Shown here in pieces: positions 1 through 64,000 of a DNA stretch of 64,000 bases. The translations under genes were made by a program, and so were the position numbers. This DNA comes from Sphingobacteriaceae bacterium (lineage in GTDB: Bacteria; Bacteroidota; Bacteroidia; Sphingobacteriales; Sphingobacteriaceae), in NCBI GenBank assembly GCA_029266635.1, contig JAQSWM010000001.1, positions 248,001 through 312,000 of the forward strand. Direction: 5' to 3'. The notes under the pieces were generated by a model. That model ran no database searches. It was not told where the DNA came from and saw only the letters and a list, made by a program, of their open reading frames with translations. Every line of letters begins with the position of its first letter. Position 1 is the stretch's first letter.

Positions 1-559
1 CAAGACTGATAGCACCAATTATAATAACAATGTATCTACCCGCATTGCTCTGTTACAGGAACAGTCCAAGAGAAGGGCTCAGCAACAGGAAAATTTACTG
101 TTGAAAGAAAAGCAGAAGTACAGCAAGATCCTAATTCTATCAACTATAGTCGGGTCGGCATTGCTGGTAATCGTCATAGTATTACTATTCAGAGACGTTC
201 GCAAAAAAGCACTTAACAACAAACAACTTACGGCTTTGAACGCTGAAATCTCTTCGAAAAAAGAAGACCTTGATCGAATAAACCACAATTTAGAGGATAT
301 CATAGACGAACGCACCAACGATCTTAGAATTAAAAACAAGAAGCTATCTGATTACTCCTCTCACCTCTCTCACCAAATCCGCGGACCGGTAGCTACGTTG
401 AAAGGGCTTATGAACCTTGAACGCGAAGGGTTGATAGAAAAGGAGGAATTTGTGCAGCAAGTTGAAAAATGCGTGAACGACATTGATGATAAAATCCTAA
501 ACATCAATGAAATGCTGCATGACCCAAAACAATACGGCTTCCGGAACGCTCAGCAATAA
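1..559 (+). CDS. Membrane histidine-kinase-like protein, 3' end, without ATPase domain
   Basis: The gene is open at the left edge; the frame runs from base 2 to the TAA at 557-559. The visible part is a charged linker, one transmembrane helix (about residues 40-60 of the fragment, rich in I, L and V), a coiled-coil stretch, and a region resembling a histidine kinase DHp helix pair with an H-box (SHLSHQIRGPVATLKGL). The protein stops about 60 residues after this H-box. The ATP-binding domain (N, G1 and G2 boxes) that should follow is absent, and only 87 bases separate the stop from uvrD, so it is not present in another frame. Bacteroidota proteins of this shape often carry N-terminal TPR repeats, which would lie outside the window. 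It may act as a phosphorylation adaptor or be catalytically silent. This role is inferred. Confidence 0.7.
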   Translation, partial: KTDSTNYNNNVSTRIALLQEQSKRRAQQQENLLLKEKQKYSKILILSTIVGSALLVIVIVLLFRDVRKKALNNKQLTALNAEISSKKEDLDRINHNLEDIIDERTNDLRIKNKKLSDYSSHLSHQIRGPVATLKGLMNLEREGLIEKEEFVQQVEKCVNDIDDKILNINEMLHDPKQYGFRNAQQ

Positions 560-646
560 CCAGAGCCCACCTCGCTTTTTAAAACCATTATTAACTAAAA
601 CCGACCTCAAATTTCTAATTTAGCGGTTTAGAAAGCAGGAGAGATT

Positions 647-2935
647 TTGGAATATTTACAGGGTTTAAATCCTTCACAATTAGCGGCAGTAGAGCAGACA
701 GAAGGTCCGGTGATGATAGTTGCCGGAGCTGGTTCTGGCAAAACAAAGGTGATTACCTGCCGCGTTGCCCACCTCATTACAAAAGGTGTTGACCCGTTCA
801 ACATTCTTGTGCTTACCTTCACCAACAAAGCCGCCAAAGAAATGCGTGAGCGTATCATGAAGGCAGTTGGGCCAGAGGCAAAAAACATTTGGATGGGTAC
901 CTTCCACTCTGTTTTTGCCAAGATCTTACGGGTAGAAGCGGATAAAATAGGCTACCCACATAACTTCACGATTTATGATACCGACGACAGCAAAAGCCTC
1001 ATCCGGGCTATCCTTAAGGAGCAGCAATTAGACGACAAGCTTTACAACGCGAACTTCGTTTACAACCGCATCTCATCTGCAAAGAACAACCTGATCTCTT
1101 TTACAGAATACCAGCAAAACGAACATATCCAGGCTGAAGATTTTTCAAGCGGCCGCGGAAAGCTGGGCGAACTTTACCAAATCTATGCTCAGCGTTGCTT
1201 TAAAGCCGGAGCGATGGACTTTGACGACCTCCTTTTCAAAACAAACGTACTTCTGCGGGAGCATCCGGAGGTGCTATACAAATACCAGAACAAGTTCCAT
1301 TATTTGATGGTGGACGAATACCAGGATACCAACTTTTCGCAATACTTAATTGTCAAAAAACTGGCTGCAAAAAACGAAAACATCTGTGTGGTAGGCGACG
1401 ACGCTCAAAGCATTTACGCTTTCCGCGGAGCCAACATCCAGAACATCCTGAACTTTGAAAAAGATTATCCTGACCTCAACGTATTCAAATTGGAGCAGAA
1501 CTATCGCTCTACGCAGAACATCGTCAACGTTGCCAACAGCATCATCGCCAACAATAAAAATCAGTTAAAGAAAACGGTTTTTTCGGAAAATGAGACTGGC
1601 GATAAAATCCGTGTTGTCCGTGCATTCAGCGATAATGAAGAAGGTAAAAACGTAGCGGAGGAGATTGTTCAGCAGCGCTCGTCAAACGGCGGCAAATACC
1701 ACGACTATGCCATCCTCTATCGCACCAACGCACAGTCAAGAGCAATGGAGGAGGCGCTCAGGAAGCTCAATGTCCCCTACAAAATTTACGGCGGACTCTC
1801 CTTCTATCAAAGAAAAGAGATCAAAGATTTAATTGCGTATTTCCGTCTCACCTTTAATCCCAACGATGAAGAGGCGCTGAAACGGGTAATCAATTATCCA
1901 CGCCGTGGGATTGGCGACACCTCTGTAGAGCGCATCATGATTGCCGCCGACCAGAACAACATCACACTTTGGGAAGTAATAATTGATGCCTCAAAATACC
2001 TCGACCCCCGCACGGCCGGCGCTGTAGCTAACTTCGCCACTCTCGTCCAGAGCTTCCAGGTTCTCGCTAAAACACACTCGGCTTTCGACACCGCCATGCA
2101 CATCGCCCAGCACTCCGGCTTGCTGAAAGATTTGTACGATGATAAATCGATTGAAGGCCTGAGCCGATATGAAAACATCCAGGAGCTCCTGAACGGGATC
2201 AAAGAGTTCAGCGAACGCGAGGACATCGAAGCAAAAGGCCTGGACATTTTCATGCAGGATGTTGCGTTGCTTACCAACGACGACAACGACAAAAATCCTG
2301 ACGCCGATACCGTTTCTTTAATGACCATCCACTCGGCTAAGGGGCTGGAGTTCCCGCATGTGTTCGTGGTTGGGCTTGAAGAGAATCTTTTCCCATCGCA
2401 AATGTCGCTAAGCTCTCGTACTGAGCTCGAAGAAGAGCGTCGGCTGTTTTATGTTGCAATCACGCGTGCTGAGAAGAAACTTACACTTTGCTACGCCACC
2501 TCGCGGTATCGCTGGGGCACTTTGACCAGTTGCGAACCGAGCCGTTTCATTGATGAGATAGATCCGCAGTTTCTGGAGCTTGATTTTAAGCAAACTCAAA
2601 AACCTGCCGGAAACCCATTCTTTAGCGATGAGCGCACTGCCTGGGGAAATCGCCCGTCCACCGCTCAAACCGATTCCTTCTCCAAGCCTAAGCCAGCCTC
2701 AGCACCCAAAACAACCTCCATCCTGCCAAAGGCACACATTCCAACTCCCGGGTTCGAAGTCTCCGACACCTCCAAATTGCAAGTTGGTATGGAAGTGGAA
2801 CATGAGCGCTTCGGTTTTGGAAAAGTGATAAACCTCGAAGGCAACAAGCCCGACATCAAGGCAACGATATTTTTCAAGGAATTAGGACAGAAGCAACTTT
2901 TGCTTAAATTTGCCAAACTGCGTATTGTAACATAA
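647..2935 (+). CDS. uvrD: UvrD/PcrA-type superfamily 1 DNA helicase
   Basis: 3'-5' ATP-dependent DNA helicase for nucleotide excision and mismatch repair. The sequence begins with the Q-motif region (LNPSQLAAV), then Walker A AGAGSGKT (about residues 27-34), DEYQDTN (motif II), GDDAQSIYAFRGA (motif III), QNYRS (motif IV), the TIHSAKGLEFPHVFV motif V region and FYVAITRA (motif VI). The length, 762 residues, is normal for the family. The C-terminus after residue 680 has a Pro/Ser/Lys-rich linker followed by the small Tudor-like domain typical of UvrD/PcrA (VGMEVEHERFGFGKV). The start is TTG at 647, preceded by the purine-rich AGGAGAG; there is no better ATG upstream of the Walker A region. No clear operon partner; the next gene lies about 70 bases downstream. 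Confidence 0.95.
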   Translation: MEYLQGLNPSQLAAVEQTEGPVMIVAGAGSGKTKVITCRVAHLITKGVDPFNILVLTFTNKAAKEMRERIMKAVGPEAKNIWMGTFHSVFAKILRVEADKIGYPHNFTIYDTDDSKSLIRAILKEQQLDDKLYNANFVYNRISSAKNNLISFTEYQQNEHIQAEDFSSGRGKLGELYQIYAQRCFKAGAMDFDDLLFKTNVLLREHPEVLYKYQNKFHYLMVDEYQDTNFSQYLIVKKLAAKNENICVVGDDAQSIYAFRGANIQNILNFEKDYPDLNVFKLEQNYRSTQNIVNVANSIIANNKNQLKKTVFSENETGDKIRVVRAFSDNEEGKNVAEEIVQQRSSNGGKYHDYAILYRTNAQSRAMEEALRKLNVPYKIYGGLSFYQRKEIKDLIAYFRLTFNPNDEEALKRVINYPRRGIGDTSVERIMIAADQNNITLWEVIIDASKYLDPRTAGAVANFATLVQSFQVLAKTHSAFDTAMHIAQHSGLLKDLYDDKSIEGLSRYENIQELLNGIKEFSEREDIEAKGLDIFMQDVALLTNDDNDKNPDADTVSLMTIHSAKGLEFPHVFVVGLEENLFPSQMSLSSRTELEEERRLFYVAITRAEKKLTLCYATSRYRWGTLTSCEPSRFIDEIDPQFLELDFKQTQKPAGNPFFSDERTAWGNRPSTAQTDSFSKPKPASAPKTTSILPKAHIPTPGFEVSDTSKLQVGMEVEHERFGFGKVINLEGNKPDIKATIFFKELGQKQLLLKFAKLRIVT

Positions 2936-3007
2936 TTTGTTCCCAAATTCTTACCTTACGGCAATCTCATTTTAACATTATTTGTTAGATTGCTAAATAC
3001 ACCAAAC

Positions 3008-3709
3008 ATGGATTTTGATTATAACAGCACACGGAAGAAACTGATTCTTGCAGAATACGGCCGCAATGTGCAAAATATGGTTGCCTACATCTGTACGCTG
3101 CCAACTATAGAAGAACGCAACAGACACGCACAGGTTGTAATAGACCTCATGGGTTTTTTAAACCCTCACCTACGTGATGTTGCAGATTTCAAGCACAAGC
3201 TTTGGGATCATCTTCACATCATTTCTGATTTTAAGATCGATGTAGACTCTCCATATCCCAAGCCGTCTCCCGAGGCTATTCACATGAAACCCGAGGCTCT
3301 TCCGTACCCTCAACACCGCATCCGCTACAAGCACTATGGCAAAACGGTGGAGATGATGATCGAAAGGGCAAAGAACATCGAAGATCCAGATCGCAAGCAA
3401 CACATGGTACAGTCTATCGCCAATTTCATGAAGATGGCCTACGTTACCTGGAATAAGGATACTGTAGCCGACGAAACTATCATCAGCGATTTAAAAGGCT
3501 TATCAAAAGGTGAGCTGGCTTTGCAGGAGAATGTAAACCTCAACAAAGTAGAGTTCCGCACGCCGCCTCCGGGCAACCGCCAAAAGAACCTAAACCAGTC
3601 TAACAATAACAACAATAATAAAAACAGGCAGAACAATAATCGTAACGCAGGCAGCAACAACAACAATAACCGTCAGCGGAGTAATAACACCGGCGGCAAA
3701 CGATACTAG
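3008..3709 (+). CDS. DUF4290 family protein with Asn/Arg-rich tail
   Basis: Conserved Bacteroidota protein of unknown function. The first about 150 residues are the folded DUF4290 part (for example YGRNVQNMVAYICTLP near the N-terminus and HLRDVADFKHKLWDHLHIIS). From about residue 190 the chain becomes an Asn-, Gln-, Arg- and Lys-rich tail made of runs of Asn broken by Arg and Lys; such tails are intrinsically disordered and may bind nucleic acid, which is inference. I chose the ATG at 3008 over a TTG 18 bases upstream because family members begin at MDFDYN. It lies between uvrD and murA on the same strand and may be cotranscribed with murA, 54 bases away. Confidence 0.85.
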   Translation: MDFDYNSTRKKLILAEYGRNVQNMVAYICTLPTIEERNRHAQVVIDLMGFLNPHLRDVADFKHKLWDHLHIISDFKIDVDSPYPKPSPEAIHMKPEALPYPQHRIRYKHYGKTVEMMIERAKNIEDPDRKQHMVQSIANFMKMAYVTWNKDTVADETIISDLKGLSKGELALQENVNLNKVEFRTPPPGNRQKNLNQSNNNNNNKNRQNNNRNAGSNNNNNRQRSNNTGGKRY

Positions 3710-3763
3710 CATCTATCTACTAACCATTTCCAGCTGTGGCTCAGGTGCCGCAAACCCAAACAC

Positions 3764-5089
3764 ATGAATGCATTTCAAATAAAGGGCGGCAAGCCTTTAA
3801 AGGGAGAAATTATCCCACAGGGAGCTAAAAATGAGGCTTTGCAGATTATTTCTGCGGTATTGCTAACGCCTGAGCTGGTAACTATCAGCAACATCCCCGA
3901 TATTGTAGATGTAAATAAGCTGATTGCCTTATTAGGCGATTTAGGCGTAAAAGTAAAGCGCATCAGCAAAGACACGTACACTTTCCAGGCCGATGAGATT
4001 GATCTTGAGTTTTTTCATTCGCCAAAATTTCGCTCAAAAGGCGGAAGCCTGAGGGGATCGATCATGATTGTTGGCCCACTACTCGCAAGGTTTGGCAGGG
4101 CTGCAATTCCTAAGCCTGGGGGCGATAAGATTGGCCGCCGCCGTCTTGACACTCACTTTCTTGGATTTGAAAAACTTGGCGCTAAATTCAACTATGATTC
4201 AGAAACTGGCTTTTTCAATGTAGATGCCAGCAATTTGCAGGGAACCTACATCCTGCTTGATGAGGCATCAGTTACCGGTACGGCTAACATTGTAATGGCT
4301 GCAGTGCTGGCAAAAGGCACAACTACCATTTACAACGCCGCCTGCGAACCGTATTTACAACAACTTTGCAAGATGCTTAACAGCATGGGTGCAAATATCT
4401 CCGGCATTGGTTCAAACTTGTTGACGATAGAAGGTGTCCAGGAGCTGAAAGGCACAGAGCACAGGCTGTTGCCAGATATGATTGAAATTGGCTCGTTCAT
4501 TGGCCTTGCGGCGATGACGGGATCAGAGATCACCATTAAAGATGTGAAGTTCAAAGAACTCGGGATTATTCCAGAAATATTCAAACGGATGGGAATTCAG
4601 CTTGAGCTTCGTGGCGATGATATTTTCATCCCTGCACAATCAAGCTACGAGATTGAAACGTTTATCGATGGTTCAATTATGACTATCGCCGATGCTCCAT
4701 GGCCAGGCTTTACTCCCGATTTGCTGAGCATAATCTTAGTCGTAGCAACGCAAGCCAAAGGCAACGTCCTCATTCATCAGAAGATGTTTGAAAGCCGCCT
4801 GTTCTTTGTAGATAAACTTATTGACATGGGCGCTCAGATTATCCTCTGCGATCCGCACCGGGCAACAGTGATTGGGCTAAACAAACAGGTTAACCTCCGC
4901 GGCATCGAAATGACTTCGCCAGATATCCGGGCCGGCGTTTCCCTGCTAATTGCAGCGCTGTCTGCAAATGGCACCTCAATTATCCACAACATTGAGCAAA
5001 TTGAGCGTGGTTACCAGGATATAGACGTACGCTTGCGTGCCCTCGGTGCAGACATTACACGTATTGATGCCATGCCTGCATCGCATTAA
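3764..5089 (+). CDS. murA: UDP-N-acetylglucosamine 1-carboxyvinyltransferase MurA, Cys-to-Asp form
   Basis: Cytoplasmic enzyme that transfers enolpyruvate from PEP to UDP-GlcNAc, the first committed step of peptidoglycan synthesis. The 441-residue length is close to the usual 420-440. Family signatures include QGAKNEALQI (active-site Lys22 and Asn23), the repeated EPT beta-alpha folds and the RAGVSLLIAAL segment near the C-terminus. In the catalytic loop the usual PGGCxIG reads PKPGGDKIGRR, so residue 121 is Asp where fosfomycin-sensitive enzymes have Cys (Cys115 in E. coli). This substitution is known from mycobacteria and chlamydiae, where it removes covalent inhibition by fosfomycin. ATG start at 3764; a strong hairpin terminator follows at 5111. 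Confidence 0.96.
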   Translation: MNAFQIKGGKPLKGEIIPQGAKNEALQIISAVLLTPELVTISNIPDIVDVNKLIALLGDLGVKVKRISKDTYTFQADEIDLEFFHSPKFRSKGGSLRGSIMIVGPLLARFGRAAIPKPGGDKIGRRRLDTHFLGFEKLGAKFNYDSETGFFNVDASNLQGTYILLDEASVTGTANIVMAAVLAKGTTTIYNAACEPYLQQLCKMLNSMGANISGIGSNLLTIEGVQELKGTEHRLLPDMIEIGSFIGLAAMTGSEITIKDVKFKELGIIPEIFKRMGIQLELRGDDIFIPAQSSYEIETFIDGSIMTIADAPWPGFTPDLLSIILVVATQAKGNVLIHQKMFESRLFFVDKLIDMGAQIILCDPHRATVIGLNKQVNLRGIEMTSPDIRAGVSLLIAALSANGTSIIHNIEQIERGYQDIDVRLRALGADITRIDAMPASH

Positions 5090-5110
5090 CGGATAACTTT
5101 AAACAAAAAA

Positions 5111-5140
5111 AAAGCCACTTACATGGATGTAAGTGGCTTT
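5111..5140. terminator. Bidirectional intrinsic terminator between murA and the DUF4142 gene
   Basis: Perfect inverted repeat: AAAGCCACTTACAT pairs with ATGTAAGTGGCTTT across a GG loop. An A-run precedes it and T-rich sequence follows, so it can end the plus-strand murA transcript and the convergent minus-strand lipoprotein transcript. Confidence 0.85.
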
Positions 5141-5156
5141 GCTTTATCAGGAACTG

Positions 5157-5765
5157 CTATTTCAAAGCAGAGTTAATGGCCTTCGCTGAATCCAGGTGCA
5201 TTTTCAAGACAGGTAAGGTCTTGGCTGCAAACTGCTGTACTTCCGCGTCCCTCTCGCTATTTGCTGTCTTTTGAAACAAGTCTACGTCTTTCACATGGTC
5301 TTCAGCCATCATTGCCATATAATGTTTGTCAAAATCAGCTCCCTTCATCTTAATCATCGCATCTACGTGCTGCTGATGCTCAGCGGCTAAAGTTGTGGGC
5401 AATGTCACGTTCATTTTAGTGGCAAGCGTTTTTAACTCTTCATTGGCTTTACTATGATCTCTCACCATCATAGCACCAAAATTCTTCACGCGTTGGCTTT
5501 GGGCATTTGCCTGGGCAAGCTTTCCCAGTTCTACTTCCATCATCCCACCACTGGCTGCCTTATCAATAAACATTCTGCCGTCATCTTCAAGCTTCGTCTC
5601 TGCCGTAAGAGTATTCGAATTGTTGATACTGTCATTGGTGGGATCCGATTGTGCAGTGTCTGCAACAGCGCCCTTATCGCCTCCCCCGCTGCCGTTACAT
5701 GATTGCAGCGATAGTGTCCCAAACCCGGCTAACAAGGCCAGGGATAACATTTTTAATTTTTTCAT
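5157..5765 (-). CDS. DUF4142 domain lipoprotein
   Basis: Exported lipoprotein of unknown function. The chosen ATG at 5765 gives a type II signal peptide: positive start MKKLKM, a hydrophobic core and lipobox LQSC (Cys at residue 23). An ATG 84 bases upstream would put the signal peptide inside the protein. After a Gly- and Asp-rich linker, residues 60-200 form the DUF4142 helical bundle, a ferritin-like four-helix fold with MMVRDHSKANEEL and MMAEDHVKDVDLF, each with a His that recurs in the family. Such proteins are common in Bacteroidota and Proteobacteria; the role is unknown. It is monocistronic and convergent with murA. Confidence 0.85.
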   Translation of the reverse strand: MKKLKMLSLALLAGFGTLSLQSCNGSGGGDKGAVADTAQSDPTNDSINNSNTLTAETKLEDDGRMFIDKAASGGMMEVELGKLAQANAQSQRVKNFGAMMVRDHSKANEELKTLATKMNVTLPTTLAAEHQQHVDAMIKMKGADFDKHYMAMMAEDHVKDVDLFQKTANSERDAEVQQFAAKTLPVLKMHLDSAKAINSALK

Positions 5766-5945
5766 TAGATGTGGTTTTGTAGTTTGATTACAACATGGCT
5801 TTTTATTTAAAGTTTGTTGATGGGATACTGAAATAGCCGTAAGCCACATGAACCTTTAGAAATACTATAGGGCACAACGAAAAAATAAAAGCTTGGTATA
5901 TCATATTAATGTGTACCTTGCACACTTAATATAATTTTTAATACA

Positions 5946-6140
5946 ATGCAAGAAGGCACAGTAAAATTTTTTAATGAAACAAAAGGCTTTGGATTCATCG
6001 TTCCAACAGACTCATCTGAAGACATTTTTGTTCATTCTTCCGGCCTGATCGACAGGATCCGCGAAAACGACAAAGTAAAGTACGAAGTAGAAAAAGGCAA
6101 GAAAGGCCTGAATGCTGTTAATGTTCAGGTTGTATACTAA
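5946..6140 (+). CDS. Cold-shock domain protein (CspA family)
   Basis: 64-residue single-domain protein that binds single-stranded RNA or DNA and acts as RNA chaperone. Both RNA-binding motifs are intact: RNP1 as KGFGFIV (residues 13-19) and RNP2 as DIFVHSSGL (residues 26-34). ATG start at 5946 in an AT-rich context. About 180 bases of AT-rich leader separate it from the divergent lipoprotein gene, and a strong terminator follows, so it is transcribed alone. A weak promoter-like TACCTTGC lies at 5914, but it matches the Bacteroidota -7 consensus poorly. Confidence 0.95.
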   Translation: MQEGTVKFFNETKGFGFIVPTDSSEDIFVHSSGLIDRIRENDKVKYEVEKGKKGLNAVNVQVVY

Positions 6141-6162
6141 GCTACAACATACACATTGATCT

Positions 6163-6930
6163 TTACAGAAAAGCCCCGCATTTGCGGGGCTTTTCTATTT
6201 TAGCTACTTTTCTTCTCCCAATGGCATATTCTATCCCACCGAGCAGATGCTTTGCGAAGTTTTCATCTGACGTATAACATTCTGATGTGTGCCCCAACTC
6301 CGTGTAAAACACACGTCCACCTTCAAACTTGTGGTACCACGCAATCGGATGATAGCCCATGTTGCCGCCTGTATAACTTTTTTCATCAAGAGTCATTAGC
6401 ACGGTAACGTCGGGACTAAATGACTTGAAATTATACCATTCATCTGTGTGTACCCACGGATTTGGCAGCATGGATGTGGACGGGTGAGCACCGACGACGC
6501 TAAGTGTTGCTTGCTGGATCTTCGGATGGCTTTGGAAGTATGCCCCCACTAACTTACCATACCAATCCCACTCGTACAGGCAGTCAGTGGCAGCGTGAAT
6601 GCCCACGAAATTTCCTCCCTTGTTGATGTATTTTTTAAAGGCAATCTTCTGATCTGCGTTGAACACTTCGCCTGTTGGCGACAAAAAAACCACTGCGGAG
6701 TACCTGCGTAGATTTTCATAAGTAAACCGTTCGGAATTAGTGGTGGTATCAACCGCAAACGTATTTTCCCTGCCTAACTTCTGTATCAGCTTTATTCCAT
6801 CAGGTATACTCTTGTGCTTAAAGCCTTTGGTGAGCGAAAATATAAGTATCCTCTCGGGGCTTTTCGGGCGTTCAGCTTTAAATGAGGTGCAAACGAATAC
6901 GGTTAGCACAAGAACTACCAATTTTTTCAT
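6163..6930 (-). CDS. Exported ThuA-domain protein (trehalose-utilization type)
   Basis: 255 residues. An N-terminal signal peptide (MKKLVVLVLTVFVCTSFKA) is followed by a single ThuA domain, a class-I glutamine amidotransferase-like fold. Visible blocks are ILIFSLTKGFKHKSIPDG at about residue 28, the conserved FVGIHAATDCLYEWDWYG around residue 115 and the C-terminal WYHKFEGGRVFYTELGHT. Family members in Bacteroidota are often near carbohydrate-degradation genes or fused to glucose-sorbosone dehydrogenase modules; here it stands alone, directly after ppc with a 4-base gap, and is probably cotranscribed. Substrate unknown. The last about ten codons (ending KPRKCGAFL) are the terminator hairpin read on this strand. 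Confidence 0.85.
   Translation of the reverse strand: MKKLVVLVLTVFVCTSFKAERPKSPERILIFSLTKGFKHKSIPDGIKLIQKLGRENTFAVDTTTNSERFTYENLRRYSAVVFLSPTGEVFNADQKIAFKKYINKGGNFVGIHAATDCLYEWDWYGKLVGAYFQSHPKIQQATLSVVGAHPSTSMLPNPWVHTDEWYNFKSFSPDVTVLMTLDEKSYTGGNMGYHPIAWYHKFEGGRVFYTELGHTSECYTSDENFAKHLLGGIEYAIGRRKVAKIEKPRKCGAFL
6167..6196. terminator. Intrinsic terminator overlapping the 3' end of the ThuA-like gene
   Basis: Perfect 14-bp inverted repeat AGAAAAGCCCCGCA / TGCGGGGCTTTTCT with a TT loop. It ends the cold-shock transcript on the plus strand. On the minus strand it lies inside the last codons of the ThuA-like gene (stop codon 6163-6165), so it doubles as coding sequence. Confidence 0.85.
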
Positions 6931-6934
6931 TGCC

Positions 6935-9505
6935 TTACGCTAAATTTCTGCCCGCGTTTACAATCCCGTACACGGTGCGGATGACCAGTTTATGATAAGT
7001 CGCAGCAAGTTCATCGTCTTGCTTCATATTCTGAAGCTGCTGTATGGCATAATGCTGAATGATAACAAGGGGAAGTACAATTTTCTCTCGGATAGCTATC
7101 GAACGACGCTCTATCGGGTATTGCTCCATTAGCTCCGAACTACCGGTTAGTTCAATGACCATTGCCAGCGTCAAATCAAATTCATCACGCATCTTGCGCC
7201 AAAACGAGCCGAACTTCTTATCGCTTTCCAAATAAGCAGTCACCCTGAAGTCAGACTTAGACATAGACATCATGCAGTTGTCGATGGTAGTTTTGAATTG
7301 GCCGGATGTTTGGTAAAGTTTCTTTACGTCATCCCAACGCTCTTCCTCTTTTGCAATCTTCAATGCAGTTCCTACGCCATAGAAACCAGGAATGTTTTGT
7401 TTCAATTGGCTCCAGGATGTCACAAAGCTAATAGCACGCAAATCATCCAGCTTTAGCTTAGCACCCGAGTTGCGTTTAACCGGCCTGCTGCTAATATTAA
7501 TCTGGCTTAAAAGCTTGAGAGGGCTTTTCTCCTCCAAATATTCCAAAAACAAGTCATCATCTCTCAGATCTACGAACGCATTGTAGCTGTCGGTGGCCAT
7601 TTTGTCGATTAACGCTTTTTCAGCATCCTTCAAAGTGTCTTTGTCGGTTTTATTTACCGCTGAAATGATGCCTGCGTTCAATAGCTGTTCAATGTTATAG
7701 TATGCGGTGTCGAACGAGCCATACTGACTGCTTATCGTTTGTCCCTGAATGGTGAGCTGGATGTGTTCGTTGGCAATTTCCCTACCCATGGTTGCATAAA
7801 ACTTCTGAGTTTTGCCGCCACCGCGAGCCGGTGGGCCGCCCCTGCCATCGAAGAAAGCTAATTGAATACCGTATTTGCGGGCAATGAACGTAAGTTCAAT
7901 TTTCGCTTTGTAGATAGACCAGTTTGCCATCAGGTAACCGCCATCTTTTGTACTGTCGGAAAAGCCGAGCATGATCACCTGCTTATTCCCACGTTTTTGA
8001 AGATGCTGCTTGTAGAATTTATGAGTGTAAAGGCTCTCCATCACCTTCGCGGCAGCTTCCAGATCCTGCACAGTTTCAAACAGCGGCACAAAATCCACTG
8101 TGAGATTTTCTTTTTTCCAGCCGCTCCACAAAAACAAGTTGATCAACTGAAGAATATCTGATGCTTGCTGGCAATTGCTGATGATGAAGCGGTGCGATGC
8201 TTTTTCTCCCCCCGCCATCTGCATCTGTTTCATCAAACGGATGGTCTGGACGGTATCTTTAGTAAGATCGTCCGCTTTATCCGGACAAACAAAATCAACT
8301 TCGTTAAAGGTTAAGCTTATTAACTTCTTGCTCTCTTCAAATCCCTCGTAACCATCAGGAATTCCTACCGGGATTTGTTTTCTGCAATACTCGTGCGCTT
8401 TCCGCAGAATGCGACTATCCTGCCTGATGTCAAGCGAGGCAAAATAACATCCAAACAGCTTCACCTTGCTTATCAGATCATCTACGGTGCCTACAAACAG
8501 CCCATCATGATCGGTATTAAGAACTTTCTTGATCTCCTGAAGGTTGGCGATGATTGACTCCTGTTCATCCCGCGGATCAGCGATATTATTGAAGCTGTTC
8601 TCGTAGAACAAATCCTGAAGTTTGCCCATGAATTCTTCCACACCTCTGAAGGTGATCCTGCGCTTTAATACCCTAAAATCGCGGTAGTAGCACCTGAACA
8701 GTATCTTTCTCAGCAACTCCGAAACTGCTTTGGTGCTCTCCATTGTCACGTTCGGATTTCCATCCCTATCGCCACCTGGCCAAAAACCAAGTTCAATCAG
8801 TTGATGAGTATCGAAAACGGGTTTATCAAATTCATTTTCAACCTGCGACTGGATAGTCGAGGCTACTTTATAGAACACATTCTCCAAAAACCACGCAAGG
8901 CTCACCGCTTCATCAACCGGAGTTGGTTTGCTTTTATTGAAAAACGGTGTTTTTCCGAGCTGTTGTAAAAGCTCGTGAACGGTGTTGATATCGTTGGTTT
9001 TGATAGCCTCAGTTAAGTCGGTAATGATAGATAGCACCGGACCCGGATAAAACTGTGTAGGATGCGCCGTAAGCACAAGCCTTAGCGAAAAATCCTGAAG
9101 CTTCTCCCTGATCTCTTCCTTCAAAGCTGGATTTCCCGACGCCTGCCTCAACAATACCTCCAGCGAACCGGTGTCTTCTGTGCGCCCCGTTTTATTGAAG
9201 GCCGAATCTTCAATAGCATCAAAAAGTACCACCTGACGCTCGATGTAACGGATCATCCTGAAAAGCAGGTCAAAACGATCAGCAGCTTGTACATACTGTT
9301 CGTATTGGCCAAAAAAGCTTTCGATAATATCTATCGGAGATAGCTGCTGCTTAACTCCTTCCTCACAATGCGATGTAAAAAAAGGCAGTAAAATCCCTGT
9401 ATGCTTTACCTGGTAAAATGGAAGAGTTAAAAACAGGCTATTAAAAAGTTCGAATCTGGTTACAACCTCGTTGTTAAATATGGCCTCTTTTTGGCTTAAT
9501 TTCAT
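6935..9505 (-). CDS. ppc: Phosphoenolpyruvate carboxylase
   Basis: Adds bicarbonate to PEP to make oxaloacetate, refilling the TCA cycle. The 856-residue length fits the family (about 880 in E. coli). Conserved blocks: VLTAHPTQ with the catalytic His, FWPGGDRDGNP, LGFSDSTKDGGYL with the catalytic Lys, and the glycine-rich PEP-binding loop FDGRGGPPARGGG. The C-terminus IVNAGRNLA is shifted from the classical family ending; I read this as a lineage-specific form of the enzyme. It starts at ATG 9505, has a promoter-like element just upstream, and leads a two-gene unit with the ThuA-like gene. Confidence 0.95.
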   Translation of the reverse strand: MKLSQKEAIFNNEVVTRFELFNSLFLTLPFYQVKHTGILLPFFTSHCEEGVKQQLSPIDIIESFFGQYEQYVQAADRFDLLFRMIRYIERQVVLFDAIEDSAFNKTGRTEDTGSLEVLLRQASGNPALKEEIREKLQDFSLRLVLTAHPTQFYPGPVLSIITDLTEAIKTNDINTVHELLQQLGKTPFFNKSKPTPVDEAVSLAWFLENVFYKVASTIQSQVENEFDKPVFDTHQLIELGFWPGGDRDGNPNVTMESTKAVSELLRKILFRCYYRDFRVLKRRITFRGVEEFMGKLQDLFYENSFNNIADPRDEQESIIANLQEIKKVLNTDHDGLFVGTVDDLISKVKLFGCYFASLDIRQDSRILRKAHEYCRKQIPVGIPDGYEGFEESKKLISLTFNEVDFVCPDKADDLTKDTVQTIRLMKQMQMAGGEKASHRFIISNCQQASDILQLINLFLWSGWKKENLTVDFVPLFETVQDLEAAAKVMESLYTHKFYKQHLQKRGNKQVIMLGFSDSTKDGGYLMANWSIYKAKIELTFIARKYGIQLAFFDGRGGPPARGGGKTQKFYATMGREIANEHIQLTIQGQTISSQYGSFDTAYYNIEQLLNAGIISAVNKTDKDTLKDAEKALIDKMATDSYNAFVDLRDDDLFLEYLEEKSPLKLLSQINISSRPVKRNSGAKLKLDDLRAISFVTSWSQLKQNIPGFYGVGTALKIAKEEERWDDVKKLYQTSGQFKTTIDNCMMSMSKSDFRVTAYLESDKKFGSFWRKMRDEFDLTLAMVIELTGSSELMEQYPIERRSIAIREKIVLPLVIIQHYAIQQLQNMKQDDELAATYHKLVIRTVYGIVNAGRNLA

Positions 9506-9543
9506 GTGGATCTATCTGGAATAAGGAGTTGCGTTGCGGCTAA

Positions 9544-9574
9544 CAAAAATAGCAGGTTTATCTGGTTACCGAAA
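9544..9574 (-). promoter_or_regulatory. Candidate promoter of ppc
   Basis: Read on the minus strand, TATTTTTG (9551 down to 9544) matches the Bacteroidota -7 consensus TAnnTTTG. The tetramer TTTC (9574-9571) sits 19 bases upstream where TTTG is expected. The predicted transcript would have a leader of about 30 bases before the ppc ATG. Confidence 0.45.
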
Positions 9575-9658
9575 CAAACGCTTCAAAAACATGGTTTTTG
9601 AGGTCATTTGCAGGCTAACGATGGCAAATGTTTCATAAGTTTGTTAAAAAACATCCAC

Positions 9659-10663
9659 ATGTCTTACTCTCCATCATCAGAACGATACCAAACAATGCAA
9701 TACCACCGCTGCGGCAAAAGCGGGCTCAAGCTTTCGGCAATTTCATTAGGATTATGGCACAATTTCGGGCTTGCGGATTACTTTGAAAATGGACGGGACA
9801 TTATAAAAACTGCATTTGACAACGGAATTACGCACTTTGACCTAGCTAACAATTACGGTCCGCCGCCGGGATCTTCGGAGGAAAATTTCGGGAAAATATT
9901 AGGAGAAGATTTTAAACGCTATCGCGATGAGCTGATCATTTCTACCAAAGCAGGATATTACATGTGGGAAGGGCCTTACGGCGAGTGGGGTTCAAAAAAA
10001 TATTTGGTATCAAGCCTTGACCAAAGCCTTAAGCGCATGAAGCTGGACTATGTGGATATATTTTATCACCACCGCCCGGACCCTGAGACGCCCCTAGAGG
10101 AAACGATGTCGGCTTTGGATCTGGTTGTGCGGCAGGGCAAAGCTTTATACGTCGGTATCTCAAATTATCAGCCTGCTGAGGCGAAACAGGCAATCAAAAT
10201 CCTCCGCGATTTAGGTACGCCTTGTCTTATCCATCAGCCGAAATACTCCATGTTCGAGAGGTGGGTTGAAGACGGCTTGCTGGATGTCCTGGAGGAAGAA
10301 GGCGTCGGCTGCATCCCCTTTTCGCCCCTTGCACAAGGCATGCTGACGGACAAATACCTCAACGGCATTCCGGCGGATTCGCGGGCGGCAAGAAGCGGAG
10401 TTTTCCTGAACGAGAGCCACATCACTCCTGAGAAAGTTGAGAAAATAAAGCAACTTAATGAAATAGCTTTAGAACGCGGGCAGAAGCTGGCGCAGATGGC
10501 CCTTTCGTGGATATTGAAAGATCATCGGATAACATCTGTACTTATCGGCGCAAGCAAACCTGCTCAGGTTCTGGACGCTGTAGGTGCCGTAGCAAACATT
10601 GAGTTTAGTAAGGAAGAACTGAAAAGGATAAACGAGATATTATTGAAGCAACCTTCCACGTAA
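9659..10663 (+). CDS. Aldo/keto reductase (YghZ/Kv-beta-like)
   Basis: NAD(P)H-dependent reductase of carbonyl compounds; relatives such as E. coli YghZ reduce L-glyceraldehyde 3-phosphate and methylglyoxal. The TIM barrel shows LGLWHNFG, the catalytic Asp and Tyr in FDLANNYGPPPGSSEENFG, the catalytic Lys in IISTKAGYYMW, and the His of DIFYHHRPDP. The C-terminal NADP-binding segment is VLIGASKPAQV. I chose ATG 9659 (MSYSPSSERYQTM) over a TTG 51 bases upstream; relatives start close to the YHRCGKSGLKLS segment. The stop TAA shares its last base with the ATG of the next gene (TAATG), so translation is probably coupled. Confidence 0.92.
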   Translation: MSYSPSSERYQTMQYHRCGKSGLKLSAISLGLWHNFGLADYFENGRDIIKTAFDNGITHFDLANNYGPPPGSSEENFGKILGEDFKRYRDELIISTKAGYYMWEGPYGEWGSKKYLVSSLDQSLKRMKLDYVDIFYHHRPDPETPLEETMSALDLVVRQGKALYVGISNYQPAEAKQAIKILRDLGTPCLIHQPKYSMFERWVEDGLLDVLEEEGVGCIPFSPLAQGMLTDKYLNGIPADSRAARSGVFLNESHITPEKVEKIKQLNEIALERGQKLAQMALSWILKDHRITSVLIGASKPAQVLDAVGAVANIEFSKEELKRINEILLKQPST

Positions 10664-11142
10664 TGCCCATCATTACACTTGTTACAGAAATCAAGTCGAC
10701 CATTGAAATTTGCTTTGACCTTGCAAGGAGTATTGATTTACATCAGATCTCAACAGCCAAAACAAACGAGCGCCCAATCAATGGAAAAACCTCGGGACTT
10801 ATCGAATTAAACGAATTTGTGACTTGGCAAGCTACTCATTTTGGTGTTCGACAGAAACTAACATCAAAAATCACCGCCTATGAAAGACCTTTTTATTTTG
10901 TTGATGAACAACTATATGGAGCATTCAAGTCCATCTACCATGAGCATATTTTCCAACAACTTCATGAGAAAGTGATGATGAAGGATATTTTTGAATTTCA
11001 TTCGCCACTTGGAATATTTGGCAAACTAGCCAATAAGCTATTTCTGGCAAACTACTTACGAAACCTCCTTTTGACCAGAAATGAAATTATTAAAGAGTAC
11101 GCTGAAACAGAAAACTGGAAACAGATACTAGATGGAAGATAA
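10663..11142 (+). CDS. SRPBCC (START-like) family protein
   Basis: 159 residues resembling the SRPBCC cell-division/ligand-binding family: an N-terminal beta strand (ITLVTEIKSTIEICFDLARSI), then an antiparallel sheet with LTSKITAYERPFYFVDEQLYGAFKSIYHEH and a C-terminal helix (FLANYLRNLLLTRNEIIKEYAE). Such folds bind hydrophobic ligands; no catalytic residues can be named. It overlaps the upstream aldo/keto reductase by one base and the downstream methyltransferase by 11 bases, so the three genes form a translationally coupled unit. Base composition is clearly AT-richer than the reductase in front, which suggests that this gene and the next arrived together. Confidence 0.75.
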   Translation: MPIITLVTEIKSTIEICFDLARSIDLHQISTAKTNERPINGKTSGLIELNEFVTWQATHFGVRQKLTSKITAYERPFYFVDEQLYGAFKSIYHEHIFQQLHEKVMMKDIFEFHSPLGIFGKLANKLFLANYLRNLLLTRNEIIKEYAETENWKQILDGR

Positions 11143-11845
11143 TATCTATTCCCGTGATTATGTGAAAAACCTTTTTAATCAGATGAGTAGTTCATATGAA
11201 CAGATGAACTATATAACTTCCTTCGGATTTTCAATTCGATGGCGCAACCAATTTCTGGAGTCTATTAGAAAAACGGATGAAGCAGTAGAAGTGATTGACT
11301 TGCTGACAGGGATGGGCGAGGACTGGCAAGCCATAAAGAAACGCCTGCCAAACTCTAAATTGACCGCACTCGACTTTTCAGACGGCATGTTAAAGTATGC
11401 TAAACAAAAATGTAAGCATCGGTTCGGTAACGCGATAACCATTCTCCAACAAGATATTTTAGAAAACAACCTCCCTAGTAATTATTTCGACAATGTAGTT
11501 TGCGCCTTCGGGCTAAAAACATTTAACACAGAGCAATTGAGCATTTTAGCTCAGGAAACAAAGCGCATCTTGAAAACTGGCGGTCGTTTTGCGTTTGTAG
11601 AGGTTTCAACGCCTGAGAATAGTATATTAAAACTACTATATGGTTTTTACCTGGGACGCATTATTCCAATTTTAGGCTGGATGTTTCTGGGAAACCCTGA
11701 AGAATATAGGATGCTTTGGGTGTATACAAGCAAATTTGTTAATGCCCGGAACGCCGCAGCAGTTTTTACGAAAACCGGGCTCAAGACAAACTTCGTTTCT
11801 TATTTTTATGGGTGTGCTTCGGGAGTATGTGGTGAAAAAGTATGA
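11132..11845 (+). CDS. Class I SAM-dependent methyltransferase, UbiE/MenG-like
   Basis: 237 residues. The N-terminus YVKNLFNQMSSSYEQMNYITSFG and the context around it follow the UbiE/COQ5 pattern, with motif I VIDLLTGMGEDW (glycine-rich but degenerate compared with DxGxGxG), LTALDFSDGMLKYA (post I), and motif III RILKTGGRFAFVEVSTP. The C-terminal half contains a hydrophobic stretch (FYLGRIIPILGWMFLG) typical for quinone methyltransferases that work at the membrane. Whether it methylates demethylmenaquinone or another lipid cannot be told. Overlaps the SRPBCC gene by 11 bases and shares its low GC content. Confidence 0.8.
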   Translation: MEDNIYSRDYVKNLFNQMSSSYEQMNYITSFGFSIRWRNQFLESIRKTDEAVEVIDLLTGMGEDWQAIKKRLPNSKLTALDFSDGMLKYAKQKCKHRFGNAITILQQDILENNLPSNYFDNVVCAFGLKTFNTEQLSILAQETKRILKTGGRFAFVEVSTPENSILKLLYGFYLGRIIPILGWMFLGNPEEYRMLWVYTSKFVNARNAAAVFTKTGLKTNFVSYFYGCASGVCGEKV

Positions 11846-11871
11846 ACAATGGGTTTAGTGCAAGCCATAGA

Positions 11872-12414
11872 TCACCCAAACAAATCCGGCTTGTTGTACG
11901 ATAGATGACCTCCTTCTACCGTCGCAGCTGAGGTGTAAGGATGTTCAGTAGCCTTGCCTTCGCTCATAATGTGCATCACCTGCCAGCCTCTAATTTTTAG
12001 ATAATCTGATACCAACGCCCGGTGGCAACTCCACCAAACCGCTTCTGAACACATGTAAGCCGTCCGTTTTTGCGCTGCCTGTTCTGCAAGCTGTTCAATA
12101 GCCTTTTGAAACTGCGGAGTTTCCATGTAATCCGCATAGCCTCGAAAAGCTGGCAACCTCCATGCTGTATTTTCAGAGTTGGCTTTTGCCGAACGGCGTC
12201 CACCAAGATCTTCAAAATGGACGTACTCAAAACCTTTTTCCGGCAGCGCCGAAGCCAGGAATTCTTTGTTGAATTGAGGATAGCGCTTTGATCCCGGATA
12301 TCTTCTGATATCTGCCAGCAACTCTATTTGAAACGACTTCAGCATTGCCACCAGCTCATCCAGTGTGTGCGTTGAGTGGCCGATGGTCCAAATAGTGGCT
12401 AGCTTTTTCGTCAT
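11872..12414 (-). CDS. DUF488 family protein
   Basis: 180-residue protein of the DUF488 family. Diagnostic segments are the N-terminal WTIGHSTHTLDELVAML, LLADIRRYPGSKRYPQFN, and near the C-terminus CSEAVWWSCHRALVSDYL with the CxE...CHR pattern. The biochemical function is not established. Start ATG 12414 overlaps the stop of the upstream DUF5690 gene by four bases (ATGA), so the two are cotranscribed and probably translationally coupled. It is convergent with the methyltransferase gene, 26 bases away, and no hairpin is seen between them. Confidence 0.88.
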   Translation of the reverse strand: MTKKLATIWTIGHSTHTLDELVAMLKSFQIELLADIRRYPGSKRYPQFNKEFLASALPEKGFEYVHFEDLGGRRSAKANSENTAWRLPAFRGYADYMETPQFQKAIEQLAEQAAQKRTAYMCSEAVWWSCHRALVSDYLKIRGWQVMHIMSEGKATEHPYTSAATVEGGHLSYNKPDLFG

Positions 12415-13721
12415 ATCGCTTCAGCCTGAATTGCATTCTCAAGCTCCGCTTTTGCCTCAGCGAGCCTCCTATACTTAGTCCTGAAATACAGCATCGAAAA
12501 AACTGTCAGCAAAAGCCCAACGGCCGAGAGCCAGATCACACTGTTCGAAAAGAACGTTACCCAATTCAGCTTCACTGTGAAAATTTCTTTGCTAAACAGA
12601 ACTCCCACACTCCCTACATAGCCAAAGGAATCGGCGAGGTAGATGAGAAAACCAACGTTACCGGTGTACCTGAAAGTGGAGATCAGCCTGTCGAAAAACA
12701 CTGCATTAAACGGAATATAAACCATGTACAAACCAAGTCCGACCAGCATCATCCAATACAATGGCTGAACGGTTCCGTTCACAAAAAGCAATGTAGAAAT
12801 TCCTGCAATGGCGAATCCCGAAAGGATAAAAACGTGGGCAGTTTGCAGTGCTTTGTAGTTATTTTTGATGAGCACCATACTGCCGATAAGTACCAGGATA
12901 ATGAGCGTAACAGGAGTTTCTGTCTTCGAAAAAATTGCGGGTTGGTTGAAATAGCCCATCTCTTTCCACATCTCTGCACTGAAATTATCCCGTATGTCTC
13001 TGAAAATAGTTGCAAAACAATAAATGATAATGCAGGCAACCAGCCCGGGCAAAAAGCTCCCGACAAACCGCCTCCTATCCTCTTTATCCATAACCACACG
13101 CCTGGTACGAAGGAGTTCATCCTCTTCATCGGGCGGCGGAATTTTCTCCATCAGGTAAACGAAAAACAACAGCGGCGGGAAGAATGCTAAGCCCGTGAAG
13201 AACGGCACCCAAAACTCAGAGATATTGAACTGCAACATTAGCCAGCCACCCACCGACTTTACAAATCCGGAAGCAAAAATGAAGCTTACTGCCAATGTCG
13301 CTCCGATGAAATCTGTGCTTTTCCGCCCCTCAACATACGAAAACACTACGCCCCACAACATCCCCAGAGGAAAGCCATTTACAAAGAGGAAAATCACATT
13401 GTAAGGCACAGGAACTATCGCGAAAAACAGCCAGCTAAGCCAGGAAATTGCGGTCAACAACAGGATTACTGCTCCCCTGCCGGTACGTTTGAGTTCTGCA
13501 ATGTACCTGATGCCGTAAAATTTAGCTAACATGTAGCCTAAAACCTGGCAGATCACCAGAATGGTTTTATAGCTGTACCCTGCTACTTGCATCCCATCAA
13601 AAGTGGCTACGGTAAACGACTTCCTGAAACCGAAAATCATTGTATAGGCAAGGAACACTACTACCGCGATATAAATTCCAAGCTTCGCGTTGCTTCCGTC
13701 TTTTTTGATCAGATCAGACAT
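12411..13721 (-). CDS. DUF5690 family MFS-like membrane protein
   Basis: 436 residues with about 12 predicted hydrophobic helices and an arrangement like major facilitator transporters, matching DUF5690, a family seen mainly in Bacteroidota. The N-terminal part reads YIAVVVFLAYTMIFGFRKSFTVATF; a charged cytoplasmic loop (PPPDEEDELLRTRRVVMDKEDRRR, about residues 195-218) divides the two halves as in MFS proteins. Substrate unknown. It heads the two-gene unit with the DUF488 gene and is divergent from the nitrilase-family gene at 13785, with only 63 bases between the starts. Confidence 0.82.
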   Translation of the reverse strand: MSDLIKKDGSNAKLGIYIAVVVFLAYTMIFGFRKSFTVATFDGMQVAGYSYKTILVICQVLGYMLAKFYGIRYIAELKRTGRGAVILLLTAISWLSWLFFAIVPVPYNVIFLFVNGFPLGMLWGVVFSYVEGRKSTDFIGATLAVSFIFASGFVKSVGGWLMLQFNISEFWVPFFTGLAFFPPLLFFVYLMEKIPPPDEEDELLRTRRVVMDKEDRRRFVGSFLPGLVACIIIYCFATIFRDIRDNFSAEMWKEMGYFNQPAIFSKTETPVTLIILVLIGSMVLIKNNYKALQTAHVFILSGFAIAGISTLLFVNGTVQPLYWMMLVGLGLYMVYIPFNAVFFDRLISTFRYTGNVGFLIYLADSFGYVGSVGVLFSKEIFTVKLNWVTFFSNSVIWLSAVGLLLTVFSMLYFRTKYRRLAEAKAELENAIQAEAI

Positions 13722-13784
13722 TTCGGTAATTATCGTGAATCTATTTTGTTTATCCTACCGATAGATTATCTTGCCTCAAAAAGC

Positions 13785-14513
13785 ATGAGAGCCTGTGTAG
13801 CACAAACAAACCCGGATAACGGCGACATTAGCCGCAACATAGAGGCACATAAAAAACTGATCGAGCTTGCCGCCCAACACGCTGCGGATATAATTATTTT
13901 CCGGGAGCTCTCAATTACGGGCTATGTTCCGATTGCTTCTCAGGAACTGGCTACAACTGCCGATGATAATAGGTTTGATGTATTTCAGACCCTGAGCGAT
14001 CAACACAATCTCACTATAGGCATCGGAGCGCCGTTGAGGTTTAACAACGGGATAACTATCAGCCTTATCATTTTTCAACCTCAACTTCCAAGGGACGTTT
14101 ATCATAAAAAGCATGTGCATCCTGACGAAGAACCCTTCTTTGTTAGCCGCGAAAACACAATTGGTTTAATTGGGCCTGAGCGGGATGTTGCTCTGGCCAT
14201 CTGCTATGAAACAGCTGTTCCGGCTCATGGCGAGGATGCGCAGAGATCCGGTGCGAAGGTTTACATCGCCAGTTCAGCTAAGTCGCGTGCAAAAATTGAG
14301 TTCAGTCTTGAGCGAATGGCGCAGATAGCTCGTGAGCATTCCATGATAACCTTGATGTCTGATTGTGTGGGATCAGCAGAAGGGCGGGAATTTGCCGGCA
14401 GGTCGTCGGTCTGGGATAATACCGGGAATCTCACCGGGCAATTAGACGAGAGCAGCGAAGGGATTTTGATCTACGATACTGAAACGGGAGAAACCACTTC
14501 ACTAACCTTATAA
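13785..14513 (+). CDS. Carbon-nitrogen hydrolase (nitrilase superfamily)
   Basis: 242 residues forming a single nitrilase fold. The catalytic triad is visible: Glu41 in FRELSITGY, Lys108 or Lys109 in DVYHKKHVHPDEE, Cys140 in LAICYETAVP. ATG 13785 is the sensible start because MRACVAQTNPDNGDISRN is the usual first strand; upstream extensions would read into the divergent promoter region. The substrate is not evident; the chain is shorter than the NAG synthetase or beta-ureidopropionase types. The next gene follows after two bases, so they are cotranscribed. Confidence 0.88.
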   Translation: MRACVAQTNPDNGDISRNIEAHKKLIELAAQHAADIIIFRELSITGYVPIASQELATTADDNRFDVFQTLSDQHNLTIGIGAPLRFNNGITISLIIFQPQLPRDVYHKKHVHPDEEPFFVSRENTIGLIGPERDVALAICYETAVPAHGEDAQRSGAKVYIASSAKSRAKIEFSLERMAQIAREHSMITLMSDCVGSAEGREFAGRSSVWDNTGNLTGQLDESSEGILIYDTETGETTSLTL

Positions 14514-14515
14514 CC

Positions 14516-14974
14516 ATGAAAAGATTATTTGTAACAGCAGTTTTTACGCTCTTATGCTTACAATCATTCGCCCAAAGCGACGGCCCGAAGTATGATAAAA
14601 ACCTGGCTGAGTCGCTCGGTGGAGACGATTACGGGATGAAGATGTATGTACTGGCCATTTTAAAAACCGGCACCAACAAAACTGCCGATAAGAAAACAAC
14701 CGATAGCCTCTTCCAGGGGCACATGGCAAACATCGGGCGCCTGGCGGATGAAGGAAAATTGATAGTAGCCGGACCGCTGAAGAGAAACGACAAAGAATAT
14801 CGCGGCATTTTTATATTCAACGTCAAAACTATTGAGGATGCAGCGGCATTGGTAAAAACAGATCCGGCTATCAATGCGAATCTGCTCGATGTGGAGTTGT
14901 TCCAGTGGTATGGCTCGGCTGCTTTGCCCGTTTACCTGGAGAGCCACGAGAAAATCCAAAGGAAAAAGATGTAA
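14516..14974 (+). CDS. Exported YciI-like protein
   Basis: 152 residues with an N-terminal signal peptide (MKRLFVTAVFTLLCLQSFAQ, cleavage after AQ) and a YCII-related domain, a ferredoxin-like dimeric alpha/beta fold: YVLAILKTGTNKTADKK, GHMANIGRLADEGKLIVAGPLK with the conserved His, and FIFNVKTIEDAAALVKTDPA. Most YciI proteins are cytoplasmic; this one appears periplasmic. The function is unknown. It sits 2 bases after the nitrilase gene and 7 bases before the sialidase-like gene, so the three likely form an operon. Confidence 0.83.
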   Translation: MKRLFVTAVFTLLCLQSFAQSDGPKYDKNLAESLGGDDYGMKMYVLAILKTGTNKTADKKTTDSLFQGHMANIGRLADEGKLIVAGPLKRNDKEYRGIFIFNVKTIEDAAALVKTDPAINANLLDVELFQWYGSAALPVYLESHEKIQRKKM

Positions 14975-14981
14975 GCTCCTG

Positions 14982-16007
14982 ATGAAAAGCCCAGGAAACA
15001 CAATTGCTGTCCTATTTCTGCTCCTTGCTATATCCGGCTGTGCGGTTCGGAATAGCTCCGGCACAAGCAACATTGAAGTTAAAAAGATTTGGGATGCCGC
15101 CCCGCATAATGCTTTTACAGATCTGATCAGGTTCAAGGGAAATTTCTACTGCTCCTTCCGGGAAGGCCTATCGCACGTCTCAGGCCCTAACGGGAGTGTG
15201 CGGATCCTGAAGTCAGGAAACGGAAAGGATTGGCAAAGCGTAGCATCCTTTAAACTTGATCAAATGGATGCCCGTGACCCGAAGCTTTCCATCACACCCG
15301 ACAATCGGCTCATGGTGCTGATAGACGGCGAAACGTACAAAGACAGAAAAGTTGATACCAGAAAGCCCTACGTTTCCTACTCAGCCGATGGCAACAACTT
15401 TTCCAATCCTGAGCCTGCGACGGTTGACCCGAATATTGCAGTAAAATCAGACTGGGTTTGGCGGGTAACCTGGCATGAGGGTGTGGGCTACGCGATAGAT
15501 TACCAACCCGGCGCACTTTACCTGTTAAAAACTACAGATGGGAAATACTTCGGGAACGTATCAAAGATTCCGGTGGATGGCAATCCTAATGAATCGACAA
15601 TCCGCTTTGATAAAAACTCAAAAATGTACGTGCTGATCAGACGGGAAGCAGACGATAAAAACGGAGCATTAGCCACTAGCGAGGCTCCATACACAAGCTG
15701 GAACTTCTCAAAAATGGACAAACGTTTAGGGGGACCAAACTTCATTTTCCTCAACGACACCACCCTTTGCATTGGCACAAGGATGTTTGAAACGCAGGAT
15801 AAAACAGTTAAGCCTTTTACAGGAATTTACATTACGGATCTTCAGGGAAGGATTCAAAAGACTCTCAAATTGCCGAGCGGAGGAGATACGAGTTATCCCG
15901 GAATGCTTATCTATAAGAACAAGCTCTGGTTCTCCTACTACTCATCGCACGAAGGAAAAACCTCTATTTATCTGGCAAAAGTGCCCTTATCAGCACTTAA
16001 AAACTAG
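14982..16007 (+). CDS. Sialidase-superfamily (beta-propeller) lipoprotein
   Basis: 341 residues. ATG 14982 gives a lipoprotein signal (hydrophobic core then LAISGC, Cys around residue 19); the longer frame upstream has no signal peptide. The body is a repeated beta-propeller with Asp-box-like segments, for example SGNGKDWQSVASF, SADGNNFSNPEPA and TTDGKYFGNVSKI. It has an N-terminal Arg in LIRFKGNFYCSFREG and a later DARDPKLSITPDN. The fold matches exo-alpha-sialidase-like proteins, but the full sialidase triad cannot be assigned with certainty. It is probably surface-attached and glycan related. It overlaps the convergent cysM by four bases. Confidence 0.75.
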   Translation: MKSPGNTIAVLFLLLAISGCAVRNSSGTSNIEVKKIWDAAPHNAFTDLIRFKGNFYCSFREGLSHVSGPNGSVRILKSGNGKDWQSVASFKLDQMDARDPKLSITPDNRLMVLIDGETYKDRKVDTRKPYVSYSADGNNFSNPEPATVDPNIAVKSDWVWRVTWHEGVGYAIDYQPGALYLLKTTDGKYFGNVSKIPVDGNPNESTIRFDKNSKMYVLIRREADDKNGALATSEAPYTSWNFSKMDKRLGGPNFIFLNDTTLCIGTRMFETQDKTVKPFTGIYITDLQGRIQKTLKLPSGGDTSYPGMLIYKNKLWFSYYSSHEGKTSIYLAKVPLSALKN

Positions 16008-16876
16008 CCAAAAAGATCACTGCTCAGGTAGCGATCGCCTCTGTCGCAGCAGATAAACACAATTATACCGGACTCAAGTTCCTCCGCCAGCTTCAGGGCT
16101 GCCCAGCCTGCGCCGCCGCTGCTCATGCCGGCGAAAATGCCTTCCTCTTTAGCCAGCCTGCGAGTGGTTAATGTGGCATCGGCCTGCGAAACATCGATTA
16201 CGCGATCAACTCTCTTCGGATCAAATATCTTAGGGAGGTAAGCCTCAGGCCAGCGCCGTATGCCGGGGATGGAAGAATCCTCCGTCGGTTGGCATCCCAC
16301 GATCTGAATTTCCGGGTTTTGCTCCTTTAAATATTTGCTGCAGCCCATGATAGTGCCTGTGGTTCCCATTGAGCTCACAAAATGTGTGATAGTTCCATTA
16401 GTTTGTTTCCAAAGTTCAGGTCCGGTGGTTTTGTAATGCGCCATGTAATTATCCGCATTTGCAAACTGGTTCAGGAGATAATAGCCATCGGAAGCCCCTT
16501 TTTCCTCGGCATGATCGCGACAAAGTTCAATGGTTTCTAATAACGTGACTTTGGCGCCGAAAGCCTCCATCGTAAGCACACGCTCGCGAGTTGAGCTAGC
16601 GGGCATCACCAATTCGATCTCAATGCCAAAAAGGCTTGCCATGAGCGCCATCGCGATGCCTGTATTCCCACTGGTTGCCTCAATCAGCTTAGTATTTTTG
16701 CTAATCTCGCCCCGGCTTAAAGCGCCTTGAACCATATTAAGAGCAGCTCTGTCCTTCACGCTTCCTCCCGGATTATTTCCTTCCAGCTTCGCGAAGATCT
16801 TCACCGCAGGGTTTTGGTTGAGGTTTTTGATTTCAACCAGCGGCGTATTTCCAACCGTGTCGAGTATGCTTGTCAT
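16004..16876 (-). CDS. cysM: Cysteine synthase B
   Basis: PLP enzyme making cysteine from O-acetylserine and sulfide (or thiosulfate in the CysM branch). The 290-residue length and N-terminus ILDTVGNTPLVEI fit. Lys41 in GNNPGGSVKDRAA binds PLP; the substrate loop is EATSGNTG; the phosphate-binding loop is GTTGTIMG; the C-terminal active-site segment is AGMSSGGAGWAA. It follows cysE with one base between the reading frames and so is the last gene of a sulfur operon MBL-rhodanese, cysE, cysM. Confidence 0.92.
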   Translation of the reverse strand: MTSILDTVGNTPLVEIKNLNQNPAVKIFAKLEGNNPGGSVKDRAALNMVQGALSRGEISKNTKLIEATSGNTGIAMALMASLFGIEIELVMPASSTRERVLTMEAFGAKVTLLETIELCRDHAEEKGASDGYYLLNQFANADNYMAHYKTTGPELWKQTNGTITHFVSSMGTTGTIMGCSKYLKEQNPEIQIVGCQPTEDSSIPGIRRWPEAYLPKIFDPKRVDRVIDVSQADATLTTRRLAKEEGIFAGMSSGGAGWAALKLAEELESGIIVFICCDRGDRYLSSDLFG

Positions 16877-16877
16877 G

Positions 16878-17693
16878 TTATTCGCTAAGAGTATCGCTTT
16901 TTACAACAGTGATCTCTGGATTGTGGTAAACCAAGGAACCGGGCGGGATGCTTTTGGTGAGCCAAACGTTTCCGCCAATAGTGCTGTGATGTCCGATTAC
17001 CGTTGAACCGCCTAAAATGGTGGCACCCGAGTAAATTACCACGTGATCTTCGACAGTTGGGTGACGTTTTAAGAAAGCCATGGATTTATCTACGCTCAAA
17101 GCGCCGAGAGTGACCCCTTGGTATAACTTAACGTAGTTGCCAATTTCAGCCGTTTCGCCAACCACGATCCCGGTTCCATGATCTATGAAAAAATGCTCAC
17201 CAATGTTAGCTGCGGGGTGGATATCGATACCGGTTTTTGAATGTGCATATTCGGTTAATATCCGCGGCAACAGCGGCACATCGAGCATAAAGAGCGCATG
17301 GGCAATCCTGTAAAAGCAAATGGCGTAAAAACCCGGATACGCTCTGATCACTTCGAACTCGTTCGTTGCGGCAGGATCTCCGTTCAGAATTGCCCCAATG
17401 TCAGTATTCAGCACTCTGAATAACTCGGGTAAATTTGAAAAGAAACGGTCAGTAACCTCTTCGTTGTTGCATTGCCGGCATGCTTTTGTTGCATCCAGTA
17501 TCAGCAAGAGTGACTTGTTAAGCTTCCCGGCTTGCTCCTCAACTTGTGTAGCTGAAGAATAGGCGCATTGCGATAACTCAGGGTATAAAAGACAAATAAG
17601 GTTGGAAGCCCAGGTGGCGATTATCTCGTTGGAAGGAATGGCTTCCTTTTGCTGCTGCCTATTGTAAAGTTGTTTGTAAAACTCGGAATTCAT
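16878..17693 (-). CDS. cysE: Serine O-acetyltransferase
   Basis: Makes O-acetylserine from serine and acetyl-CoA, the substrate of the following cysM product. The 271-residue chain has an N-terminal helical domain and a C-terminal left-handed beta-helix with hexapeptide repeats: GIDIHPAANIGEHFFIDHGTG with the catalytic His and Asp, then GETAEIGNYVKLYQG and GATILGGSTVIGHHSTIGG. The longer N-terminal domain is of the EpsC/plant-like type. ATG 17693. It is 11 bases downstream of the MBL-rhodanese gene and directly before cysM; the order follows the pathway. Confidence 0.92.
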   Translation of the reverse strand: MNSEFYKQLYNRQQQKEAIPSNEIIATWASNLICLLYPELSQCAYSSATQVEEQAGKLNKSLLLILDATKACRQCNNEEVTDRFFSNLPELFRVLNTDIGAILNGDPAATNEFEVIRAYPGFYAICFYRIAHALFMLDVPLLPRILTEYAHSKTGIDIHPAANIGEHFFIDHGTGIVVGETAEIGNYVKLYQGVTLGALSVDKSMAFLKRHPTVEDHVVIYSGATILGGSTVIGHHSTIGGNVWLTKSIPPGSLVYHNPEITVVKSDTLSE

Positions 17694-17704
17694 TGAAGCG
17701 CTAA

Positions 17705-19036
17705 CTAAAATTTCTTTACTTCTTCGCCCAAATCAAACACGTCTGTTGCATCCTTCACCTCAAGCTTTAGGATGGACGTGCCTGTTGCGCTCCGTGTTCC
17801 GCCGGCACAATGTACTACAATTGGCTTATCTGTAGGTATTTCCTTCGCACGTTGTTTTAATTCGCCCAGGGGAATGGCAATACTATCCTCAAACTTCTTT
17901 CCTTCAGCCACTTCTGACGGATTTCTCACATCCACAATAGTGTAATTCCGCAAATGCGATTTAAATTCTGCAACATCCAGCTCCTGCTCTTTAACAGCGC
18001 CAGTTTGCACTACCATGCTTCCGGCTACCTGTGGTTCATAGCCGATTGACAGGCATCGGGGTGCGAGCCTTTCCAGCTGATCCTGGTCTGCGGCTGCCAG
18101 GTAGAAGCGTTCGCCGGGATTCACAATGCTTCCCAACCACGTTTCGAACTTACCTCCCTCAATAATGTTGATAGAATTTGGCAGGTGCCCATGCCTGAAG
18201 TCGGCGCCCTTACGTGCATCAACAATCACCACACGTTTATCAATTTCTGTATCGTGGAATGTCAGCACGTTTGTGAGCCCTTCTTCAAAAGGCTGAGCTC
18301 CTTTTCTGTTCAGCTCAACATCGTACGGAAAATATGCCGGCACAAAAGGCTGGCCCGCTAAAAGTTCGCGTACAAAATCCTCTTCAGACTGTGGCTGCAA
18401 AGACCAGTTTGTCTGTTTCTCCTCACCTATTGTGCCGCTGTTCGCCTTACTCAATGCCTTTCCACAAAGTGTACCGGCACCGTGTGCGGGATAAACTATT
18501 ACGTCATCATTAAGATGCATCAACTTATCGCGTAAGCTGTGATACATCTGCTTTGCCAAAACTTCTCGCGAGAGCTGGATATTTCCTACCCCTTCCCTGA
18601 GATCGGGACGGCCGCAATCGCCAATAAACAAAGTATCGCCTGTAAAAACATACTTTTGAATACCACTTTCTTCCAGTAAGATGGAGATGCTGTCGGGAGA
18701 ATGTCCGGGAGTGTTATGAGCCGTGAGCTTTACATTTCCTATTTCTATGCTGTCGCCATCATCAAATGGTTGATGAGCGTAGTGTGCAAGGATCAGCTTG
18801 CTTGCGTAAATGTTTGCGCCTGTAGCTTTACTTATTTCCACATGGCTGCTCACAAAATCAGCATGTGGATGGGTTTCTATTACGGCAGAGATTTTAGCGT
18901 CGTGGGCTGCTGCAAAGTCATAATATGGCTGGGGATTCCTGGCTGGATCAATCAGTATAACTTTTCCCTTTTCCTGAATGAGAATAGCATAACTATAATG
19001 AGAAAGGTTTTTGTCTTCAAACTGCTCTACTAGCAT
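17705..19036 (-). CDS. Persulfide dioxygenase-like MBL-fold protein with two rhodanese domains
   Basis: 443 residues. The N-terminal metallo-beta-lactamase domain (1-215) carries the metal motif THPHADFVSSH (His56, His58, Asp60, His65), His112, Asp134/Asp140 and His185, as in ETHE1/CstB persulfide dioxygenases. Residues about 260-335 form a rhodanese domain without a catalytic Cys (FYLAAADQ at the active-site position), and residues 355-443 a second rhodanese with Cys410 in IVVHCAGGTRSATG. This domain order is that of CstB, which oxidises persulfide to sulfite or thiosulfate. As first gene of the operon with cysE and cysM it likely handles sulfane sulfur or sulfide during cysteine synthesis; that link is inferred. 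Confidence 0.88.
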   Translation of the reverse strand: MLVEQFEDKNLSHYSYAILIQEKGKVILIDPARNPQPYYDFAAAHDAKISAVIETHPHADFVSSHVEISKATGANIYASKLILAHYAHQPFDDGDSIEIGNVKLTAHNTPGHSPDSISILLEESGIQKYVFTGDTLFIGDCGRPDLREGVGNIQLSREVLAKQMYHSLRDKLMHLNDDVIVYPAHGAGTLCGKALSKANSGTIGEEKQTNWSLQPQSEEDFVRELLAGQPFVPAYFPYDVELNRKGAQPFEEGLTNVLTFHDTEIDKRVVIVDARKGADFRHGHLPNSINIIEGGKFETWLGSIVNPGERFYLAAADQDQLERLAPRCLSIGYEPQVAGSMVVQTGAVKEQELDVAEFKSHLRNYTIVDVRNPSEVAEGKKFEDSIAIPLGELKQRAKEIPTDKPIVVHCAGGTRSATGTSILKLEVKDATDVFDLGEEVKKF

Positions 19037-19215
19037 TGGATTATTTTTTGTAAAAGTAATAAGATGAAATTTTCTAATTGGGTGTAAAAGTCATGAAAAA
19101 GCATTTTTTTAAGGCGCAAGGCGGTACGAATGATTTTTAAAACAAGCATTAAAATTTATCGTTGATAACATGAATTGCAGTTCACTTCAGGACTGCCTTC
19201 TATACAATTAACGAT

Positions 19216-20916
19216 ATGGCCAAAGTATTTACGATAACAGAAGGTTTGGAGAACATGGGCGCAATGCGCACCGGCGGCCAGGGTTCTGTTTACAAAGGAC
19301 GGCGCACCGGGCATATCATTACGGCCGTAAAACTTCTTCCTACACCTATACACACAGAAAACGAAGACGATAAAAACTACCGTGATTTCACAAACGAGGT
19401 CACAAAGCTTAAAAAGGTAAATGAGGAACCAAATCCGAATGTTGTTAAAATTCTAAATTCAGGAATTACCGACAGCGGGAACTTTCCGTACATCGAGATG
19501 GAGTTTATTGAAGGTACAGACCTTGAAGAACTACTCAAACCACCGCACGATCCTATTTTTACTATTAAGGAAACTATCAAAGTAGCCGACCAGCTTGCCA
19601 ACGCACTGGCTCACTGCCATAAAGTTGGAGTACGTCACGGCGATATCAAGAGCAATAACGTAAAGTTCAACGTCCATTCAGGCAACTATGTGCTGTTAGA
19701 TTTTGGCTTATCAGTGATGTCGGATGAGCAGCGCCGCACCAGCCTTCGCCACGCCGGAGCGATAGAATTTATGGCTCCCGAGCAGAATGAAGGAAAAATG
19801 CTGTTCCAAACAGATATTTACAGTTTCGGCGTGATCCTTTACGAACTCCTTGCCGGTAGAGTTCCCTTTCCCCTGCTAGACAACGGCGAAACTTCACGGA
19901 ACAATGTGATGGTGTCTCACCTGGAAACTCCCGTTCCGGATTTAATGGAGCTGAGGCGCAAAAACATGCCGAAAAACTGGGCTAAAGATGTTCAGGAGCG
20001 TGAGATGCAAGTGCCGCAATGGCTTATCGACATTATCCTGAAGTGTTTGGAAAAAGATCCTGAAAAGCGGTTCAAAGACGGGATGGAGTTGCATGATGCC
20101 ATTGTACATAGCAGTATAATGGCTTTGAACAGCAGCCCTACAGAAAGCACACAGGTTGCAGGAAACGCTGTGCTGCAAACAGAAAATGATCGGTTACAAA
20201 CCATTGTTGCCCAATATCAGGAAGAACTTGAAGCAAAAGACAGGGAAATTACCCGGCTGAAAAAAACTTCAGGATCAGCCACGGCTGCAAGCACTACCGT
20301 ACAAACCGATGATTCAGTAATCCCCATTTCAAAGACTGTTTTCTACGCCCTCATCATACTGGTTGTTTGTCTGCTCGCTTATTCTGCGTATTCACTTTTC
20401 TCAAACAGCAGCAAAACATATGCTTCTGCTGCGGAAATGAGCGATTCCATCAGTGTGGAAGATTCTTCCGGCACACAGAATAGCCAAAACACAGGCGACA
20501 ATCAAAAAACCGTGCTTCCTCAGGACACGGGCAGTGACAACCAAAATCAAACTCCCGAAGAGGCTCAGGCTGAAGCAGCTGAAAACCAGGAAGATCAGCA
20601 ACCTGCAGATGATCCGACAGTTGGTGACTCTAAAAGCGCCGATACCATTAGCCGTGAGCACGCAGTAGAGCCTAAGATAGACCGCTCCGCCAACGACGAA
20701 GGCTACGATAAGTACAAACTGAAAGTTAACAAAGCTTATTTTTACTCTCAACCCGATGAAAGCACAAAACGAGAAGCTTTTCTTGTAATCTGGAACAATG
20801 CGGAGTTAACTGCTATCGACGATCAGAAAGGCTTCATTTACGTGGTTTTCTTTAACAGCGCCGGGCAGGTTACCAAAGGTTGGCTTAAAAAATCAGACCT
20901 TACCAAGCTCAACTAA
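19216..20916 (+). CDS. Membrane Ser/Thr protein kinase with C-terminal SH3-like region
   Basis: 566 residues. The kinase domain (about 8-300) has the glycine loop TGGQGSVYKG, Lys39 in AVKLL, the catalytic loop RHGDIKSNNVKF (Asp143), DFG at 162-164, and APE at 187-189. The residue before the catalytic Asp is Gly142 rather than Arg, so it is a non-RD kinase. A coiled coil (about 315-350) leads to one transmembrane helix (about 375-396), then a Gln/Asp/Glu-rich linker and a C-terminal about 70-residue domain beginning KLKVNKAYFYSQPDE that resembles SH3-like sensing domains. The kinase is therefore cytoplasmic with an outside sensor, like PknB in general plan. Single gene. Confidence 0.88.
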   Translation: MAKVFTITEGLENMGAMRTGGQGSVYKGRRTGHIITAVKLLPTPIHTENEDDKNYRDFTNEVTKLKKVNEEPNPNVVKILNSGITDSGNFPYIEMEFIEGTDLEELLKPPHDPIFTIKETIKVADQLANALAHCHKVGVRHGDIKSNNVKFNVHSGNYVLLDFGLSVMSDEQRRTSLRHAGAIEFMAPEQNEGKMLFQTDIYSFGVILYELLAGRVPFPLLDNGETSRNNVMVSHLETPVPDLMELRRKNMPKNWAKDVQEREMQVPQWLIDIILKCLEKDPEKRFKDGMELHDAIVHSSIMALNSSPTESTQVAGNAVLQTENDRLQTIVAQYQEELEAKDREITRLKKTSGSATAASTTVQTDDSVIPISKTVFYALIILVVCLLAYSAYSLFSNSSKTYASAAEMSDSISVEDSSGTQNSQNTGDNQKTVLPQDTGSDNQNQTPEEAQAEAAENQEDQQPADDPTVGDSKSADTISREHAVEPKIDRSANDEGYDKYKLKVNKAYFYSQPDESTKREAFLVIWNNAELTAIDDQKGFIYVVFFNSAGQVTKGWLKKSDLTKLN

Positions 20917-20936
20917 ATCCAAAGCAGACATAGCTG

Positions 20937-20969
20937 TTACAAACGGCTGTTTGGGATTTCGTACCTTTA
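20937..20969 (+). promoter_or_regulatory. Candidate promoter of the RRM gene
   Basis: TACCTTTA (20962-20969) is one base off the Bacteroidota -7 box TAnnTTTG, with TTAC 21 bases upstream as a weak -33 element. A start about 7 bases downstream would give a leader of only about 13 bases. Confidence 0.35.
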
Positions 20970-20989
20970 CAGAAAATTTTAAATTATTA

Positions 20990-21286
20990 ATGAAGATATT
21001 TATTGCAGGCCTTCCATTTGAAGTGGGAGAAGAAGAATTGACCGCAGTATTTGGTGATTTTGGACCCGTAAAATCGCTAAGGATTGTGAGAGACCGTGAA
21101 ACAGGACAAAGCAAAGGCTTTGGATTTGTTGAAATGGTTAATGATGATGAAGCTAAAGAAGCTATCAGAAATATGGACGGAGCTGATTACTATGGCCGCA
21201 GGATCTCTGTAGCTGAAGCCGATGAAAAACCTGGAGGCTCTAAGAGGAGCTTCGGCGGCAGGCCGGAACGCAGCTTTAACAGATAA
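20990..21286 (+). CDS. RRM-type RNA-binding protein
   Basis: 98-residue protein with one RNA recognition motif: RNP2 IFIAGLPF at the N-terminus and RNP1 KGFGFVEM around residues 41-48, followed by the typical NDDEAKEAIRNMDGADYYGR helix-strand region. The short C-terminal tail is Gly/Arg/Ser-rich. Small RRM proteins are abundant in Bacteroidota and cyanobacteria and are linked to post-transcriptional control, sometimes with cold induction. ATG 20990 is used because the frame upstream lies over the promoter-like region. A strong terminator follows directly. Confidence 0.93.
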   Translation: MKIFIAGLPFEVGEEELTAVFGDFGPVKSLRIVRDRETGQSKGFGFVEMVNDDEAKEAIRNMDGADYYGRRISVAEADEKPGGSKRSFGGRPERSFNR

Positions 21287-21288
21287 AC

Positions 21289-21317
21289 AAAAGCCGGGCA
21301 AATCGCCCGGCTTTTTT
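21289..21317. terminator. Intrinsic terminator after the RRM gene
   Basis: Hairpin AAAAGCCGGGC / GCCCGGCTTTT with a five-base loop (AAATC), followed by further T residues. The A-run on the other side lets it also serve the convergent Mn-catalase gene. Confidence 0.88.
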
Positions 21318-21343
21318 GTTGATGATTTTATTTTATAAGCAAT

Positions 21344-22321
21344 TTATTTGCTTTTCTTCACCTTTGGTTTTGTTAGGGCTGTATCTGGCCCATTGTAGTT
21401 GCTCCACTGCATATCTTCTGTTGGCGTAGCAGATTTTATTTCCATACTACGCTCTTTGCTCAATGCCTTGTCGAGTTTTTCAACAGTCTTTTCGGTTCGG
21501 TCTGTGCCGGATGGTTTCCTGTCTAACAAACCATTCGTTTCCCGAACATAATCAAGAGGTTTCTCAATATACTCAAGGTTCTCGCCTAACTGGGTACTCT
21601 TGCCCTCATTCCATGGGCCACGCACTTCCTCTCCGTTCGACATATTGAAGTAGGTATTGCTGTGACGCGGATCGCCCTGCAAAACTCCCGGCGGAAAATT
21701 AGGCTGTATGGTTGCCAACGCAGCCTCGAACATTTGGTAATGTGCGATTTCCCGCGTCATCAAGAACCGAAGCGTCTCTTTAACATATGGATCATCTGTA
21801 AATGCCATTAACCGCTCATAAACCAGCTTAGCCCTTGATTCTGCCGCCATGTTTGAGCGCATGTCGACGGTCATCTCGTTGTTTGCAGTAACGTAGGCTG
21901 CCGTCCAGGGCGTGCCATTGCTATCGGTGAGCGCCGGGCTGCCGCCGCTAATGATGTCAAACTGTGGATTTGTAAGAGCCTCGTGCATGTAGCCTTCTTT
22001 TGAGGCTTTTCCTTCCAGTAGTGTAGTGATGCCTTCGCTGTCTGCAGCTTCCTTCAGCTCACCACTAACGCCGCTAAGCAGCATCTGAATAGTTGCGCCC
22101 ACAATTTCAAGATGGCTGAATTCTTCTGTGGCAATGTCCATGAGCATGTCGTATTTGTCTGGGTAAGGTTGCTTGCAACCGAACGCCTGTGTAAAATACT
22201 GCATAGCGGCTTTAAGCTCGCCGTTGCTGCCACCAAACTGTTCCAACAAAAAGCGGGCAAAGCGAGGGTCAGGACTGGAGACCCGAGCATTAAATTGAAG
22301 TTCTTTCGCGTGATAAAACAT
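21344..22321 (-). CDS. Manganese catalase family protein
   Basis: 325 residues of the ferritin-like dimanganese catalase family, which splits hydrogen peroxide. Putative metal ligands are visible: Glu35 in GGSNGELKAAM, the ExxH pair Glu67/His70 in ATEEFSHLEIV, a later Glu in NMAAESRAKLVYE and His in TREIAHYQMFEAAL. The N-terminus MFYHAKELQFNARV is typical. The C-terminal about 60 residues are charged and Lys-rich, as in spore-coat-like and Bacteroidota homologues. A single gene, convergent with the RRM gene; an upstream stretch of about 160 bases contains its own control region. Confidence 0.9.
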   Translation of the reverse strand: MFYHAKELQFNARVSSPDPRFARFLLEQFGGSNGELKAAMQYFTQAFGCKQPYPDKYDMLMDIATEEFSHLEIVGATIQMLLSGVSGELKEAADSEGITTLLEGKASKEGYMHEALTNPQFDIISGGSPALTDSNGTPWTAAYVTANNEMTVDMRSNMAAESRAKLVYERLMAFTDDPYVKETLRFLMTREIAHYQMFEAALATIQPNFPPGVLQGDPRHSNTYFNMSNGEEVRGPWNEGKSTQLGENLEYIEKPLDYVRETNGLLDRKPSGTDRTEKTVEKLDKALSKERSMEIKSATPTEDMQWSNYNGPDTALTKPKVKKSK

Positions 22322-22416
22322 GTTTCTCTGAATTAGTAGGTAAAATATTATACTAGTTCAACCTATTGCTTTGGCTTTTGTTCCTGGAAAAAACATTTAT
22401 CTCACACTTGATGCAA

Positions 22417-22447
22417 TTTGAGATGCCTCTTTATTTTTCTACATTTA
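22417..22447 (+). promoter_or_regulatory. Promoter of the metallophosphoesterase gene
   Basis: TTTG (22417-22420), then exactly 19 bases, then TACATTTA (22440-22447), one mismatch from TAnnTTTG. The ATG at 22485 would have a leader of about 30 bases. Confidence 0.5.
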
Positions 22448-22484
22448 GCTCAGGTAACTATCAGGCGATTTCCGCTTACAAGTC

Positions 22485-23327
22485 ATGAACAACAGAAGAT
22501 CATTCATCAAAAAAACTATACTCGGGCTTGCCGCAAGCAGCCTGCTACCCACCACAGATATCCTTGCCGGAGAAGCGCAAGCACCTCTGCTGGATAAACC
22601 CAAATTGAGATTTGCTCTTGCCTCCGACGGGCATTACGCCCAACCCGGCACCGACTTCAAAACAACTCATTCCAACATCGTAAAATGGCTCAATGCCGAA
22701 CACGAAAAGAATCACTTAGATTTCGTGATCATCAACGGCGATCTGGTACATAACCGTCCGGATTTGCTACCTGAAGTCAAAAGAGAGTATTTCGATAAAA
22801 TAAAGGTTCCGTTCTATGCCATTCCCGGCAACCACGATCATGCCGACACCGTAACCTGGAAATCGGTTTTTGGTTATGAAGACAACTATTCCCTGGATCG
22901 TGGCGACATCGGCTTTGTGCTTGCAAATACTTCGAACGTAAAGGGCGAATTCCTTTGCCCCGATAATGCCTTTCTGAAAAGAGAACTGGATAAGTTCAGC
23001 AGCAAGAAAGTTGTGTTTGTGGTGTTGCACATTCCTCCGCACAAGTGGGTTCCGGAAGATATTTACAATGCGGAATGCGCCGAGACTTTAGCGCTATTGC
23101 ATCAGTACCGGAATGTGAAAGCCGTATTTCACGGGCATGACCACAACTTAGATACTGTTCGATACACAAGTAAATTGCCTCATTTCTTTGACGGGCATTT
23201 TGGCGGGAACTGGGGATTGGCTTACGCCGGATACCGTGTGGTGGAAGTTGGTGATGATATGGCGATAAACACTTACCAGGTTAATGCCAGTAAGGATCCA
23301 ATCTTGAACACCAATAAGATTAAGTAG
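22485..23327 (+). CDS. Exported calcineurin-like metallophosphoesterase
   Basis: 280 residues. The N-terminus NNRRSFIKKTILGLAASSLL is a likely twin-arginine signal (RRSFIKK), so the enzyme would be exported folded with its metals. The five metal-binding blocks are present: ASDGHY (a variant of DxH), INGDLVH, GNHDH, LHIPPH and FHGHDH. The family contains phosphatases and cyclic nucleotide or nucleotide phosphodiesterases; the substrate here is unknown. Its last eight bases overlap the end of the convergent lysA. Confidence 0.88.
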   Translation: MNNRRSFIKKTILGLAASSLLPTTDILAGEAQAPLLDKPKLRFALASDGHYAQPGTDFKTTHSNIVKWLNAEHEKNHLDFVIINGDLVHNRPDLLPEVKREYFDKIKVPFYAIPGNHDHADTVTWKSVFGYEDNYSLDRGDIGFVLANTSNVKGEFLCPDNAFLKRELDKFSSKKVVFVVLHIPPHKWVPEDIYNAECAETLALLHQYRNVKAVFHGHDHNLDTVRYTSKLPHFFDGHFGGNWGLAYAGYRVVEVGDDMAINTYQVNASKDPILNTNKIK

Positions 23328-24519
23328 AATAAACCGAGTTTACTCCTTCCCGCAGGTTGTATTTCGATGCCATTACCTCTCCGTATGCGCCGGCGGTGCG
23401 TATGGCGATGAGGTCGCCGCGGCGGGATTCCGGCAGTTCTACCTCTTTTCCGAAGCAATCTGTTGATTCACAGATGGGCCCAACAACATCGTATTTAGTT
23501 AAGGTCTCAGGTTCTGCATTTAAGCTTTCATCCTTTTTCCTTATACCTTCTACCTTATAGCCTTCAGATATATTCTCGATCTTATGGTAAGCTTGATACA
23601 GCATCGGGCGCATCAGCTCGGTCATTCCGGCATCAAGTATGAGGAAGTTCTTTTTCAATCCATTCTTCACATATAAAACACGTGAAATCAGGCTTCCGCA
23701 CTGCGCCACCAGCGCCCTGCCGAGTTCAAAGTGTATCTCCTGCCCCGGCTTGCGCTCGAGGAACTGATCGAAAATGGTAAAATAGTCCTCAAAGCTCACG
23801 ATTGCTTTGTCGTCGGGATGATGATAATCTACGCCTAACCCTCCCCCAACGTTCAGGACCTTCAGGCTAAAACCGCGTTCCGAAAACCACTGATCAATTT
23901 CATTCACCTTCACGCAAAGGCTCTTGAAAACGTTCAGATCAGTTATCTGCGAGCCGATGTGAAAATGTATACCGATAAATTCGAGATTCTCAGCATTCTT
24001 CAGTGCTTCCGCACAATCCGATAGCTCCCACTGGTTAATGCCGAATTTATTTTCTTCTAAACCGGTTGTGATGTTGTGGTGAGTCTGTGCATCGACATTG
24101 GGATTGATCCTGATAGCAACCTTGGCCCTTTTACCCTTTGCTCCCGCAAGATCATTGAGGATGCCAATCTCCTGGATCGACTCAACATTGAATGCGAAAA
24201 TATCAAGGTCAAGTGCCTGGTTTATCTCTTTATCTGATTTGCCAACACCCGCAAACACAATCTTGTCTGCACCGAACCCTATCTCTGCTGCTTTTCTTAC
24301 TTCATTTCCGCTCACGCAGTCAGCCCCAAGGCCCGCATCCCTGATCAGCTCCAGCACCCGCGGATTAAAATTCGCTTTCATGGCATAGTGAACATGAAAA
24401 TCATACTTGTCGGCAGCCGTTTTACAAGCCGTAAGAGTTTGCTGAAGCAGCTGTAGATTGTAATAGTAAAACGGTGTTTCTACCGACTGGAAGCGAGCAA
24501 GAGTGTCTGGATTGAACAT
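23320..24519 (-). CDS. lysA: Diaminopimelate decarboxylase
   Basis: Last step of lysine synthesis: meso-diaminopimelate to lysine plus CO2. The 399-residue length fits. PLP-binding Lys48 lies in HVHYAMKAN; other blocks are GIHFHIGSQI, LNVGGGLGVDY, the FELGRALVAQ region, and the C-terminal CESTDCF plus RTAGAYGEVMASKYN. It lies 19 bases downstream of the aspartate kinase gene on the same strand, forming a lysC-lysA unit that joins the entry and the end of the pathway. Confidence 0.95.
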   Translation of the reverse strand: MFNPDTLARFQSVETPFYYYNLQLLQQTLTACKTAADKYDFHVHYAMKANFNPRVLELIRDAGLGADCVSGNEVRKAAEIGFGADKIVFAGVGKSDKEINQALDLDIFAFNVESIQEIGILNDLAGAKGKRAKVAIRINPNVDAQTHHNITTGLEENKFGINQWELSDCAEALKNAENLEFIGIHFHIGSQITDLNVFKSLCVKVNEIDQWFSERGFSLKVLNVGGGLGVDYHHPDDKAIVSFEDYFTIFDQFLERKPGQEIHFELGRALVAQCGSLISRVLYVKNGLKKNFLILDAGMTELMRPMLYQAYHKIENISEGYKVEGIRKKDESLNAEPETLTKYDVVGPICESTDCFGKEVELPESRRGDLIAIRTAGAYGEVMASKYNLREGVNSVYST

Positions 24520-24538
24520 TGATCTTCGGCGGTGATGA

Positions 24539-25849
24539 TTAAAACAATCTGCTATGCAGGCTTCTCAGAGCTTCGGTTTTGTCGGAGGTGCTAACTAACA
24601 ATGAAATGTTATAGTTGCTGCCGCCGTACGAGATCATCCTTAGCGGGATGTGCTTTACAGCCTCGAGCACACGGGCAGCAAAGCCGTGCTTTTCAGGCCC
24701 GAAATCGCCCACCACACAAATTATCGTTTGATCGTTATCCAACTCTACAGAGCCGAAATCATTTAGTTCTTTGATGATGTCGGGCAGGTTGGCAGTCTCA
24801 TCGATGGTCAGAGAAACAGCGACTTCCGAAGTCGTTATCATGTCAATCGGAGTTTTGTATCGTTCAAATACCTCAAATACCCGGCGCAAAAAGCCATAGG
24901 CAAGCAACATGCGGGTAGATTGTATTTTGATGGCTGTAATTCCGTCTTTGGCAGCGATAGATTTTATCTGCCCTTTTTCGCTTTCGTTGGTGATGAGCGT
25001 GCCCGCAGCATGAGGCTCCATCGTATTCAGTAAACGAACCGGAATCTTGTATTTCTGGGCTGGAAATACGCTTTGTGGATGCAATATCTTCGCTCCGAAA
25101 TAAGCAAGCTCGGCAGCTTCATCGAAAGAAAGCTGAGCAATCGGCTTTGTTCCTTTCACAATCCGTGGATCGTTGTTGTGCATGCCGTCAATGTCTGTCC
25201 ATATCTGAACCTCATCTGCTTTAATTGCAGCACCTAAGAGCGAAGCAGTATAATCGCTTCCGCCCCGGCGAAGATTGTCTATTTCGCCAAACGAGTTGCG
25301 GCAGATATATCCCTGAGTGATGAAAAGTGTATTATCGCCATTTTTTTCCAGCAAGGGCTGTAAATGCGTGCCGATATGCTCCACCATCGGCTCATTGTCT
25401 TCATCGATCTTCATGAAATCAAGAGCTGGAAGAAGCACCGATTTCACACCGATCTCTGTAAGATAAAAGTGGTATAGTGTGGTTGAAATAAGCTCGCCCT
25501 GGGCAAGGATCACCTTTTCCTCTATCGGGGTAAACAGCTCGTTTGCGAAAGATGAGATCAGGTTGAAGTGATAATCGATCAAATCTCTGCCGTTTGCCTT
25601 CCCGGCATCGGTAGAAAAAAGCTCCTCTACAAAAACCACATACTTATCATGAAGAGCTTTGGTGAGTTCCTTCGCTTTCTTCTTATCGCCATCTAAATAT
25701 GCCTGAGAAATTTCTACAAGGTTGTTAGTGGTTCCTGAAACGGCAGAAAGGACTACGATCTGTTTTTCTTCAGGACGGATGATGTCGAGTAATTTTTTCA
25801 TCCGCTCCGGGCTTCCAACAGAGGTGCCTCCAAATTTTAAAATCTTCAT
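24539..25849 (-). CDS. lysC: Aspartate kinase
   Basis: Phosphorylates aspartate at the head of the lysine, threonine and methionine pathway. N-terminal signature KILKFGGTSVGSPERM; LRRGGSDYTASLLGAAI in the middle of the kinase domain; two ACT domains at the C-terminus (for example IDMITTSEVAVSLTI and LRMISYGGSNYNISLLV), where end-product feedback is expected. The 436 residues are a single-function enzyme, without fused homoserine dehydrogenase. First gene of the unit with lysA. No lysine riboswitch fold is apparent in the 206-base upstream region; a promoter-like element is present. Confidence 0.94.
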   Translation of the reverse strand: MKILKFGGTSVGSPERMKKLLDIIRPEEKQIVVLSAVSGTTNNLVEISQAYLDGDKKKAKELTKALHDKYVVFVEELFSTDAGKANGRDLIDYHFNLISSFANELFTPIEEKVILAQGELISTTLYHFYLTEIGVKSVLLPALDFMKIDEDNEPMVEHIGTHLQPLLEKNGDNTLFITQGYICRNSFGEIDNLRRGGSDYTASLLGAAIKADEVQIWTDIDGMHNNDPRIVKGTKPIAQLSFDEAAELAYFGAKILHPQSVFPAQKYKIPVRLLNTMEPHAAGTLITNESEKGQIKSIAAKDGITAIKIQSTRMLLAYGFLRRVFEVFERYKTPIDMITTSEVAVSLTIDETANLPDIIKELNDFGSVELDNDQTIICVVGDFGPEKHGFAARVLEAVKHIPLRMISYGGSNYNISLLVSTSDKTEALRSLHSRLF

Positions 25850-25892
25850 TTAAGCTCTTCTAATGCAGTAATCAAGTATTCTGTTCGCGGCG

Positions 25893-25900
25893 CAAAATTA
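25893..25900 (-). promoter_or_regulatory. Candidate -7 element of lysC
   Basis: On the minus strand the octamer is TAATTTTG, a perfect match to TAnnTTTG. It lies about 45 bases before the lysC ATG. The -33 region is not convincing. Confidence 0.42.
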
Positions 25901-26055
25901 GATAAAACCCTGACATTTAAGAAGGAGAAGAACGATTTATTACCGAACTGCAGTTCTTTGCTGATCATCAGTAAAAACAGGCAACGAGCTAATTTTCCTT
26001 TCTCCTACAACATTATTGCTAACATTGTATTTTCGTTCCAACAAACAGACAAAAC

Positions 26056-27792
26056 ATGCAGGAATTAGAACCATCAGTCCTTCAAAAAATAAACCAGTGG
26101 CTTCAGGGAAGTTATGATGCCGATACTAAAAAAGAAATCCAGGCTTTGCTCGACAGCGATTCGTCAACCGAGCTAACGGATGCCTTTTACAAAGATCTTG
26201 AATTTGGAACCGGCGGCCTTCGCGGCACCATGGGACCGGGCTCAAATCGAGTGAACAAATACACTATAGGCACCGCAACGCAAGGCCTGAGCAACTATCT
26301 GAAAAACACCTATCCGAACGAGGAGATAAAAGTTGCCATTGCGCATGATAGCCGGAACAACTCCGATTATTTTGCAGGCACTGCCGCCGATGTTTTCTCA
26401 GCAAACGGTATCCATGTTTACTTTTTCAAAGAATTGCGCCCAACACCCGAGCTATCCTTTGCCATACGGCATCTGGGCTGTCGCAGCGGCGTTATGCTTA
26501 CTGCATCGCACAATCCTAAAGAATACAATGGGTACAAGGCTTACGGTCCGGATGGTGGGCAGTTTGTGTCGCCTGCTGATAAGGAAGTAATGGCTGAAGT
26601 TGCTAAGATCAGCAGCATTGATGAGGTGAAGTTTGAAAGAAATCCTGATAAGGTTGAGCTGATCGGCGAAGAGATCGACAAGCTTTACCTGGACGCAATC
26701 ACAAGTTTATCGGTTTCACCGGATGCGATAAAAAGGCAGTCGAATCTTAAAATCGTTTACTCCCCTATTCACGGCACGGGCATCACGCTGGTGCCGAAAG
26801 CACTGCAGCAATTCGGCTTCACAAACGTGACCCTGGTTGAGGAGCAGATCAAACCCGATGGGAATTTCCCGACCGTAGTTTACCCCAATCCTGAAGAAAA
26901 AGAAGCCCTCACCCTTGCACTTAAAAAAGCCCAGGAAATAGACGCAGATCTTGTTTTAGCAACAGACCCGGACGCCGACCGCGTGGGCATTGCCGTGAAA
27001 AATAACGAAGGCGAATTCGTACTTTTAAATGGCAACCAAACCGGTAGTTTGCTGATAAATTATCTTCTCACCGCCTGGGAAGAAAAGGGAAAGCTCACAG
27101 GTAATGAGTACATCGTGAAAACGATCGTGACAACATACCTGATAGATAAAATCGCTGCTGCAAAAAATGTAACCTGTTACAACACGCTGACTGGTTTCAA
27201 ATATATTGGCGAATTGATGACCTCTCTGGTCGGGAAAGCGACCTTTATCGGCGGTGGAGAGGAAAGCTACGGCTACCTTATTGGCGATCTGGTCCGCGAT
27301 AAGGATGCTGTTGTTTCGAGCGCTTTCATAGCAGAAATGACTGCTTTTTACAAAGATAAAGGAAGCAGCCTTTTTGAGGCGATGATTGAAATGTATCATC
27401 AATACGGATTCTATAAAGAACAGCTTGTATCACTAACCAAAAAGGGCAAATCGGGTGCGGAGGAGATTAAAGCCATGATCGCGAAGTTCAGAGAAAACCC
27501 ACCTCAAAGCCTCGGCGGCTCAAAAGTTGTTAAGCTAAAAGACTATGAACTGCGCAAGGAAACTGATTTGGCATCGGGTGAAACTAGCGAGCTTGACTTC
27601 CCGAAATCTGACGTATTGCAGTTCATCACGGAGGACGGGAGCATTGTATCGGCTCGTCCTTCCGGAACTGAACCTAAGATTAAATTTTATTGCAGCGTAA
27701 ACGCCCCCCTCAAAAACAAGGATACTTTCGCTGAAACAGACAGCCAGCTTGACAAAAAAGTTCAGGCTATAATGAATGACTTACAATCGTAA
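26056..27792 (+). CDS. Phospho-sugar mutase (phosphoglucomutase/phosphomannomutase family)
   Basis: 578-residue alpha-D-phosphohexomutase, probably interconverting glucose-1-phosphate and glucose-6-phosphate (PgcA-like). Features: the N-terminal FGTGGLRGTMGPG; the phosphoserine loop LTASHNPKEYNGYKAYG with Ser151; the magnesium site DPDADR; the sugar-binding GGGEESYGYLIGD; and the C-terminal phosphate-binding RPSGTEPKIKFY. All four domains are complete. It is divergent from lysC with about 200 bases between. Confidence 0.94.
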   Translation: MQELEPSVLQKINQWLQGSYDADTKKEIQALLDSDSSTELTDAFYKDLEFGTGGLRGTMGPGSNRVNKYTIGTATQGLSNYLKNTYPNEEIKVAIAHDSRNNSDYFAGTAADVFSANGIHVYFFKELRPTPELSFAIRHLGCRSGVMLTASHNPKEYNGYKAYGPDGGQFVSPADKEVMAEVAKISSIDEVKFERNPDKVELIGEEIDKLYLDAITSLSVSPDAIKRQSNLKIVYSPIHGTGITLVPKALQQFGFTNVTLVEEQIKPDGNFPTVVYPNPEEKEALTLALKKAQEIDADLVLATDPDADRVGIAVKNNEGEFVLLNGNQTGSLLINYLLTAWEEKGKLTGNEYIVKTIVTTYLIDKIAAAKNVTCYNTLTGFKYIGELMTSLVGKATFIGGGEESYGYLIGDLVRDKDAVVSSAFIAEMTAFYKDKGSSLFEAMIEMYHQYGFYKEQLVSLTKKGKSGAEEIKAMIAKFRENPPQSLGGSKVVKLKDYELRKETDLASGETSELDFPKSDVLQFITEDGSIVSARPSGTEPKIKFYCSVNAPLKNKDTFAETDSQLDKKVQAIMNDLQS

Positions 27793-27854
27793 CAATTAAC
27801 ACCCGAACAAACCATCGCCTATTTTAATACGTTTAACCTTAAAACCACACGCTC

Positions 27855-28124
27855 ATGGAACTGACTTTACAACACCCTGAAGACGCCTTGCTGAGGCTCT
27901 TGAACTTTGCGGCAATTGACCCGCCAGATGACGATGAAGATTATGAGGACGATGATGATCTGGACTTAGACGATGACGATCTGGGAATAGACGAGGATGA
28001 TACAGTTGTTGAGACCGGGCTTTTTCCGGCTAGTGACGAAACTGAAGCCTTAGAAGACACTAATTATGACGACGATGATGAAGATGATCCGCTCGAAGAA
28101 TTGAGGGGTTCAGAATTGTACTAA
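27855..28124 (+). CDS. Small, highly acidic protein of unknown function
   Basis: 89 residues, of which roughly 40% are Asp or Glu, arranged in runs of D broken by L, Y and I. Only the first about 20 residues (MELTLQHPEDALLRLLNFAA) look able to form a helix; the rest should be disordered and may mimic nucleic acid or bind cations or basic proteins. No family recognised. It has a proper ATG, 62 bases after the phosphomutase stop, and a strong terminator right after its stop codon, which together support a real gene rather than a chance frame. Confidence 0.6.
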   Translation: MELTLQHPEDALLRLLNFAAIDPPDDDEDYEDDDDLDLDDDDLGIDEDDTVVETGLFPASDETEALEDTNYDDDDEDDPLEELRGSELY

Positions 28125-28163
28125 ACAAAAAAGCCATCCGCGAACAACGGATGGCTTTTTGTT
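28124..28163. terminator. Bidirectional terminator between the acidic protein gene and htpG
   Basis: Hairpin with arms AACAAAAAAGCCATCCG and CGGATGGCTTTTTGTT and a seven-base loop (CGAACAA); A/T-runs on both sides serve both convergent genes. Confidence 0.88.
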
Positions 28164-28182
28164 TAAATCTGCTTTAAGCGAA

Positions 28183-30078
28183 TTACTTCACGGTCATATC
28201 AACACTTCTTTTTATGAAGTTTGTCAAGTCTGAACCGGTGAGCATTCCCTGCGACAACAAAGCCAGATCGTAAGCCTGTTTGGCAAGATCCGTTTTTACG
28301 CTCTCATCATCAGCCGCAATGATCTTTTGAACCAGCGGGTGATTCGCGTTAACCGCAACAGTTAGCATTTCGGGCATATTTCCCATAAACGACATTCCGC
28401 CGCCGCCACCCATCGCCTGCATATCTTTCATTCTGCGGAAAAACTCCGGCAAAGTCACTGTAACCGGAAGCTCGTCCTCAGCTAAAGGCTCAACCGCTAC
28501 TTTCCTGTCTTTATTGTTAATTGCTTTTTCAAACACCTCCTGCACCGCCTTTTCCTCGTCTGCACTCAGTTTGCTTGTTAGCGTATTCTCTTTCTCGATC
28601 AGTTTTTCGGCAGTTTCAGAGTCAACACGTTTTAACGTGAATTTTTCAACCTTGCTCTCGAGCATCTGGATGAAATGTGCATCTATTGGGTGTGAGAACT
28701 CCAGCACATCGTAACCCTTCTTCTTCGCCGACTGGATAAATGCATCCTGTTTAGCAACATCCGTTGCATAGATTGCAACCAGGTTGCCGGACTTATCTTC
28801 CTGATTAGCTTTTATATGCTCCTTGTACTTTTCTAAGGTAAAATAAAGCCCATCTGTAGTTTTATACTGGCAAAAATCCTTCGCTTTATCATAGAATTTA
28901 TCATTGCTGATCATCCCATACTTCACGAACAAACCGATATCATCCCACTTATCGGCGAAAGCCTTTTCGTCTTTCGCGTAAAGCTCTGCAAGTTTATCCG
29001 CAACCTTTTTGGTGATGTATGTGCTGATTTTTTTGACGTTCGAGTCAGCTTGCAGGAAGCTTCTTGATACGTTCAAAGGAATATCCGGCGAGTCTATGAT
29101 ACCGTGCAGCAGCATCAGGAACTCAGGGACAATATCTTTTACCTCGTCGGTGATGAATACCTGACGTGAGTAAAGCTGGATTTTGCTGCGCTGGAATTCG
29201 AAATCATTTTTGATTTTCGGGAAGTAAAGCACTCCCGTGAGATTAAATGGATAATCTACGTTCAGATGAATCCAAAACAATGGATCTTCAGAGAATGGAT
29301 AGAGTTCCTTGTAGAATGCAATGTAATCTTCATCCTTCAGATCGGCAGGAGCTTTGGTCCAGATTGGATCTGTTGTGTTAACAATATTGTCAACTTCTAC
29401 AGATGTGTACTTGGCCTTGCCTTCTTCATCTTCACCGTCAGGCTCTGACTCTGTTTTTGTGCCAAACTTCACCTCTACTGGCAGGAAACGGCAGTATTTA
29501 TCCAATATCTCCTGAAGTCTCGCTTTATCCAGGAATTCTTCTGAATCTTTGTTTATATGCAGGATAATGTCTGTCCCACGTTCGGTGCGGCTGCCATCGG
29601 TTATCTCAAATTCGGTACTGCCGTCGCAAATCCAGCGGGCCGGCTGCGCTCCCTCCTGGTAAGATAAGGTTTGGATTTCCACCTGATCAGCAACCATGAA
29701 TGCCGAATAGAAACCCAATCCGAATTTACCGATCAGTTCGTTGGCATCCTTCGCATCTTTAAACTTCTCGACAAACTCTGTGGCTCCTGAAAATGCAATC
29801 TGGTTGATATACTTTTTGATTTCTTCGGCAGTCATGCCCAAGCCATGGTCAGAAATTGTCAGAGTTTTCGCCTTCTCATCAAAAGCCACTTCCACCTGCA
29901 ATTTGCCAAGCTCGCCCTGGTACTGCCCCAGAGATGACAGCCTCTTCAATTTTTGCGTAGCATCTACTGCGTTTGATACTAATTCCCGCAAGAATATTTC
30001 ATGGTCTGAATACAGAAATTTCTTGATGATCGGGAAAATGTTCTCGGTATGGATCGAGATATTTCCTTTTTCTTGCAT
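28183..30078 (-). CDS. htpG: Hsp90-family chaperone HtpG
   Basis: 631-residue ATP-dependent chaperone. The N-terminal GHKL ATPase has EIFLRELVSNAVDA, the Mg/ATP motif SDHGLGM (with a His where many homologues have a Thr) and IGKFGLGFYSAFMVAD as lid region. The middle domain has YFPKIKNDFEFQRSKIQLY and DIPLNVSRSFLQ. The C-terminal dimerisation part contains a Gly/Met-rich stretch (MGGGGGMSFMG) seen in Bacteroidota HtpG. A single gene with ATG at 30078; the tRNA-Ser promoter lies about 90 bases away in the opposite direction. Confidence 0.96.
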   Translation of the reverse strand: MQEKGNISIHTENIFPIIKKFLYSDHEIFLRELVSNAVDATQKLKRLSSLGQYQGELGKLQVEVAFDEKAKTLTISDHGLGMTAEEIKKYINQIAFSGATEFVEKFKDAKDANELIGKFGLGFYSAFMVADQVEIQTLSYQEGAQPARWICDGSTEFEITDGSRTERGTDIILHINKDSEEFLDKARLQEILDKYCRFLPVEVKFGTKTESEPDGEDEEGKAKYTSVEVDNIVNTTDPIWTKAPADLKDEDYIAFYKELYPFSEDPLFWIHLNVDYPFNLTGVLYFPKIKNDFEFQRSKIQLYSRQVFITDEVKDIVPEFLMLLHGIIDSPDIPLNVSRSFLQADSNVKKISTYITKKVADKLAELYAKDEKAFADKWDDIGLFVKYGMISNDKFYDKAKDFCQYKTTDGLYFTLEKYKEHIKANQEDKSGNLVAIYATDVAKQDAFIQSAKKKGYDVLEFSHPIDAHFIQMLESKVEKFTLKRVDSETAEKLIEKENTLTSKLSADEEKAVQEVFEKAINNKDRKVAVEPLAEDELPVTVTLPEFFRRMKDMQAMGGGGGMSFMGNMPEMLTVAVNANHPLVQKIIAADDESVKTDLAKQAYDLALLSQGMLTGSDLTNFIKRSVDMTVK

Positions 30079-30170
30079 AGTAAAGAATAGATTTTTCAGC
30101 GATTGAACAACAATGATTCCAAAGCACTTTTGGTGACAGGATGACAGCCGCAGCTTAAGTGAAATTATTT

Positions 30171-30200
30171 TTTGATGGCTTTACTGAATTACTATATTTG
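30171..30200 (+). promoter_or_regulatory. Promoter of tRNA-Ser
   Basis: TTTG (30171-30174), 18 bases, TATATTTG (30193-30200), a full match to the Bacteroidota TTTG...TAnnTTTG promoter. The bases right after, CAGTCCC, recur after the tRNA-Pro promoter. Confidence 0.65.
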
Positions 30201-30222
30201 CAGTCCCTTGAAAAAGGGCTTT

Positions 30223-30309
30223 GGTGAGGTGCCTGAGAGGCCGAAAGGATCAGTTTGCTAAACTGACGTACGGGCAACTGTACCGAGGGTTCGAATCCCT
30301 CCCTCACCG
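30223..30309 (+). tRNA. tRNA-Ser (GCU anticodon)
   Basis: Acceptor stem GGTGAGG / CCTCACC, discriminator G, anticodon arm CAGTT-TGCTAA-ACTG with anticodon GCT (decodes AGC/AGU), the long variable arm of class II tRNAs, and T arm GAGGG-TTCGAAT-CCCTC. The CCA end is not encoded. 87 bases. Confidence 0.95.
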
Positions 30310-30330
30310 CCGAATATATTTGAAGATATA

Positions 30331-30361
30331 TTTGATGCAGAAGTAAAAAATACTACTTTTG
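30331..30361 (+). promoter_or_regulatory. Promoter of tRNA-Pro
   Basis: TTTG (30331-30334), exactly 19 bases, TACTTTTG (30354-30361): a consensus Bacteroidota promoter. The transcript should begin near 30368, about 40 bases before the mature tRNA. Confidence 0.7.
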
Positions 30362-30408
30362 CAGTCCCAAACCAGAAAGGCGCTACGGCACCATCTGGTA
30401 CAAAAGTT

Positions 30409-30482
30409 CGGGATGTAGCGTAGCCCGGTATCGCGCCACATTTGGGATGTGGAGGCCGCAGGTTCGAATCCTGCCATCCCGA
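30409..30482 (+). tRNA. tRNA-Pro (UGG anticodon)
   Basis: 74 bases. Acceptor CGGGATG / CATCCCG with discriminator A; anticodon arm CCACA-TTTGGGA-TGTGG with anticodon TGG and G37; T arm GCAGG-TTCGAAT-CCTGC. No encoded CCA. It is the intact left member of a series in which the tRNA 3' half recurs twice downstream. Confidence 0.95.
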
Positions 30483-30488
30483 CTTCTT

Positions 30489-30520
30489 AAAAGCCATTCG
30501 TAAAACGAGTGGCTTTTTTT
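30489..30520 (+). terminator. Terminator of tRNA-Pro (copy 1 of 3)
   Basis: Hairpin AAAAGCCATTCGT / ACGAGTGGCTTTT with AAA loop and T-tract. The same hairpin follows each downstream tRNA remnant. Confidence 0.85.
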
Positions 30521-30531
30521 ATTTTGGCTAA

Positions 30532-30777
30532 ATGTATAACGTCTATATACTTTTCAGCGATTCCACGCTTAAGTATTATACGGGTAGCTGCCAAAACATG
30601 GAGCTCCGCCTTGCGCACCATAATAGCGGCCATAATCGAAGTACAAAAGCAGGTGCGCCGTGGAAGATCATTAAGGTTTATCATGTTGTAGACAGAACCG
30701 AAGCACTCCGGCTGGAGAACAAGATCAAAAAGCGAGGAGCGAAACGATTCCTAAGCGATGAAGGCCTTGCGGGTTGA
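30532..30777 (+). CDS. Small GIY-YIG nuclease-domain protein, copy 1
   Basis: 81 residues consisting only of a GIY-YIG domain of the UPF0213/COG2827 type. The VYI and YTG strands (residues 4-6 and 16-18) correspond to GIY and YIG; Arg26 and the HHN motif follow on the first helix; Glu62 lies in LENKIKKRG at the metal-binding position. The ATG lies only 11 bases behind the T-tract of the tRNA-Pro terminator, so there is no room for its own promoter and expression must come from readthrough. The stop TGA is also the first codon of the conserved tRNA-remnant block. About 80% identical by eye to the second copy at 30877. Confidence 0.85.
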   Translation: MYNVYILFSDSTLKYYTGSCQNMELRLAHHNSGHNRSTKAGAPWKIIKVYHVVDRTEALRLENKIKKRGAKRFLSDEGLAG

Positions 30778-30829
30778 TCGCGTGGCGCTCGGGCGCCAAG
30801 GCCCAGGTTCGAATCCTGCCATCCCGACT
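30775..30829 (+). pseudogene. tRNA-Pro 3'-half remnant, copy 1
   Basis: Starts at the nuclease stop codon and keeps ATCGCG, a 5-bp anticodon-like stem (TGGCG / CGCCA) with a six-base loop CTCGGG, then AGGCC, T arm with TTCGAAT, and the acceptor 3' strand CATCCCGA. No matching CGGGATG 5' strand lies upstream, so it cannot fold into a complete tRNA. One base is missing in the T stem (GGCCCAGG against GGCCGCAGG). Confidence 0.75.
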
Positions 30830-30867
30830 ACAAAAAGCCATTCGCAGAAAGCGAGTGGCTTTTTTGT
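30830..30867 (+). terminator. Terminator, copy 2 of 3
   Basis: Hairpin ACAAAAAGCCATTCGC / GCGAGTGGCTTTTTTGT. Compared with the first copy, a T-A pair next to the loop has become C-G on both arms, a compensatory change that supports selection on the hairpin. Confidence 0.82.
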
Positions 30868-30876
30868 TTTGCTATA

Positions 30877-31119
30877 ATGTATAACGTGTATATCCTTTTC
30901 AGCGATTCAACTCAGAAATTTTATACGGGCAGCTGTCAGGATATGGTTTCACGGCTAATTCACCACAATGCCGGCCACAACCGAAGCACAAAAGCAGGTG
31001 CGCCGTGGAAAATAGCAATGCTCTATCACGTTGCTGACCGGGCTGAAGCATTAAAGCTCGAAATGAAAATCAAGAATCGTGGTGCAAAAAGGTTTCTAGT
31101 GGATGAAGGGCTGGGCTGA
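30877..31119 (+). CDS. Small GIY-YIG nuclease-domain protein, copy 2
   Basis: 80 residues, same family and layout as the copy at 30532: VYI/YTG core, Arg at position 26 of the first helix, HHNAGHNRSTKAGAPWK, and Glu62 in LEMKIKNRG. Most differences from copy 1 lie on one face of the helices and in the 46-56 strand, while catalytic positions are unchanged, which suggests both copies remained under selection rather than being a recent duplication. ATG is 9 bases after the previous T-tract. Ends in TGA, which again opens a tRNA-remnant block. Confidence 0.85.
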   Translation: MYNVYILFSDSTQKFYTGSCQDMVSRLIHHNAGHNRSTKAGAPWKIAMLYHVADRAEALKLEMKIKNRGAKRFLVDEGLG

Positions 31120-31169
31120 TCGCGTGGCGCTCGGGCGCCAAGGCCGCAGGTTCGAATCCTGCCATCCGA
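31117..31169 (+). pseudogene. tRNA-Pro 3'-half remnant, copy 2
   Basis: Same TGATCGCG start, TGGCG-CTCGGG-CGCCA arm, GGCCGCAGG, TTCGAAT loop and acceptor strand, but the acceptor end reads CATCCGA with one C missing. It cannot form the tRNA acceptor stem. Confidence 0.75.
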
Positions 31170-31175
31170 CTTCTT

Positions 31176-31208
31176 AAAAGCCATTCGTAAAAACGAGTGG
31201 CTTTTTTG
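31176..31208 (+). terminator. Terminator, copy 3 of 3
   Basis: Hairpin AAAAGCCATTCGT / ACGAGTGGCTTTT with AAAA loop and T-tract, nearly identical to the tRNA-Pro terminator at 30489. It faces the convergent UbiA-like gene. Confidence 0.82.
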
Positions 31209-31232
31209 TTTGGGCCTAACCCCACGGGCAAT

Positions 31233-31516
31233 TCACTCCCACAAGTTTATCAAAGGAATCAGCCCGAACCAGATCAGATAAACCAGAGACGTAATCAACA
31301 AGCCATCTATCCTCTTTGGCGGGTTATGGCTCGTGAAATAGCGCCGGATGAGAATTAAGAGAAGCACAATATTCGGAACTGCAAAGTATAGTATCCCTTC
31401 AAAAGCAGGCTTGTAGTGCATGCTTAGAGAAATTGTGGCAATTAGCGATGTACAGGCAAATCCCAGGGCGATAATGGAAGCGGCTTTTTTTCCAAACCTT
31501 ACGGCGATCGTTCTTT
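31233..31516 (-). pseudogene. 3' part of the UbiA-like domain, in the -1 frame
   Basis: Continues the upstream oxidoreductase-UbiA gene in another frame. Reading back from the short frame with ATG at 31421, open codons extend to the frameshift near 31513 and give RTIAVRFGKKAAS, the usual continuation of the UbiA second Asp motif (DYEADKLAGK followed by RT.AVR.G). The remaining about 90 residues form three hydrophobic helices (FEGILYFAVPNIVLLLILI and LLITSLVYLIWFGLIPLI), matching the last helices of UbiA enzymes. Read alone it could be taken for a 62-residue membrane protein, but the homology argument favours a broken fusion gene or a programmed -1 frameshift. Confidence 0.65.
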
Positions 31517-32746
31517 GCCTGCAAGTTTATCAGCCTCATAGTCGGGAATCCCCGCAAGGGTGATGGATGGCAACACAGCTAAAAAGAGAGGCAAGCCGAG
31601 AAGCCACGGAAGCGCATCACCTATTTTGCCGCCCATGAATAAGTATCCGCAGAGTATTACTGCAAAGCTATGTGTTATGCCAACCGTCAGTTCACCCAGG
31701 CCACGATATACAAGTTTGAGCGGCGGTGCGGTATACCCGAGAGCGAGAACAGTAAGAACCAGGGATGCCACCACGATTTCCCTGCGGACTGTCGGCGCTT
31801 CGACAAGCAACACGGCAAGAAATGCAACAGCGAGCACAAGAGAAATAATGATCCCCTTCTTCACATCATTAAAAGTTAAGGACCTATCAACTATTACGCG
31901 TGAGCCGCCCGTAAATGGCCCGAAATAATGATTGTTGTTATCGGTTTTATAATCTACATATTCATTGATCAGCACCGTTGCAACTTCCAGGAAAAACAGC
32001 CACCCGTAGCCGGTCCAGAATAAGAATGCATCGAAAGAGTAACCTGATGAGTTCGCCGCCCACGCTCCCGCAGCGTAAGCCACAAGCGTCATCGGATAAA
32101 ACTGAAACCTTATGGCTCTGAACCAGGCAAAGGCCTTAATACGAAATTTCTTACCCGGCGAAAGCGCTCCATTCCTTAAACCTTCCCCACGCTTCTGGAC
32201 ACTCGCCAGCCAACGCTCCCTTTGCTCAGGAGTGGAGCTTTTCACAGGTCCGAAGGCACTCATCGCCGACATCTCAAACCCGCAAAACTCAAGCAACGAC
32301 CTCCGCATGGCATTGTGGCCCGGCGCTCTGTAGATCAGGTGATAAACCAGCTTCGGCGTGTCCATTGTGGTGATAACCTCAGCTGTCCTGCCCTTCAACA
32401 GCGGCAGATAACCTGCACCTCCTTCTGTTTCCTCGAAAGCAAATCCTTCGGTAAAAACACGATCGATAAAACCCTTCAATAATGCCGGCATGGTTCCCCA
32501 CCAGGTGGGATAAACGAAAACGATGTGGTTTGCCCAGAGTATCAGTTCACGTGCATTCTGTATAACTGGCTCCTCAACCTGCTGCTTGGGACTTGAATGT
32601 GTTACATTCAGATTAAAAGGCCTTTCTGCTAAGGGCAAATACCTGATTTCCGCCCGAGCAGTTTTGGCTCCCGCGATGTACGCCATCGAAATAGCGCTGC
32701 AAAAGCTGTCTTCCCGCGGATGGCCGTTGATAACTAATACATTCAT
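31499..32746 (-). CDS. NAD(P)H oxidoreductase-UbiA prenyltransferase fusion, interrupted by a frameshift
   Basis: 416 residues from ATG 32746 (MNVLVINGHPREDSF). Residues 1-195 are a flavodoxin-like NAD(P)H:quinone oxidoreductase (FVYPTWWGTMPALLKGFIDRVF, APGHNAMRRSLLEFCGFE). Residues 210-416 are the start of a membrane UbiA prenyltransferase: first Asp motif NEYVDYKTDNN, second Asp motif IPDYEADKLAGK, with hydrophobic helices between. The frame then ends with ERSP and a stop, immediately after the second Asp motif, at GGC AAA GAA. One extra A, or a -1 slip at AAAG, restores the UbiA reading in the sequence down to 31233. If intact it would join quinone reduction to quinone prenylation. A 45-base longer N-terminus has no homology support. 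Confidence 0.75.
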   Translation of the reverse strand: MNVLVINGHPREDSFCSAISMAYIAGAKTARAEIRYLPLAERPFNLNVTHSSPKQQVEEPVIQNARELILWANHIVFVYPTWWGTMPALLKGFIDRVFTEGFAFEETEGGAGYLPLLKGRTAEVITTMDTPKLVYHLIYRAPGHNAMRRSLLEFCGFEMSAMSAFGPVKSSTPEQRERWLASVQKRGEGLRNGALSPGKKFRIKAFAWFRAIRFQFYPMTLVAYAAGAWAANSSGYSFDAFLFWTGYGWLFFLEVATVLINEYVDYKTDNNNHYFGPFTGGSRVIVDRSLTFNDVKKGIIISLVLAVAFLAVLLVEAPTVRREIVVASLVLTVLALGYTAPPLKLVYRGLGELTVGITHSFAVILCGYLFMGGKIGDALPWLLGLPLFLAVLPSITLAGIPDYEADKLAGKERSP

Positions 32747-32859
32747 TTCAGGATCGGCTATAATTTCGGACAGATAAACATAACAGCACAAACACTATAA
32801 ACCGGGAAGTGACTAAGTTGTGCGGGTTTCCCTTCTTTTTTAATTCTCAAGATTTCTTT

Positions 32860-32867
32860 TACTTTTG
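32860..32867 (+). promoter_or_regulatory. -7 element in front of the fluoride riboswitch
   Basis: TACTTTTG is a perfect TAnnTTTG match. A start about 6 bases downstream places the transcript's first base almost exactly at the start of the aptamer (32873). The -33 region is T-rich but has no clear TTTG. Confidence 0.55.
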
Positions 32868-32871
32868 TTTC

Positions 32872-32930
32872 AGAAGGAAATGGTGTCTTCCTACTCAACC
32901 GTCTTTACCGACTGATGGCGCCTACAAATA
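32872..32930 (+). ncRNA. Fluoride riboswitch (crcB motif) aptamer
   Basis: Matches the fluoride aptamer consensus: the 5' AGGAAATGGTG then TCTTCCT (helix GGAA/TTCC), an AACCG segment, a short stem and the invariant 3' block CTGATGGCGCCTAC. It lies directly in front of a CLC-type fluoride antiporter gene, the classic target. Fluoride with Mg2+ would stabilise the pseudoknotted fold. Function is assigned from the motif and from context. Confidence 0.9.
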
Positions 32931-32968
32931 GTAATTCGATTCAGAGTTGCACTTAACTTATTTGTAGG
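32921..32968 (+). promoter_or_regulatory. Expression platform: start-region sequestering stem of the fluoride riboswitch
   Basis: CCTACAAATA (32921-32930), which begins with the last conserved bases of the aptamer, is perfectly complementary over 10 bp to TATTTGTAGG (32959-32968), the bases immediately before the ATG at 32969. Without fluoride the stem would hide the translation start; with fluoride CCTAC is held in the aptamer and the start is freed. No T-tract follows, so translational control is more likely than termination. The pairing is seen; the mechanism is inferred. Confidence 0.7.
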
Positions 32969-34249
32969 ATGAGAAATCATAAATATTTATCAAACCAAAT
33001 CGTAGCGATTAAGGAAGTTTTCCGCTGGACGGCTTTGCTTATTCCCGTGGCAGTTACAGTAGGCCTGCTCGTTGCTTTGTTCCTTTGGCTGCTTGAAATT
33101 GTTACTGAACTACGTTTTCAAAATCCCTGGCTCCTCTTTTTACTTCCCTTGGCGGGATTGTTCATTTTTTTCCTCTATAAATCGGTGGGCAAGAATTCGG
33201 AAGCCGGGAACAACCTTATTATAGACGAGATCCATAGTCCCGGCGGCGGAGTGCCCGCAAGGATGGCACCTCTTATTCTTATCAGCACTGTAATCACCCA
33301 TTTATTTGGAGGATCGGCGGGACGTGAGGGCACAGCTGTGCAGATGGGCGGAAGCATTTCAGCCGTTTTCGCTGGCTGGTTTAATCTTCCGCAGGAACGT
33401 AGACGGATATTATTGATGTGCGGCATATCTGCGGGGTTTGGCGCCGTATTTGGCACTCCTGTTGCAGCTGCAATTTTCGCTCTTGAGGTCCTAGAAATAG
33501 GCCGTTTAAAGTACGATGCACTTATCCCCTGCTTAATTGCCGCCGTCATTGCACACATCACATGCATATCCACAGGCATACAGCATACGGCTTATCACAT
33601 TCCCAATTATGAGCAGAACACACAATTAATGCCATATATAAGCTTCGATATCCTTTTATTACTTAAGGCGATTATTGCCGGTGCTTGCTTCGGGCTTGCG
33701 AGCCTTGTTTTTGTGAAAGCCTCGCACTTCATTAAAAACCAAAGTTTAAAGCTCGTCAGCAAACAGTGGCTTATACCAATTATCGGAGGAATTGCAATCA
33801 TCGGCTTAACCTATTTGACCGGCACAAGAGATTATCTGGGATTGGGTGTGACAAATCCAGGCGACGGCGTGAGCATTGTCTCGGCATTTGATGAAGGTGG
33901 ATCGGAATACTTCAGCTGGCTTTGGAAGTTGATATTTACATCTATAACCCTGGGCACTGGCTTCAAGGGCGGAGAAGTTACGCCGCTATTCTTTATCGGA
34001 GCCACCCTCGGCAATACACTTGCTTTGATTAGTAATTCACCTGTTGCCTTGTTCGCCGCTCTTGGCTTTATCGGAGTATTTGCCGGCGCAACCAATACTC
34101 CGCTGGCATGCACCATTATGGGCGTTGAACTCTTTGGTGGCAATTACATCGTCTACTTCGCTGTCGCTTGCTTTACGGCATACTATTTCAGCGGGCACTC
34201 GGGGATTTATAAATCTCAGAAATTAGCTGTTAGTAAATTTCGGTTTTAG
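32969..34249 (+). CDS. CLC-F type fluoride/proton antiporter
   Basis: 426-residue CLC-family membrane protein that should export fluoride. The selectivity segment that is GSGIP in chloride CLCs reads GNNLI (residues 80-84), the hallmark of fluoride-specific CLC-F proteins. GREGT (118-122) carries the gating Glu120, and the later filter block is [16 protein letters not shown]. About ten hydrophobic helices follow the CLC inverted repeat. The upstream fluoride aptamer supports this role independently. ATG 32969 is fixed by the sequestering stem that ends at 32968. Confidence 0.95.
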
Positions 34250-34349
34250 TGCGGAATATCGACGTTCGTTGACCTATTCATCCAAAAACAGGTTGGCACC
34301 CTGAACAAAAACCTTAAACTTTTGTTCTATTGGTCAGCAGTTGCCCAGT

Positions 34350-36344
34350 ATGACTTTTGCCGCCTCCGATCCATTATCTAACCCAACATTCCTGGAAAGC
34401 TTGCCTGTGGCAATCTACACCTGCGACAAAGACGGTTACATTACCTCTTTTAACCAGGCGGCGAAAAATCTATGGGGTAGAGAACCCGAAATCGGAAAAG
34501 ATCGTTTTGTAGGATGGTGGAAAGCTTTCCAATCAGACGGAAGCCCTATTACTCCTGAGACAAGCCCGATGAGCAGGGCTCTCAGAGAACGTGTTCCGAG
34601 CTCCGGAGAAGAAATTATCATTGAAACGCCTGCCGGCGATAAACGCATTGTGCTTCCATACGCTTCACCCTTGTTCGATGCCGAGGGAAAACTTAGCGGC
34701 GGCGCCAATACGTTGCTCGATATCACTGACCAGAAAAGTGGCGAAAGCAAACAAGCGCTTTTGGCTGCAATTATTGAATCTTCAGATGATGTAATTATCA
34801 GCAAAACCCTTAAAGGTATTATCACAAGCTGGAACCGCTCGGCAGAAAAGCTGTTTGGCTATAAAGAGGAAGAAGTATTAGGAAAGCATATCTCTATTTT
34901 AATTCCACCAGACCGGTTAGCAGAGGAAGATCTGATTATTGGTAAGGTTAGCTGCGGACAGAGCTTAGACCATTTTGAAACTATCCGGGTAACCAAAACC
35001 GGAGAGCCAAAGCAAATATCACTTACGGTATCGCCGGTTAAAGACAAACACGGCAAAATCATCGGGGCGTCCAAAATTGCCCGGGACATTACGAAGCAAA
35101 AACTCGCGGAAGAACAGCTCCAACGATATGCGAATAGCCTGAAAATTCTGAATACTATCGGCCGGGCTATCTCTGAAGATCTGGATGTTCAGGGAATTCT
35201 TCAAAAGGTAACCGATGCCACAACCAAGCTCACGGGGGCACAGTTCGGCGCATTCTTTTATAATACTGTAAACGAACAAGGTGAAGCTTTAATGCTCTAC
35301 ACTTTGTCGGGAGCGCCGCGGGAAGCTTTTGAAAAGTTTGGAATGCCGAGGAATACCGCAGTTTTTCATGCCACATTCAGTGGACAGGGCATTGTACGGG
35401 TAGACGATATTACCAAGGATGAGCGGTATGGGAAAAGTGCGCCTCATTATGGAATGCCAAAAGGGCATTTACCGGTTGTAAGTTATCTGGCAGTTCCGGT
35501 CTTTTCTAAAGATGGAACTGTGATCGGCGGCTTATTTTTCGGGCATCAGGACGCGGGAATTTTTACCGAGGAACATGAGCATCTGGTAAATGGCGTCGCG
35601 GCCCAGGCTGCGGTTGCTTTAGATAATGCCAAGCTGTACGAAGAAATTAAGGTTCTTAATTCTAAAAAAGACGAGTTTATTGGGATGGCGAGCCACGAGC
35701 TAAAAACGCCGGTCACAAGCATCAACGGCTACTTGCAAATATTGGAACGTAGCGTGCCCGACGAGGATCGCAACAAAAGCTATATTGTAAAAGCCAGGCA
35801 ACAGGTTGGCAAGCTGTCAACACTCATCTCCGACCTGCTTGATGTTTCTAAGATACAAACCGGCAAACTTCCATTTAACTACGTCCAGTTTGACCTGGTG
35901 ACCACCTTGAAGGAGGTAGTAGATGTTATGCGCCAATCAAATTCATCGCATACTATTAATCTCAACTTAGATCCTGATGAATTAATAATAGTTGCTGATC
36001 AGCAGCGCATAGAGCAAGTAGTTATCAACCTAATTTCAAACGCTGTTAAATATGCACCGGGATCAGAAGTGGTTAATGTTTATGCTGGAATAAAAGGCAG
36101 AACAGCAAAGGTTTCGGTTCAAGACTTTGGAATTGGGATAGAAAAAGATCAGCAGGACAGGATTTTCTCCAGGTTTTACCGGGTAGAGAGTTTAGCCTCT
36201 CACATGTCGGGTTTGGGAATAGGCCTTTACATTAGCCATGAGATCATTGCCCGGCACAATGGAAAGCTTTGGGTTGCCAGCAAACCAGGAGAGGGATCAA
36301 CTTTCACTTTCGAAATCCCTGTTGAACAGCCTTCAAATATTTAA
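34350..36344 (+). CDS. Soluble PAS-PAS-GAF sensor histidine kinase
   Basis: 664 residues from ATG 34350 (a TTG nine bases upstream is less likely). Domain order: PAS (about 10-125; LPVAIYTCDKDGYITSFN), second PAS (about 140-255; DDVIISKTLKGIITSWN) with the PAC end IGASKIARDIT, GAF (about 270-425; LTGAQFGAFFYN), DHp with His449 in GMASHELKTPV, and HATPase (NLISNAVKYAPGS as N box, DFGIGI as G1, GLGIGLYIS as G2). There are no transmembrane helices, so it senses an internal signal. No response regulator lies next to it. Convergent with the 7TM-HD gene, four bases apart. Confidence 0.94.
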   Translation: MTFAASDPLSNPTFLESLPVAIYTCDKDGYITSFNQAAKNLWGREPEIGKDRFVGWWKAFQSDGSPITPETSPMSRALRERVPSSGEEIIIETPAGDKRIVLPYASPLFDAEGKLSGGANTLLDITDQKSGESKQALLAAIIESSDDVIISKTLKGIITSWNRSAEKLFGYKEEEVLGKHISILIPPDRLAEEDLIIGKVSCGQSLDHFETIRVTKTGEPKQISLTVSPVKDKHGKIIGASKIARDITKQKLAEEQLQRYANSLKILNTIGRAISEDLDVQGILQKVTDATTKLTGAQFGAFFYNTVNEQGEALMLYTLSGAPREAFEKFGMPRNTAVFHATFSGQGIVRVDDITKDERYGKSAPHYGMPKGHLPVVSYLAVPVFSKDGTVIGGLFFGHQDAGIFTEEHEHLVNGVAAQAAVALDNAKLYEEIKVLNSKKDEFIGMASHELKTPVTSINGYLQILERSVPDEDRNKSYIVKARQQVGKLSTLISDLLDVSKIQTGKLPFNYVQFDLVTTLKEVVDVMRQSNSSHTINLNLDPDELIIVADQQRIEQVVINLISNAVKYAPGSEVVNVYAGIKGRTAKVSVQDFGIGIEKDQQDRIFSRFYRVESLASHMSGLGIGLYISHEIIARHNGKLWVASKPGEGSTFTFEIPVEQPSNI

Positions 36345-36348
36345 TGGC

Positions 36349-38454
36349 TTAAGAATTCTGACCCACGTAGTCAATCCGCACGTGAAAAATCCCCATCAGC
36401 ATCGTTTTAAAAATGAGTTTGATGGTCTCGATATCTTTCAGAGTAATATCACTATCACTTAATTGATTCTGCTCAAGCTTGTAGTTAATTATCCGGTCAA
36501 CCAGATTGCTTATGTTGTCTGCGTCAGGCTCTTTAAGGCTACGTGAAGCCGCTTCAACAGAATCAGCCAGCATCAATACTGCTGTCTCTTTTGAAAAAGG
36601 TATCGGTCCGGGATATCTGAAAATATTCTCGTCGATAAGTTTTTCAGGGAAATTCTTTAAAAACGACTGATAGAAATAGTCCACACGGGTATTTCCGTGA
36701 TGGGTGCGGATAAAATTGATAAGCATTTCCGGCAAGCGGTGGCGCCTCGCCAGTTCCACTCCTCGATGAACGTGCTGGATGATTATTTGTGCACTCTGCT
36801 CATACGAGAGCTGATCATGCGGATTGGCCCCCTTATTTTGATTTTCAATAAAGTATTGCGGGTTCTCCATTTTGCCGATGTCGTGATACAGCGCTCCTGC
36901 ACGCACCAGCAAGGCATTCCCTCCAATCTTAAAAATGGCTGCTTCCGCGAGATTAGCAACCTGAAGCGAGTGCTGGAAAGTCCCCGGAGCTTTGAAAGAA
37001 AGGTCACGAAGTAGTTTGGAATTGGTGTTAGTCAGTTCCATCAATGAAACTTCCGACACGATACCAAACAGTTTCTCAAACGCATAAATAAGCGGATAAG
37101 CCAGCAACGAAAGCAGAACGCTAAAAACAAACGGCACGAAGTTGAACCAGTCTATATTGAAAACAGAGCCTTCGCGGATAAAAGAAATCCCCAAAAAAGC
37201 CACCAGGTAATTGGCAAGGATCAGCAAGGCAGAGATCAGGAATTGTTCCCGTTTTACAATGTTCTTGATACTGTAAATGGCAACCATCCCTGATGTGATC
37301 TGCAGGAACGCAAATTCAAAGCTGTTCGGAACAAAAAATCCCGCTATCAGAACCACTAACAAGTGGATATAAAGCGCAAGGCGAGTATCAAATAAGATTC
37401 TTATAATTACCGGAACAATACAATAAGGAATGTAGTAAACACTCGGTATTTTAAGCTTTATAGCTAAGGATAAAGCCACCAACATTCCGGTGATAACCAA
37501 CAGGATCAGAGAAATAAGCCGATTATCCTGGTAAATATCTCTACGGAAAAGATAAAGAAATACGATTAGCAGTGTGACCATGAGGCCCACGAGCAGAAAC
37601 TGGCCCAGCAACACGAATTTGTGGTCGCCTGCAATCTTCTCATCATCCTCGTAAGTGTTGCGCAAAGACTCAAGCTTCTGGAATATTTCCGGTGTAATGA
37701 TTGTGCCATTTGCAACTATCAGCTCGCCTTTCTGCACCATGCCCCGTGTTACCGAAATATTTGCGAGAGCATCTTGTTCTGCCTTCTCGGTAAGCCGCTG
37801 GTCGTATATATAGTTTGGGCGTAAGTGGTCGGATATAATGCTGGCCAACCAGTCTTTGTTCTCAATCCCATTTTCTTTTTCGAGCTGAGCCTTGACGTAC
37901 GCACTGGCTTTCTCTATAGTAAAAATATCAAGCGTATTCAGCTCCGCAGCAACATTGTTGGTGAGTAAGGTGAAATTATAATCGTGTCCAAACCGCTGAT
38001 AACGTTTTTCATACGAGCTCAATCCTCGTTGATAAATTTCTTTAAGTATGTCTTCGCCTGTTTTAAAATAGAGTTGTTGAACCCGATCGCTCTGCTCAGC
38101 CGTTTCCCACTTCACTTTGAAATCTGCCTCATATTTATCTAACTCATCTTCAACAAGCTGCGGATTGTTCCTATAAATTGGCTTAACCGATTTGAGTACT
38201 TCATCCTGGCTCTTTTCTAACTCTTCCCGGGTTTTGTTTACCGCAAAACTGTATGGCGATACCAGATCTTTATGCATCCAGGCTTTGCCTTTTTCAAATT
38301 CGTACCTAAACCTGGCCTGCTTAGGCAAAAAGAAGGTTATCGCCAACACCGACAGCAACATCATGAGGTACTTGATGTTGGATGGATATTTATGGTAAAT
38401 TAAAAGGTGAGGATTCTTTTTGAACTTGGCCACGGGATCTTTCTTATCGCTCAA
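36349..38454 (-). CDS. 7TM-HD phosphohydrolase (PgpH/YqfF-like, putative c-di-AMP phosphodiesterase)
   Basis: 701-residue membrane protein of the 7TMR-HDED family. After one N-terminal helix (about residues 27-44), residues 50-280 form the extracellular HDED region, then seven transmembrane helices (about 285-470), then a cytoplasmic HD domain: FQHSLQVANLAEAAIF, ALYHDIGKMENP with His524-Asp525, and IIQHVHRGVELARRHRLPE. Homologues such as Listeria PgpH cleave c-di-AMP to pApA, so this gene suggests c-di-AMP turnover in the organism. Length and order match the family. Single gene. Confidence 0.92.
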   Translation of the reverse strand: MSDKKDPVAKFKKNPHLLIYHKYPSNIKYLMMLLSVLAITFFLPKQARFRYEFEKGKAWMHKDLVSPYSFAVNKTREELEKSQDEVLKSVKPIYRNNPQLVEDELDKYEADFKVKWETAEQSDRVQQLYFKTGEDILKEIYQRGLSSYEKRYQRFGHDYNFTLLTNNVAAELNTLDIFTIEKASAYVKAQLEKENGIENKDWLASIISDHLRPNYIYDQRLTEKAEQDALANISVTRGMVQKGELIVANGTIITPEIFQKLESLRNTYEDDEKIAGDHKFVLLGQFLLVGLMVTLLIVFLYLFRRDIYQDNRLISLILLVITGMLVALSLAIKLKIPSVYYIPYCIVPVIIRILFDTRLALYIHLLVVLIAGFFVPNSFEFAFLQITSGMVAIYSIKNIVKREQFLISALLILANYLVAFLGISFIREGSVFNIDWFNFVPFVFSVLLSLLAYPLIYAFEKLFGIVSEVSLMELTNTNSKLLRDLSFKAPGTFQHSLQVANLAEAAIFKIGGNALLVRAGALYHDIGKMENPQYFIENQNKGANPHDQLSYEQSAQIIIQHVHRGVELARRHRLPEMLINFIRTHHGNTRVDYFYQSFLKNFPEKLIDENIFRYPGPIPFSKETAVLMLADSVEAASRSLKEPDADNISNLVDRIINYKLEQNQLSDSDITLKDIETIKLIFKTMLMGIFHVRIDYVGQNS

Positions 38455-38605
38455 ATTTATGATAAGTTTAACAAATTGTCAGATGAATATAATTGCTGTG
38501 TTTCAGGCAGTAAGGATGTGTTTGTTAAGTACCATAAAACTTTTTCGTGCGTTATAAACAAACTTTCAAGACGGGGAATGTTTAATTTGCGATAAGTTAA
38601 ATTAT

Positions 38606-39787
38606 ATGAGAGAAGTATATATTGTTTCTGCAGTACGCACTCCTATTGGAAGTTTTGGCGGATCATTGTCATCGTTTTCTGCCACTCAGTTGGGCGGACT
38701 TGCTATAAAAGCTGCCGTAGAACGGGCAGGAATAAACCCGGATTCTGTTGAGGAAGTGTACATGGGCAATGTGCTTTCAGCAAACCTGGGCCAGGCGCCG
38801 GCTACACAAGCCGCAAAGTTTGCCGGTCTCCCGGATCTTCCCGCAACCACCATTAACAAAGTTTGTGCATCCGGCATGAAAGCCGTGATGCTGGCTGCTC
38901 AAAGCATCGCCTCAGGCGACAAAGAAATTATTGTTGCAGGCGGCATGGAGAGCATGAGCAATGTGCCTTTTTATTTGGATAAAGCCCGGACAGGCTATCG
39001 CCTTGGACATGGGCAGCTAACGGATGGATTGGTTAAAGATGGTTTGTGGGATGTTTATAATGATTACCACATGGGCTCTGCAGCCGAGCTTTGTTCAACA
39101 GAATGCAACATCAGTCGCGAAGATCAGGATGCTTATGCGATCAATTCATACAAGCGCTCACAGGAAGCTATTGCGGTTGGCAAATTTAAAAATGAAATTG
39201 TACCAGTAGAAATAAAGGACCGAAAAGGAAACATCACGCTCCTTGAAAATGATGAAGAGCCTGCGGCGGTGCAGTTTGAAAAAGTAACATCACTGAAGCC
39301 GGTTTTCCAGAAAGAGGGAACTGTTACCGCAGCCAACGCCTCAACCCTGAACGATGGAGCGGCAGCGCTTGTGCTGATGAGCAAAGAGAAAGCCGGGCAG
39401 CTTGGCATTAAGCCATTAGCTAAAATTGTTGGTTTTGCCGATGCGCAACAGGCACCGGAACGCTTCACCACGGCTCCCGCGAAAGCCATTCCACTGGCTA
39501 TCGACAAGGCAGGCATCAGGGCAAGTGATGTCGATTATTATGAAATAAATGAAGCTTTTTCGGTGGTGGCGCTGGCTAACAACAGAGCCTTAGAACTTGA
39601 TTCCGAAAAGGTGAACATAAACGGCGGAGCGGTGGCTTTGGGGCATCCGCTTGGTGCTTCGGGCGCACGCATCCTGGTTACGCTTATCAATGTTTTATCG
39701 GCTAACAATGGTAGGTATGGCGTCGCTGGTATTTGCAATGGTGGCGGCGGCGCCAGTGCAATTGTGATAGAAAACACAGAGAAATAG
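38606..39787 (+). CDS. Acetyl-CoA C-acetyltransferase (thiolase)
   Basis: 393 residues, normal for thiolases. Acyl-accepting Cys87 lies in INKVCASGMKAVML, the histidine motif in NEAFSVVALANN, and the second catalytic Cys in the C-terminal GICNGGGGASAIVI, with GGAVALGHPLGASGAR before it. It condenses or cleaves acetoacetyl-CoA, in fatty acid breakdown or toward 3-hydroxybutyryl or isoprenoid precursors. Followed after six bases by an exported protein of unknown function. Confidence 0.94.
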   Translation: MREVYIVSAVRTPIGSFGGSLSSFSATQLGGLAIKAAVERAGINPDSVEEVYMGNVLSANLGQAPATQAAKFAGLPDLPATTINKVCASGMKAVMLAAQSIASGDKEIIVAGGMESMSNVPFYLDKARTGYRLGHGQLTDGLVKDGLWDVYNDYHMGSAAELCSTECNISREDQDAYAINSYKRSQEAIAVGKFKNEIVPVEIKDRKGNITLLENDEEPAAVQFEKVTSLKPVFQKEGTVTAANASTLNDGAAALVLMSKEKAGQLGIKPLAKIVGFADAQQAPERFTTAPAKAIPLAIDKAGIRASDVDYYEINEAFSVVALANNRALELDSEKVNINGGAVALGHPLGASGARILVTLINVLSANNGRYGVAGICNGGGGASAIVIENTEK

Positions 39788-39793
39788 ATTTAG

Positions 39794-40708
39794 ATGAAGA
39801 AGTACATTATTGGCGTTTTCTTGTTGCTTTCAGCATTTTTTGCGTCGGCACAACACTCCGATCTTTACAAATACACACCACAATTCAACGCGTATCAGGA
39901 TACACTTAAACAGTTGGGGAGCAACATGATCAACAGTGAGTCTGAACCCGAGCGGATGAATGCAAATTATGCATTTGCGAAAACTCTGGTGAGAGCACTA
40001 AAACTACCCCATTCATTTAATTACGGATTTGACTCTTTAAAAGCCATCACCATACAAAACTCACCTGATAACCGCTTTCGGATTTTCAGCTGGCATGTTA
40101 TGTTTAATGACGGCAGCTTCCGGTATTACGGTGCCATCCAGATGAACAATACCGACGGGAAATTACAATTGCACGGTCTTACGGACTACTCCCCTCTAAT
40201 TAAAAACCCTGCCGATACCGTCACCACGGCGGATAAATGGTATGGAGCGCAGTATTACAAAATCATTCCCGTTTCGTACAATGTGCGTGTGCCATACTAC
40301 ATCTTGCTGGGCTGGAAAGGCAACAATGTTAAGACTAACAAGAAGGTGATCGAGGTTCTATACTTTAAGGATGGGAAACCGTATTTCGGGATGCCGGTTT
40401 TTGATGGCGATGCCGAGAATGCAAAAAGCAAGCGCATCATCTTTGAATATACCCGGCAGGCATCAATGCTCCTGAATTATCAGCCGAAAGACGGGATGCT
40501 TTTGTTTGATCATATAGCACCATCAGATCCTAAGCTAAAGGGGCAATTTGAAGCATATGGCCCAGACTTTTCATACGATGGTTATAAGCTGATAAATGGG
40601 CGATGGAAACTGGTGCAGGACATACCCTTAAAAAATCCGCCGACAAACGTGGATGATGACTACAATGATCCGCGGAAGCCAAAAAGCTCGGCACCACGAA
40701 AACTATAG
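39794..40708 (+). CDS. Exported protein of unknown function
   Basis: 304 residues with a clear signal peptide (MKKYIIGVFLLLSAFFASAQ). The mature part is rich in aromatic residues and beta strands: FRIFSWHVMFNDGSFRYYGAIQM and YYKIIPVSYNVRVPYYILLGWKGNN. The C-terminus is a Pro/Asp/Lys-rich tail. I recognise no named domain; similar proteins seem restricted to Bacteroidota. The close spacing after the thiolase suggests shared transcription but no functional link can be argued. Confidence 0.75.
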   Translation: MKKYIIGVFLLLSAFFASAQHSDLYKYTPQFNAYQDTLKQLGSNMINSESEPERMNANYAFAKTLVRALKLPHSFNYGFDSLKAITIQNSPDNRFRIFSWHVMFNDGSFRYYGAIQMNNTDGKLQLHGLTDYSPLIKNPADTVTTADKWYGAQYYKIIPVSYNVRVPYYILLGWKGNNVKTNKKVIEVLYFKDGKPYFGMPVFDGDAENAKSKRIIFEYTRQASMLLNYQPKDGMLLFDHIAPSDPKLKGQFEAYGPDFSYDGYKLINGRWKLVQDIPLKNPPTNVDDDYNDPRKPKSSAPRKL

Positions 40709-40801
40709 GCCCGCAGCAAAAAATCAAGCTCACATGAGCAATATCAAATTTCATTCTTATTTTGTGCGGCTAATCAAAATAAAAACCTTCTCGTAAGCAT
40801 T

Positions 40802-42181
40802 ATGGAAAAACAAAAAGAACTATTTGGGCACCCGGTTGGGCTGTATATACTTTTCTTTACAGAACTATGGGAACGCTTCAGCTACTATGGCATGAGGGCG
40901 CTCCTCGTTCTTTTTTTGGTGGCCTCTACAAATGGGCAGAATCCCGGCTTTGGCTGGACAAAAGTTGACGCACTTGGCCTTTACGGCATTTACACTGCCT
41001 TGGTTTATATTTCTTCCATCCCGGGAGGAATACTTGCCGACAAAGTTCTAGGTCAAAAGAAAACCGTTATGCTTGGCGGATGGCTCCTAGTAGCAGGGCA
41101 CTCTGTTTTAGCTATTCAGGCCGAGTGGGCTTTTTATACAGGTATCGCACTGATCATTGCAGGTGTAGGATGTTTGAAACCTAATATTTCCAGCATGGTT
41201 GGCGAACTCTATGCTCCCGGCGATGATCGCAGAGATAAAGGTTTTACGATTTTTTACATCGGCATAAACGTAGGCGCTCTCATTGCTGGTTTAACAGTTG
41301 GTGTTGTCGGCGAGGTGTATGGCTGGCATTATGGCTTCGGAATGGCTGGTATAGGCATGGCTTTAGGACAGATCGGATTTTTATTTGGTCAGAAGTATCT
41401 GAGACATGTGGGCAATTCTCCGAAGGAATTTGCGGCAACCCACAAGGCTGCATTAAACAAGCCACTTACCAAAATTGAAAAAGACAGAGTAGTTGTAATG
41501 CTGATCTCGTTCCTGATGATCATAGTTTTTTGGGGCGCATTTGAACAGGCGGGCGGCTTAATGAACCTCTACGCTGCAGAAAAAACCGATCGTACTATAG
41601 GCAGTTTTACCGTTCCTGCAACTGTTTTCCAATCAGTAAATTCATTTTTCATCATCAGCCTTGGAGTAGTTGTTGCAAACTTCTGGTACAGGCGTAAAAA
41701 ACGTGGCAGCGAGTCATCCTCTATCTTCAAAATGGCGATGGGTATCATCATCATGGGATTAGGATTTGTGTTTATGGCTTTGGCATCAAATCAGTATGAG
41801 AATGAGGGAGCATCAGCGATGTACTGGCTGATCTTTGCTTACTTGTTCCATACGGTTGGAGAGCTCTCCGCCTCACCGGTAGCTTTATCGTACGTAACCA
41901 AGCTAGCTCCGCTAAAATATTATTCTTTAATGATGGGGGCTTATTTTGCGGCTACAGGTATGGGAAATTATCTGGCGGGGTGGGTTGGCCAATGGTCGCA
42001 AACAGCTGGCGAAAAAGAAATATTCATAGGAATTACCATATTCTGTGTGATTTTCGGAGGACTTGTAATTGCCATTTTGAAACCTTTGAAACGATTGGCT
42101 CACAATGCTGAAGATATGACTGAAGAGGAACACACAGCTATGCTTAACACCCAGGAGATTGAAGTAAATAAGGCTCTTTAA
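40802..42181 (+). CDS. POT-family proton-dependent peptide transporter
   Basis: 459 residues with about 12-14 transmembrane helices. The family motif ELWERFSYYGMRALLVLFL on helix 1 holds the ExxER proton-coupling residues. Other blocks are GGILADKVLGQKKTVMLGG between helices 2 and 3, the FTIFYIGINVGALIAG PTR2 signature, and the FWGAFEQAGGLMNLYA helix 7 region. It imports di- and tripeptides with protons. Single gene with a hairpin behind it. Confidence 0.94.
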   Translation: MEKQKELFGHPVGLYILFFTELWERFSYYGMRALLVLFLVASTNGQNPGFGWTKVDALGLYGIYTALVYISSIPGGILADKVLGQKKTVMLGGWLLVAGHSVLAIQAEWAFYTGIALIIAGVGCLKPNISSMVGELYAPGDDRRDKGFTIFYIGINVGALIAGLTVGVVGEVYGWHYGFGMAGIGMALGQIGFLFGQKYLRHVGNSPKEFAATHKAALNKPLTKIEKDRVVVMLISFLMIIVFWGAFEQAGGLMNLYAAEKTDRTIGSFTVPATVFQSVNSFFIISLGVVVANFWYRRKKRGSESSSIFKMAMGIIIMGLGFVFMALASNQYENEGASAMYWLIFAYLFHTVGELSASPVALSYVTKLAPLKYYSLMMGAYFAATGMGNYLAGWVGQWSQTAGEKEIFIGITIFCVIFGGLVIAILKPLKRLAHNAEDMTEEEHTAMLNTQEIEVNKAL

Positions 42182-42204
42182 TAATCGGCTCTATTCAATA
42201 TATT

Positions 42205-42235
42205 ACATGCCACAGTTGATCAAACTGTGGCATGT
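42205..42235 (+). terminator. Hairpin after the peptide transporter gene
   Basis: 13-bp inverted repeat ACATGCCACAGTT / AACTGTGGCATGT with a five-base loop. There is no strong T-tract, so termination may be incomplete. The far arm covers a GTG (42227) that would otherwise be a start of the next gene. Confidence 0.6.
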
Positions 42236-42247
42236 GCATTTATAGAT

Positions 42248-42255
42248 TATCTTTG
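42248..42255 (+). promoter_or_regulatory. Candidate -7 element of the glycosyltransferase gene
   Basis: TATCTTTG matches TAnnTTTG. It predicts a transcript start near 42262, between the two possible GTG starts, and so supports the GTG at 42275. Confidence 0.5.
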
Positions 42256-42274
42256 CTGGCTCAACATTTATTAC

Positions 42275-43018
42275 GTGCTTTCAGACAGTATCGTCCTCAT
42301 CCCTACCTACAACGAGAAAGAAAACATCGAAAAAATTATTCGAAAGGTTTTTTCTCTGCCACACAACTTCCATATCCTGATTATTGACGATGGCTCGCCT
42401 GATGGCACAGCCGACATTGTAAAAAGCCTCACTACAGAATTCCAGGGTAAGCTTCACATCGAAGAGCGGAAAGGAAAGCTCGGGCTTGGCACAGCTTACG
42501 TTCATGGGTTTAAATGGGCGCTGGCCCGCAGTTATTTTTACATTTTTGAAATGGATGCAGACTTCTCTCACAATCCGGATGATCTGACTCGCTTACGGCA
42601 GGCTTGCCTTAAGGGCGCCGACGTCGCAATTGGATCCAGATACGTAAAGGGGGTGAATGTGGTTAACTGGCCCATGAGCCGGGTGCTGATGTCGTATTTT
42701 GCGTCGATGTATGTGCGCTTTATCACACGAATAAATATTCAGGACGCTACCGCAGGTTTTAAATGCTACAAACGCACAGTTCTGGAAACGATCAACATTG
42801 ACCGCATTAAGTTTGTGGGATATGCCTTCCAGATAGAAATGAAATTTACAGCTATCCTCCACGGCTTTAAAGTAGTGGAAGTTCCAATCATCTTCACCGA
42901 CCGCACGGAAGGAACGTCGAAAATGAGCACACGAATTTTTCGCGAAGCATTCCTGGGAGTAATTCAGATGAAGGTTAACAGCCTCTTCCGGGACTATCCT
43001 AAAGCAAAAGCTATCTAA
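42275..43018 (+). CDS. Polyprenol monophosphomannose synthase-like GT2 glycosyltransferase
   Basis: 248 residues from GTG 42275 (LSDSIVLIPTYNEKEN). The protein is a GT2 enzyme of the DPM1 type without C-terminal membrane helices: PTYNEKENI, IIDDGSPDGTADIV as nucleotide-sugar site, FEMDADFSHNPDDL with the metal-binding DAD, and VAIGSRYVKG. These transfer mannose from GDP-mannose to polyprenyl phosphate; Bacteroidota homologues feed lipid-linked sugars to protein or envelope glycosylation. The longer start at 42227 would lie upstream of the promoter-like element and inside a hairpin. Confidence 0.88.
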   Translation: MLSDSIVLIPTYNEKENIEKIIRKVFSLPHNFHILIIDDGSPDGTADIVKSLTTEFQGKLHIEERKGKLGLGTAYVHGFKWALARSYFYIFEMDADFSHNPDDLTRLRQACLKGADVAIGSRYVKGVNVVNWPMSRVLMSYFASMYVRFITRINIQDATAGFKCYKRTVLETINIDRIKFVGYAFQIEMKFTAILHGFKVVEVPIIFTDRTEGTSKMSTRIFREAFLGVIQMKVNSLFRDYPKAKAI

Positions 43019-44082
43019 ACTTTGGGCTCCTGCTGGCTAAGACAGTGGAAGCTGCCCAAGCCCCAGATTATATCGGTTGAATCCAGTCCAACTACTTTCC
43101 TTCCGGGGAAGCATGAGGCGATAACTTCTAACGCCTTCTCATCTTTATCGCAGCGATACGTAGGAACCATTACGTGTTTGTTGCTGATGTAGAAGTTCGC
43201 GTAGGATGCAGGTAAACGTGTATCCTCGTAAATCACAGCATCCGGCATTGGCAATTCGATAATATTGAGCTGCTTCCCGTCCAGGAGGCGCATCTGGCTC
43301 AACTGCCTTAAATTAGTTTGAAGCAAGGCATAGTTATCGTCGTGCTTGTTTGTTTCCACTACAGAGAGAACGGTATCTTCATTCACAAAGCGGATTGTAT
43401 CATCAATGTGCCCGTCGGTATCATCCCCCACAATGCCTTCATCAACCCAAAGCACCTGCTCCATTCCATAATAATCGTACAAATATTGTTCGATCTGCGC
43501 TTGATTTAGATGTGGATTTCTATTCTCATTTAGAAGGCAGCAGGTGGATGTAAGAATCGTTCCTTTTCCATTAAACTCCACAGATCCGCCCTCCATGATT
43601 ATTCCGGGGTGGAAAACGGGTATATCGAACTGTTTACCAATGAGCGTCGGCACTACATCATCCAGATCGAATGGGGGATATTTTCCTCCCCAGGCATTGA
43701 AGCCCCAGTCCACAATCACCTTCTTCTGTTCCGCGTTTGGATTGACCAGAAATGCAGGACCGTGATCGCGGCACCAGGCATCGTTTGTAGGATGATTATA
43801 AAATTCTACTCTGCTCATGTCCACACCAGCAGCCTGCAAGTGTGTAATTGCCGAATTCCGTACCGTCTCATCAGCATTTATCCGAACGATCTCACTTTCA
43901 GTAAGCAGCTTTACAAACTGGCTGTACACGGAATAAATGGATTGTAGCTTGCCTGGCCAGCTTTCTTCCTTGTGCGGCCAGGAGAGCCAGGTTGCCTCGT
44001 GCTCAGCCCACTCGGGTGGGAAGTAGTAGCCTTGTTCTTTAGGAGTTGCCTTTGAGTCGATAGTGGATAGTCGATAGTCCAT
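43015..44082 (-). CDS. aguA: Agmatine deiminase
   Basis: Converts agmatine to N-carbamoylputrescine. 355 residues from ATG 44082. Family blocks are EQGYYFPPEWAEHEATWLSWPH, DAWCRDHGPAF, the GGSVEFNGKGT loop, GDDTDGHIDDT and the C-terminal catalytic Cys347 in GLGSFHCLSQQ. The first 11 residues (MDYRLSTIDSK) come from a heptamer repeat array rather than from the enzyme, and the ATG is the last part of a 9-bp repeat arm. The next enzyme of the pathway, aguB, is on the same strand but 0.4 kb upstream behind an inserted four-helix-bundle gene. Confidence 0.93.
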   Translation of the reverse strand: MDYRLSTIDSKATPKEQGYYFPPEWAEHEATWLSWPHKEESWPGKLQSIYSVYSQFVKLLTESEIVRINADETVRNSAITHLQAAGVDMSRVEFYNHPTNDAWCRDHGPAFLVNPNAEQKKVIVDWGFNAWGGKYPPFDLDDVVPTLIGKQFDIPVFHPGIIMEGGSVEFNGKGTILTSTCCLLNENRNPHLNQAQIEQYLYDYYGMEQVLWVDEGIVGDDTDGHIDDTIRFVNEDTVLSVVETNKHDDNYALLQTNLRQLSQMRLLDGKQLNIIELPMPDAVIYEDTRLPASYANFYISNKHVMVPTYRCDKDEKALEVIASCFPGRKVVGLDSTDIIWGLGSFHCLSQQEPKV

Positions 44083-44090
44083 AGCTATAG
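44054..44090. repeat. Left heptamer repeat array of the four-helix-bundle element
   Basis: On the minus strand the sequence runs in steps of seven: CTATGGA, CTATCGA, CTATCCA, CTATCGA, CTC. The plus-strand ATAGTCCAT (44074-44082) is the inverted partner of ATGGACTAT at 44472-44480. The array encodes the start codon and first residues of aguA. Confidence 0.7.
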
Positions 44091-44438
44091 CGTATTTCTT
44101 AAGGCTGTAATCATTTTCACAAGGAGTTCGCATTCGGCGTATAGTTCGCTGAAGATAGCTTCAGATATATAAGATCTCCTCTTTGCTATAAACAAACACG
44201 AAACAACTTCAATAGCAGAGCGGAGGGAATAATTTAGAAATAATTTATAGGTAGCATTGCTTTGTCCGGTACTACCCTCTGCTATATTCAGAACGACGAA
44301 ATCTGAAGCTCTTTTGATTTGTGATGTCAGAACAAACAGCTCGTCTTTAGGAAAATTAGATTTAGTGACAAGGTGAATCTTGTCGTTTAGATCCATTGCT
44401 TTTTGCCAAACATGTAAGTTCTCGAACTTGAATGCCAT
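44085..44438 (-). CDS. Four-helix-bundle protein (S23 / 23S rRNA intervening-sequence family)
   Basis: 117 residues of the S23/IVP family: FENLHVWQKAMDLNDKIH at the N-terminus, FPKDELFVLTSQIKRASDFVVLNIAEGSTG and a C-terminal helix with ELLVKMITALRN. Homologues were first seen in intervening sequences of 23S rRNA genes, and in Bacteroidota they occur as dispersed genes; a pentameric helical-bundle structure is known for a relative, but the function is not. It lies between aguB and aguA, with heptamer arrays on both sides, and its stop is two bases from the aguA start, so it probably arrived as a unit. Confidence 0.88.
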   Translation of the reverse strand: MAFKFENLHVWQKAMDLNDKIHLVTKSNFPKDELFVLTSQIKRASDFVVLNIAEGSTGQSNATYKLFLNYSLRSAIEVVSCLFIAKRRSYISEAIFSELYAECELLVKMITALRNTL

Positions 44439-44461
44439 AACTTAAAATTGCTGTCCGGTGA

Positions 44462-44484
44462 ACCATGGACGATGGACTATAGAC
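44462..44484. repeat. Right heptamer repeat array of the four-helix-bundle element
   Basis: Plus-strand heptamers CCATGGA, CGATGGA, CTATAGA. In opposite orientation to the left array; both flank the four-helix-bundle gene. Confidence 0.65.
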
Positions 44485-44490
44485 CAGTAG

Positions 44491-45366
44491 CTAGTCCTCA
44501 TCAATATACCTCTTCGTAATTTGCTGATAAGAATCAATTCTCCTGTCTCTCATAAACGGCCAGTGCGTGCGATAACTGTCGGTCTTAGCAAGATCAACTT
44601 CCTGAACAATCACTTCTTCATCTGTATGGGAAGCTTGGTAAATAACAGATCCAAAGGGGTTGGCGACAAATGAACCGCCCCAGAATTTTATCCCGGCTTC
44701 CACTCCCACCCTGTTTACGCTCACCACGTGCACGCCATTGGCAACCGCGTGGCTGCGCTGAATGGTTTGCCAGGCATTGTATTGTTCGGTGTTGGTACCC
44801 TCGTCCTGGGTGTGAGCCCAGCCAATTGCGGTTGGATAGAAAAGAACTTCAGCTCCCATCAGAGATGTGATCCGGGCAGCTTCAGGATACCACTGATCCC
44901 AGCAGATCAATACGCCTATCGTGGCAAATTTGGTTTTGAACACTTTGTAGCCGAGATCGCCAGGCGTGAAATAGAATTTCTCGTAAAATCCGGGATCATC
45001 CGGAATATGCATTTTGCGGTATTTGCCGAGGTATGTGCCATCAGCATCCAGAACTGCTGTAGTATTGTGATAAATCCCCTGCGCACGTTTCTCAAAAAGC
45101 GAGGCAATTATTACCACATTCAGCTCTTTGGCAACCTCACTAAGCGCATCAGTTGAAGATCCCGGGATGCTTTCTGCCAAAGAAAAATTGTCGTAGTTTT
45201 CCTCATCACAGAAATACAATGAAGTAAAAAGCTCCTGCAGGCACACAATCTGCGCACCTTTTGCAGCTGCTTCTTTCACTTTGGCAATTGCCTTTTCAAG
45301 GTTCTCCGACTTATTTGCCGTGCACGACATTTGCACTAATCCGATGCTAACATTTTTTTGCTTCAT
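44491..45366 (-). CDS. aguB: N-carbamoylputrescine amidohydrolase
   Basis: 291-residue nitrilase-family enzyme that releases putrescine from N-carbamoylputrescine. The triad is Glu45 in CLQELFTSLYF, Lys118 in KYRKMHIPDDPGFYEKFYF and Cys155 in VLICWDQWYPEAAR; these extended motifs are those of AguB. The next conserved block is TEQYNAWQTIQRSHA. With aguA it forms the agmatine route to putrescine. ATG 45366, preceded by a consensus promoter element. Confidence 0.93.
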   Translation of the reverse strand: MKQKNVSIGLVQMSCTANKSENLEKAIAKVKEAAAKGAQIVCLQELFTSLYFCDEENYDNFSLAESIPGSSTDALSEVAKELNVVIIASLFEKRAQGIYHNTTAVLDADGTYLGKYRKMHIPDDPGFYEKFYFTPGDLGYKVFKTKFATIGVLICWDQWYPEAARITSLMGAEVLFYPTAIGWAHTQDEGTNTEQYNAWQTIQRSHAVANGVHVVSVNRVGVEAGIKFWGGSFVANPFGSVIYQASHTDEEVIVQEVDLAKTDSYRTHWPFMRDRRIDSYQQITKRYIDED

Positions 45367-45398
45367 GTGCTTTTTAAATGAGGCTGTTTAAACGAGTG

Positions 45399-45406
45399 CA
45401 AAAGTA
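45399..45406 (-). promoter_or_regulatory. Candidate -7 element of aguB
   Basis: The minus strand reads TACTTTTG, matching TAnnTTTG exactly and placing the start of transcription about 27 bases before the aguB ATG. CAAA (TTTG on the minus strand) lies 23 bases further, longer than the usual 19-21. Confidence 0.45.
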
Positions 45407-45562
45407 TAAAATCAACAGGACAGCGCTCTCAAATTAATGCAATCTTCGGCGCAACTGATTATTTGGAATATCAATCGGGTAAGTTTACATGAATTGCTAT
45501 CTTTATCGCCTCAATAATAACGGCTAAAACAGCACTATAAAGCACGTTTAACGAGGAAGTTC

Positions 45563-46309
45563 ATGAGCAATAAAGCAAATTTAAATAAGGACGAAGTCTT
45601 TGCCGAGGAGATCACCAAGGCTTCTGATTTCAAATTCGGCGCAAAGGTGGCCAGTGTTTTTGACGACATGGTAAGCCGGTCAGTGCCTTATTACGGAGAA
45701 ATTCAGCGGATGATCGCCGAACTGGCAGCAGATCAGGTTCAAAAAGGCACTGATGTTTATGACCTGGGATGCTCGACTGGAACAACGATGATCGGCATGA
45801 ACACGCTTGTTGATCCGACCATCCGTTTTGTTGGGATAGATGACTCGAAGGAAATGCTCGACAAGTGCGATGTCAAATTGAAGGAGGCTGGGTTTGTAAG
45901 GCCGTACGAACTCCGGGTAGCAGACCTTGGCGAGAAAGTTGAAATCACCAATGCATCTGTTGTAGTTTTGTGCTTAACGCTTCAGTTTATCCGGCCGCTC
46001 TATCGCGAAAAGCTGCTGAAAACTATTTTCGACGGGCTTGTACCGGGAGGTGTTCTGATCATTTCTGAAAAAATCCTTGCGGAAGAAAACAGCTTTAACC
46101 GCGACTTTATCAAATATTATTACGATTACAAGCGCCGCAACCATTACAGCGATATGGAAATCTCCCAAAAACGTGAGGCGCTGGAGAACGTGCTGATACC
46201 TTATAAACTCAGCGAAAATATCTATCTGCTTCGCGAGGCCGGTTTTGCGCATGTGGAAACCTTCTTCAAATGGTACAATTTCTCTGGCGTAATTGCCGTA
46301 AAAAAATAA
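45563..46309 (+). CDS. cmoA: Carboxy-S-adenosyl-L-methionine synthase
   Basis: 248 residues. CmoA converts SAM and prephenate to carboxy-SAM, the donor for the wobble base cmo5U in tRNA. Visible features are the N-terminal DEVFAEEITKASDFKFGAKVASVFDDM, motif I VYDLGCSTGTTMIGM and LCLTLQFIRPLYREKLLKTI, which distinguish CmoA from general methyltransferases. The partner cmoB is not next to it. Followed after one base by an ICMT-like membrane methyltransferase gene. Confidence 0.9.
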   Translation: MSNKANLNKDEVFAEEITKASDFKFGAKVASVFDDMVSRSVPYYGEIQRMIAELAADQVQKGTDVYDLGCSTGTTMIGMNTLVDPTIRFVGIDDSKEMLDKCDVKLKEAGFVRPYELRVADLGEKVEITNASVVVLCLTLQFIRPLYREKLLKTIFDGLVPGGVLIISEKILAEENSFNRDFIKYYYDYKRRNHYSDMEISQKREALENVLIPYKLSENIYLLREAGFAHVETFFKWYNFSGVIAVKK

Positions 46310-46310
46310 C

Positions 46311-47033
46311 ATGATTGCAATAGGCAACTTCTTCTTCAAGTACAGGAACTTCCTTTTTATATTCCTTTATTTCGCTTTATTTATTCCGTCCCCGCGGATT
46401 TTCACTACCGACAACTTTGGCGAACACTACTATTTGTGGCCTATTTGTATAGGTCTGTTCATCACTGTCTTGGGGCAGGCAATTCGGGGTGCCACCATCG
46501 GCTTAGCCTATATCGTGCGGGGCGGAAAAGACAAGAAAGTGTATGCAGAAGAGCTGGTTACGGAAGGGATTTTCAACCACGGCCGCAATCCATTATATGT
46601 AGGCAACATTTTGATGCTGGTAGGCGTAGGCATACTCAGCAACTCCATCATTTACGTGTTCATCTTCATCCCTTTGTTTCTCTTCATCTACCAGGCGATA
46701 GTTTTGGCTGAGGAAAACTTCCTCCGCAACAAGTTCGGGGAACAGTTTGATGAATACTGTGCACGGGTTAATCGTTGGTGGATCAGTCTGACAGGAATCG
46801 GAAAGACCTTTGGCAGCATGAAGTTCAACGCTAAACGTTGGATTTTGAAGGAATACAACACGCAATTTGTATGGCTTGCAGGGATTGCTGCAATTCTGCT
46901 GCTCAACTATCCTCACCTTACAGAGAACGACACAGATTTCAGGAATGCGCTTCTTACCGGAGCATTTATTGCTCTGGCTTTAGGATATATCCTGGTGCGC
47001 TGGCTGAAAAAGTCGGGCAGAATGGTGGAGTAA
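46311..47033 (+). CDS. Isoprenylcysteine-carboxyl-methyltransferase-like membrane protein
   Basis: 240 residues, with five or six transmembrane helices. The cofactor motif GIFNHGRNPLYVGNILMLVG and the following EENFLRNKFGEQFDEYCARVNRWW are typical of bacterial ICMT/PEMT-like enzymes (RNPxYxG and E-x-x-L). The C-terminal 60 residues add two more hydrophobic helices. The bacterial substrates of this family are mostly unknown. Cotranscribed with cmoA (1 base between stop and start). Confidence 0.85.
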   Translation: MIAIGNFFFKYRNFLFIFLYFALFIPSPRIFTTDNFGEHYYLWPICIGLFITVLGQAIRGATIGLAYIVRGGKDKKVYAEELVTEGIFNHGRNPLYVGNILMLVGVGILSNSIIYVFIFIPLFLFIYQAIVLAEENFLRNKFGEQFDEYCARVNRWWISLTGIGKTFGSMKFNAKRWILKEYNTQFVWLAGIAAILLLNYPHLTENDTDFRNALLTGAFIALALGYILVRWLKKSGRMVE

Positions 47034-47034
47034 C

Positions 47035-47445
47035 CTAGTTCTTCAAAAATCCTTTTTCTTTTAAAATACCCTTCACTTGCTTTCGGGTGCTGATGAGCCT
47101 TCCCAGCATTATCCCGGCAACGGTGCTGAAGCAAAACGCACTGAGAATTTCTCCGTGTAGCCAGTGTCCAAATATCCATTTCTTCGAAAATGAAAAACTC
47201 AGATAAAGCAGCAGCACAATTCCTCCTGCCCAATCCATCTTAGAAATAACCTTGCTGGTTTCTTCGTGCCAGAGAACAGTTGAGATACTCCCTACCGCAA
47301 AGCCGATGACTACGCCAAGGCCAAAACCACCAAGCGCCAACCATACCGTTATCACCTCAGTAAAAAGGTCATACGTCAATATCGCCGACATTATTAAGAG
47401 GATAGCATAAAAAATACGCAGCCGATATCGCAACTTCCGCTGCAC
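47035..47445 (-). CDS. Small membrane protein of unknown function
   Basis: 136 residues with a basic N-terminus (MQRKLRYRLR) and four hydrophobic segments: FYAILLIMSAILTYDLF, WLALGGFGLGVVIGFAVG, GGIVLLLYLSFSF and ILSAFCFSTVAGIMLG. The arrangement recalls CcdC-like membrane proteins but I cannot assign a family with confidence. The C-terminal tail is Lys-rich. It lies one base from the end of the convergent ICMT-like gene and shares its strand with the HMA and pyrF genes upstream. Confidence 0.7.
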   Translation of the reverse strand: MQRKLRYRLRIFYAILLIMSAILTYDLFTEVITVWLALGGFGLGVVIGFAVGSISTVLWHEETSKVISKMDWAGGIVLLLYLSFSFSKKWIFGHWLHGEILSAFCFSTVAGIMLGRLISTRKQVKGILKEKGFLKN

Positions 47446-47525
47446 GTAGTTTTTATCGAGTCGGGATTTTACAAACCGCTTGCACGTTGAACAACCCAGC
47501 AGCCGAAGGGTTTAGAGCGTCTGGA

Positions 47526-47738
47526 TTAGTTGATGGGCTCTGCCTGGAATCCTGCGCTTTTTACAACCTGTTCCACATCCCCGGCATTCATATCCTGAAC
47601 CTCTACTGTGAGCACCTTGTCAGAACTGTCGGTGTCAACTTTCCATTTGACGATACCTTTTGATTTAGCCATGAAGGGCGTAACAGCGTTTACGCAACCG
47701 TTACAATTTATATTGGTTTTGAATTTGAGCGTTTCCAT
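47526..47738 (-). CDS. Heavy-metal-associated (HMA) domain protein
   Basis: 70 residues from ATG 47738 (METLKFKTNINCNGC). One HMA ferredoxin-like domain with the metal-binding CxxC in NINCNGCVNAV and the usual VKSAGFQAEPI end. Such small proteins act as copper chaperones or donors to P-type ATPases; none of these ATPases is in the window. It is 30 bases downstream of pyrF on the same strand. Confidence 0.85.
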   Translation of the reverse strand: METLKFKTNINCNGCVNAVTPFMAKSKGIVKWKVDTDSSDKVLTVEVQDMNAGDVEQVVKSAGFQAEPIN

Positions 47739-47768
47739 ATTGATAAAACGCATTCGATTGGAATTGGT

Positions 47769-48596
47769 TTAGAAACCTATTTTATTTAGCTCGACAGCCA
47801 TCTCCTGCTGAATTTTCAGAGCCTCGACACGTGCCTTTTCGGCGAAGTCTTTTCCACTCGACGCATAGATTATAGAACGGGAGGAGTTTACGAGCAAGCC
47901 GCAGTCCGAGTTCATCCCATATTTGCAAACATCCTGAAGGCTTCCGCCCTGTGCGCCTACACCCGGAACAAGCAGGAAATGGTTCGGCGCATGTTTACGA
48001 ATACTGACAAAAGCCTCGCCGCGAGTGGCTCCAACCACGTACATCATATTCTCATGATTGCCCCACTCGCAGGACCGTTCAATAACGGCTTCAAACAAGT
48101 AGCCATCATCATTAGACAGAAACTGAAAATCTTTGCTGCCATTGTTAGACGTCAGCGCAAGGAGGATGACCCATTTGTCTTTAAATCCCAGAAAAGGCTT
48201 TACCGAATCGCTTCCCATATACGGGGCAACAGTGATGGAATCGAAGCTCATTCCCCCGCTTTTCTCATTAAAAAAGGCTTTGGCATACATTTCTGAGGTG
48301 TTGCCAATATCTCCGCGTTTTGCATCAGCTATGCTAAAGCAATCGTTAGGAAGATACTCCCATGTTTTCGCAAGGCTCTCCCATCCTGCAGCACCACGGC
48401 TCTCGTAAAATGCAGTGTTGGGTTTATAAGCAACACACAAATCATGAGTTGCATCTATTATCTGCCTGTTAAATTCAAAAATCGGATCTTCGGAGTCCAA
48501 CAAAAACTCAGGAATCTTGTTAATGTCGGTATCAAGGCCTACACAAAGGAATGACTGTTTGCTTTTGATCTGGGCTATTAGTTCAGAGCGGTTCAT
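47769..48596 (-). CDS. pyrF: Orotidine-5'-phosphate decarboxylase (type 2)
   Basis: Final step of UMP synthesis. 275 residues from ATG 48596 ([22 protein letters not shown]). The catalytic signature is [22 protein letters not shown] with the Asp-Lys-Asp network. The type-2 lineage has the long form and [14 protein letters not shown]. The 236 bases upstream hold no clear promoter; they are shared with divergent rho. Confidence 0.94.
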
Positions 48597-48832
48597 AATC
48601 TGCACGAAATTATTAAAATGATCCGGCAGACTTATTTTTTTTCAAAGTTTTTGATAATTCCGATTTATTGCTTTACCATTGTGCCGTTATCTCAAAATTT
48701 AGCCTGTATCACAGGTGAAAATCATTGAAAACTTCTTTAAGCTGCCTTTCTGAGAGATCATACATGTTGGGTTCTGGTATCGCTTGAAAGATATTCTATA
48801 AAATAAAATCCATAAAATAATTCGAATTTTTG

Positions 48833-50485
48833 ATGTTGGACATTACTGAATTGAACGATAAGCTCGTATCTGAGCTTCGTGAGATTGCCAAGTCGTATGG
48901 TGTTGAAGATACTGAGACCTTACGCAAACAAGACCTTATCGGGAAAATCACCGAACAACAAGACCTCATCCTTGCTGCCAAAAACGACCCTGTACCTGTC
49001 GAGGAAGCTGCACCGCTTGCAGAAGTTAGCACCGAAGCTGCCGAAGATAAGCCCCGCAAGCGCACCCGCACAGTAAAAGATAAACCTGAAGCTAAAAAAC
49101 CTTTGCCAAGGCGCTCTGATGCTTACGAAGACCCACGTCTTTTTGATAACCATAACAACGCAAATACACCGTCAGACCATCAGGAAACACAAGTAACTGA
49201 GCAGCCGCAAAGCACCGAGCAGCCGCAAACTGTTGATGTCCCCGCAGCCGGCACTCAGGAAAAACCTTCAGAAGCACGCCAGCCAAAGTTCGACCGCAAT
49301 AATTCCAACAATCCGAATCAAAAGCGGCAATCAGAAAGTAAATCTGCTGAAGCGGCCACCAACATGGACTTCGACAATGTGATTGTAAACGAAGGCGTTT
49401 TGGAAATTATGCCTGATGGCTATGGCTTCCTACGCTCGGCAGATTACAACTACTTAACTTCTCCCGATGATATTTATGTTTCACAATCGCAGATAAAACT
49501 GTTTGGGCTTAAAACCGGCGATACTGTTCGTGGAAGCATACGTCCGCCAAAAGAAGGTGAAAAATATTTCCCGCTTGTGCGTGTGGAGGCAATCAACGGC
49601 CGCCAACCTGCAGAGGTTAGGGACCGTGTTCCCTTTGACTATTTAACTCCACTCTTTCCATCAGACAAGCTGAACCTTTTTATGGATATGGGCAGCTATT
49701 CTACCCGTATTATAGACCTCTTCACCCCGATCGGGAAAGGGCAGCGTGGTTTGATCGTAGCGCAGCCTAAAACGGGTAAAACCATTTTGTTGAAGGATGT
49801 TGCAAATGCTATCGCGAAAAACCATCCGGAAGTTTACCTCATCATCTTATTGATTGATGAGCGGCCGGAAGAGGTTACAGACATGGCTCGCAGCGTGCGT
49901 GCTGAGGTTGTTTCTTCAACATTCGATGAACCTGCAGAACGCCATGTTAAAATAGCTAACATCGTTCTAGAAAAAGCGAAACGTATGGTTGAGTGTGGCC
50001 ACGATGTAGTAATCCTCCTTGATTCAATTACCCGTCTTGCAAGAGCTTACAATACTGTTGCACCTGCTTCGGGCAAGATTTTGTCGGGTGGTGTGGATGC
50101 AAACGCATTGCACAAGCCTAAGCGCTTCTTCGGAGCTGCACGTAAAATAGAAGACGGCGGCTCGCTCACAATACTAGCGACTGCACTTATTGATACCGGT
50201 TCCAAAATGGATGAGGTTATCTTCGAGGAATTCAAAGGTACCGGCAACATGGAACTTCAGTTAGACCGCAAATTGTCTAACAAACGTGTATTCCCGGCTA
50301 TCGACCTTACATCTTCAAGCACACGCCGCGACGATTTGCTGCATGATAAAGAAACTTTACAGCGCATCTGGATTCTCCGCAATCACCTGGCAGATATGAA
50401 TTCGCAGGAAGCAATGGAGTTCTTGCTTGGCCAAATGCGTGGAACCAAAACAAACGAGGAATTTTTAGTTTCTATGAATAGTTAG
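48833..50485 (+). CDS. rho: Transcription termination factor Rho with a long disordered insertion
   Basis: 550 residues. After the N-terminal Rho-N (SAP-like) helix domain ([20 protein letters not shown]), residues about 48-170 are a low-complexity insertion rich in Pro, Gln, Glu, Asn and Lys. The cold-shock RNA-binding domain follows ([18 protein letters not shown]), then the ATPase with Walker [13 protein letters not shown], Walker [15 protein letters not shown] and the R-loop [14 protein letters not shown] long insertion in this position is characteristic of Bacteroidota Rho. ATG 48833 directly follows a TTG; either may start. Confidence 0.96.
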
Positions 50486-50523
50486 AAAGCATGGCAAAAG
50501 CCATGCTACACTAAAATACCTGC

Positions 50524-51225
50524 ATGAAAAAACACATACCCAATGCTATAACTTGTTTAAACCTTCTAAGTGGTTGCGTTGGCGTTGTCTTAGCGTTTAA
50601 GTTCCCGGAAAAGTTGCAGTACGCATCGTACGCGATTTTCATTGCCGCGATTTTGGATTTTTTAGATGGGATGGTCGCCAGGCTGCTGAGGGCGTATTCT
50701 GAGATCGGGAAAGAGCTGGACTCGCTTGCGGATATGGTGAGTTTTGGAGTGTTGCCTTCGGTGATTGTTTATCACTTGTTTTTGCAGGCACCGCAACTGG
50801 ATATTAGTCCTTTTTTAAACTATACAGCGTTTCTGATCGCGATCTTTTCTGCTCTGCGACTGGCGAAATTCAATATTGATGAGCGGCAGACGGAGAACTT
50901 TATTGGCCTTCCCACTCCTGCCAACGCAATGCTAATAGCATCCTTCCCGCTGATCATAGCACAAGGTGATTACTTCTCATCGTCTTTCATCAAAAACCCA
51001 TATTTCCTGTCAATTTTCAGCCTCGGAATGGGTTTATTGCTGGTAATGGAGCTTCCGCTGATGTCCCTGAAATTTAGGAACTTTGCCCTAAATCAAAATA
51101 TTTACAGGTATATAATTATCACAGCAAGTATAGTTTTACTGTTAATCCTTAAATTTGTCGCTGTACCTGTTATCCTGTTTTTATACATAGCCTTATCACT
51201 TATACAATTTAGAATTGCCCGATGA
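50524..51225 (+). CDS. pssA: CDP-diacylglycerol-serine O-phosphatidyltransferase
   Basis: 233-residue membrane enzyme for phosphatidylserine, the precursor of phosphatidylethanolamine. The CDP-alcohol phosphotransferase motif DGMVARLLRAYSEIGKELDS and the following LAD contain all conserved Asp, Gly, Ala and Arg residues of DGxxAR(x8)GxxxDxxxD. There are about seven hydrophobic helices. Stop and next start overlap as ATGA, coupling it to purS. Confidence 0.92.
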   Translation: MKKHIPNAITCLNLLSGCVGVVLAFKFPEKLQYASYAIFIAAILDFLDGMVARLLRAYSEIGKELDSLADMVSFGVLPSVIVYHLFLQAPQLDISPFLNYTAFLIAIFSALRLAKFNIDERQTENFIGLPTPANAMLIASFPLIIAQGDYFSSSFIKNPYFLSIFSLGMGLLLVMELPLMSLKFRNFALNQNIYRYIIITASIVLLLILKFVAVPVILFLYIALSLIQFRIAR

Positions 51226-51473
51226 AATTTACAGCAGAAATTAATGTGATGCCTTTGAAAGAGATTCTTGATCCGCAAGGCAAAGCAGTAACAGGAAGCA
51301 TGAAAAACCTGGGATTATCTGAAATTCAGAATGTCAGGATTGGCAAACATATCACCTTGCAAATTGAAGCTGAGAATAAAGAAGCAGCAAGCCAGAAAGT
51401 GGATACAGCCTGCAAAAAGCTTTTAGCAAACCTGATTATGGAAAGCTATGAGTTTGAGCTCGCAGAAGCCTGA
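51222..51473 (+). CDS. purS: Phosphoribosylformylglycinamidine synthase subunit PurS
   Basis: 83 residues. Small subunit that bridges PurL and PurQ in purine synthesis. The pattern INVMPLKEILDPQGKAVTGSMKNLGLSEIQNVRIGK is the PurS fold. ATG overlaps the pssA stop (ATGA). purL and purQ are not in the window. The gene is followed after four bases by the convergent Hpt gene. Confidence 0.9.
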   Translation: MKFTAEINVMPLKEILDPQGKAVTGSMKNLGLSEIQNVRIGKHITLQIEAENKEAASQKVDTACKKLLANLIMESYEFELAEA

Positions 51474-51477
51474 TCGG

Positions 51478-51864
51478 CTATAACTTAGATTCGAGATCTT
51501 TCTTGTAAGTCTCCAACTGACCGAAAAGGTTCTTACACGTTGCTTTCAGAGCAGTGAACTCTGGCTCAATTGAATCAAGGTTCTCCTGTTTACGAGCCTT
51601 GTGCTCTATCAGCTGCATATCGTCCTTCGCCTTATCAACTCCCATAAATGCCAGCGTAGGCTTAATTTTATGAGCCACATCAGCCACAATTTGCCAGTTC
51701 TTATCCCTGATAGCATCCGTCAGGGTATCAAAGTATCCGGGAGTTTGCTCAAGGAAAATATCAATCATTTCAATCATAAATTCCGTGCTTCCACTGGCTA
51801 CGTCATTCAGATAAGAGAGGTCTAAGGTGGCGGTGCCGCTGTTGGGATTAAGGGGCTCAGACAT
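51478..51864 (-). CDS. Histidine phosphotransfer (Hpt) domain protein
   Basis: 128 residues forming a single Hpt four-helix bundle. Phosphorylatable His65 lies in ADVAHKIKPTLAFMG, with the usual downstream Gly. Such stand-alone Hpt proteins relay phosphate between hybrid kinases and response regulators; no hybrid kinase is adjacent, though a PAS-GAF kinase lies elsewhere in the window. Sits 11 bases after folK and may share its transcript. Confidence 0.88.
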   Translation of the reverse strand: MSEPLNPNSGTATLDLSYLNDVASGSTEFMIEMIDIFLEQTPGYFDTLTDAIRDKNWQIVADVAHKIKPTLAFMGVDKAKDDMQLIEHKARKQENLDSIEPEFTALKATCKNLFGQLETYKKDLESKL

Positions 51865-51875
51865 AATAGTGTGTT

Positions 51876-52361
51876 TTAACTTTTAATTTGGCGCACCGAG
51901 AGCGTATCGGTGAGATCACTATACAAAGATGTAATAGTTTTCTTAAATACAGGGTGTTTTAACTCCGGTGCAATTTCTTTTAAAGGTACTAAAACAAACC
52001 GTCTTTGCTGCAAGTGCGGGTGCGGAATTGTGAGCCCATCTTCCTGGATAACCTTATCTCCGTAAAACAGGATATCAATATCAATAATCCTGGAACCCCA
52101 TTTTTCTTCCCGCCGACGCCCTAAAGCCTTTTCGATCTCCAAAGCCCGCTCTAAAACCATTCGTGGAGCCAGTCCGGTTTTCACCAATAGAACCTGATTG
52201 ATATAATCCGGCTGACCCGCAATTCCCCACGAGGCCGTTTCATACAAACCAGAGCATTTTACGATCTCCCCAACCTGATCCGAAATCTGTTCCCGTGCCT
52301 GCTCAAGCCATCTCTCCCGCTCGCCCAAATTGCTGCCCAGCAACAGATAAACATCGTCCAT
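51876..52361 (-). CDS. folK: 2-amino-4-hydroxy-6-hydroxymethyldihydropteridine pyrophosphokinase
   Basis: 161-residue folate enzyme. Signatures are YLLLGSNLGERERWLEQA at the N-terminus, SGLYETASWGI, and the HPPK motif KWGSRIIDIDILFYGD with both metal-binding Asp residues, followed by LTIPHPHLQQRRFVL. Divergent from sppA with 92 bases between the starts. Confidence 0.95.
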   Translation of the reverse strand: MDDVYLLLGSNLGERERWLEQAREQISDQVGEIVKCSGLYETASWGIAGQPDYINQVLLVKTGLAPRMVLERALEIEKALGRRREEKWGSRIIDIDILFYGDKVIQEDGLTIPHPHLQQRRFVLVPLKEIAPELKHPVFKKTITSLYSDLTDTLSVRQIKS

Positions 52362-52453
52362 TTCTGCTTCTAATTATTGTTTGCAATGTTATGAAACATT
52401 CCACCTTAGCCGAAGTCTAATTTGTATTATTGTCTTTTATACTCCTGTAATAC

Positions 52454-54223
52454 ATGAAACAATTTTTCAAGTTCGTATTTGCCTCAATGCTAGGATTCTT
52501 CCTTTCGGCGATAGTTGTAACAATTCTATTTTTCGCAATCGTGGGCGCTATCATCAGTTCAGCGTCAAGCGATGAAGGAAAAACTGCATCTGCTAACTCA
52601 GTGATGCACATTGAACTGGATTTCCCTATCCTGGAACGCACTACAAAAAACCCGCTTCAGGGAATCGGGCCTTTCGGCGATAAAAAGGCTGTCGGCTTAA
52701 ACGATATCCTCGAGAATATCAAAAAAGCAAAAACCGACGATAATATTAAAGGCCTTTATTTGGATGTAAGCAATCTGAGCGCAGGCCAGGCAAGCATTGA
52801 GGAGATCAGGAACGCCTTGTTGGACTTCAAGAAATCCAAGAAATTCATTATTTCTTACAGCGAAGTATACACACAGGCAGCATATTACCTAGCATCTGTA
52901 GCCGATAAGGTTTATTTGAACCCGGAGGGGATGCTGGAGTTCAAAGGTTTCCATTCTGAACTCACCTTTTTTAAGGGAACGCTCGATAAGTTAGAAATAG
53001 AACCACAAGTAATAAAAGTTGGCACCTACAAGAGTGCTGTTGAGCCGTTTATATTAGATAAGATGAGCCCTGCCAATCGTGAACAGGTCACTTCTTTCAT
53101 GGGATCTATGTATGATCACTTCCTTACTCAGATATCCAGCAGCCGCAAAATCCCAAAAGACTCCCTCTTTGCCATAGCGAATGATTTGAAGGTTCAAAAT
53201 GCTCAGGAGGCAGTGAAGTACCACCTGGCTGATGCCCTGAAATACAAAGATGAGGTGTTGGATGAACTTAAGCGACGTGCCGGAAGCGACGTAAAGAAAG
53301 ATGTAAAAAGCGTAAATATTACCGATTATAACGGCTCTGACGATGATGATGAAAAATCGGGTGACCGCAGCACCAGGATCGCAGTTGTATATGCAAACGG
53401 CGAAATTGTAGGCGGTGAAGGCGATGATGAAACGATCGGCTCGGAACGAATTTCAAGAGCCATTCGCAAGGCTCGTATGGACGATAAAGTTAAAGCAATA
53501 GTTTTACGTGTAAACTCGCCAGGCGGCAGCGCTCTCGCTTCTGATGTAATTTGGAGAGAGGTTGTTTTAACGAAAAAGGTTAAGCCAATTGTGGTTTCCA
53601 TGGGCGATGTGGCTGCTTCCGGAGGATATTATATCGCATGTGCTGCAGACTCGATCTTCGCACAACCCAATACAATCACCGGCTCTATCGGCGTTTTCGG
53701 AATCATTCCGAACATGCAGAAGTTCTTTAACAATAAGCTGGGTATAACTTTCGACGGCGTAAAGACCGGCAAATTCGCTGACCTCGGCAGCACAACTCGC
53801 CCGCTCACAGACGCAGAGCGCATGATTATCCAAAATGAGGTAAATCATATCTATGACAGTTTCACCAAAAAAGTAGCTGCAGGCCGCAAAAAAGATCAGG
53901 CATATATCAACAGTATCGGGCAAGGACGCGTGTGGAGCGGAAGCCAGGCTGTAAGCAATGGTCTTGTGGATAAGCTTGGAGATATAAATTACGCCATCCG
54001 CTCTGCGGCTAAAATGGCTAAAGTAACAGATTACAAGGTTTCCAGCTACCCTGAAATGAAAAGCCCACTGCAGTCATTCTTAGGCGACAGTGGCGATAAA
54101 GTGAAAACTTATTTTGCAAAGCTTCAGTTCGGCGAACAGTACGGCTATTATCAGCAATTGAAAAATGCGTTACAGTTTACAGGCGTGCAAACACGTATGC
54201 CTTATACCATTTCAATTAAGTAG
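52454..54223 (+). CDS. sppA: Signal peptide peptidase SppA, 67-kDa type
   Basis: 589 residues. Membrane-anchored serine protease with an N-terminal transmembrane helix (FASMLGFFLSAIVVTILFFAIVGAI, within residues 9-34 when read as a block of short segments). The double domain form has general-base Lys193 in VGTYKSAVEPF and nucleophile Ser389 in GDVAASGGYYIA, followed by TITGSIGVFGI. It degrades signal peptides left in the membrane. An acidic insert near residue 295 (DDDDEKSGD) separates the two domains. Upstream of polX-like with 20 bases between. Confidence 0.93.
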   Translation: MKQFFKFVFASMLGFFLSAIVVTILFFAIVGAIISSASSDEGKTASANSVMHIELDFPILERTTKNPLQGIGPFGDKKAVGLNDILENIKKAKTDDNIKGLYLDVSNLSAGQASIEEIRNALLDFKKSKKFIISYSEVYTQAAYYLASVADKVYLNPEGMLEFKGFHSELTFFKGTLDKLEIEPQVIKVGTYKSAVEPFILDKMSPANREQVTSFMGSMYDHFLTQISSSRKIPKDSLFAIANDLKVQNAQEAVKYHLADALKYKDEVLDELKRRAGSDVKKDVKSVNITDYNGSDDDDEKSGDRSTRIAVVYANGEIVGGEGDDETIGSERISRAIRKARMDDKVKAIVLRVNSPGGSALASDVIWREVVLTKKVKPIVVSMGDVAASGGYYIACAADSIFAQPNTITGSIGVFGIIPNMQKFFNNKLGITFDGVKTGKFADLGSTTRPLTDAERMIIQNEVNHIYDSFTKKVAAGRKKDQAYINSIGQGRVWSGSQAVSNGLVDKLGDINYAIRSAAKMAKVTDYKVSSYPEMKSPLQSFLGDSGDKVKTYFAKLQFGEQYGYYQQLKNALQFTGVQTRMPYTISIK

Positions 54224-54243
54224 CGGCCCAAGCACATTTTTCA

Positions 54244-55920
54244 ATGGAGAATAAAACCATTGCCCGCACGCTGCGGCTGCTAAGCCAATTGATGGAATTG
54301 CACAACGAAAATCCGTTCAAAGTGCGCTCGCTGGCCAACGCTGCTTTCAAAATAGATAAGCTGCCTTACAGAATTGCAAAAAAGACGTTTGCGGAAATTG
54401 CTGCCATAGACGGCATTGGCGAAAGCACCGCAAAAAAGGTTTGGGAACTCATCGAAACTCAAGAGATAGACGAACTTAAAGAGCTTATTTCCAAAACACC
54501 TTCGGGCGTTCTGGAGATCATGTCTATAAAGGGGATTGGTCCGAAAAAAGTAAAGATCATTTGGGAAGACCTGAAGATCGAAAGCGTTGGCGAGCTTCTT
54601 TATGCCTGCAATGAGAACAGGTTGATCGAGGCAAAAGGTTTCGGACTGAAAACTCAGGAGGAAATAATCAAAGCCATTGAGTTCAAGATGGCAAGCAATG
54701 GGCGTTTTCTCTACGCCTATTTAGAAGGTTTTGCCGAGGATCTTTTAGCTTCCCTGAAATCATCCCACCCCAAAGCGCAAATATCTTTCACGGGAGAATT
54801 CCGTCGGAAATGCGAAATCATAGACAGCTTGGATTTACTGATTTCAGAAAGCATAGATGCTGATGAGATAAAAGAATTAACCGGATTACAGATTACGAAT
54901 TTAGAGGATAAAGCCGTTTTGGCTGAAACCGATTTTGGATTGAAAGTAAACATCCGCTTTTGCGAGGAACAGGAGTTTGCCTATCAATTGGCAATGCAAA
55001 CCGGCAACCAGCAGCATATTGAAGAATTGCAAAAAAGACTGGATGGCAAAGGCATTAATGCCAGAACAGAAACAGAAATTTACCGATCCGCCGGCTTACC
55101 ATTTATAGAGCCAGAGTTGCGGGAAGGCCTTTCTGAATTCTCGTGGGCTGAGGGAAATCGCCTGCCAAAGCTGATAGAATTTTCCGATTTAATAGGAACA
55201 CTTCACAACCATAGCACCTGGAGCGATGGCGTGCACGGGCTCGAAGCGATGGCAATTTTCTGTCGCGATGAGCTGAAGCTGGAATATTTGGGAATTTCAG
55301 ACCACTCAAAATCTGCCTTTTACGCTAAAGGGCTAACAGAAGATCGGGTGCTTGCACAGATTGCCGAAATTGACGAACTAAATCAGAAACTTGCCCCTTT
55401 TAAAATTTTTAAAGGAATTGAATCTGATATCCTGTATGATGGTTCACTTGATTATTCCAGTGATATTTTAAAGGAATTCGATTTTGTGGTCGCATCGGTA
55501 CACTCAATCCTGCGCATGAGCGAAGAAAAAGCTACCGAACGCCTGATCAGAGCCATCGAAAACCCCTACACTACCATCCTCGGCCATCCCACCGGCAGGA
55601 TGTTGCTGAGCCGCAGCGGCTACCCTATCGATTATAAGAAAGTGATTGATGCCTGCGCTGCCAACAAAGTAGTTATCGAAATCAATTCCAATCCCCTCCG
55701 CCTGGATATGGACTGGCGGTGGCATCAATATGCTATGGAAAAAGGTGTGATGCTATCGGTTAATCCGGATGCGCACAGGAATGAAGGTTTTTACGATATG
55801 CGCTATGGGATAAACGTGGCCAGGAAAGGTGGTGTGTCAGCAAAAAATTGTCTTAATTGTTTGAATCTGGAGGAAATCTCAGCTTTCTTTGCTCAGAACA
55901 GATCATCCAAGACTTCTTGA
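54244..55920 (+). CDS. PolX-like protein with degenerate polymerase domain and intact PHP domain
   Basis: 558 residues in the PolX layout: helix-hairpin-helix region (DGIGESTAKKV, IKGIGPKKVKI), family X nucleotidyltransferase core (about 155-300), and C-terminal PHP domain. In the polymerase core the usual ETVGDIDVL reads EIIDSLDLL, so the first catalytic Asp is Ser195 while Asp197 remains; the third Asp position (VDLR in active enzymes) reads VNIR with Asn236. The PHP part keeps its metal ligands (TLHNHSTWSDG from His321, ISDHSKSAF, KGIESDIL, NPDAHRNEG). It is therefore likely a 3'-5' exonuclease or phosphoesterase without polymerase activity. Confidence 0.85.
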   Translation: MENKTIARTLRLLSQLMELHNENPFKVRSLANAAFKIDKLPYRIAKKTFAEIAAIDGIGESTAKKVWELIETQEIDELKELISKTPSGVLEIMSIKGIGPKKVKIIWEDLKIESVGELLYACNENRLIEAKGFGLKTQEEIIKAIEFKMASNGRFLYAYLEGFAEDLLASLKSSHPKAQISFTGEFRRKCEIIDSLDLLISESIDADEIKELTGLQITNLEDKAVLAETDFGLKVNIRFCEEQEFAYQLAMQTGNQQHIEELQKRLDGKGINARTETEIYRSAGLPFIEPELREGLSEFSWAEGNRLPKLIEFSDLIGTLHNHSTWSDGVHGLEAMAIFCRDELKLEYLGISDHSKSAFYAKGLTEDRVLAQIAEIDELNQKLAPFKIFKGIESDILYDGSLDYSSDILKEFDFVVASVHSILRMSEEKATERLIRAIENPYTTILGHPTGRMLLSRSGYPIDYKKVIDACAANKVVIEINSNPLRLDMDWRWHQYAMEKGVMLSVNPDAHRNEGFYDMRYGINVARKGGVSAKNCLNCLNLEEISAFFAQNRSSKTS

Positions 55921-56882
55921 CGCCGAAACTGAAAATCCTGATCCTCCGCTTTAGCTCAATCGGCGATATTGTTCTTACAACGCCTGTAATCCGCTGCCTC
56001 AAGCAACAGTTGCCCGAAGCTGAGATCCATTACTTCACCAAAAAGCAGTTTCAGACGGTGCTGCAAAGCAATCCTTACGTTGATCGCCTACACCTTTTGG
56101 CTGATGATATGCGATCGTGTATTCAGGAATTAAAAAGGGAAAAGTTCGATTACGTGATAGACCTTCATCACAACATCCGCACTAAGAAGATCAAGTACCA
56201 ACTTGGAGTTAAGTCGTCTTCGTTCAACAAGCTTAATATTGAGAAATGGTTGCTGGTGTACCTGAAGATCAATGCTTTGCCAGACAAGCATATCGTTGAC
56301 AGATATCTGCAAACCGTTGAATTTCTAGGCGTAAAAAATGATGGCAAAGGGCTCGACTACTTCCTCGAAAAAGAACATCAGCTTGCTGATTTATTGCCCC
56401 TCACCCATCAGCAGCAGTATATCGGGTTGGTGATTGGGGCGCAGCACGCGACGAAAAGGCTTCCAACATATAAGCTTATTGATGTCTGTCGGCTCTCAAC
56501 GCTTCCTGTGGTGCTGCTGGGCGGGAAAGAGGATGCAGCCCGTGGAGAGGAAATATCTGCGGCTTATGGAGATAAACTTTATAATGCCTGTGGCAAACTT
56601 ACGCTCGATCAATCGGCTTTTGTGGTTAAAATGGCAAGCAGGATAATAACCCACGACACCGGGCTCATGCACATCGCGGCAGCATTCAACAAGCCCATCA
56701 CTTCGGTTTGGGGCAATACGGTTCCGGAATTTGGCATGTATCCGTACCGCGTGTCTGAATCAAAGATTGTAGAGCACAAAAACTTGTGGTGCCGTCCCTG
56801 CTCTAAAATTGGATATAAAAAATGTCCGCTCGGGCATTTTAAATGCATGAATGAGCTTGATCCGGAAGCAATTGCCGGTTAG
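55917..56882 (+). CDS. Glycosyltransferase family 9 (heptosyltransferase-like)
   Basis: 321 residues from TTG 55917, which overlaps the stop of the previous gene as TTGA. N-terminal fold KILILRFSSIGDIVLTTPVIRCLK, then YVIDLHHNIRTKKIKY and the ADP-heptose-type site HDTGLMHIAAAFNKP. The family moves heptose or related sugars onto lipopolysaccharide core. An upstream TTG would extend the frame 20 residues into the polX region, but no family member begins there. Membrane-associated, cytoplasmic face. Confidence 0.88.
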   Translation: MTPKLKILILRFSSIGDIVLTTPVIRCLKQQLPEAEIHYFTKKQFQTVLQSNPYVDRLHLLADDMRSCIQELKREKFDYVIDLHHNIRTKKIKYQLGVKSSSFNKLNIEKWLLVYLKINALPDKHIVDRYLQTVEFLGVKNDGKGLDYFLEKEHQLADLLPLTHQQQYIGLVIGAQHATKRLPTYKLIDVCRLSTLPVVLLGGKEDAARGEEISAAYGDKLYNACGKLTLDQSAFVVKMASRIITHDTGLMHIAAAFNKPITSVWGNTVPEFGMYPYRVSESKIVEHKNLWCRPCSKIGYKKCPLGHFKCMNELDPEAIAG

Positions 56883-56916
56883 TTGCTATCTTACATCAAT
56901 GTTATAAGTTAGGTAT

Positions 56917-57417
56917 ATGAAAACGCTCTTGATAATACGGCACGCCAAATCTGATTGGGAAGACAGGAATATGGCTGATTTTGACCGCCCATTGAACTCC
57001 CGGGGCGAGAAGAACGCTCCTGAAATGGGTTTACGGTTGGTGAGAAGGAATTTAAAGCCACAGCTGCTGGTCAGTAGTCCTGCCAATAGAGCGCTGACAA
57101 CAGCAATTGCCATTGGAGAGGCTTTAGGGTTCAGAAAAAAGGAAATACTACAAGAACCAAAAATCTACGAAGCTACAGCTGCAACCTTGTTGAAAATCAT
57201 CAATGGCTTTGATAATTCGCACGATTTTGTAGCAATGGTCGGGCACAATCCCGGGCTTACGGACCTTGTTAGCAATCTCTGCGATAGTGACATTTACAAC
57301 CTTCCTACCTGCGGAATGGTGTTGATGGAATTTCCGTTTGATGACTGGAGCCAGATCAGCAGCCAAACCGGTACAATAAAGTTGTATGATTATCCTAAAA
57401 AGGAATTTACAGGCTAA
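56917..57417 (+). CDS. SixA-like phosphohistidine phosphatase
   Basis: 166 residues of the histidine phosphatase superfamily. Phosphate-accepting His9 in LLIIRHAKSDW, LLVSSPANRALTTA, and second His110 in AMVGHNPGL. SixA enzymes remove phosphate from phosphohistidine in Hpt domains or the nitrogen phosphotransferase system; an Hpt gene lies 5 kb away, but a link is speculation. Its last four bases overlap the end of convergent dprA. Confidence 0.88.
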   Translation: MKTLLIIRHAKSDWEDRNMADFDRPLNSRGEKNAPEMGLRLVRRNLKPQLLVSSPANRALTTAIAIGEALGFRKKEILQEPKIYEATAATLLKIINGFDNSHDFVAMVGHNPGLTDLVSNLCDSDIYNLPTCGMVLMEFPFDDWSQISSQTGTIKLYDYPKKEFTG

Positions 57418-58505
57418 GTAAGCTTGTAAACCTTTCCCGGCAGCGACACTAAAATCCCTTGCATTTCCAAACCCAGGATTGTTATTGCAAGTTTGCTTTG
57501 CGGAATACGCGTTTCTATCGCGATCTCATCAATGGCGGCAGAACCTCGGCCTGAGATCAGATCGCATATTTTCTTCTCGTCAGCAGTTAAATTCAAGCTT
57601 AACTTGATTTGCTTAGCCTGCTTTTTCGGAGCATCGTTCCATCCCAACAGATATTCAAGGTCCTTGATGCCAGAGATTAGATTTGCCCGATTGGTTTTGA
57701 TCAGGTAATTACATCCGGCAGAAAACTCATCGTACACGCTGCCCGGATAAGCAAACACATCACGATTATACGAATTGGCGAGCTCGGCCGTGATCAAAGC
57801 ACCTCCCTTAATGCTCGCCTCTACAACAATTGTAGCATCGGCGAGGCCGGCAATGATCCGGTTGCGCTTGGGGAAATTCTCTCGATCAGGATTAGTCTGC
57901 GAAGGGAACTCACTCAAAAGCCCACCCTGCTCTAACATCTTTTCTGCCATTGCCCGGTTCTGAGAAGGATAAATCCGATCGAGTCCATGGCCCAACACCC
58001 CCACCGTTGGAACATGGTGTCTTAAACAAGCCTTGTGCGCCAGGCTGTCTATTCCATGTGCCAGCCCGCTAACCACCACCACATCGTGTGCAACGAGTTC
58101 TTCCACGAGTTTATCGCAGATGTCTTTGCCATAAGAAGTAGAGTTCCTGGTGCCAACTATGCTTACAACCTTCCGTGAGTTCAGGTTTGCAGAACCTTTG
58201 TAATACAGGATTACCGGAGCGTCAAAGCAGTTCTTAAGCCTGTGCGGAAAGCTTTCGTCCGTAAAGAAGAGTGTTTGAATTTTATACTTCTGGATGAAAT
58301 CCAACTCCTCGCTGGCACGCTCAAAACCTTCTTTTTGTAAGATCGCTTCTGCGGCTGTCTTCCTCAGGCCGCTTACTTCTGCAAGCTCAGCTTTGGTAGC
58401 ATCAAAAATCCGTTCGGCGCTGCCAAAATGTTCAATAAGATTTCTGGCGGTAACTGTCCCGATGCCGGAAATCTGCGTTAAAGCTATTTGGTGGAGCGCC
58501 GACAT
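57414..58505 (-). CDS. dprA: DNA-processing protein DprA
   Basis: 363 residues. Loads RecA on incoming single-stranded DNA during transformation. An N-terminal helix-hairpin-helix region (IALTQISGIGTVTARNLIEHFGS) precedes the extended Rossmann fold: SIVGTRNSTSYGKDICDKLV, VVSGLAHGIDSLAHKA, GLDRIYPSQN, LLSEFPSQT and VVEASIKGGALITAELA. The C-terminal 70 residues are a winged-helix DprA/Smf C-terminal domain. Upstream is rsmG on the same strand. Confidence 0.95.
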   Translation of the reverse strand: MSALHQIALTQISGIGTVTARNLIEHFGSAERIFDATKAELAEVSGLRKTAAEAILQKEGFERASEELDFIQKYKIQTLFFTDESFPHRLKNCFDAPVILYYKGSANLNSRKVVSIVGTRNSTSYGKDICDKLVEELVAHDVVVVSGLAHGIDSLAHKACLRHHVPTVGVLGHGLDRIYPSQNRAMAEKMLEQGGLLSEFPSQTNPDRENFPKRNRIIAGLADATIVVEASIKGGALITAELANSYNRDVFAYPGSVYDEFSAGCNYLIKTNRANLISGIKDLEYLLGWNDAPKKQAKQIKLSLNLTADEKKICDLISGRGSAAIDEIAIETRIPQSKLAITILGLEMQGILVSLPGKVYKLT

Positions 58506-58517
58506 TTGTGAACACGG

Positions 58518-59144
58518 CTATTGAGGGATGTAAACCACGTATTTAGTCTCGAAGTAGTCTTCCGAAAAGTAGTTGGAGAGTGGCAGAAGCTCAGCCTTCA
58601 ATCCCGATTCCTTTATTTCTTCAGCCAGGTCTCCGCCTTTCAGATACAAAATGCCATTTTGCAAGGTGTTCCCGGAACTTTTAGAAACTTTGCCTTTGAT
58701 CCACGGATAAAATTCTCCCAGCCGCGTTACTGCCCGGGAAACAATGAAATCAAACTTACCTTCAATCTGCTCGGCTCGGGCATGGCTAGCTTTAAGGTTT
58801 TTCAAGCCGATTCCTTTCGCCACTTCATTAACCACCTTGATTTTCTTTCCGATAGAATCGACTAGATGGAAACTGGTTTCGGGAAACAAAATGGCTAGCG
58901 GGATACCCGGGAAGCCGCCGCCCGTCCCAACATCCAAAACTTTCTCACCCGGGAGGAAAGAAATCACTTTCGCGATACCCAGTGAATGTAAAATATGGTG
59001 GAGATATAAGCTGTCTATATCCTTCCGGGAGATCACGTTTATCTGAGCGTTCCATTCGCGGTAAAGCGCATCAAGTTTATTGAACTGATTTTTCTGCTCT
59101 TCGGTGAGGTTAGGAAAATACTGGAAAACGATCTCAGAAGTCAC
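58518..59144 (-). CDS. rsmG: 16S rRNA (guanine-527-N7)-methyltransferase
   Basis: 208 residues. Methylates G527 of 16S rRNA; loss is known to give low-level streptomycin resistance. SAM motif VLDVGTGGGFPGIPLAILFPE, LHHILHSLGIAKV and FIVSRAVTRLGEFYPW mark the family. Start at 59144 overlaps the end of the sigma-factor gene by 11 bases, so translation may be coupled. Confidence 0.94.
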   Translation of the reverse strand: MTSEIVFQYFPNLTEEQKNQFNKLDALYREWNAQINVISRKDIDSLYLHHILHSLGIAKVISFLPGEKVLDVGTGGGFPGIPLAILFPETSFHLVDSIGKKIKVVNEVAKGIGLKNLKASHARAEQIEGKFDFIVSRAVTRLGEFYPWIKGKVSKSSGNTLQNGILYLKGGDLAEEIKESGLKAELLPLSNYFSEDYFETKYVVYIPQ

Positions 59145-59748
59145 TTGTTGAACTCCTCTTCTTTTTGCTCATGATGTTCGATAGTAGATCGCGGGCACGG
59201 AAAAGCTGAGCCTTGATGGTGCCGAGAGGCAGGTCAAGCTGCTGTGCGATTTCCTCGTATGAAAGTTCTTCGTAATACCGCAGGACAATTAGCTTTTTGT
59301 ACCGTGACGGTAGTTTATCAACGATGAGCTTTATCTGCTCATTCTGCTGCTTCTTTATCGAGTTCTCCTCGGGATTTAGCGTGTCAGACTTTATCTGAAG
59401 AGGCATATCATCACCTTCTTCATCCACTAAACCATTGATAGAAACCAGGTTCAACTTCTTCTTCCTGATAAAGTCAATACAATTATTGGTGGCAATGCGG
59501 TAAAGCCAGGTGCTGAAGGCGAAATCCGGCTTATATTTTTCAATATTCTCAAACGCCTTTCCGAAGGTTTCTACGGTTAGGTCCATGGCGTTATCCTTAT
59601 TGTTTACCATCTTCAAGGCCATGAAATATATGGAATCCTTGTAGCGCTGCATCAACTCCGCATAGGCTTTCTGATCGCCCTCTTTTGCCCGCATCACTAG
59701 TAAAATGTCGTTTTTGGCGTTGTCAGAAAAATTTGGATTTATCTCCAT
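59134..59748 (-). CDS. RNA polymerase sigma factor, sigma-70 family (ECF-like)
   Basis: 204 residues with region 2 (AYAELMQRYKDSIYFMALKMVNN, FSTWLYRIATNNCIDFIRKKK) and region 4 (LPSRYKKLIVLRYYEELSYEEIAQQLDLPLGTIKAQLFRAR), but no regions 1 or 3. It is close to the RpoE-like factors that Bacteroidota carry as a constitutive or stress sigma factor. No anti-sigma gene adjoins, which fits a group acting without one. Overlaps the glycosyltransferase gene by 10 bases and rsmG by 11 bases, forming a compact unit. Confidence 0.93.
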   Translation of the reverse strand: MEINPNFSDNAKNDILLVMRAKEGDQKAYAELMQRYKDSIYFMALKMVNNKDNAMDLTVETFGKAFENIEKYKPDFAFSTWLYRIATNNCIDFIRKKKLNLVSINGLVDEEGDDMPLQIKSDTLNPEENSIKKQQNEQIKLIVDKLPSRYKKLIVLRYYEELSYEEIAQQLDLPLGTIKAQLFRARDLLSNIMSKKKRSSTSDF

Positions 59749-60854
59749 TGAACTTTCTTCTTAAATATAGAAATGAAGTTGAGAGCGAGTATAAAAAAAT
59801 TAAAAGTTATATCCAATACGGGCAGCCACCACACTAAATCAGCGTAAGCCAGACGCTTAAATATGCGCCAATATACAAATAACTGCACCCCCAGCCGAAG
59901 CAGAAATATAATACCCAACAGCCACCATTGAGCCTGCATAAAGGCTAGCGCAATAATGCAGATATAAAATAAAATTGCCGATCCGCCTTGTACAGTGAGA
60001 CGTGTTTTGTCGTCGGATTTGTATACACCTCCGGCTCCTATATGCCTTAGCTTTTGCTGAAGGTAAGATGAAAATGTGGTTTTAGGGTCGCTCCACACAT
60101 ACGTGTCGGGATGTATCTCGATTACCGTATTTGTAGGCGTGGCATTCTGGTTTACAAAGAGATCGTCATCACCTGATTGAATATGCATATGCGACGCAAA
60201 ACCTTTTCCTTTAAAAAAAAGCGATTTCTTATATGCAAGATTACGGCCCACGCCCATGTAAGGGTTGCCAGCTAATGAAAAAGAAAGATAGTTCAACGCT
60301 GTAAAGAAGGTCTCGTAACGAATGAGCAGATTTACAAAGCTTTTCAGCCGGATATAGGGAGAATATCCGAGAATGATATCTGTTTGATCCGAAAAGTTGC
60401 GTTGCATCAAGTTAAGCCAATTTGCGGAAGCAGGCTTACAATCAGCATCAGTGAAAAGAAGATGTTCATTCTTTGCGGCTTTGATGCCCAAGGTTGCTGC
60501 AAACTTTTTCCCGTGCTTAAAACGTGCATGTTCTGCAATGGCAACTACCTTCAGGTGGTTATACTTTTGAGAAAAATCCCGCAGAACCAACTCTGACTCA
60601 TCGTTAGAACAATCATTTACTACTACAACCTCGAAGTCGGAGTATTCTTGTTCAAGAATTGCCGCTAAATTCTTCGTCAGGTTTTTGGCTTCATTACGAG
60701 CACAAATAATGACCGAAACCGGATTGATAATGGCTTGGGTGGGACCTGCATGCTTATATGCTCTCAGTTTAAAGTGAATAAGACAGGTATAATAAAGCTG
60801 GATTATCAAACATATTTGCAGAAGGATGAAAAGTGCAAAGTATAAATAAGCCAA
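59739..60854 (-). CDS. Membrane glycosyltransferase family 2
   Basis: 371 residues. One N-terminal transmembrane helix (FALFILLQICLIIQLYYTC), then a GT-A domain: ICARNEAKNLTKNL, VVVVNDCSNDES, LLFTDADCKPAS and the acceptor-binding SGDDDLFVNQNA, followed by QQKLRHIGAG in the QxxRW position, and three C-terminal membrane helices. It is probably a processive or lipid-acceptor glycosyltransferase of the envelope; acceptor unknown. First gene of the compact unit with the sigma factor, rsmG and dprA. Confidence 0.88.
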   Translation of the reverse strand: MAYLYFALFILLQICLIIQLYYTCLIHFKLRAYKHAGPTQAIINPVSVIICARNEAKNLTKNLAAILEQEYSDFEVVVVNDCSNDESELVLRDFSQKYNHLKVVAIAEHARFKHGKKFAATLGIKAAKNEHLLFTDADCKPASANWLNLMQRNFSDQTDIILGYSPYIRLKSFVNLLIRYETFFTALNYLSFSLAGNPYMGVGRNLAYKKSLFFKGKGFASHMHIQSGDDDLFVNQNATPTNTVIEIHPDTYVWSDPKTTFSSYLQQKLRHIGAGGVYKSDDKTRLTVQGGSAILFYICIIALAFMQAQWWLLGIIFLLRLGVQLFVYWRIFKRLAYADLVWWLPVLDITFNFFILALNFISIFKKKVQWR

Positions 60855-60954
60855 AGCCGGGCGGTTTATTAAACAAAGCGCAAATTTCTGAAATTTAGGT
60901 TAACATACGGCAGGGTTGCTAAAATTAATTAAATGTTAGCGAGGCAGATTTCGC

Positions 60955-60962
60955 TATTTTTG
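60955..60962 (+). promoter_or_regulatory. Candidate -7 element of tgt
   Basis: TATTTTTG matches TAnnTTTG. A start at the usual distance would fall about 3 bases before the ATG at 60971, so the messenger may be nearly leaderless. The -33 region is weak. Confidence 0.4.
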
Positions 60963-60970
60963 CCGCAGAA

Positions 60971-62101
60971 ATGAAATTTAAGTTAGAAGCTTCTGATAAG
61001 TTTTCGAAAGCACGTGCGGGCGAGATTACAACGGATCATGGTGTAATTAAAACGCCAATTTTTATGCCTGTAGGCACTGCCGGCACCGTCAAGGCTGTTC
61101 ATCAGCACGAACTAAAAAATGACATCAAAGCACAAATCATATTAGGTAACACTTACCATCTTTATCTGCGGCCCGGTCTTGGCACCCTTGAAGCTGCGGG
61201 CGGGTTGCACAAGTTTAACGGCTGGGATGGCCCGATCCTCACGGACAGCGGTGGCTATCAGGTGTATTCGCTAACCGACGTGCGCAAAATCCGCGAAGAC
61301 GGCGTTACTTTCCAGTCGCATATTGACGGCTCCAAACATCTTTTTACACCAGAAGGCGTGATGGACATCCAGCGCACCATTGGAGCCGACATCATCATGG
61401 CTTTCGATGAGTGTACGCCCTACCCTTGTGAATACGGCTATGCCCGCAAGTCGATGGAGATGACCCACCGCTGGCTTAAGCGCTGCTGCGCACGCTTTGA
61501 CACAACCGAACCCAAATACGGCTATTCGCAAACGCTCTTCCCTATTGTGCAGGGTTCGGTGTATAAGGACCTGAGAATAAAATCTGCAGAAACCATTGCT
61601 TCTTTCGAGCGGGAGGGAAATGCCATTGGCGGGCTTTCAGTGGGCGAACCCGCAGAGGAAATGTACGCCATGACAGAGGTGGTGTGCGATATACTTCCGC
61701 AGGATAAGCCCCGCTATTTGATGGGAGTTGGAACACCGGTGAATATCCTTGAGAACATCGCCTTGGGCGTTGATATGTTTGATTGCGTAATGCCTACGCG
61801 AAATGCCCGAAATGGCATGTTATTCACTCGCAACGGCATCATCAACATCACAAACATTAAGTGGAAAAACGATTTTTCTCCGATAAATGCTGAGAGCGAT
61901 CTGTTTGCGGATTTGAACTATTCTAAAGCGTATCTTCGGCATCTGTTGCACTCCAAAGAGATTTTGGGTGCGCAAATTGCGACCTTACACAATCTGCATT
62001 TTTATTTGTGGCTTGTTAGTGAAGCCCGGGAGAAGATTATTTCGGGCGATTTTTACGACTGGAAGAACAAAATGGCTGTGCAGCTTTCGCAGCGCTTATA
62101 A
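60971..62101 (+). CDS. tgt: tRNA-guanine (queuine) transglycosylase lacking the zinc Cys ligands
   Basis: 376 residues. Exchanges guanine 34 for preQ1 in tRNAs with GUN anticodons. Catalytic Asp92 in TDSGGYQVYSL and nucleophile Asp271 in FDCVMPTRNARNG are present, as is the substrate pocket ALGGLSVGEP-like IGGLSVGEPAEEMY. In classical TGT a CxCxxC plus His binds zinc near the C-terminus; here the region before YSKAYLRHLL reads SDLFADLN (about 309-316) with none of the three Cys, though His343 of LHNLHFYL is kept. The enzyme fold seems complete otherwise. Confidence 0.94.
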   Translation: MKFKLEASDKFSKARAGEITTDHGVIKTPIFMPVGTAGTVKAVHQHELKNDIKAQIILGNTYHLYLRPGLGTLEAAGGLHKFNGWDGPILTDSGGYQVYSLTDVRKIREDGVTFQSHIDGSKHLFTPEGVMDIQRTIGADIIMAFDECTPYPCEYGYARKSMEMTHRWLKRCCARFDTTEPKYGYSQTLFPIVQGSVYKDLRIKSAETIASFEREGNAIGGLSVGEPAEEMYAMTEVVCDILPQDKPRYLMGVGTPVNILENIALGVDMFDCVMPTRNARNGMLFTRNGIINITNIKWKNDFSPINAESDLFADLNYSKAYLRHLLHSKEILGAQIATLHNLHFYLWLVSEAREKIISGDFYDWKNKMAVQLSQRL

Positions 62102-62113
62102 TAGGTAACATAC

Positions 62114-63202
62114 GTGCGCAGACTTTTTAAAATCATCGACTGGTACATCATCCAAAAATATCTGGGAACCTTCCTGTTCACCATGGTAGTTTTTTCGGTG
62201 ATCATTGTAATTTTCGACATCTCAGAAAAGCTCGATAACTTTCTAGAGTATCACGCTCCCCTATCTAAAATCATCTTCCAGTACTACGCAGGCGTGCTTC
62301 CTTTTTTCCTGAACATGCTCTCGCCGCTCATAAACTTCATCGCTGTGATCTTTTTTACAGCGAAGATGGCGGACCAAACTGAGATTGTGCCAATATTGAG
62401 CGGGGGCGTAAGCTTCAACCGGTTTCTGTTCCCCTATTTCGTATCTGCATTTATTATTTTTCTCGTCACCCTGGTTTTTAACCTGTTCATCATTCCGAAA
62501 ACGAACAAGCTCAAGATCGATTTTGAAAACGTGTACGTGACGCCGAAAACGGATAATTCCAAGATGTACACGCATATGCAGCTTGACAAGAACACGTACG
62601 TTTACATAGAAAACTTCGATAACCTGCACAAAGTCGGGTACAGGTTTTCGATCGAGAAATTCAACGGTGATACTTTAAAGGAGAAATTAATTGCGGAAAG
62701 CGTTACCTGGGATTCCGTGAAGCATGTTTGGACTATGCAAAATTATTCAATCAGAAAAATTGACGGGCTGAACGAGAAGATGATATCCGGAGTTACGAAA
62801 GATACTGTCCTGGATATGCAACCGAGTAATTTTGAGCTGTACGACAACGTGTATTCGGCCATGAGCATGAAGGTTCTGGATGAGAATATACGAAAAGAGC
62901 GCATCCGCGGGACGGGCAACATGGTAAATCTGGAGCTTGAGAAATACAAGCGCTACGTGTATCCATTATCGTCCTTTGTGCTTACGCTGATGGGCGTATC
63001 GCTCTCTTCCCGAAAGGTTCGTGGAGGAATTGGCCTGCCTTTAGGGATTGGGATATTCCTGAGTTTCGCGTACATTCTTTTTATTCAGTTTTCTACGATG
63101 TTCGCTCTGAAGGGCGGGCTCTCGCCTCTTATTGCCGTGTTCATTCCCAATGTGATTTTTGGAGCCTTAGGTGCGTACCTACTAATAAAAGCGCCTAAAT
63201 AA
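62114..63202 (+). CDS. LptF/LptG-type lipopolysaccharide export permease
   Basis: 362 residues of the YjgP/YjgQ family. Inner-membrane component of the Lpt transporter, which moves LPS to the outer membrane with LptB. Helices at the N-terminus (FLFTMVVFSVIIVIFDISEKLDNFL), the conserved LPFFLNMLSPLINFIAVIFFTAKMA, a periplasmic beta-jellyroll (about 150-270), and three C-terminal helices with SSRKVRGGIGLPLGIGIFLSF. GTG start at 62114, 12 bases after tgt, so the two are cotranscribed. Confidence 0.9.
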   Translation: MRRLFKIIDWYIIQKYLGTFLFTMVVFSVIIVIFDISEKLDNFLEYHAPLSKIIFQYYAGVLPFFLNMLSPLINFIAVIFFTAKMADQTEIVPILSGGVSFNRFLFPYFVSAFIIFLVTLVFNLFIIPKTNKLKIDFENVYVTPKTDNSKMYTHMQLDKNTYVYIENFDNLHKVGYRFSIEKFNGDTLKEKLIAESVTWDSVKHVWTMQNYSIRKIDGLNEKMISGVTKDTVLDMQPSNFELYDNVYSAMSMKVLDENIRKERIRGTGNMVNLELEKYKRYVYPLSSFVLTLMGVSLSSRKVRGGIGLPLGIGIFLSFAYILFIQFSTMFALKGGLSPLIAVFIPNVIFGALGAYLLIKAPK

Positions 63203-63203
63203 C

Positions 63204-64000
63204 ATGCTCAAAGCGCATTCGGTTAGCCGGAACCTGCTTGTGCTGCATGCAACGGTTTTTGTGTGGGGCTTTACAGGGATACTGGGCCAGTTAATTTCTA
63301 TTTCGGCAGTGCACCTTGTTTGGTACCGGGTTCTGATCGCCTTTACAACTCTTTTCATCTATTTCAAAGCCACAAAGACGGACATTAAAGTCACCCGCGA
63401 AACTTTCCTGAAATTGTTCTTTACAGGAGCATTGGTGGGCGGGCACTGGATATTATTCTTTCAATCAATCAAGCTTTCTACAGTTTCTGTGGCGCTGGTA
63501 TGCCTCTCTTCAATCACGCTATTCACAGCCACATTGGAGCCAATCCTGAAAAAGCAGAAGATCTCGAAGCTTGAAATTTGCACAGGCATGGCGATAATTT
63601 GTGGCATTTACCTCATTTTCAAATTTGAAAGCAGATACACAGCAGGCATCATCTGCGGGCTTACATGTGCGCTGTTTGCGAGTTTGTTCTCAATCATTAA
63701 CTCCAAACAAGTTAAAAACCGCCCGGCACCTATCATTAGCTTCTATGAACTGATCGGTGCCTGGGTGTGGATCTCAATCTACCTCGCGGCTACGAGCGGC
63801 TTTGATAGTTCTATGAGCCTGAATACATCAGACCTTCTTTATCTTCTTCTTTTGGGTACCGTTTGTACCTCTGTTGCCTACGTGGCCGGGGTGTCTGTGA
63901 TGAAGGAATTATCCGCCTACCAGGTAGCACTTATCACCAATCTTGAGCCTGTTTACGGAATCATTCTAGCTTACATTTTCTTCGCCAAGCAAGAGCAAAT
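63204..64000 (+). CDS. EamA-family DMT transporter, 5' part
   Basis: The frame is open from ATG 63204 to the right edge (about 265 residues visible). It starts one base after the LptF/G stop. Alternating hydrophobic helices fit the 10-helix drug/metabolite transporter family; the first reads LHATVFVWGFTGILGQLI, and later ALITNLEPVYGIILAYIFF is the characteristic end of the second EamA repeat. The stop lies outside the window. Substrate unknown. Confidence 0.85.
   Translation, partial: MLKAHSVSRNLLVLHATVFVWGFTGILGQLISISAVHLVWYRVLIAFTTLFIYFKATKTDIKVTRETFLKLFFTGALVGGHWILFFQSIKLSTVSVALVCLSSITLFTATLEPILKKQKISKLEICTGMAIICGIYLIFKFESRYTAGIICGLTCALFASLFSIINSKQVKNRPAPIISFYELIGAWVWISIYLAATSGFDSSMSLNTSDLLYLLLLGTVCTSVAYVAGVSVMKELSAYQVALITNLEPVYGIILAYIFFAKQEQ

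Follow-up and report, generated by a model that had tools for sequence, protein, structure and literature searches.

Integrase-type elements, such as islands and prophages, restore the tRNA gene that they enter with a 3′ end that they carry, and tRNA 3′ ends are the usual sites of integrases. In addition to these, three endonuclease-based systems come close to the locus described here. The mORFs of fungal mitochondria, at atp6 of Allomyces and at atp6, atp9, cox2, and nad3 of Glomus, are portrayed in the available excerpt of one report as a homing endonuclease gene (GIY-YIG at atp9) joined to a 3′ end that restores the host gene, with the native 3′ end displaced behind it (PMC3630166). SegB of phages T4 and T6 appears in the excerpt of a second report as a free-standing GIY-YIG nuclease encoded beside tRNA genes, with nuclease-dependent tandem repeats of tRNA and nuclease gene (PMC13096335). 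Finally, an intron endonuclease of tRNA-fMet is linked to the anticodon region of the tRNA gene, according to a title cited in PMC3984707.

Here we analyze a 64,000-nucleotide stretch of DNA (the window) from Sphingobacteriaceae bacterium (GCA_029266635.1, contig JAQSWM010000001.1, positions 248,001 to 312,000, forward strand; coordinates below are window positions), in which an intact tRNA-Pro(TGG) gene precedes two successive blocks, each made of a GIY-YIG gene, an incomplete tRNA-Pro copy, and a terminator. The layout resembles a minimal selfish element, so far overlooked, whose home is tRNA genes. Integrase-type elements likewise restore the tRNA, whereas the unit described here has no integrase and also exists in versions with the 5′ part of the tRNA. 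The architecture of the mORFs fits, with an endonuclease gene beside an intact host gene and a partial copy that may be the displaced end; the excerpt describes single units in protein genes of organelles, whereas here bacterial tRNA genes are concerned, either the 3′ or the 5′ part is copied, the copy holds a hairpin, and units stack (PMC3630166). Tandem repeats of nuclease gene and tRNA are shared with SegB (40 of 112 loci inspected here hold 2 to 8 nuclease matches, with partial tRNA copies), but SegB is phage-borne and its whole tRNA is amplified under selection, and the excerpt describes neither disabled partial copies of a resident tRNA nor cassettes in bacterial chromosomes (PMC13096335). 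The tRNA-fMet intron endonuclease has the anticodon region as its target as well, although there, as far as the cited title goes, RNA splicing saves the gene, whereas here duplication appears to do so and the Rfam scan of window positions 30100-31400 found no intron (PMC3984707). By title or abstract, none of the matches listed in the open-access literature concerns a bacterial tRNA-linked GIY-YIG element.

The tRNA-Pro locus and other GIY-YIG genes of the same genome

The features of the locus are collected in Table 1. Direct repeats are spaced by 345 for a 253-nt block that is 72% identical, by 345 and 343 for a 47-nt tRNA 3′ block, and by 344 and 343 for the terminators. An earlier note on this DNA had described an intact tRNA-Pro and terminator followed by a block that occurs twice at a period of about 345, with each nuclease stop codon forming the first codon of the tRNA block, and both descriptions were borne out: the period is 343 to 345, and the two TGA stops (30775-30777 and 31117-31119) are the first triplets of the tRNA-Pro copies. 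The copies are devoid of the tRNA 5′ end and start before the anticodon arm, which in both is replaced by the hairpin TGGCGC-TCGG-GCGCCA. The second copy, in which the missing acceptor-end base is a C, is also called as a degenerate tRNA at 22.7 bits, under the Rfam threshold. While the three terminators fold far better than shuffled sequences, the tRNA copies fold no better than shuffles (z +0.5 and -0.4), and the intact tRNA itself reaches only -1.3.

Table 1. Features of the tRNA-Pro locus, in window positions
Feature	Position	Strand	Basis
tRNA-Ser(GCT), intact neighbor, no unit	30223..30311	+	ARAGORN; Rfam RF00005
tRNA-Pro(TGG), intact, resident (target) gene	30409..30483	+	ARAGORN; Rfam 69.3 bits
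Intrinsic terminator 1	30489..30521	+	Sequence; fold z -6.2
GIY-YIG nuclease gene 1, 81 aa	30532..30777	+	ORF; PF01541 5.1e-12
Partial tRNA-Pro copy 1, stop codon to acceptor 3′ end	30775..30828	+	Sequence, repeats
Hairpin TGGCGC/GCGCCA replacing the anticodon arm, copy 1	30783..30798	+	Same stem in L266, L267, L111, L137
Terminator 2	30832..30866	+	Repeat; fold z -7.7
GIY-YIG nuclease gene 2, 80 aa	30877..31119	+	ORF; PF01541 8e-11
Partial tRNA-Pro copy 2, one acceptor-end base lost	31117..31170	+	Sequence, ARAGORN, Rfam
Hairpin TGGCGC/GCGCCA, copy 2	31125..31140	+	Sequence, fold
Terminator 3	31176..31208	+	Repeat; fold z -7.4

No group I intron was found at 30100-31400 in an Rfam scan with E up to 0.1, and the GIY-YIG gene is the sole ORF of the unit in the ORF list of the window, with no integrase or recombinase. 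The arrays listed in this study have periods of about 306 to 450 bp, which leave no room for an integrase gene.

The source genome (G000; G numbers denote genomes, one per species, and L numbers inspected loci) holds nine GIY-YIG matches, two of them in the window. Another contig carries a third, downstream of a tRNA-Asp gene; next come a tRNA-Asp copy (identical in 47 of 58 aligned columns), then a terminator and what is left of a second nuclease gene. This tRNA-Asp copy is thus that of the resident tRNA and not a fixed piece of tRNA-Pro. The remaining six matches have no tRNA within their loci of about 3.2 kb. By eye, the tRNA-less genes at L001, L002, and L003 (contig C17) lie among imperfect palindromic repeats, for example GTCACGCTGAGCGGAGTCGAAG, which links GIY-YIG genes to repeats in another, REP-like way.

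Distribution, tRNA copies, and nuclease lineages

Within the family, a protein search gave matches in 43 of 121 genomes, and a profile search across the phylum (Bacteroidota) hit 188 of 296 genomes, which represent 101 of 140 genera; linkage to tRNA genes was examined in the fetched loci. The locus sample is not random, being made up of best-scoring matches and hand-picked stretches: 58 loci from searches, 60 chosen stretches, and L004 and L005 give 120, from which eight were left out, namely seven that overlap other stretches (L032, L038, L045, L047, L049, L052, and L098) and L081, a separate tRNA-Asn locus of G303 with tRNA-Asn, nuclease, and Asn copy that enters the later tree but not the 112. 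The window itself (L025 and L101) is represented by L005. Because of a weak copy or mixed context, L040 and L066 stand outside the anticodon-arm and the spacer and arm-retention counts, and L026, L040, L066, L068, and L103 outside the breakpoint count; the tmRNA locus L054 stands outside the cognate-copy, hairpin, arm-retention, spacer, and breakpoint counts.

A tRNA or tmRNA gene lies on the same strand within 250 bp of the nuclease array in 102 of the 112 loci, so defined, and five more, all carrying a tRNA-like match (weakest score, 18), sit close to the end of a contig. Among the other five, the tRNA of L055 is 315 bp away and that of L124, a tRNA-Ser, lies between its two nuclease genes; L122 has an Asp-like fragment, L056 has Val-like fragments but no complete tRNA in the stretch read, and L075 has just an Ala-like fragment about 1 kb off. 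The 112 protein rows comprise Ser, Val, Asp, Arg, Pro, Asn, Ala, Leu, Met, Thr, Gly, and tmRNA, with one further locus read as Phe that is probably a Val copy, so that 11 or more tRNA isotypes are represented among the inspected loci. The tRNA-linked arrangement of the nucleases is real and general and not a local oddity. A contig search with a single protein returned four loci, three of which (Cyclobacteriaceae, Ignavibacteria, and Saprospiraceae MAGs) adjoin tRNA-Pro with a Pro copy, the fourth (Arenibacter) being truncated with no tRNA in view. Plasmids gave no match for the window protein, and viral contigs searched with one Val-type query gave 11 pattern matches with no relative among them. 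High identity across host families was sought as a sign of transfer; the best pair reached 66%, and recent long-distance transfer is therefore not seen.

Counting truncated genes, 72 of the 112 loci hold one nuclease match and 40 hold two to eight. Examples of arrays are L055 (8 units, period 358), L105 (5 full units, period 315), L106 (5 full units, period 450), and L057 (4 units), and some arrays hold identical units. Several loci depart from this pattern. In L055 (G112), nuclease-less units of about 131 bp are mixed with the 358-bp units (reverse strand, 1680-1950), and the array is also broken by a transposase-like gene. Three units with Val-like copies in L056 (G090) have no intact tRNA in 3.5 kb, a possible orphan array, and in L054 (G113) the nuclease gene lies 138 bp behind tmRNA rather than a tRNA. 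At L267:1919-2298 (Ignavibacteria MAG), tRNA-Pro(CGG) runs straight into the start codon of the nuclease gene, no terminator intervening, and the first nuclease codons recur behind the tRNA copy. Arrays of degenerate tRNAs without a nuclease gene (period, 111 to 120) lie directly upstream of an intact tRNA in L058 (1132-1575), where they contain hairpins, and also in L046 and L071; these are possibly non-autonomous relatives of the units.

Most copies match the tRNA beside which they lie. The resident tRNA outscored all tRNAs of other isotypes against the element region in 84 of 102 loci; in nine more it was beaten or tied only by the sequence of L036, a Val copy read as Gln by ARAGORN and itself one of these nine, and the final nine had no clear cognate copy. 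Resident tRNAs scored 26 at the median and other tRNAs 11, and the best score among shuffled controls (20 per resident tRNA, 102 loci) was 18. Most units lie downstream of the tRNA and have a copy of its 3′ part; the others, mainly at Arg and Ser genes with some at Ala and Pro and one at Asp, lie upstream with a copy of the 5′ part. The contiguous match of downstream copies starts at tRNA positions 40 to 51 in 33 of 61 and at 56 to 59 in 14 of 61, and upstream copies, scattered over a range of 21 to 75, end most commonly at 34 to 35 (8 of 21). The breakpoints of both sets indicate the anticodon arm, those of the upstream copies being more widely scattered. The 17-nt anticodon arm is kept in 5 of 89 recognizable copies, 4 of them of tRNA-Arg(CCT); in downstream copies 17 nt of the T/acceptor arm are exact in 32 of 76 and the anticodon arm in 2 of 76, and in upstream copies tRNA nucleotides 3 to 14 are exact in 13 of 24.

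Hairpins are often inserted at the break of the copies. The Pro lineage has the TGGCGC/GCGCCA stem of the window in L266, L267, L111, and L137 as well, whose hosts are a Cyclobacteriaceae MAG, an Ignavibacteria MAG, and members of two other families. The possibility that the hairpin is a dispersed mobile repeat was rejected: the pattern TCCCGAN{2,12}TCGGGA occurs at 7, 16, and 20 sites in G000, G112, and G176, compared with 3, 1, and 1 for the reversed pattern, and 12 of the 16 sites in G112 sit within the array.

The GIY-YIG domain has conserved Tyr, Gly, Arg, and Glu residues with catalytic roles. PF01541 scored above its cutoff in all five nucleases scanned (5e-12 and 8e-11 for the window pair), and in 32 proteins S9, Y16, G18, R26, H30, and K66 are invariant, with E62 present in at least 90%. 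The first structures matched by the profile are UPF0213 and SLX1; matches to phage homing endonucleases are weak (4 of 32 members for the commonest family), and those to group I intron endonucleases fall below the cutoff. Against anti-phage defense families, PADLOC gave no match for the window protein and weak matches for 3 to 6 of 32 members per family, the best with an E of about 1e-4. In a tree of 95 proteins (one per genome and isotype; the proteins are short and many forks are unresolved), isotype required 28 changes, compared with a mean of 66.9 when shuffled and 63.9 when shuffled within host family, and host family required 45 changes compared with 54.3 shuffled. The nuclease tree thus follows tRNA isotype better than host family, if not strictly, as two nucleases at tRNA-Pro (G444 and G459) fall near the Val lineage. 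The columns most informative on isotype are mainly residues 64 to 75 and 33 to 43, which are plausible DNA contacts.

The nucleases are maintained by purifying selection. The two window ORFs are saturated at synonymous sites (pS 0.80) and conserved as proteins (pN 0.135), and therefore the pair is neither decaying nor a recent duplication; in three other nuclease sets dN/dS was 0.08 to 0.15, with one close pair at 0.44.

Occupied and empty sites

At the same tRNA site, both occupied and empty alleles are present (trxB/tRNA-Pro, tRNA-Arg, and tRNA-Ser). The first of these was followed within one genus, in which trxB was found in 59 of 61 genomes and the best 30 loci were read. Units were present in four species (G176, G421, G459, and G444), fragments alone in three (G451, G465, and G420, with both strands searched), and neither in 22, with one locus at a contig end; the array of G421 runs beyond the locus read before reaching its tRNA. 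On the trxB tree, presence requires four changes, of which the starred branches force three. The nucleases of G176 and G421 are of the Pro lineage, and those of G444 and G459 are nearest the Val lineage; two lineages at one tRNA-Pro point to more than one arrival there, and the pattern is hard to explain without gains. The strand of the tRNA-Pro beside trxB varies between species of this genus (L195, L198, L199, and others).

At a tRNA-Arg site, G112 is occupied and G083 empty, with a neighboring protein that is 99% identical; in the allele of G112, the 40 bp that follow the tRNA occur twice. The intact tRNA-Arg is identical in the two genomes, so that self-protection of the invaded allele is unexplained, which counts against the homing model. 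Behind recO, the tRNA-Val of G112 has eight units and short units, that of G083 one short unit, and that of G017 none; units are present in G107 as well, whereas G096, whose tRNA pair is interrupted by an assembly gap, shows none behind the terminator in the approximately 150 bases that follow the pair. In the remaining 11 loci read, no tRNA lies at this place. A tRNA-Ser site of the upstream type is occupied in G112, G083, and G096 and empty without a scar in G017, which has the flank of G096; seven others have neither nuclease nor 5′ copy, and G107 has a nuclease remnant. The empty alleles of G083 (tRNA-Arg) and G017 (tRNA-Ser) could be losses through recombination between the repeats. For the site in the window itself, no orthologous empty site was found: the upstream neighbor htpG is present in 33 of 41 relatives, 30 loci were read, and, the source genome aside, the tRNA-Ser/tRNA-Pro pair adjoins it in none.

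These comparisons bear on what the earlier note had proposed. Its integrase-free module of about 345 bp, consisting of a GIY-YIG gene and a piece of tRNA that stacks in tandem, is supported, with arrays of up to eight units. The unit does recur at other tRNA loci, at tRNA-Asp of the same genome and at 11 or more isotypes in the phylum, and relatives do differ in copy number and have empty sites, at the trxB/tRNA-Pro, tRNA-Arg, tRNA-Val, and tRNA-Ser sites. An old, fixed duplication, with constant copy number and position and neither empty sites nor other loci, is contradicted by both observations. In the window the units do lie behind tRNA-Pro, but such units are not specific for tRNA-Pro, and the breakpoints suggest attack inside the tRNA near the anticodon arm; similarly, a copy of the 3′ end is found in most units but not in those that lie upstream with a 5′ part.

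The terminator, which the earlier note had counted as a part of the unit, is probably not a defining one. Terminators of units resemble those of the local host locus (G444 compared with the empty G463), a run of five T is present in 55 of 76 downstream spacers, and the last terminator of the G421 array differs from the rest with no clear direction of displacement. As they are like those of the local host, donor-borne and duplicated parts are indistinguishable. The tRNA piece and the terminator behave like host DNA, and the nuclease gene and the hairpin appear to travel together.

A possible cycle and its alternatives

Our results lead us to favor, as a somewhat probable reading, that the units are free-standing homing endonuclease cassettes: they would strike the tRNA gene in its anticodon region, make it whole again with the copy that they bring, and be able to enter anew and stack. 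From the sequences we infer the following cycle of cutting, transfer, and expression. The mobile cassette would be free of intron and integrase and consist of one GIY-YIG gene of about 80 codons and a disabled partial copy of the adjoining tRNA. A nuclease of a lineage largely specific for one isotype would cleave a tRNA gene that is still free of units, within the anticodon arm or close beside it. Repair of the break would draw on the invaded allele, through the tRNA half at one end and the partial copy with its flank at the other. This repair would copy the nuclease gene in and leave one complete tRNA, with the displaced part on the far side, usually with a hairpin instead of an intact anticodon arm, and mostly as a 3′ part downstream, otherwise as a 5′ part upstream. 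As a complete, cuttable tRNA would always remain, the event could recur and units would stack in tandem; recombination between the tRNA and a copy would remove units without a scar.

The nuclease would probably be expressed by read-through of transcripts that start at the tRNA promoter, either beyond the terminator or, in the upstream type, within the tRNA precursor, and would thereby be kept rare. The spacer of the downstream type has a median of 48 bp, and in the upstream type the nuclease gene sits between the tRNA promoter and the tRNA. A promoter of the nuclease's own was considered and set aside: TAnnTTTG, the -7 motif of Bacteroidota promoters, is present in 3 of 76 spacers compared with 19 of 76 stretches before the tRNA, which lends slight support to read-through.

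It is rather unlikely, in our judgment, that the nuclease acts as a local amplifier that breaks its own tRNA, so that unequal recombination resizes the array and empty sites are not invaded, as for SegB in T6. Tandem arrays, some of identical units, and the short units without a nuclease gene would be expected from such a process, for which the nuclease-dependent 718-bp tRNA-Tyr/segB repeats in the available excerpt are a precedent (PMC13096335), but sparse occupancy and the presence of two lineages at one orthologous tRNA in one genus suggest arrivals from outside, and 72 of 112 loci hold a single nuclease match. Mobility guided by structure, in which a UPF0213/SLX1-like nuclease would recognize hairpins (the anticodon arm and its replacement) in a manner akin to REP-like hairpin transposition, seems unlikely. 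The first structure matches of the profile, the Pro-lineage stem common to distant hosts, the hairpins that by eye lie at similar places with differing sequences in copies of the same isotype, and the other GIY-YIG genes of the source genome that by eye lie among repeats are consistent with it, yet the TCCCGA..TCGGGA hairpin forms no large dispersed family (7, 16, and 20 sites compared with 3, 1, and 1), and lineages structured by isotype suggest recognition of sequence.

That the units are useful to the host, with nuclease and att-like copies guarding tRNA genes from phages and islands by cutting attP or serving as decoys, we regard as very unlikely: the general use of tRNA 3′ ends by integrases and the purifying selection on the nucleases would suit such a role, but upstream units with a 5′ part misfit as decoys of a 3′ end, occupancy is patchy in close species, and the PADLOC matches are weak. 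Least credible, and extremely unlikely, is that tRNA genes were long ago duplicated in tandem, by chance together with a nuclease gene, and then decayed; tandem duplication and decay had been the alternative named in the earlier note. The copies are indeed broken tRNAs, and three species at the trxB site have fragments only, but units at many isotypes and sites, their cognate copies, and empty orthologous sites speak against it, and so does the constraint on the window nucleases.

Beyond the homing cassettes that we favor, a more far-reaching proposal, which we hold to be rather improbable, is that the units represent a phylum-wide group of undescribed tRNA-gene parasites with isotype lineages, which would recognize the anticodon hairpin by its structure through a GIY-YIG enzyme, use no integrase, transposase, or intron, rebuild the tRNA from a partial copy, and mark displaced parts with a hairpin, and thus embody a new mode of mobility and not a variant of homing.

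If the homing reading is true, the essential tRNA genes of many Bacteroidota are home to tiny selfish elements, which would be annotated just as isolated GIY-YIG genes (nuclease match in 188 of 296 sampled genomes), and units of about 345 bp would rank as very small self-promoting DNA elements. They would show that an element can inhabit an essential RNA gene without an intron or integrase, and they would explain many tRNA pseudogenes. They would also supply nucleases of about 80 residues that are already adapted to individual isotypes, and would make homing and tandem amplification in the bacterial chromosome readily accessible to study.
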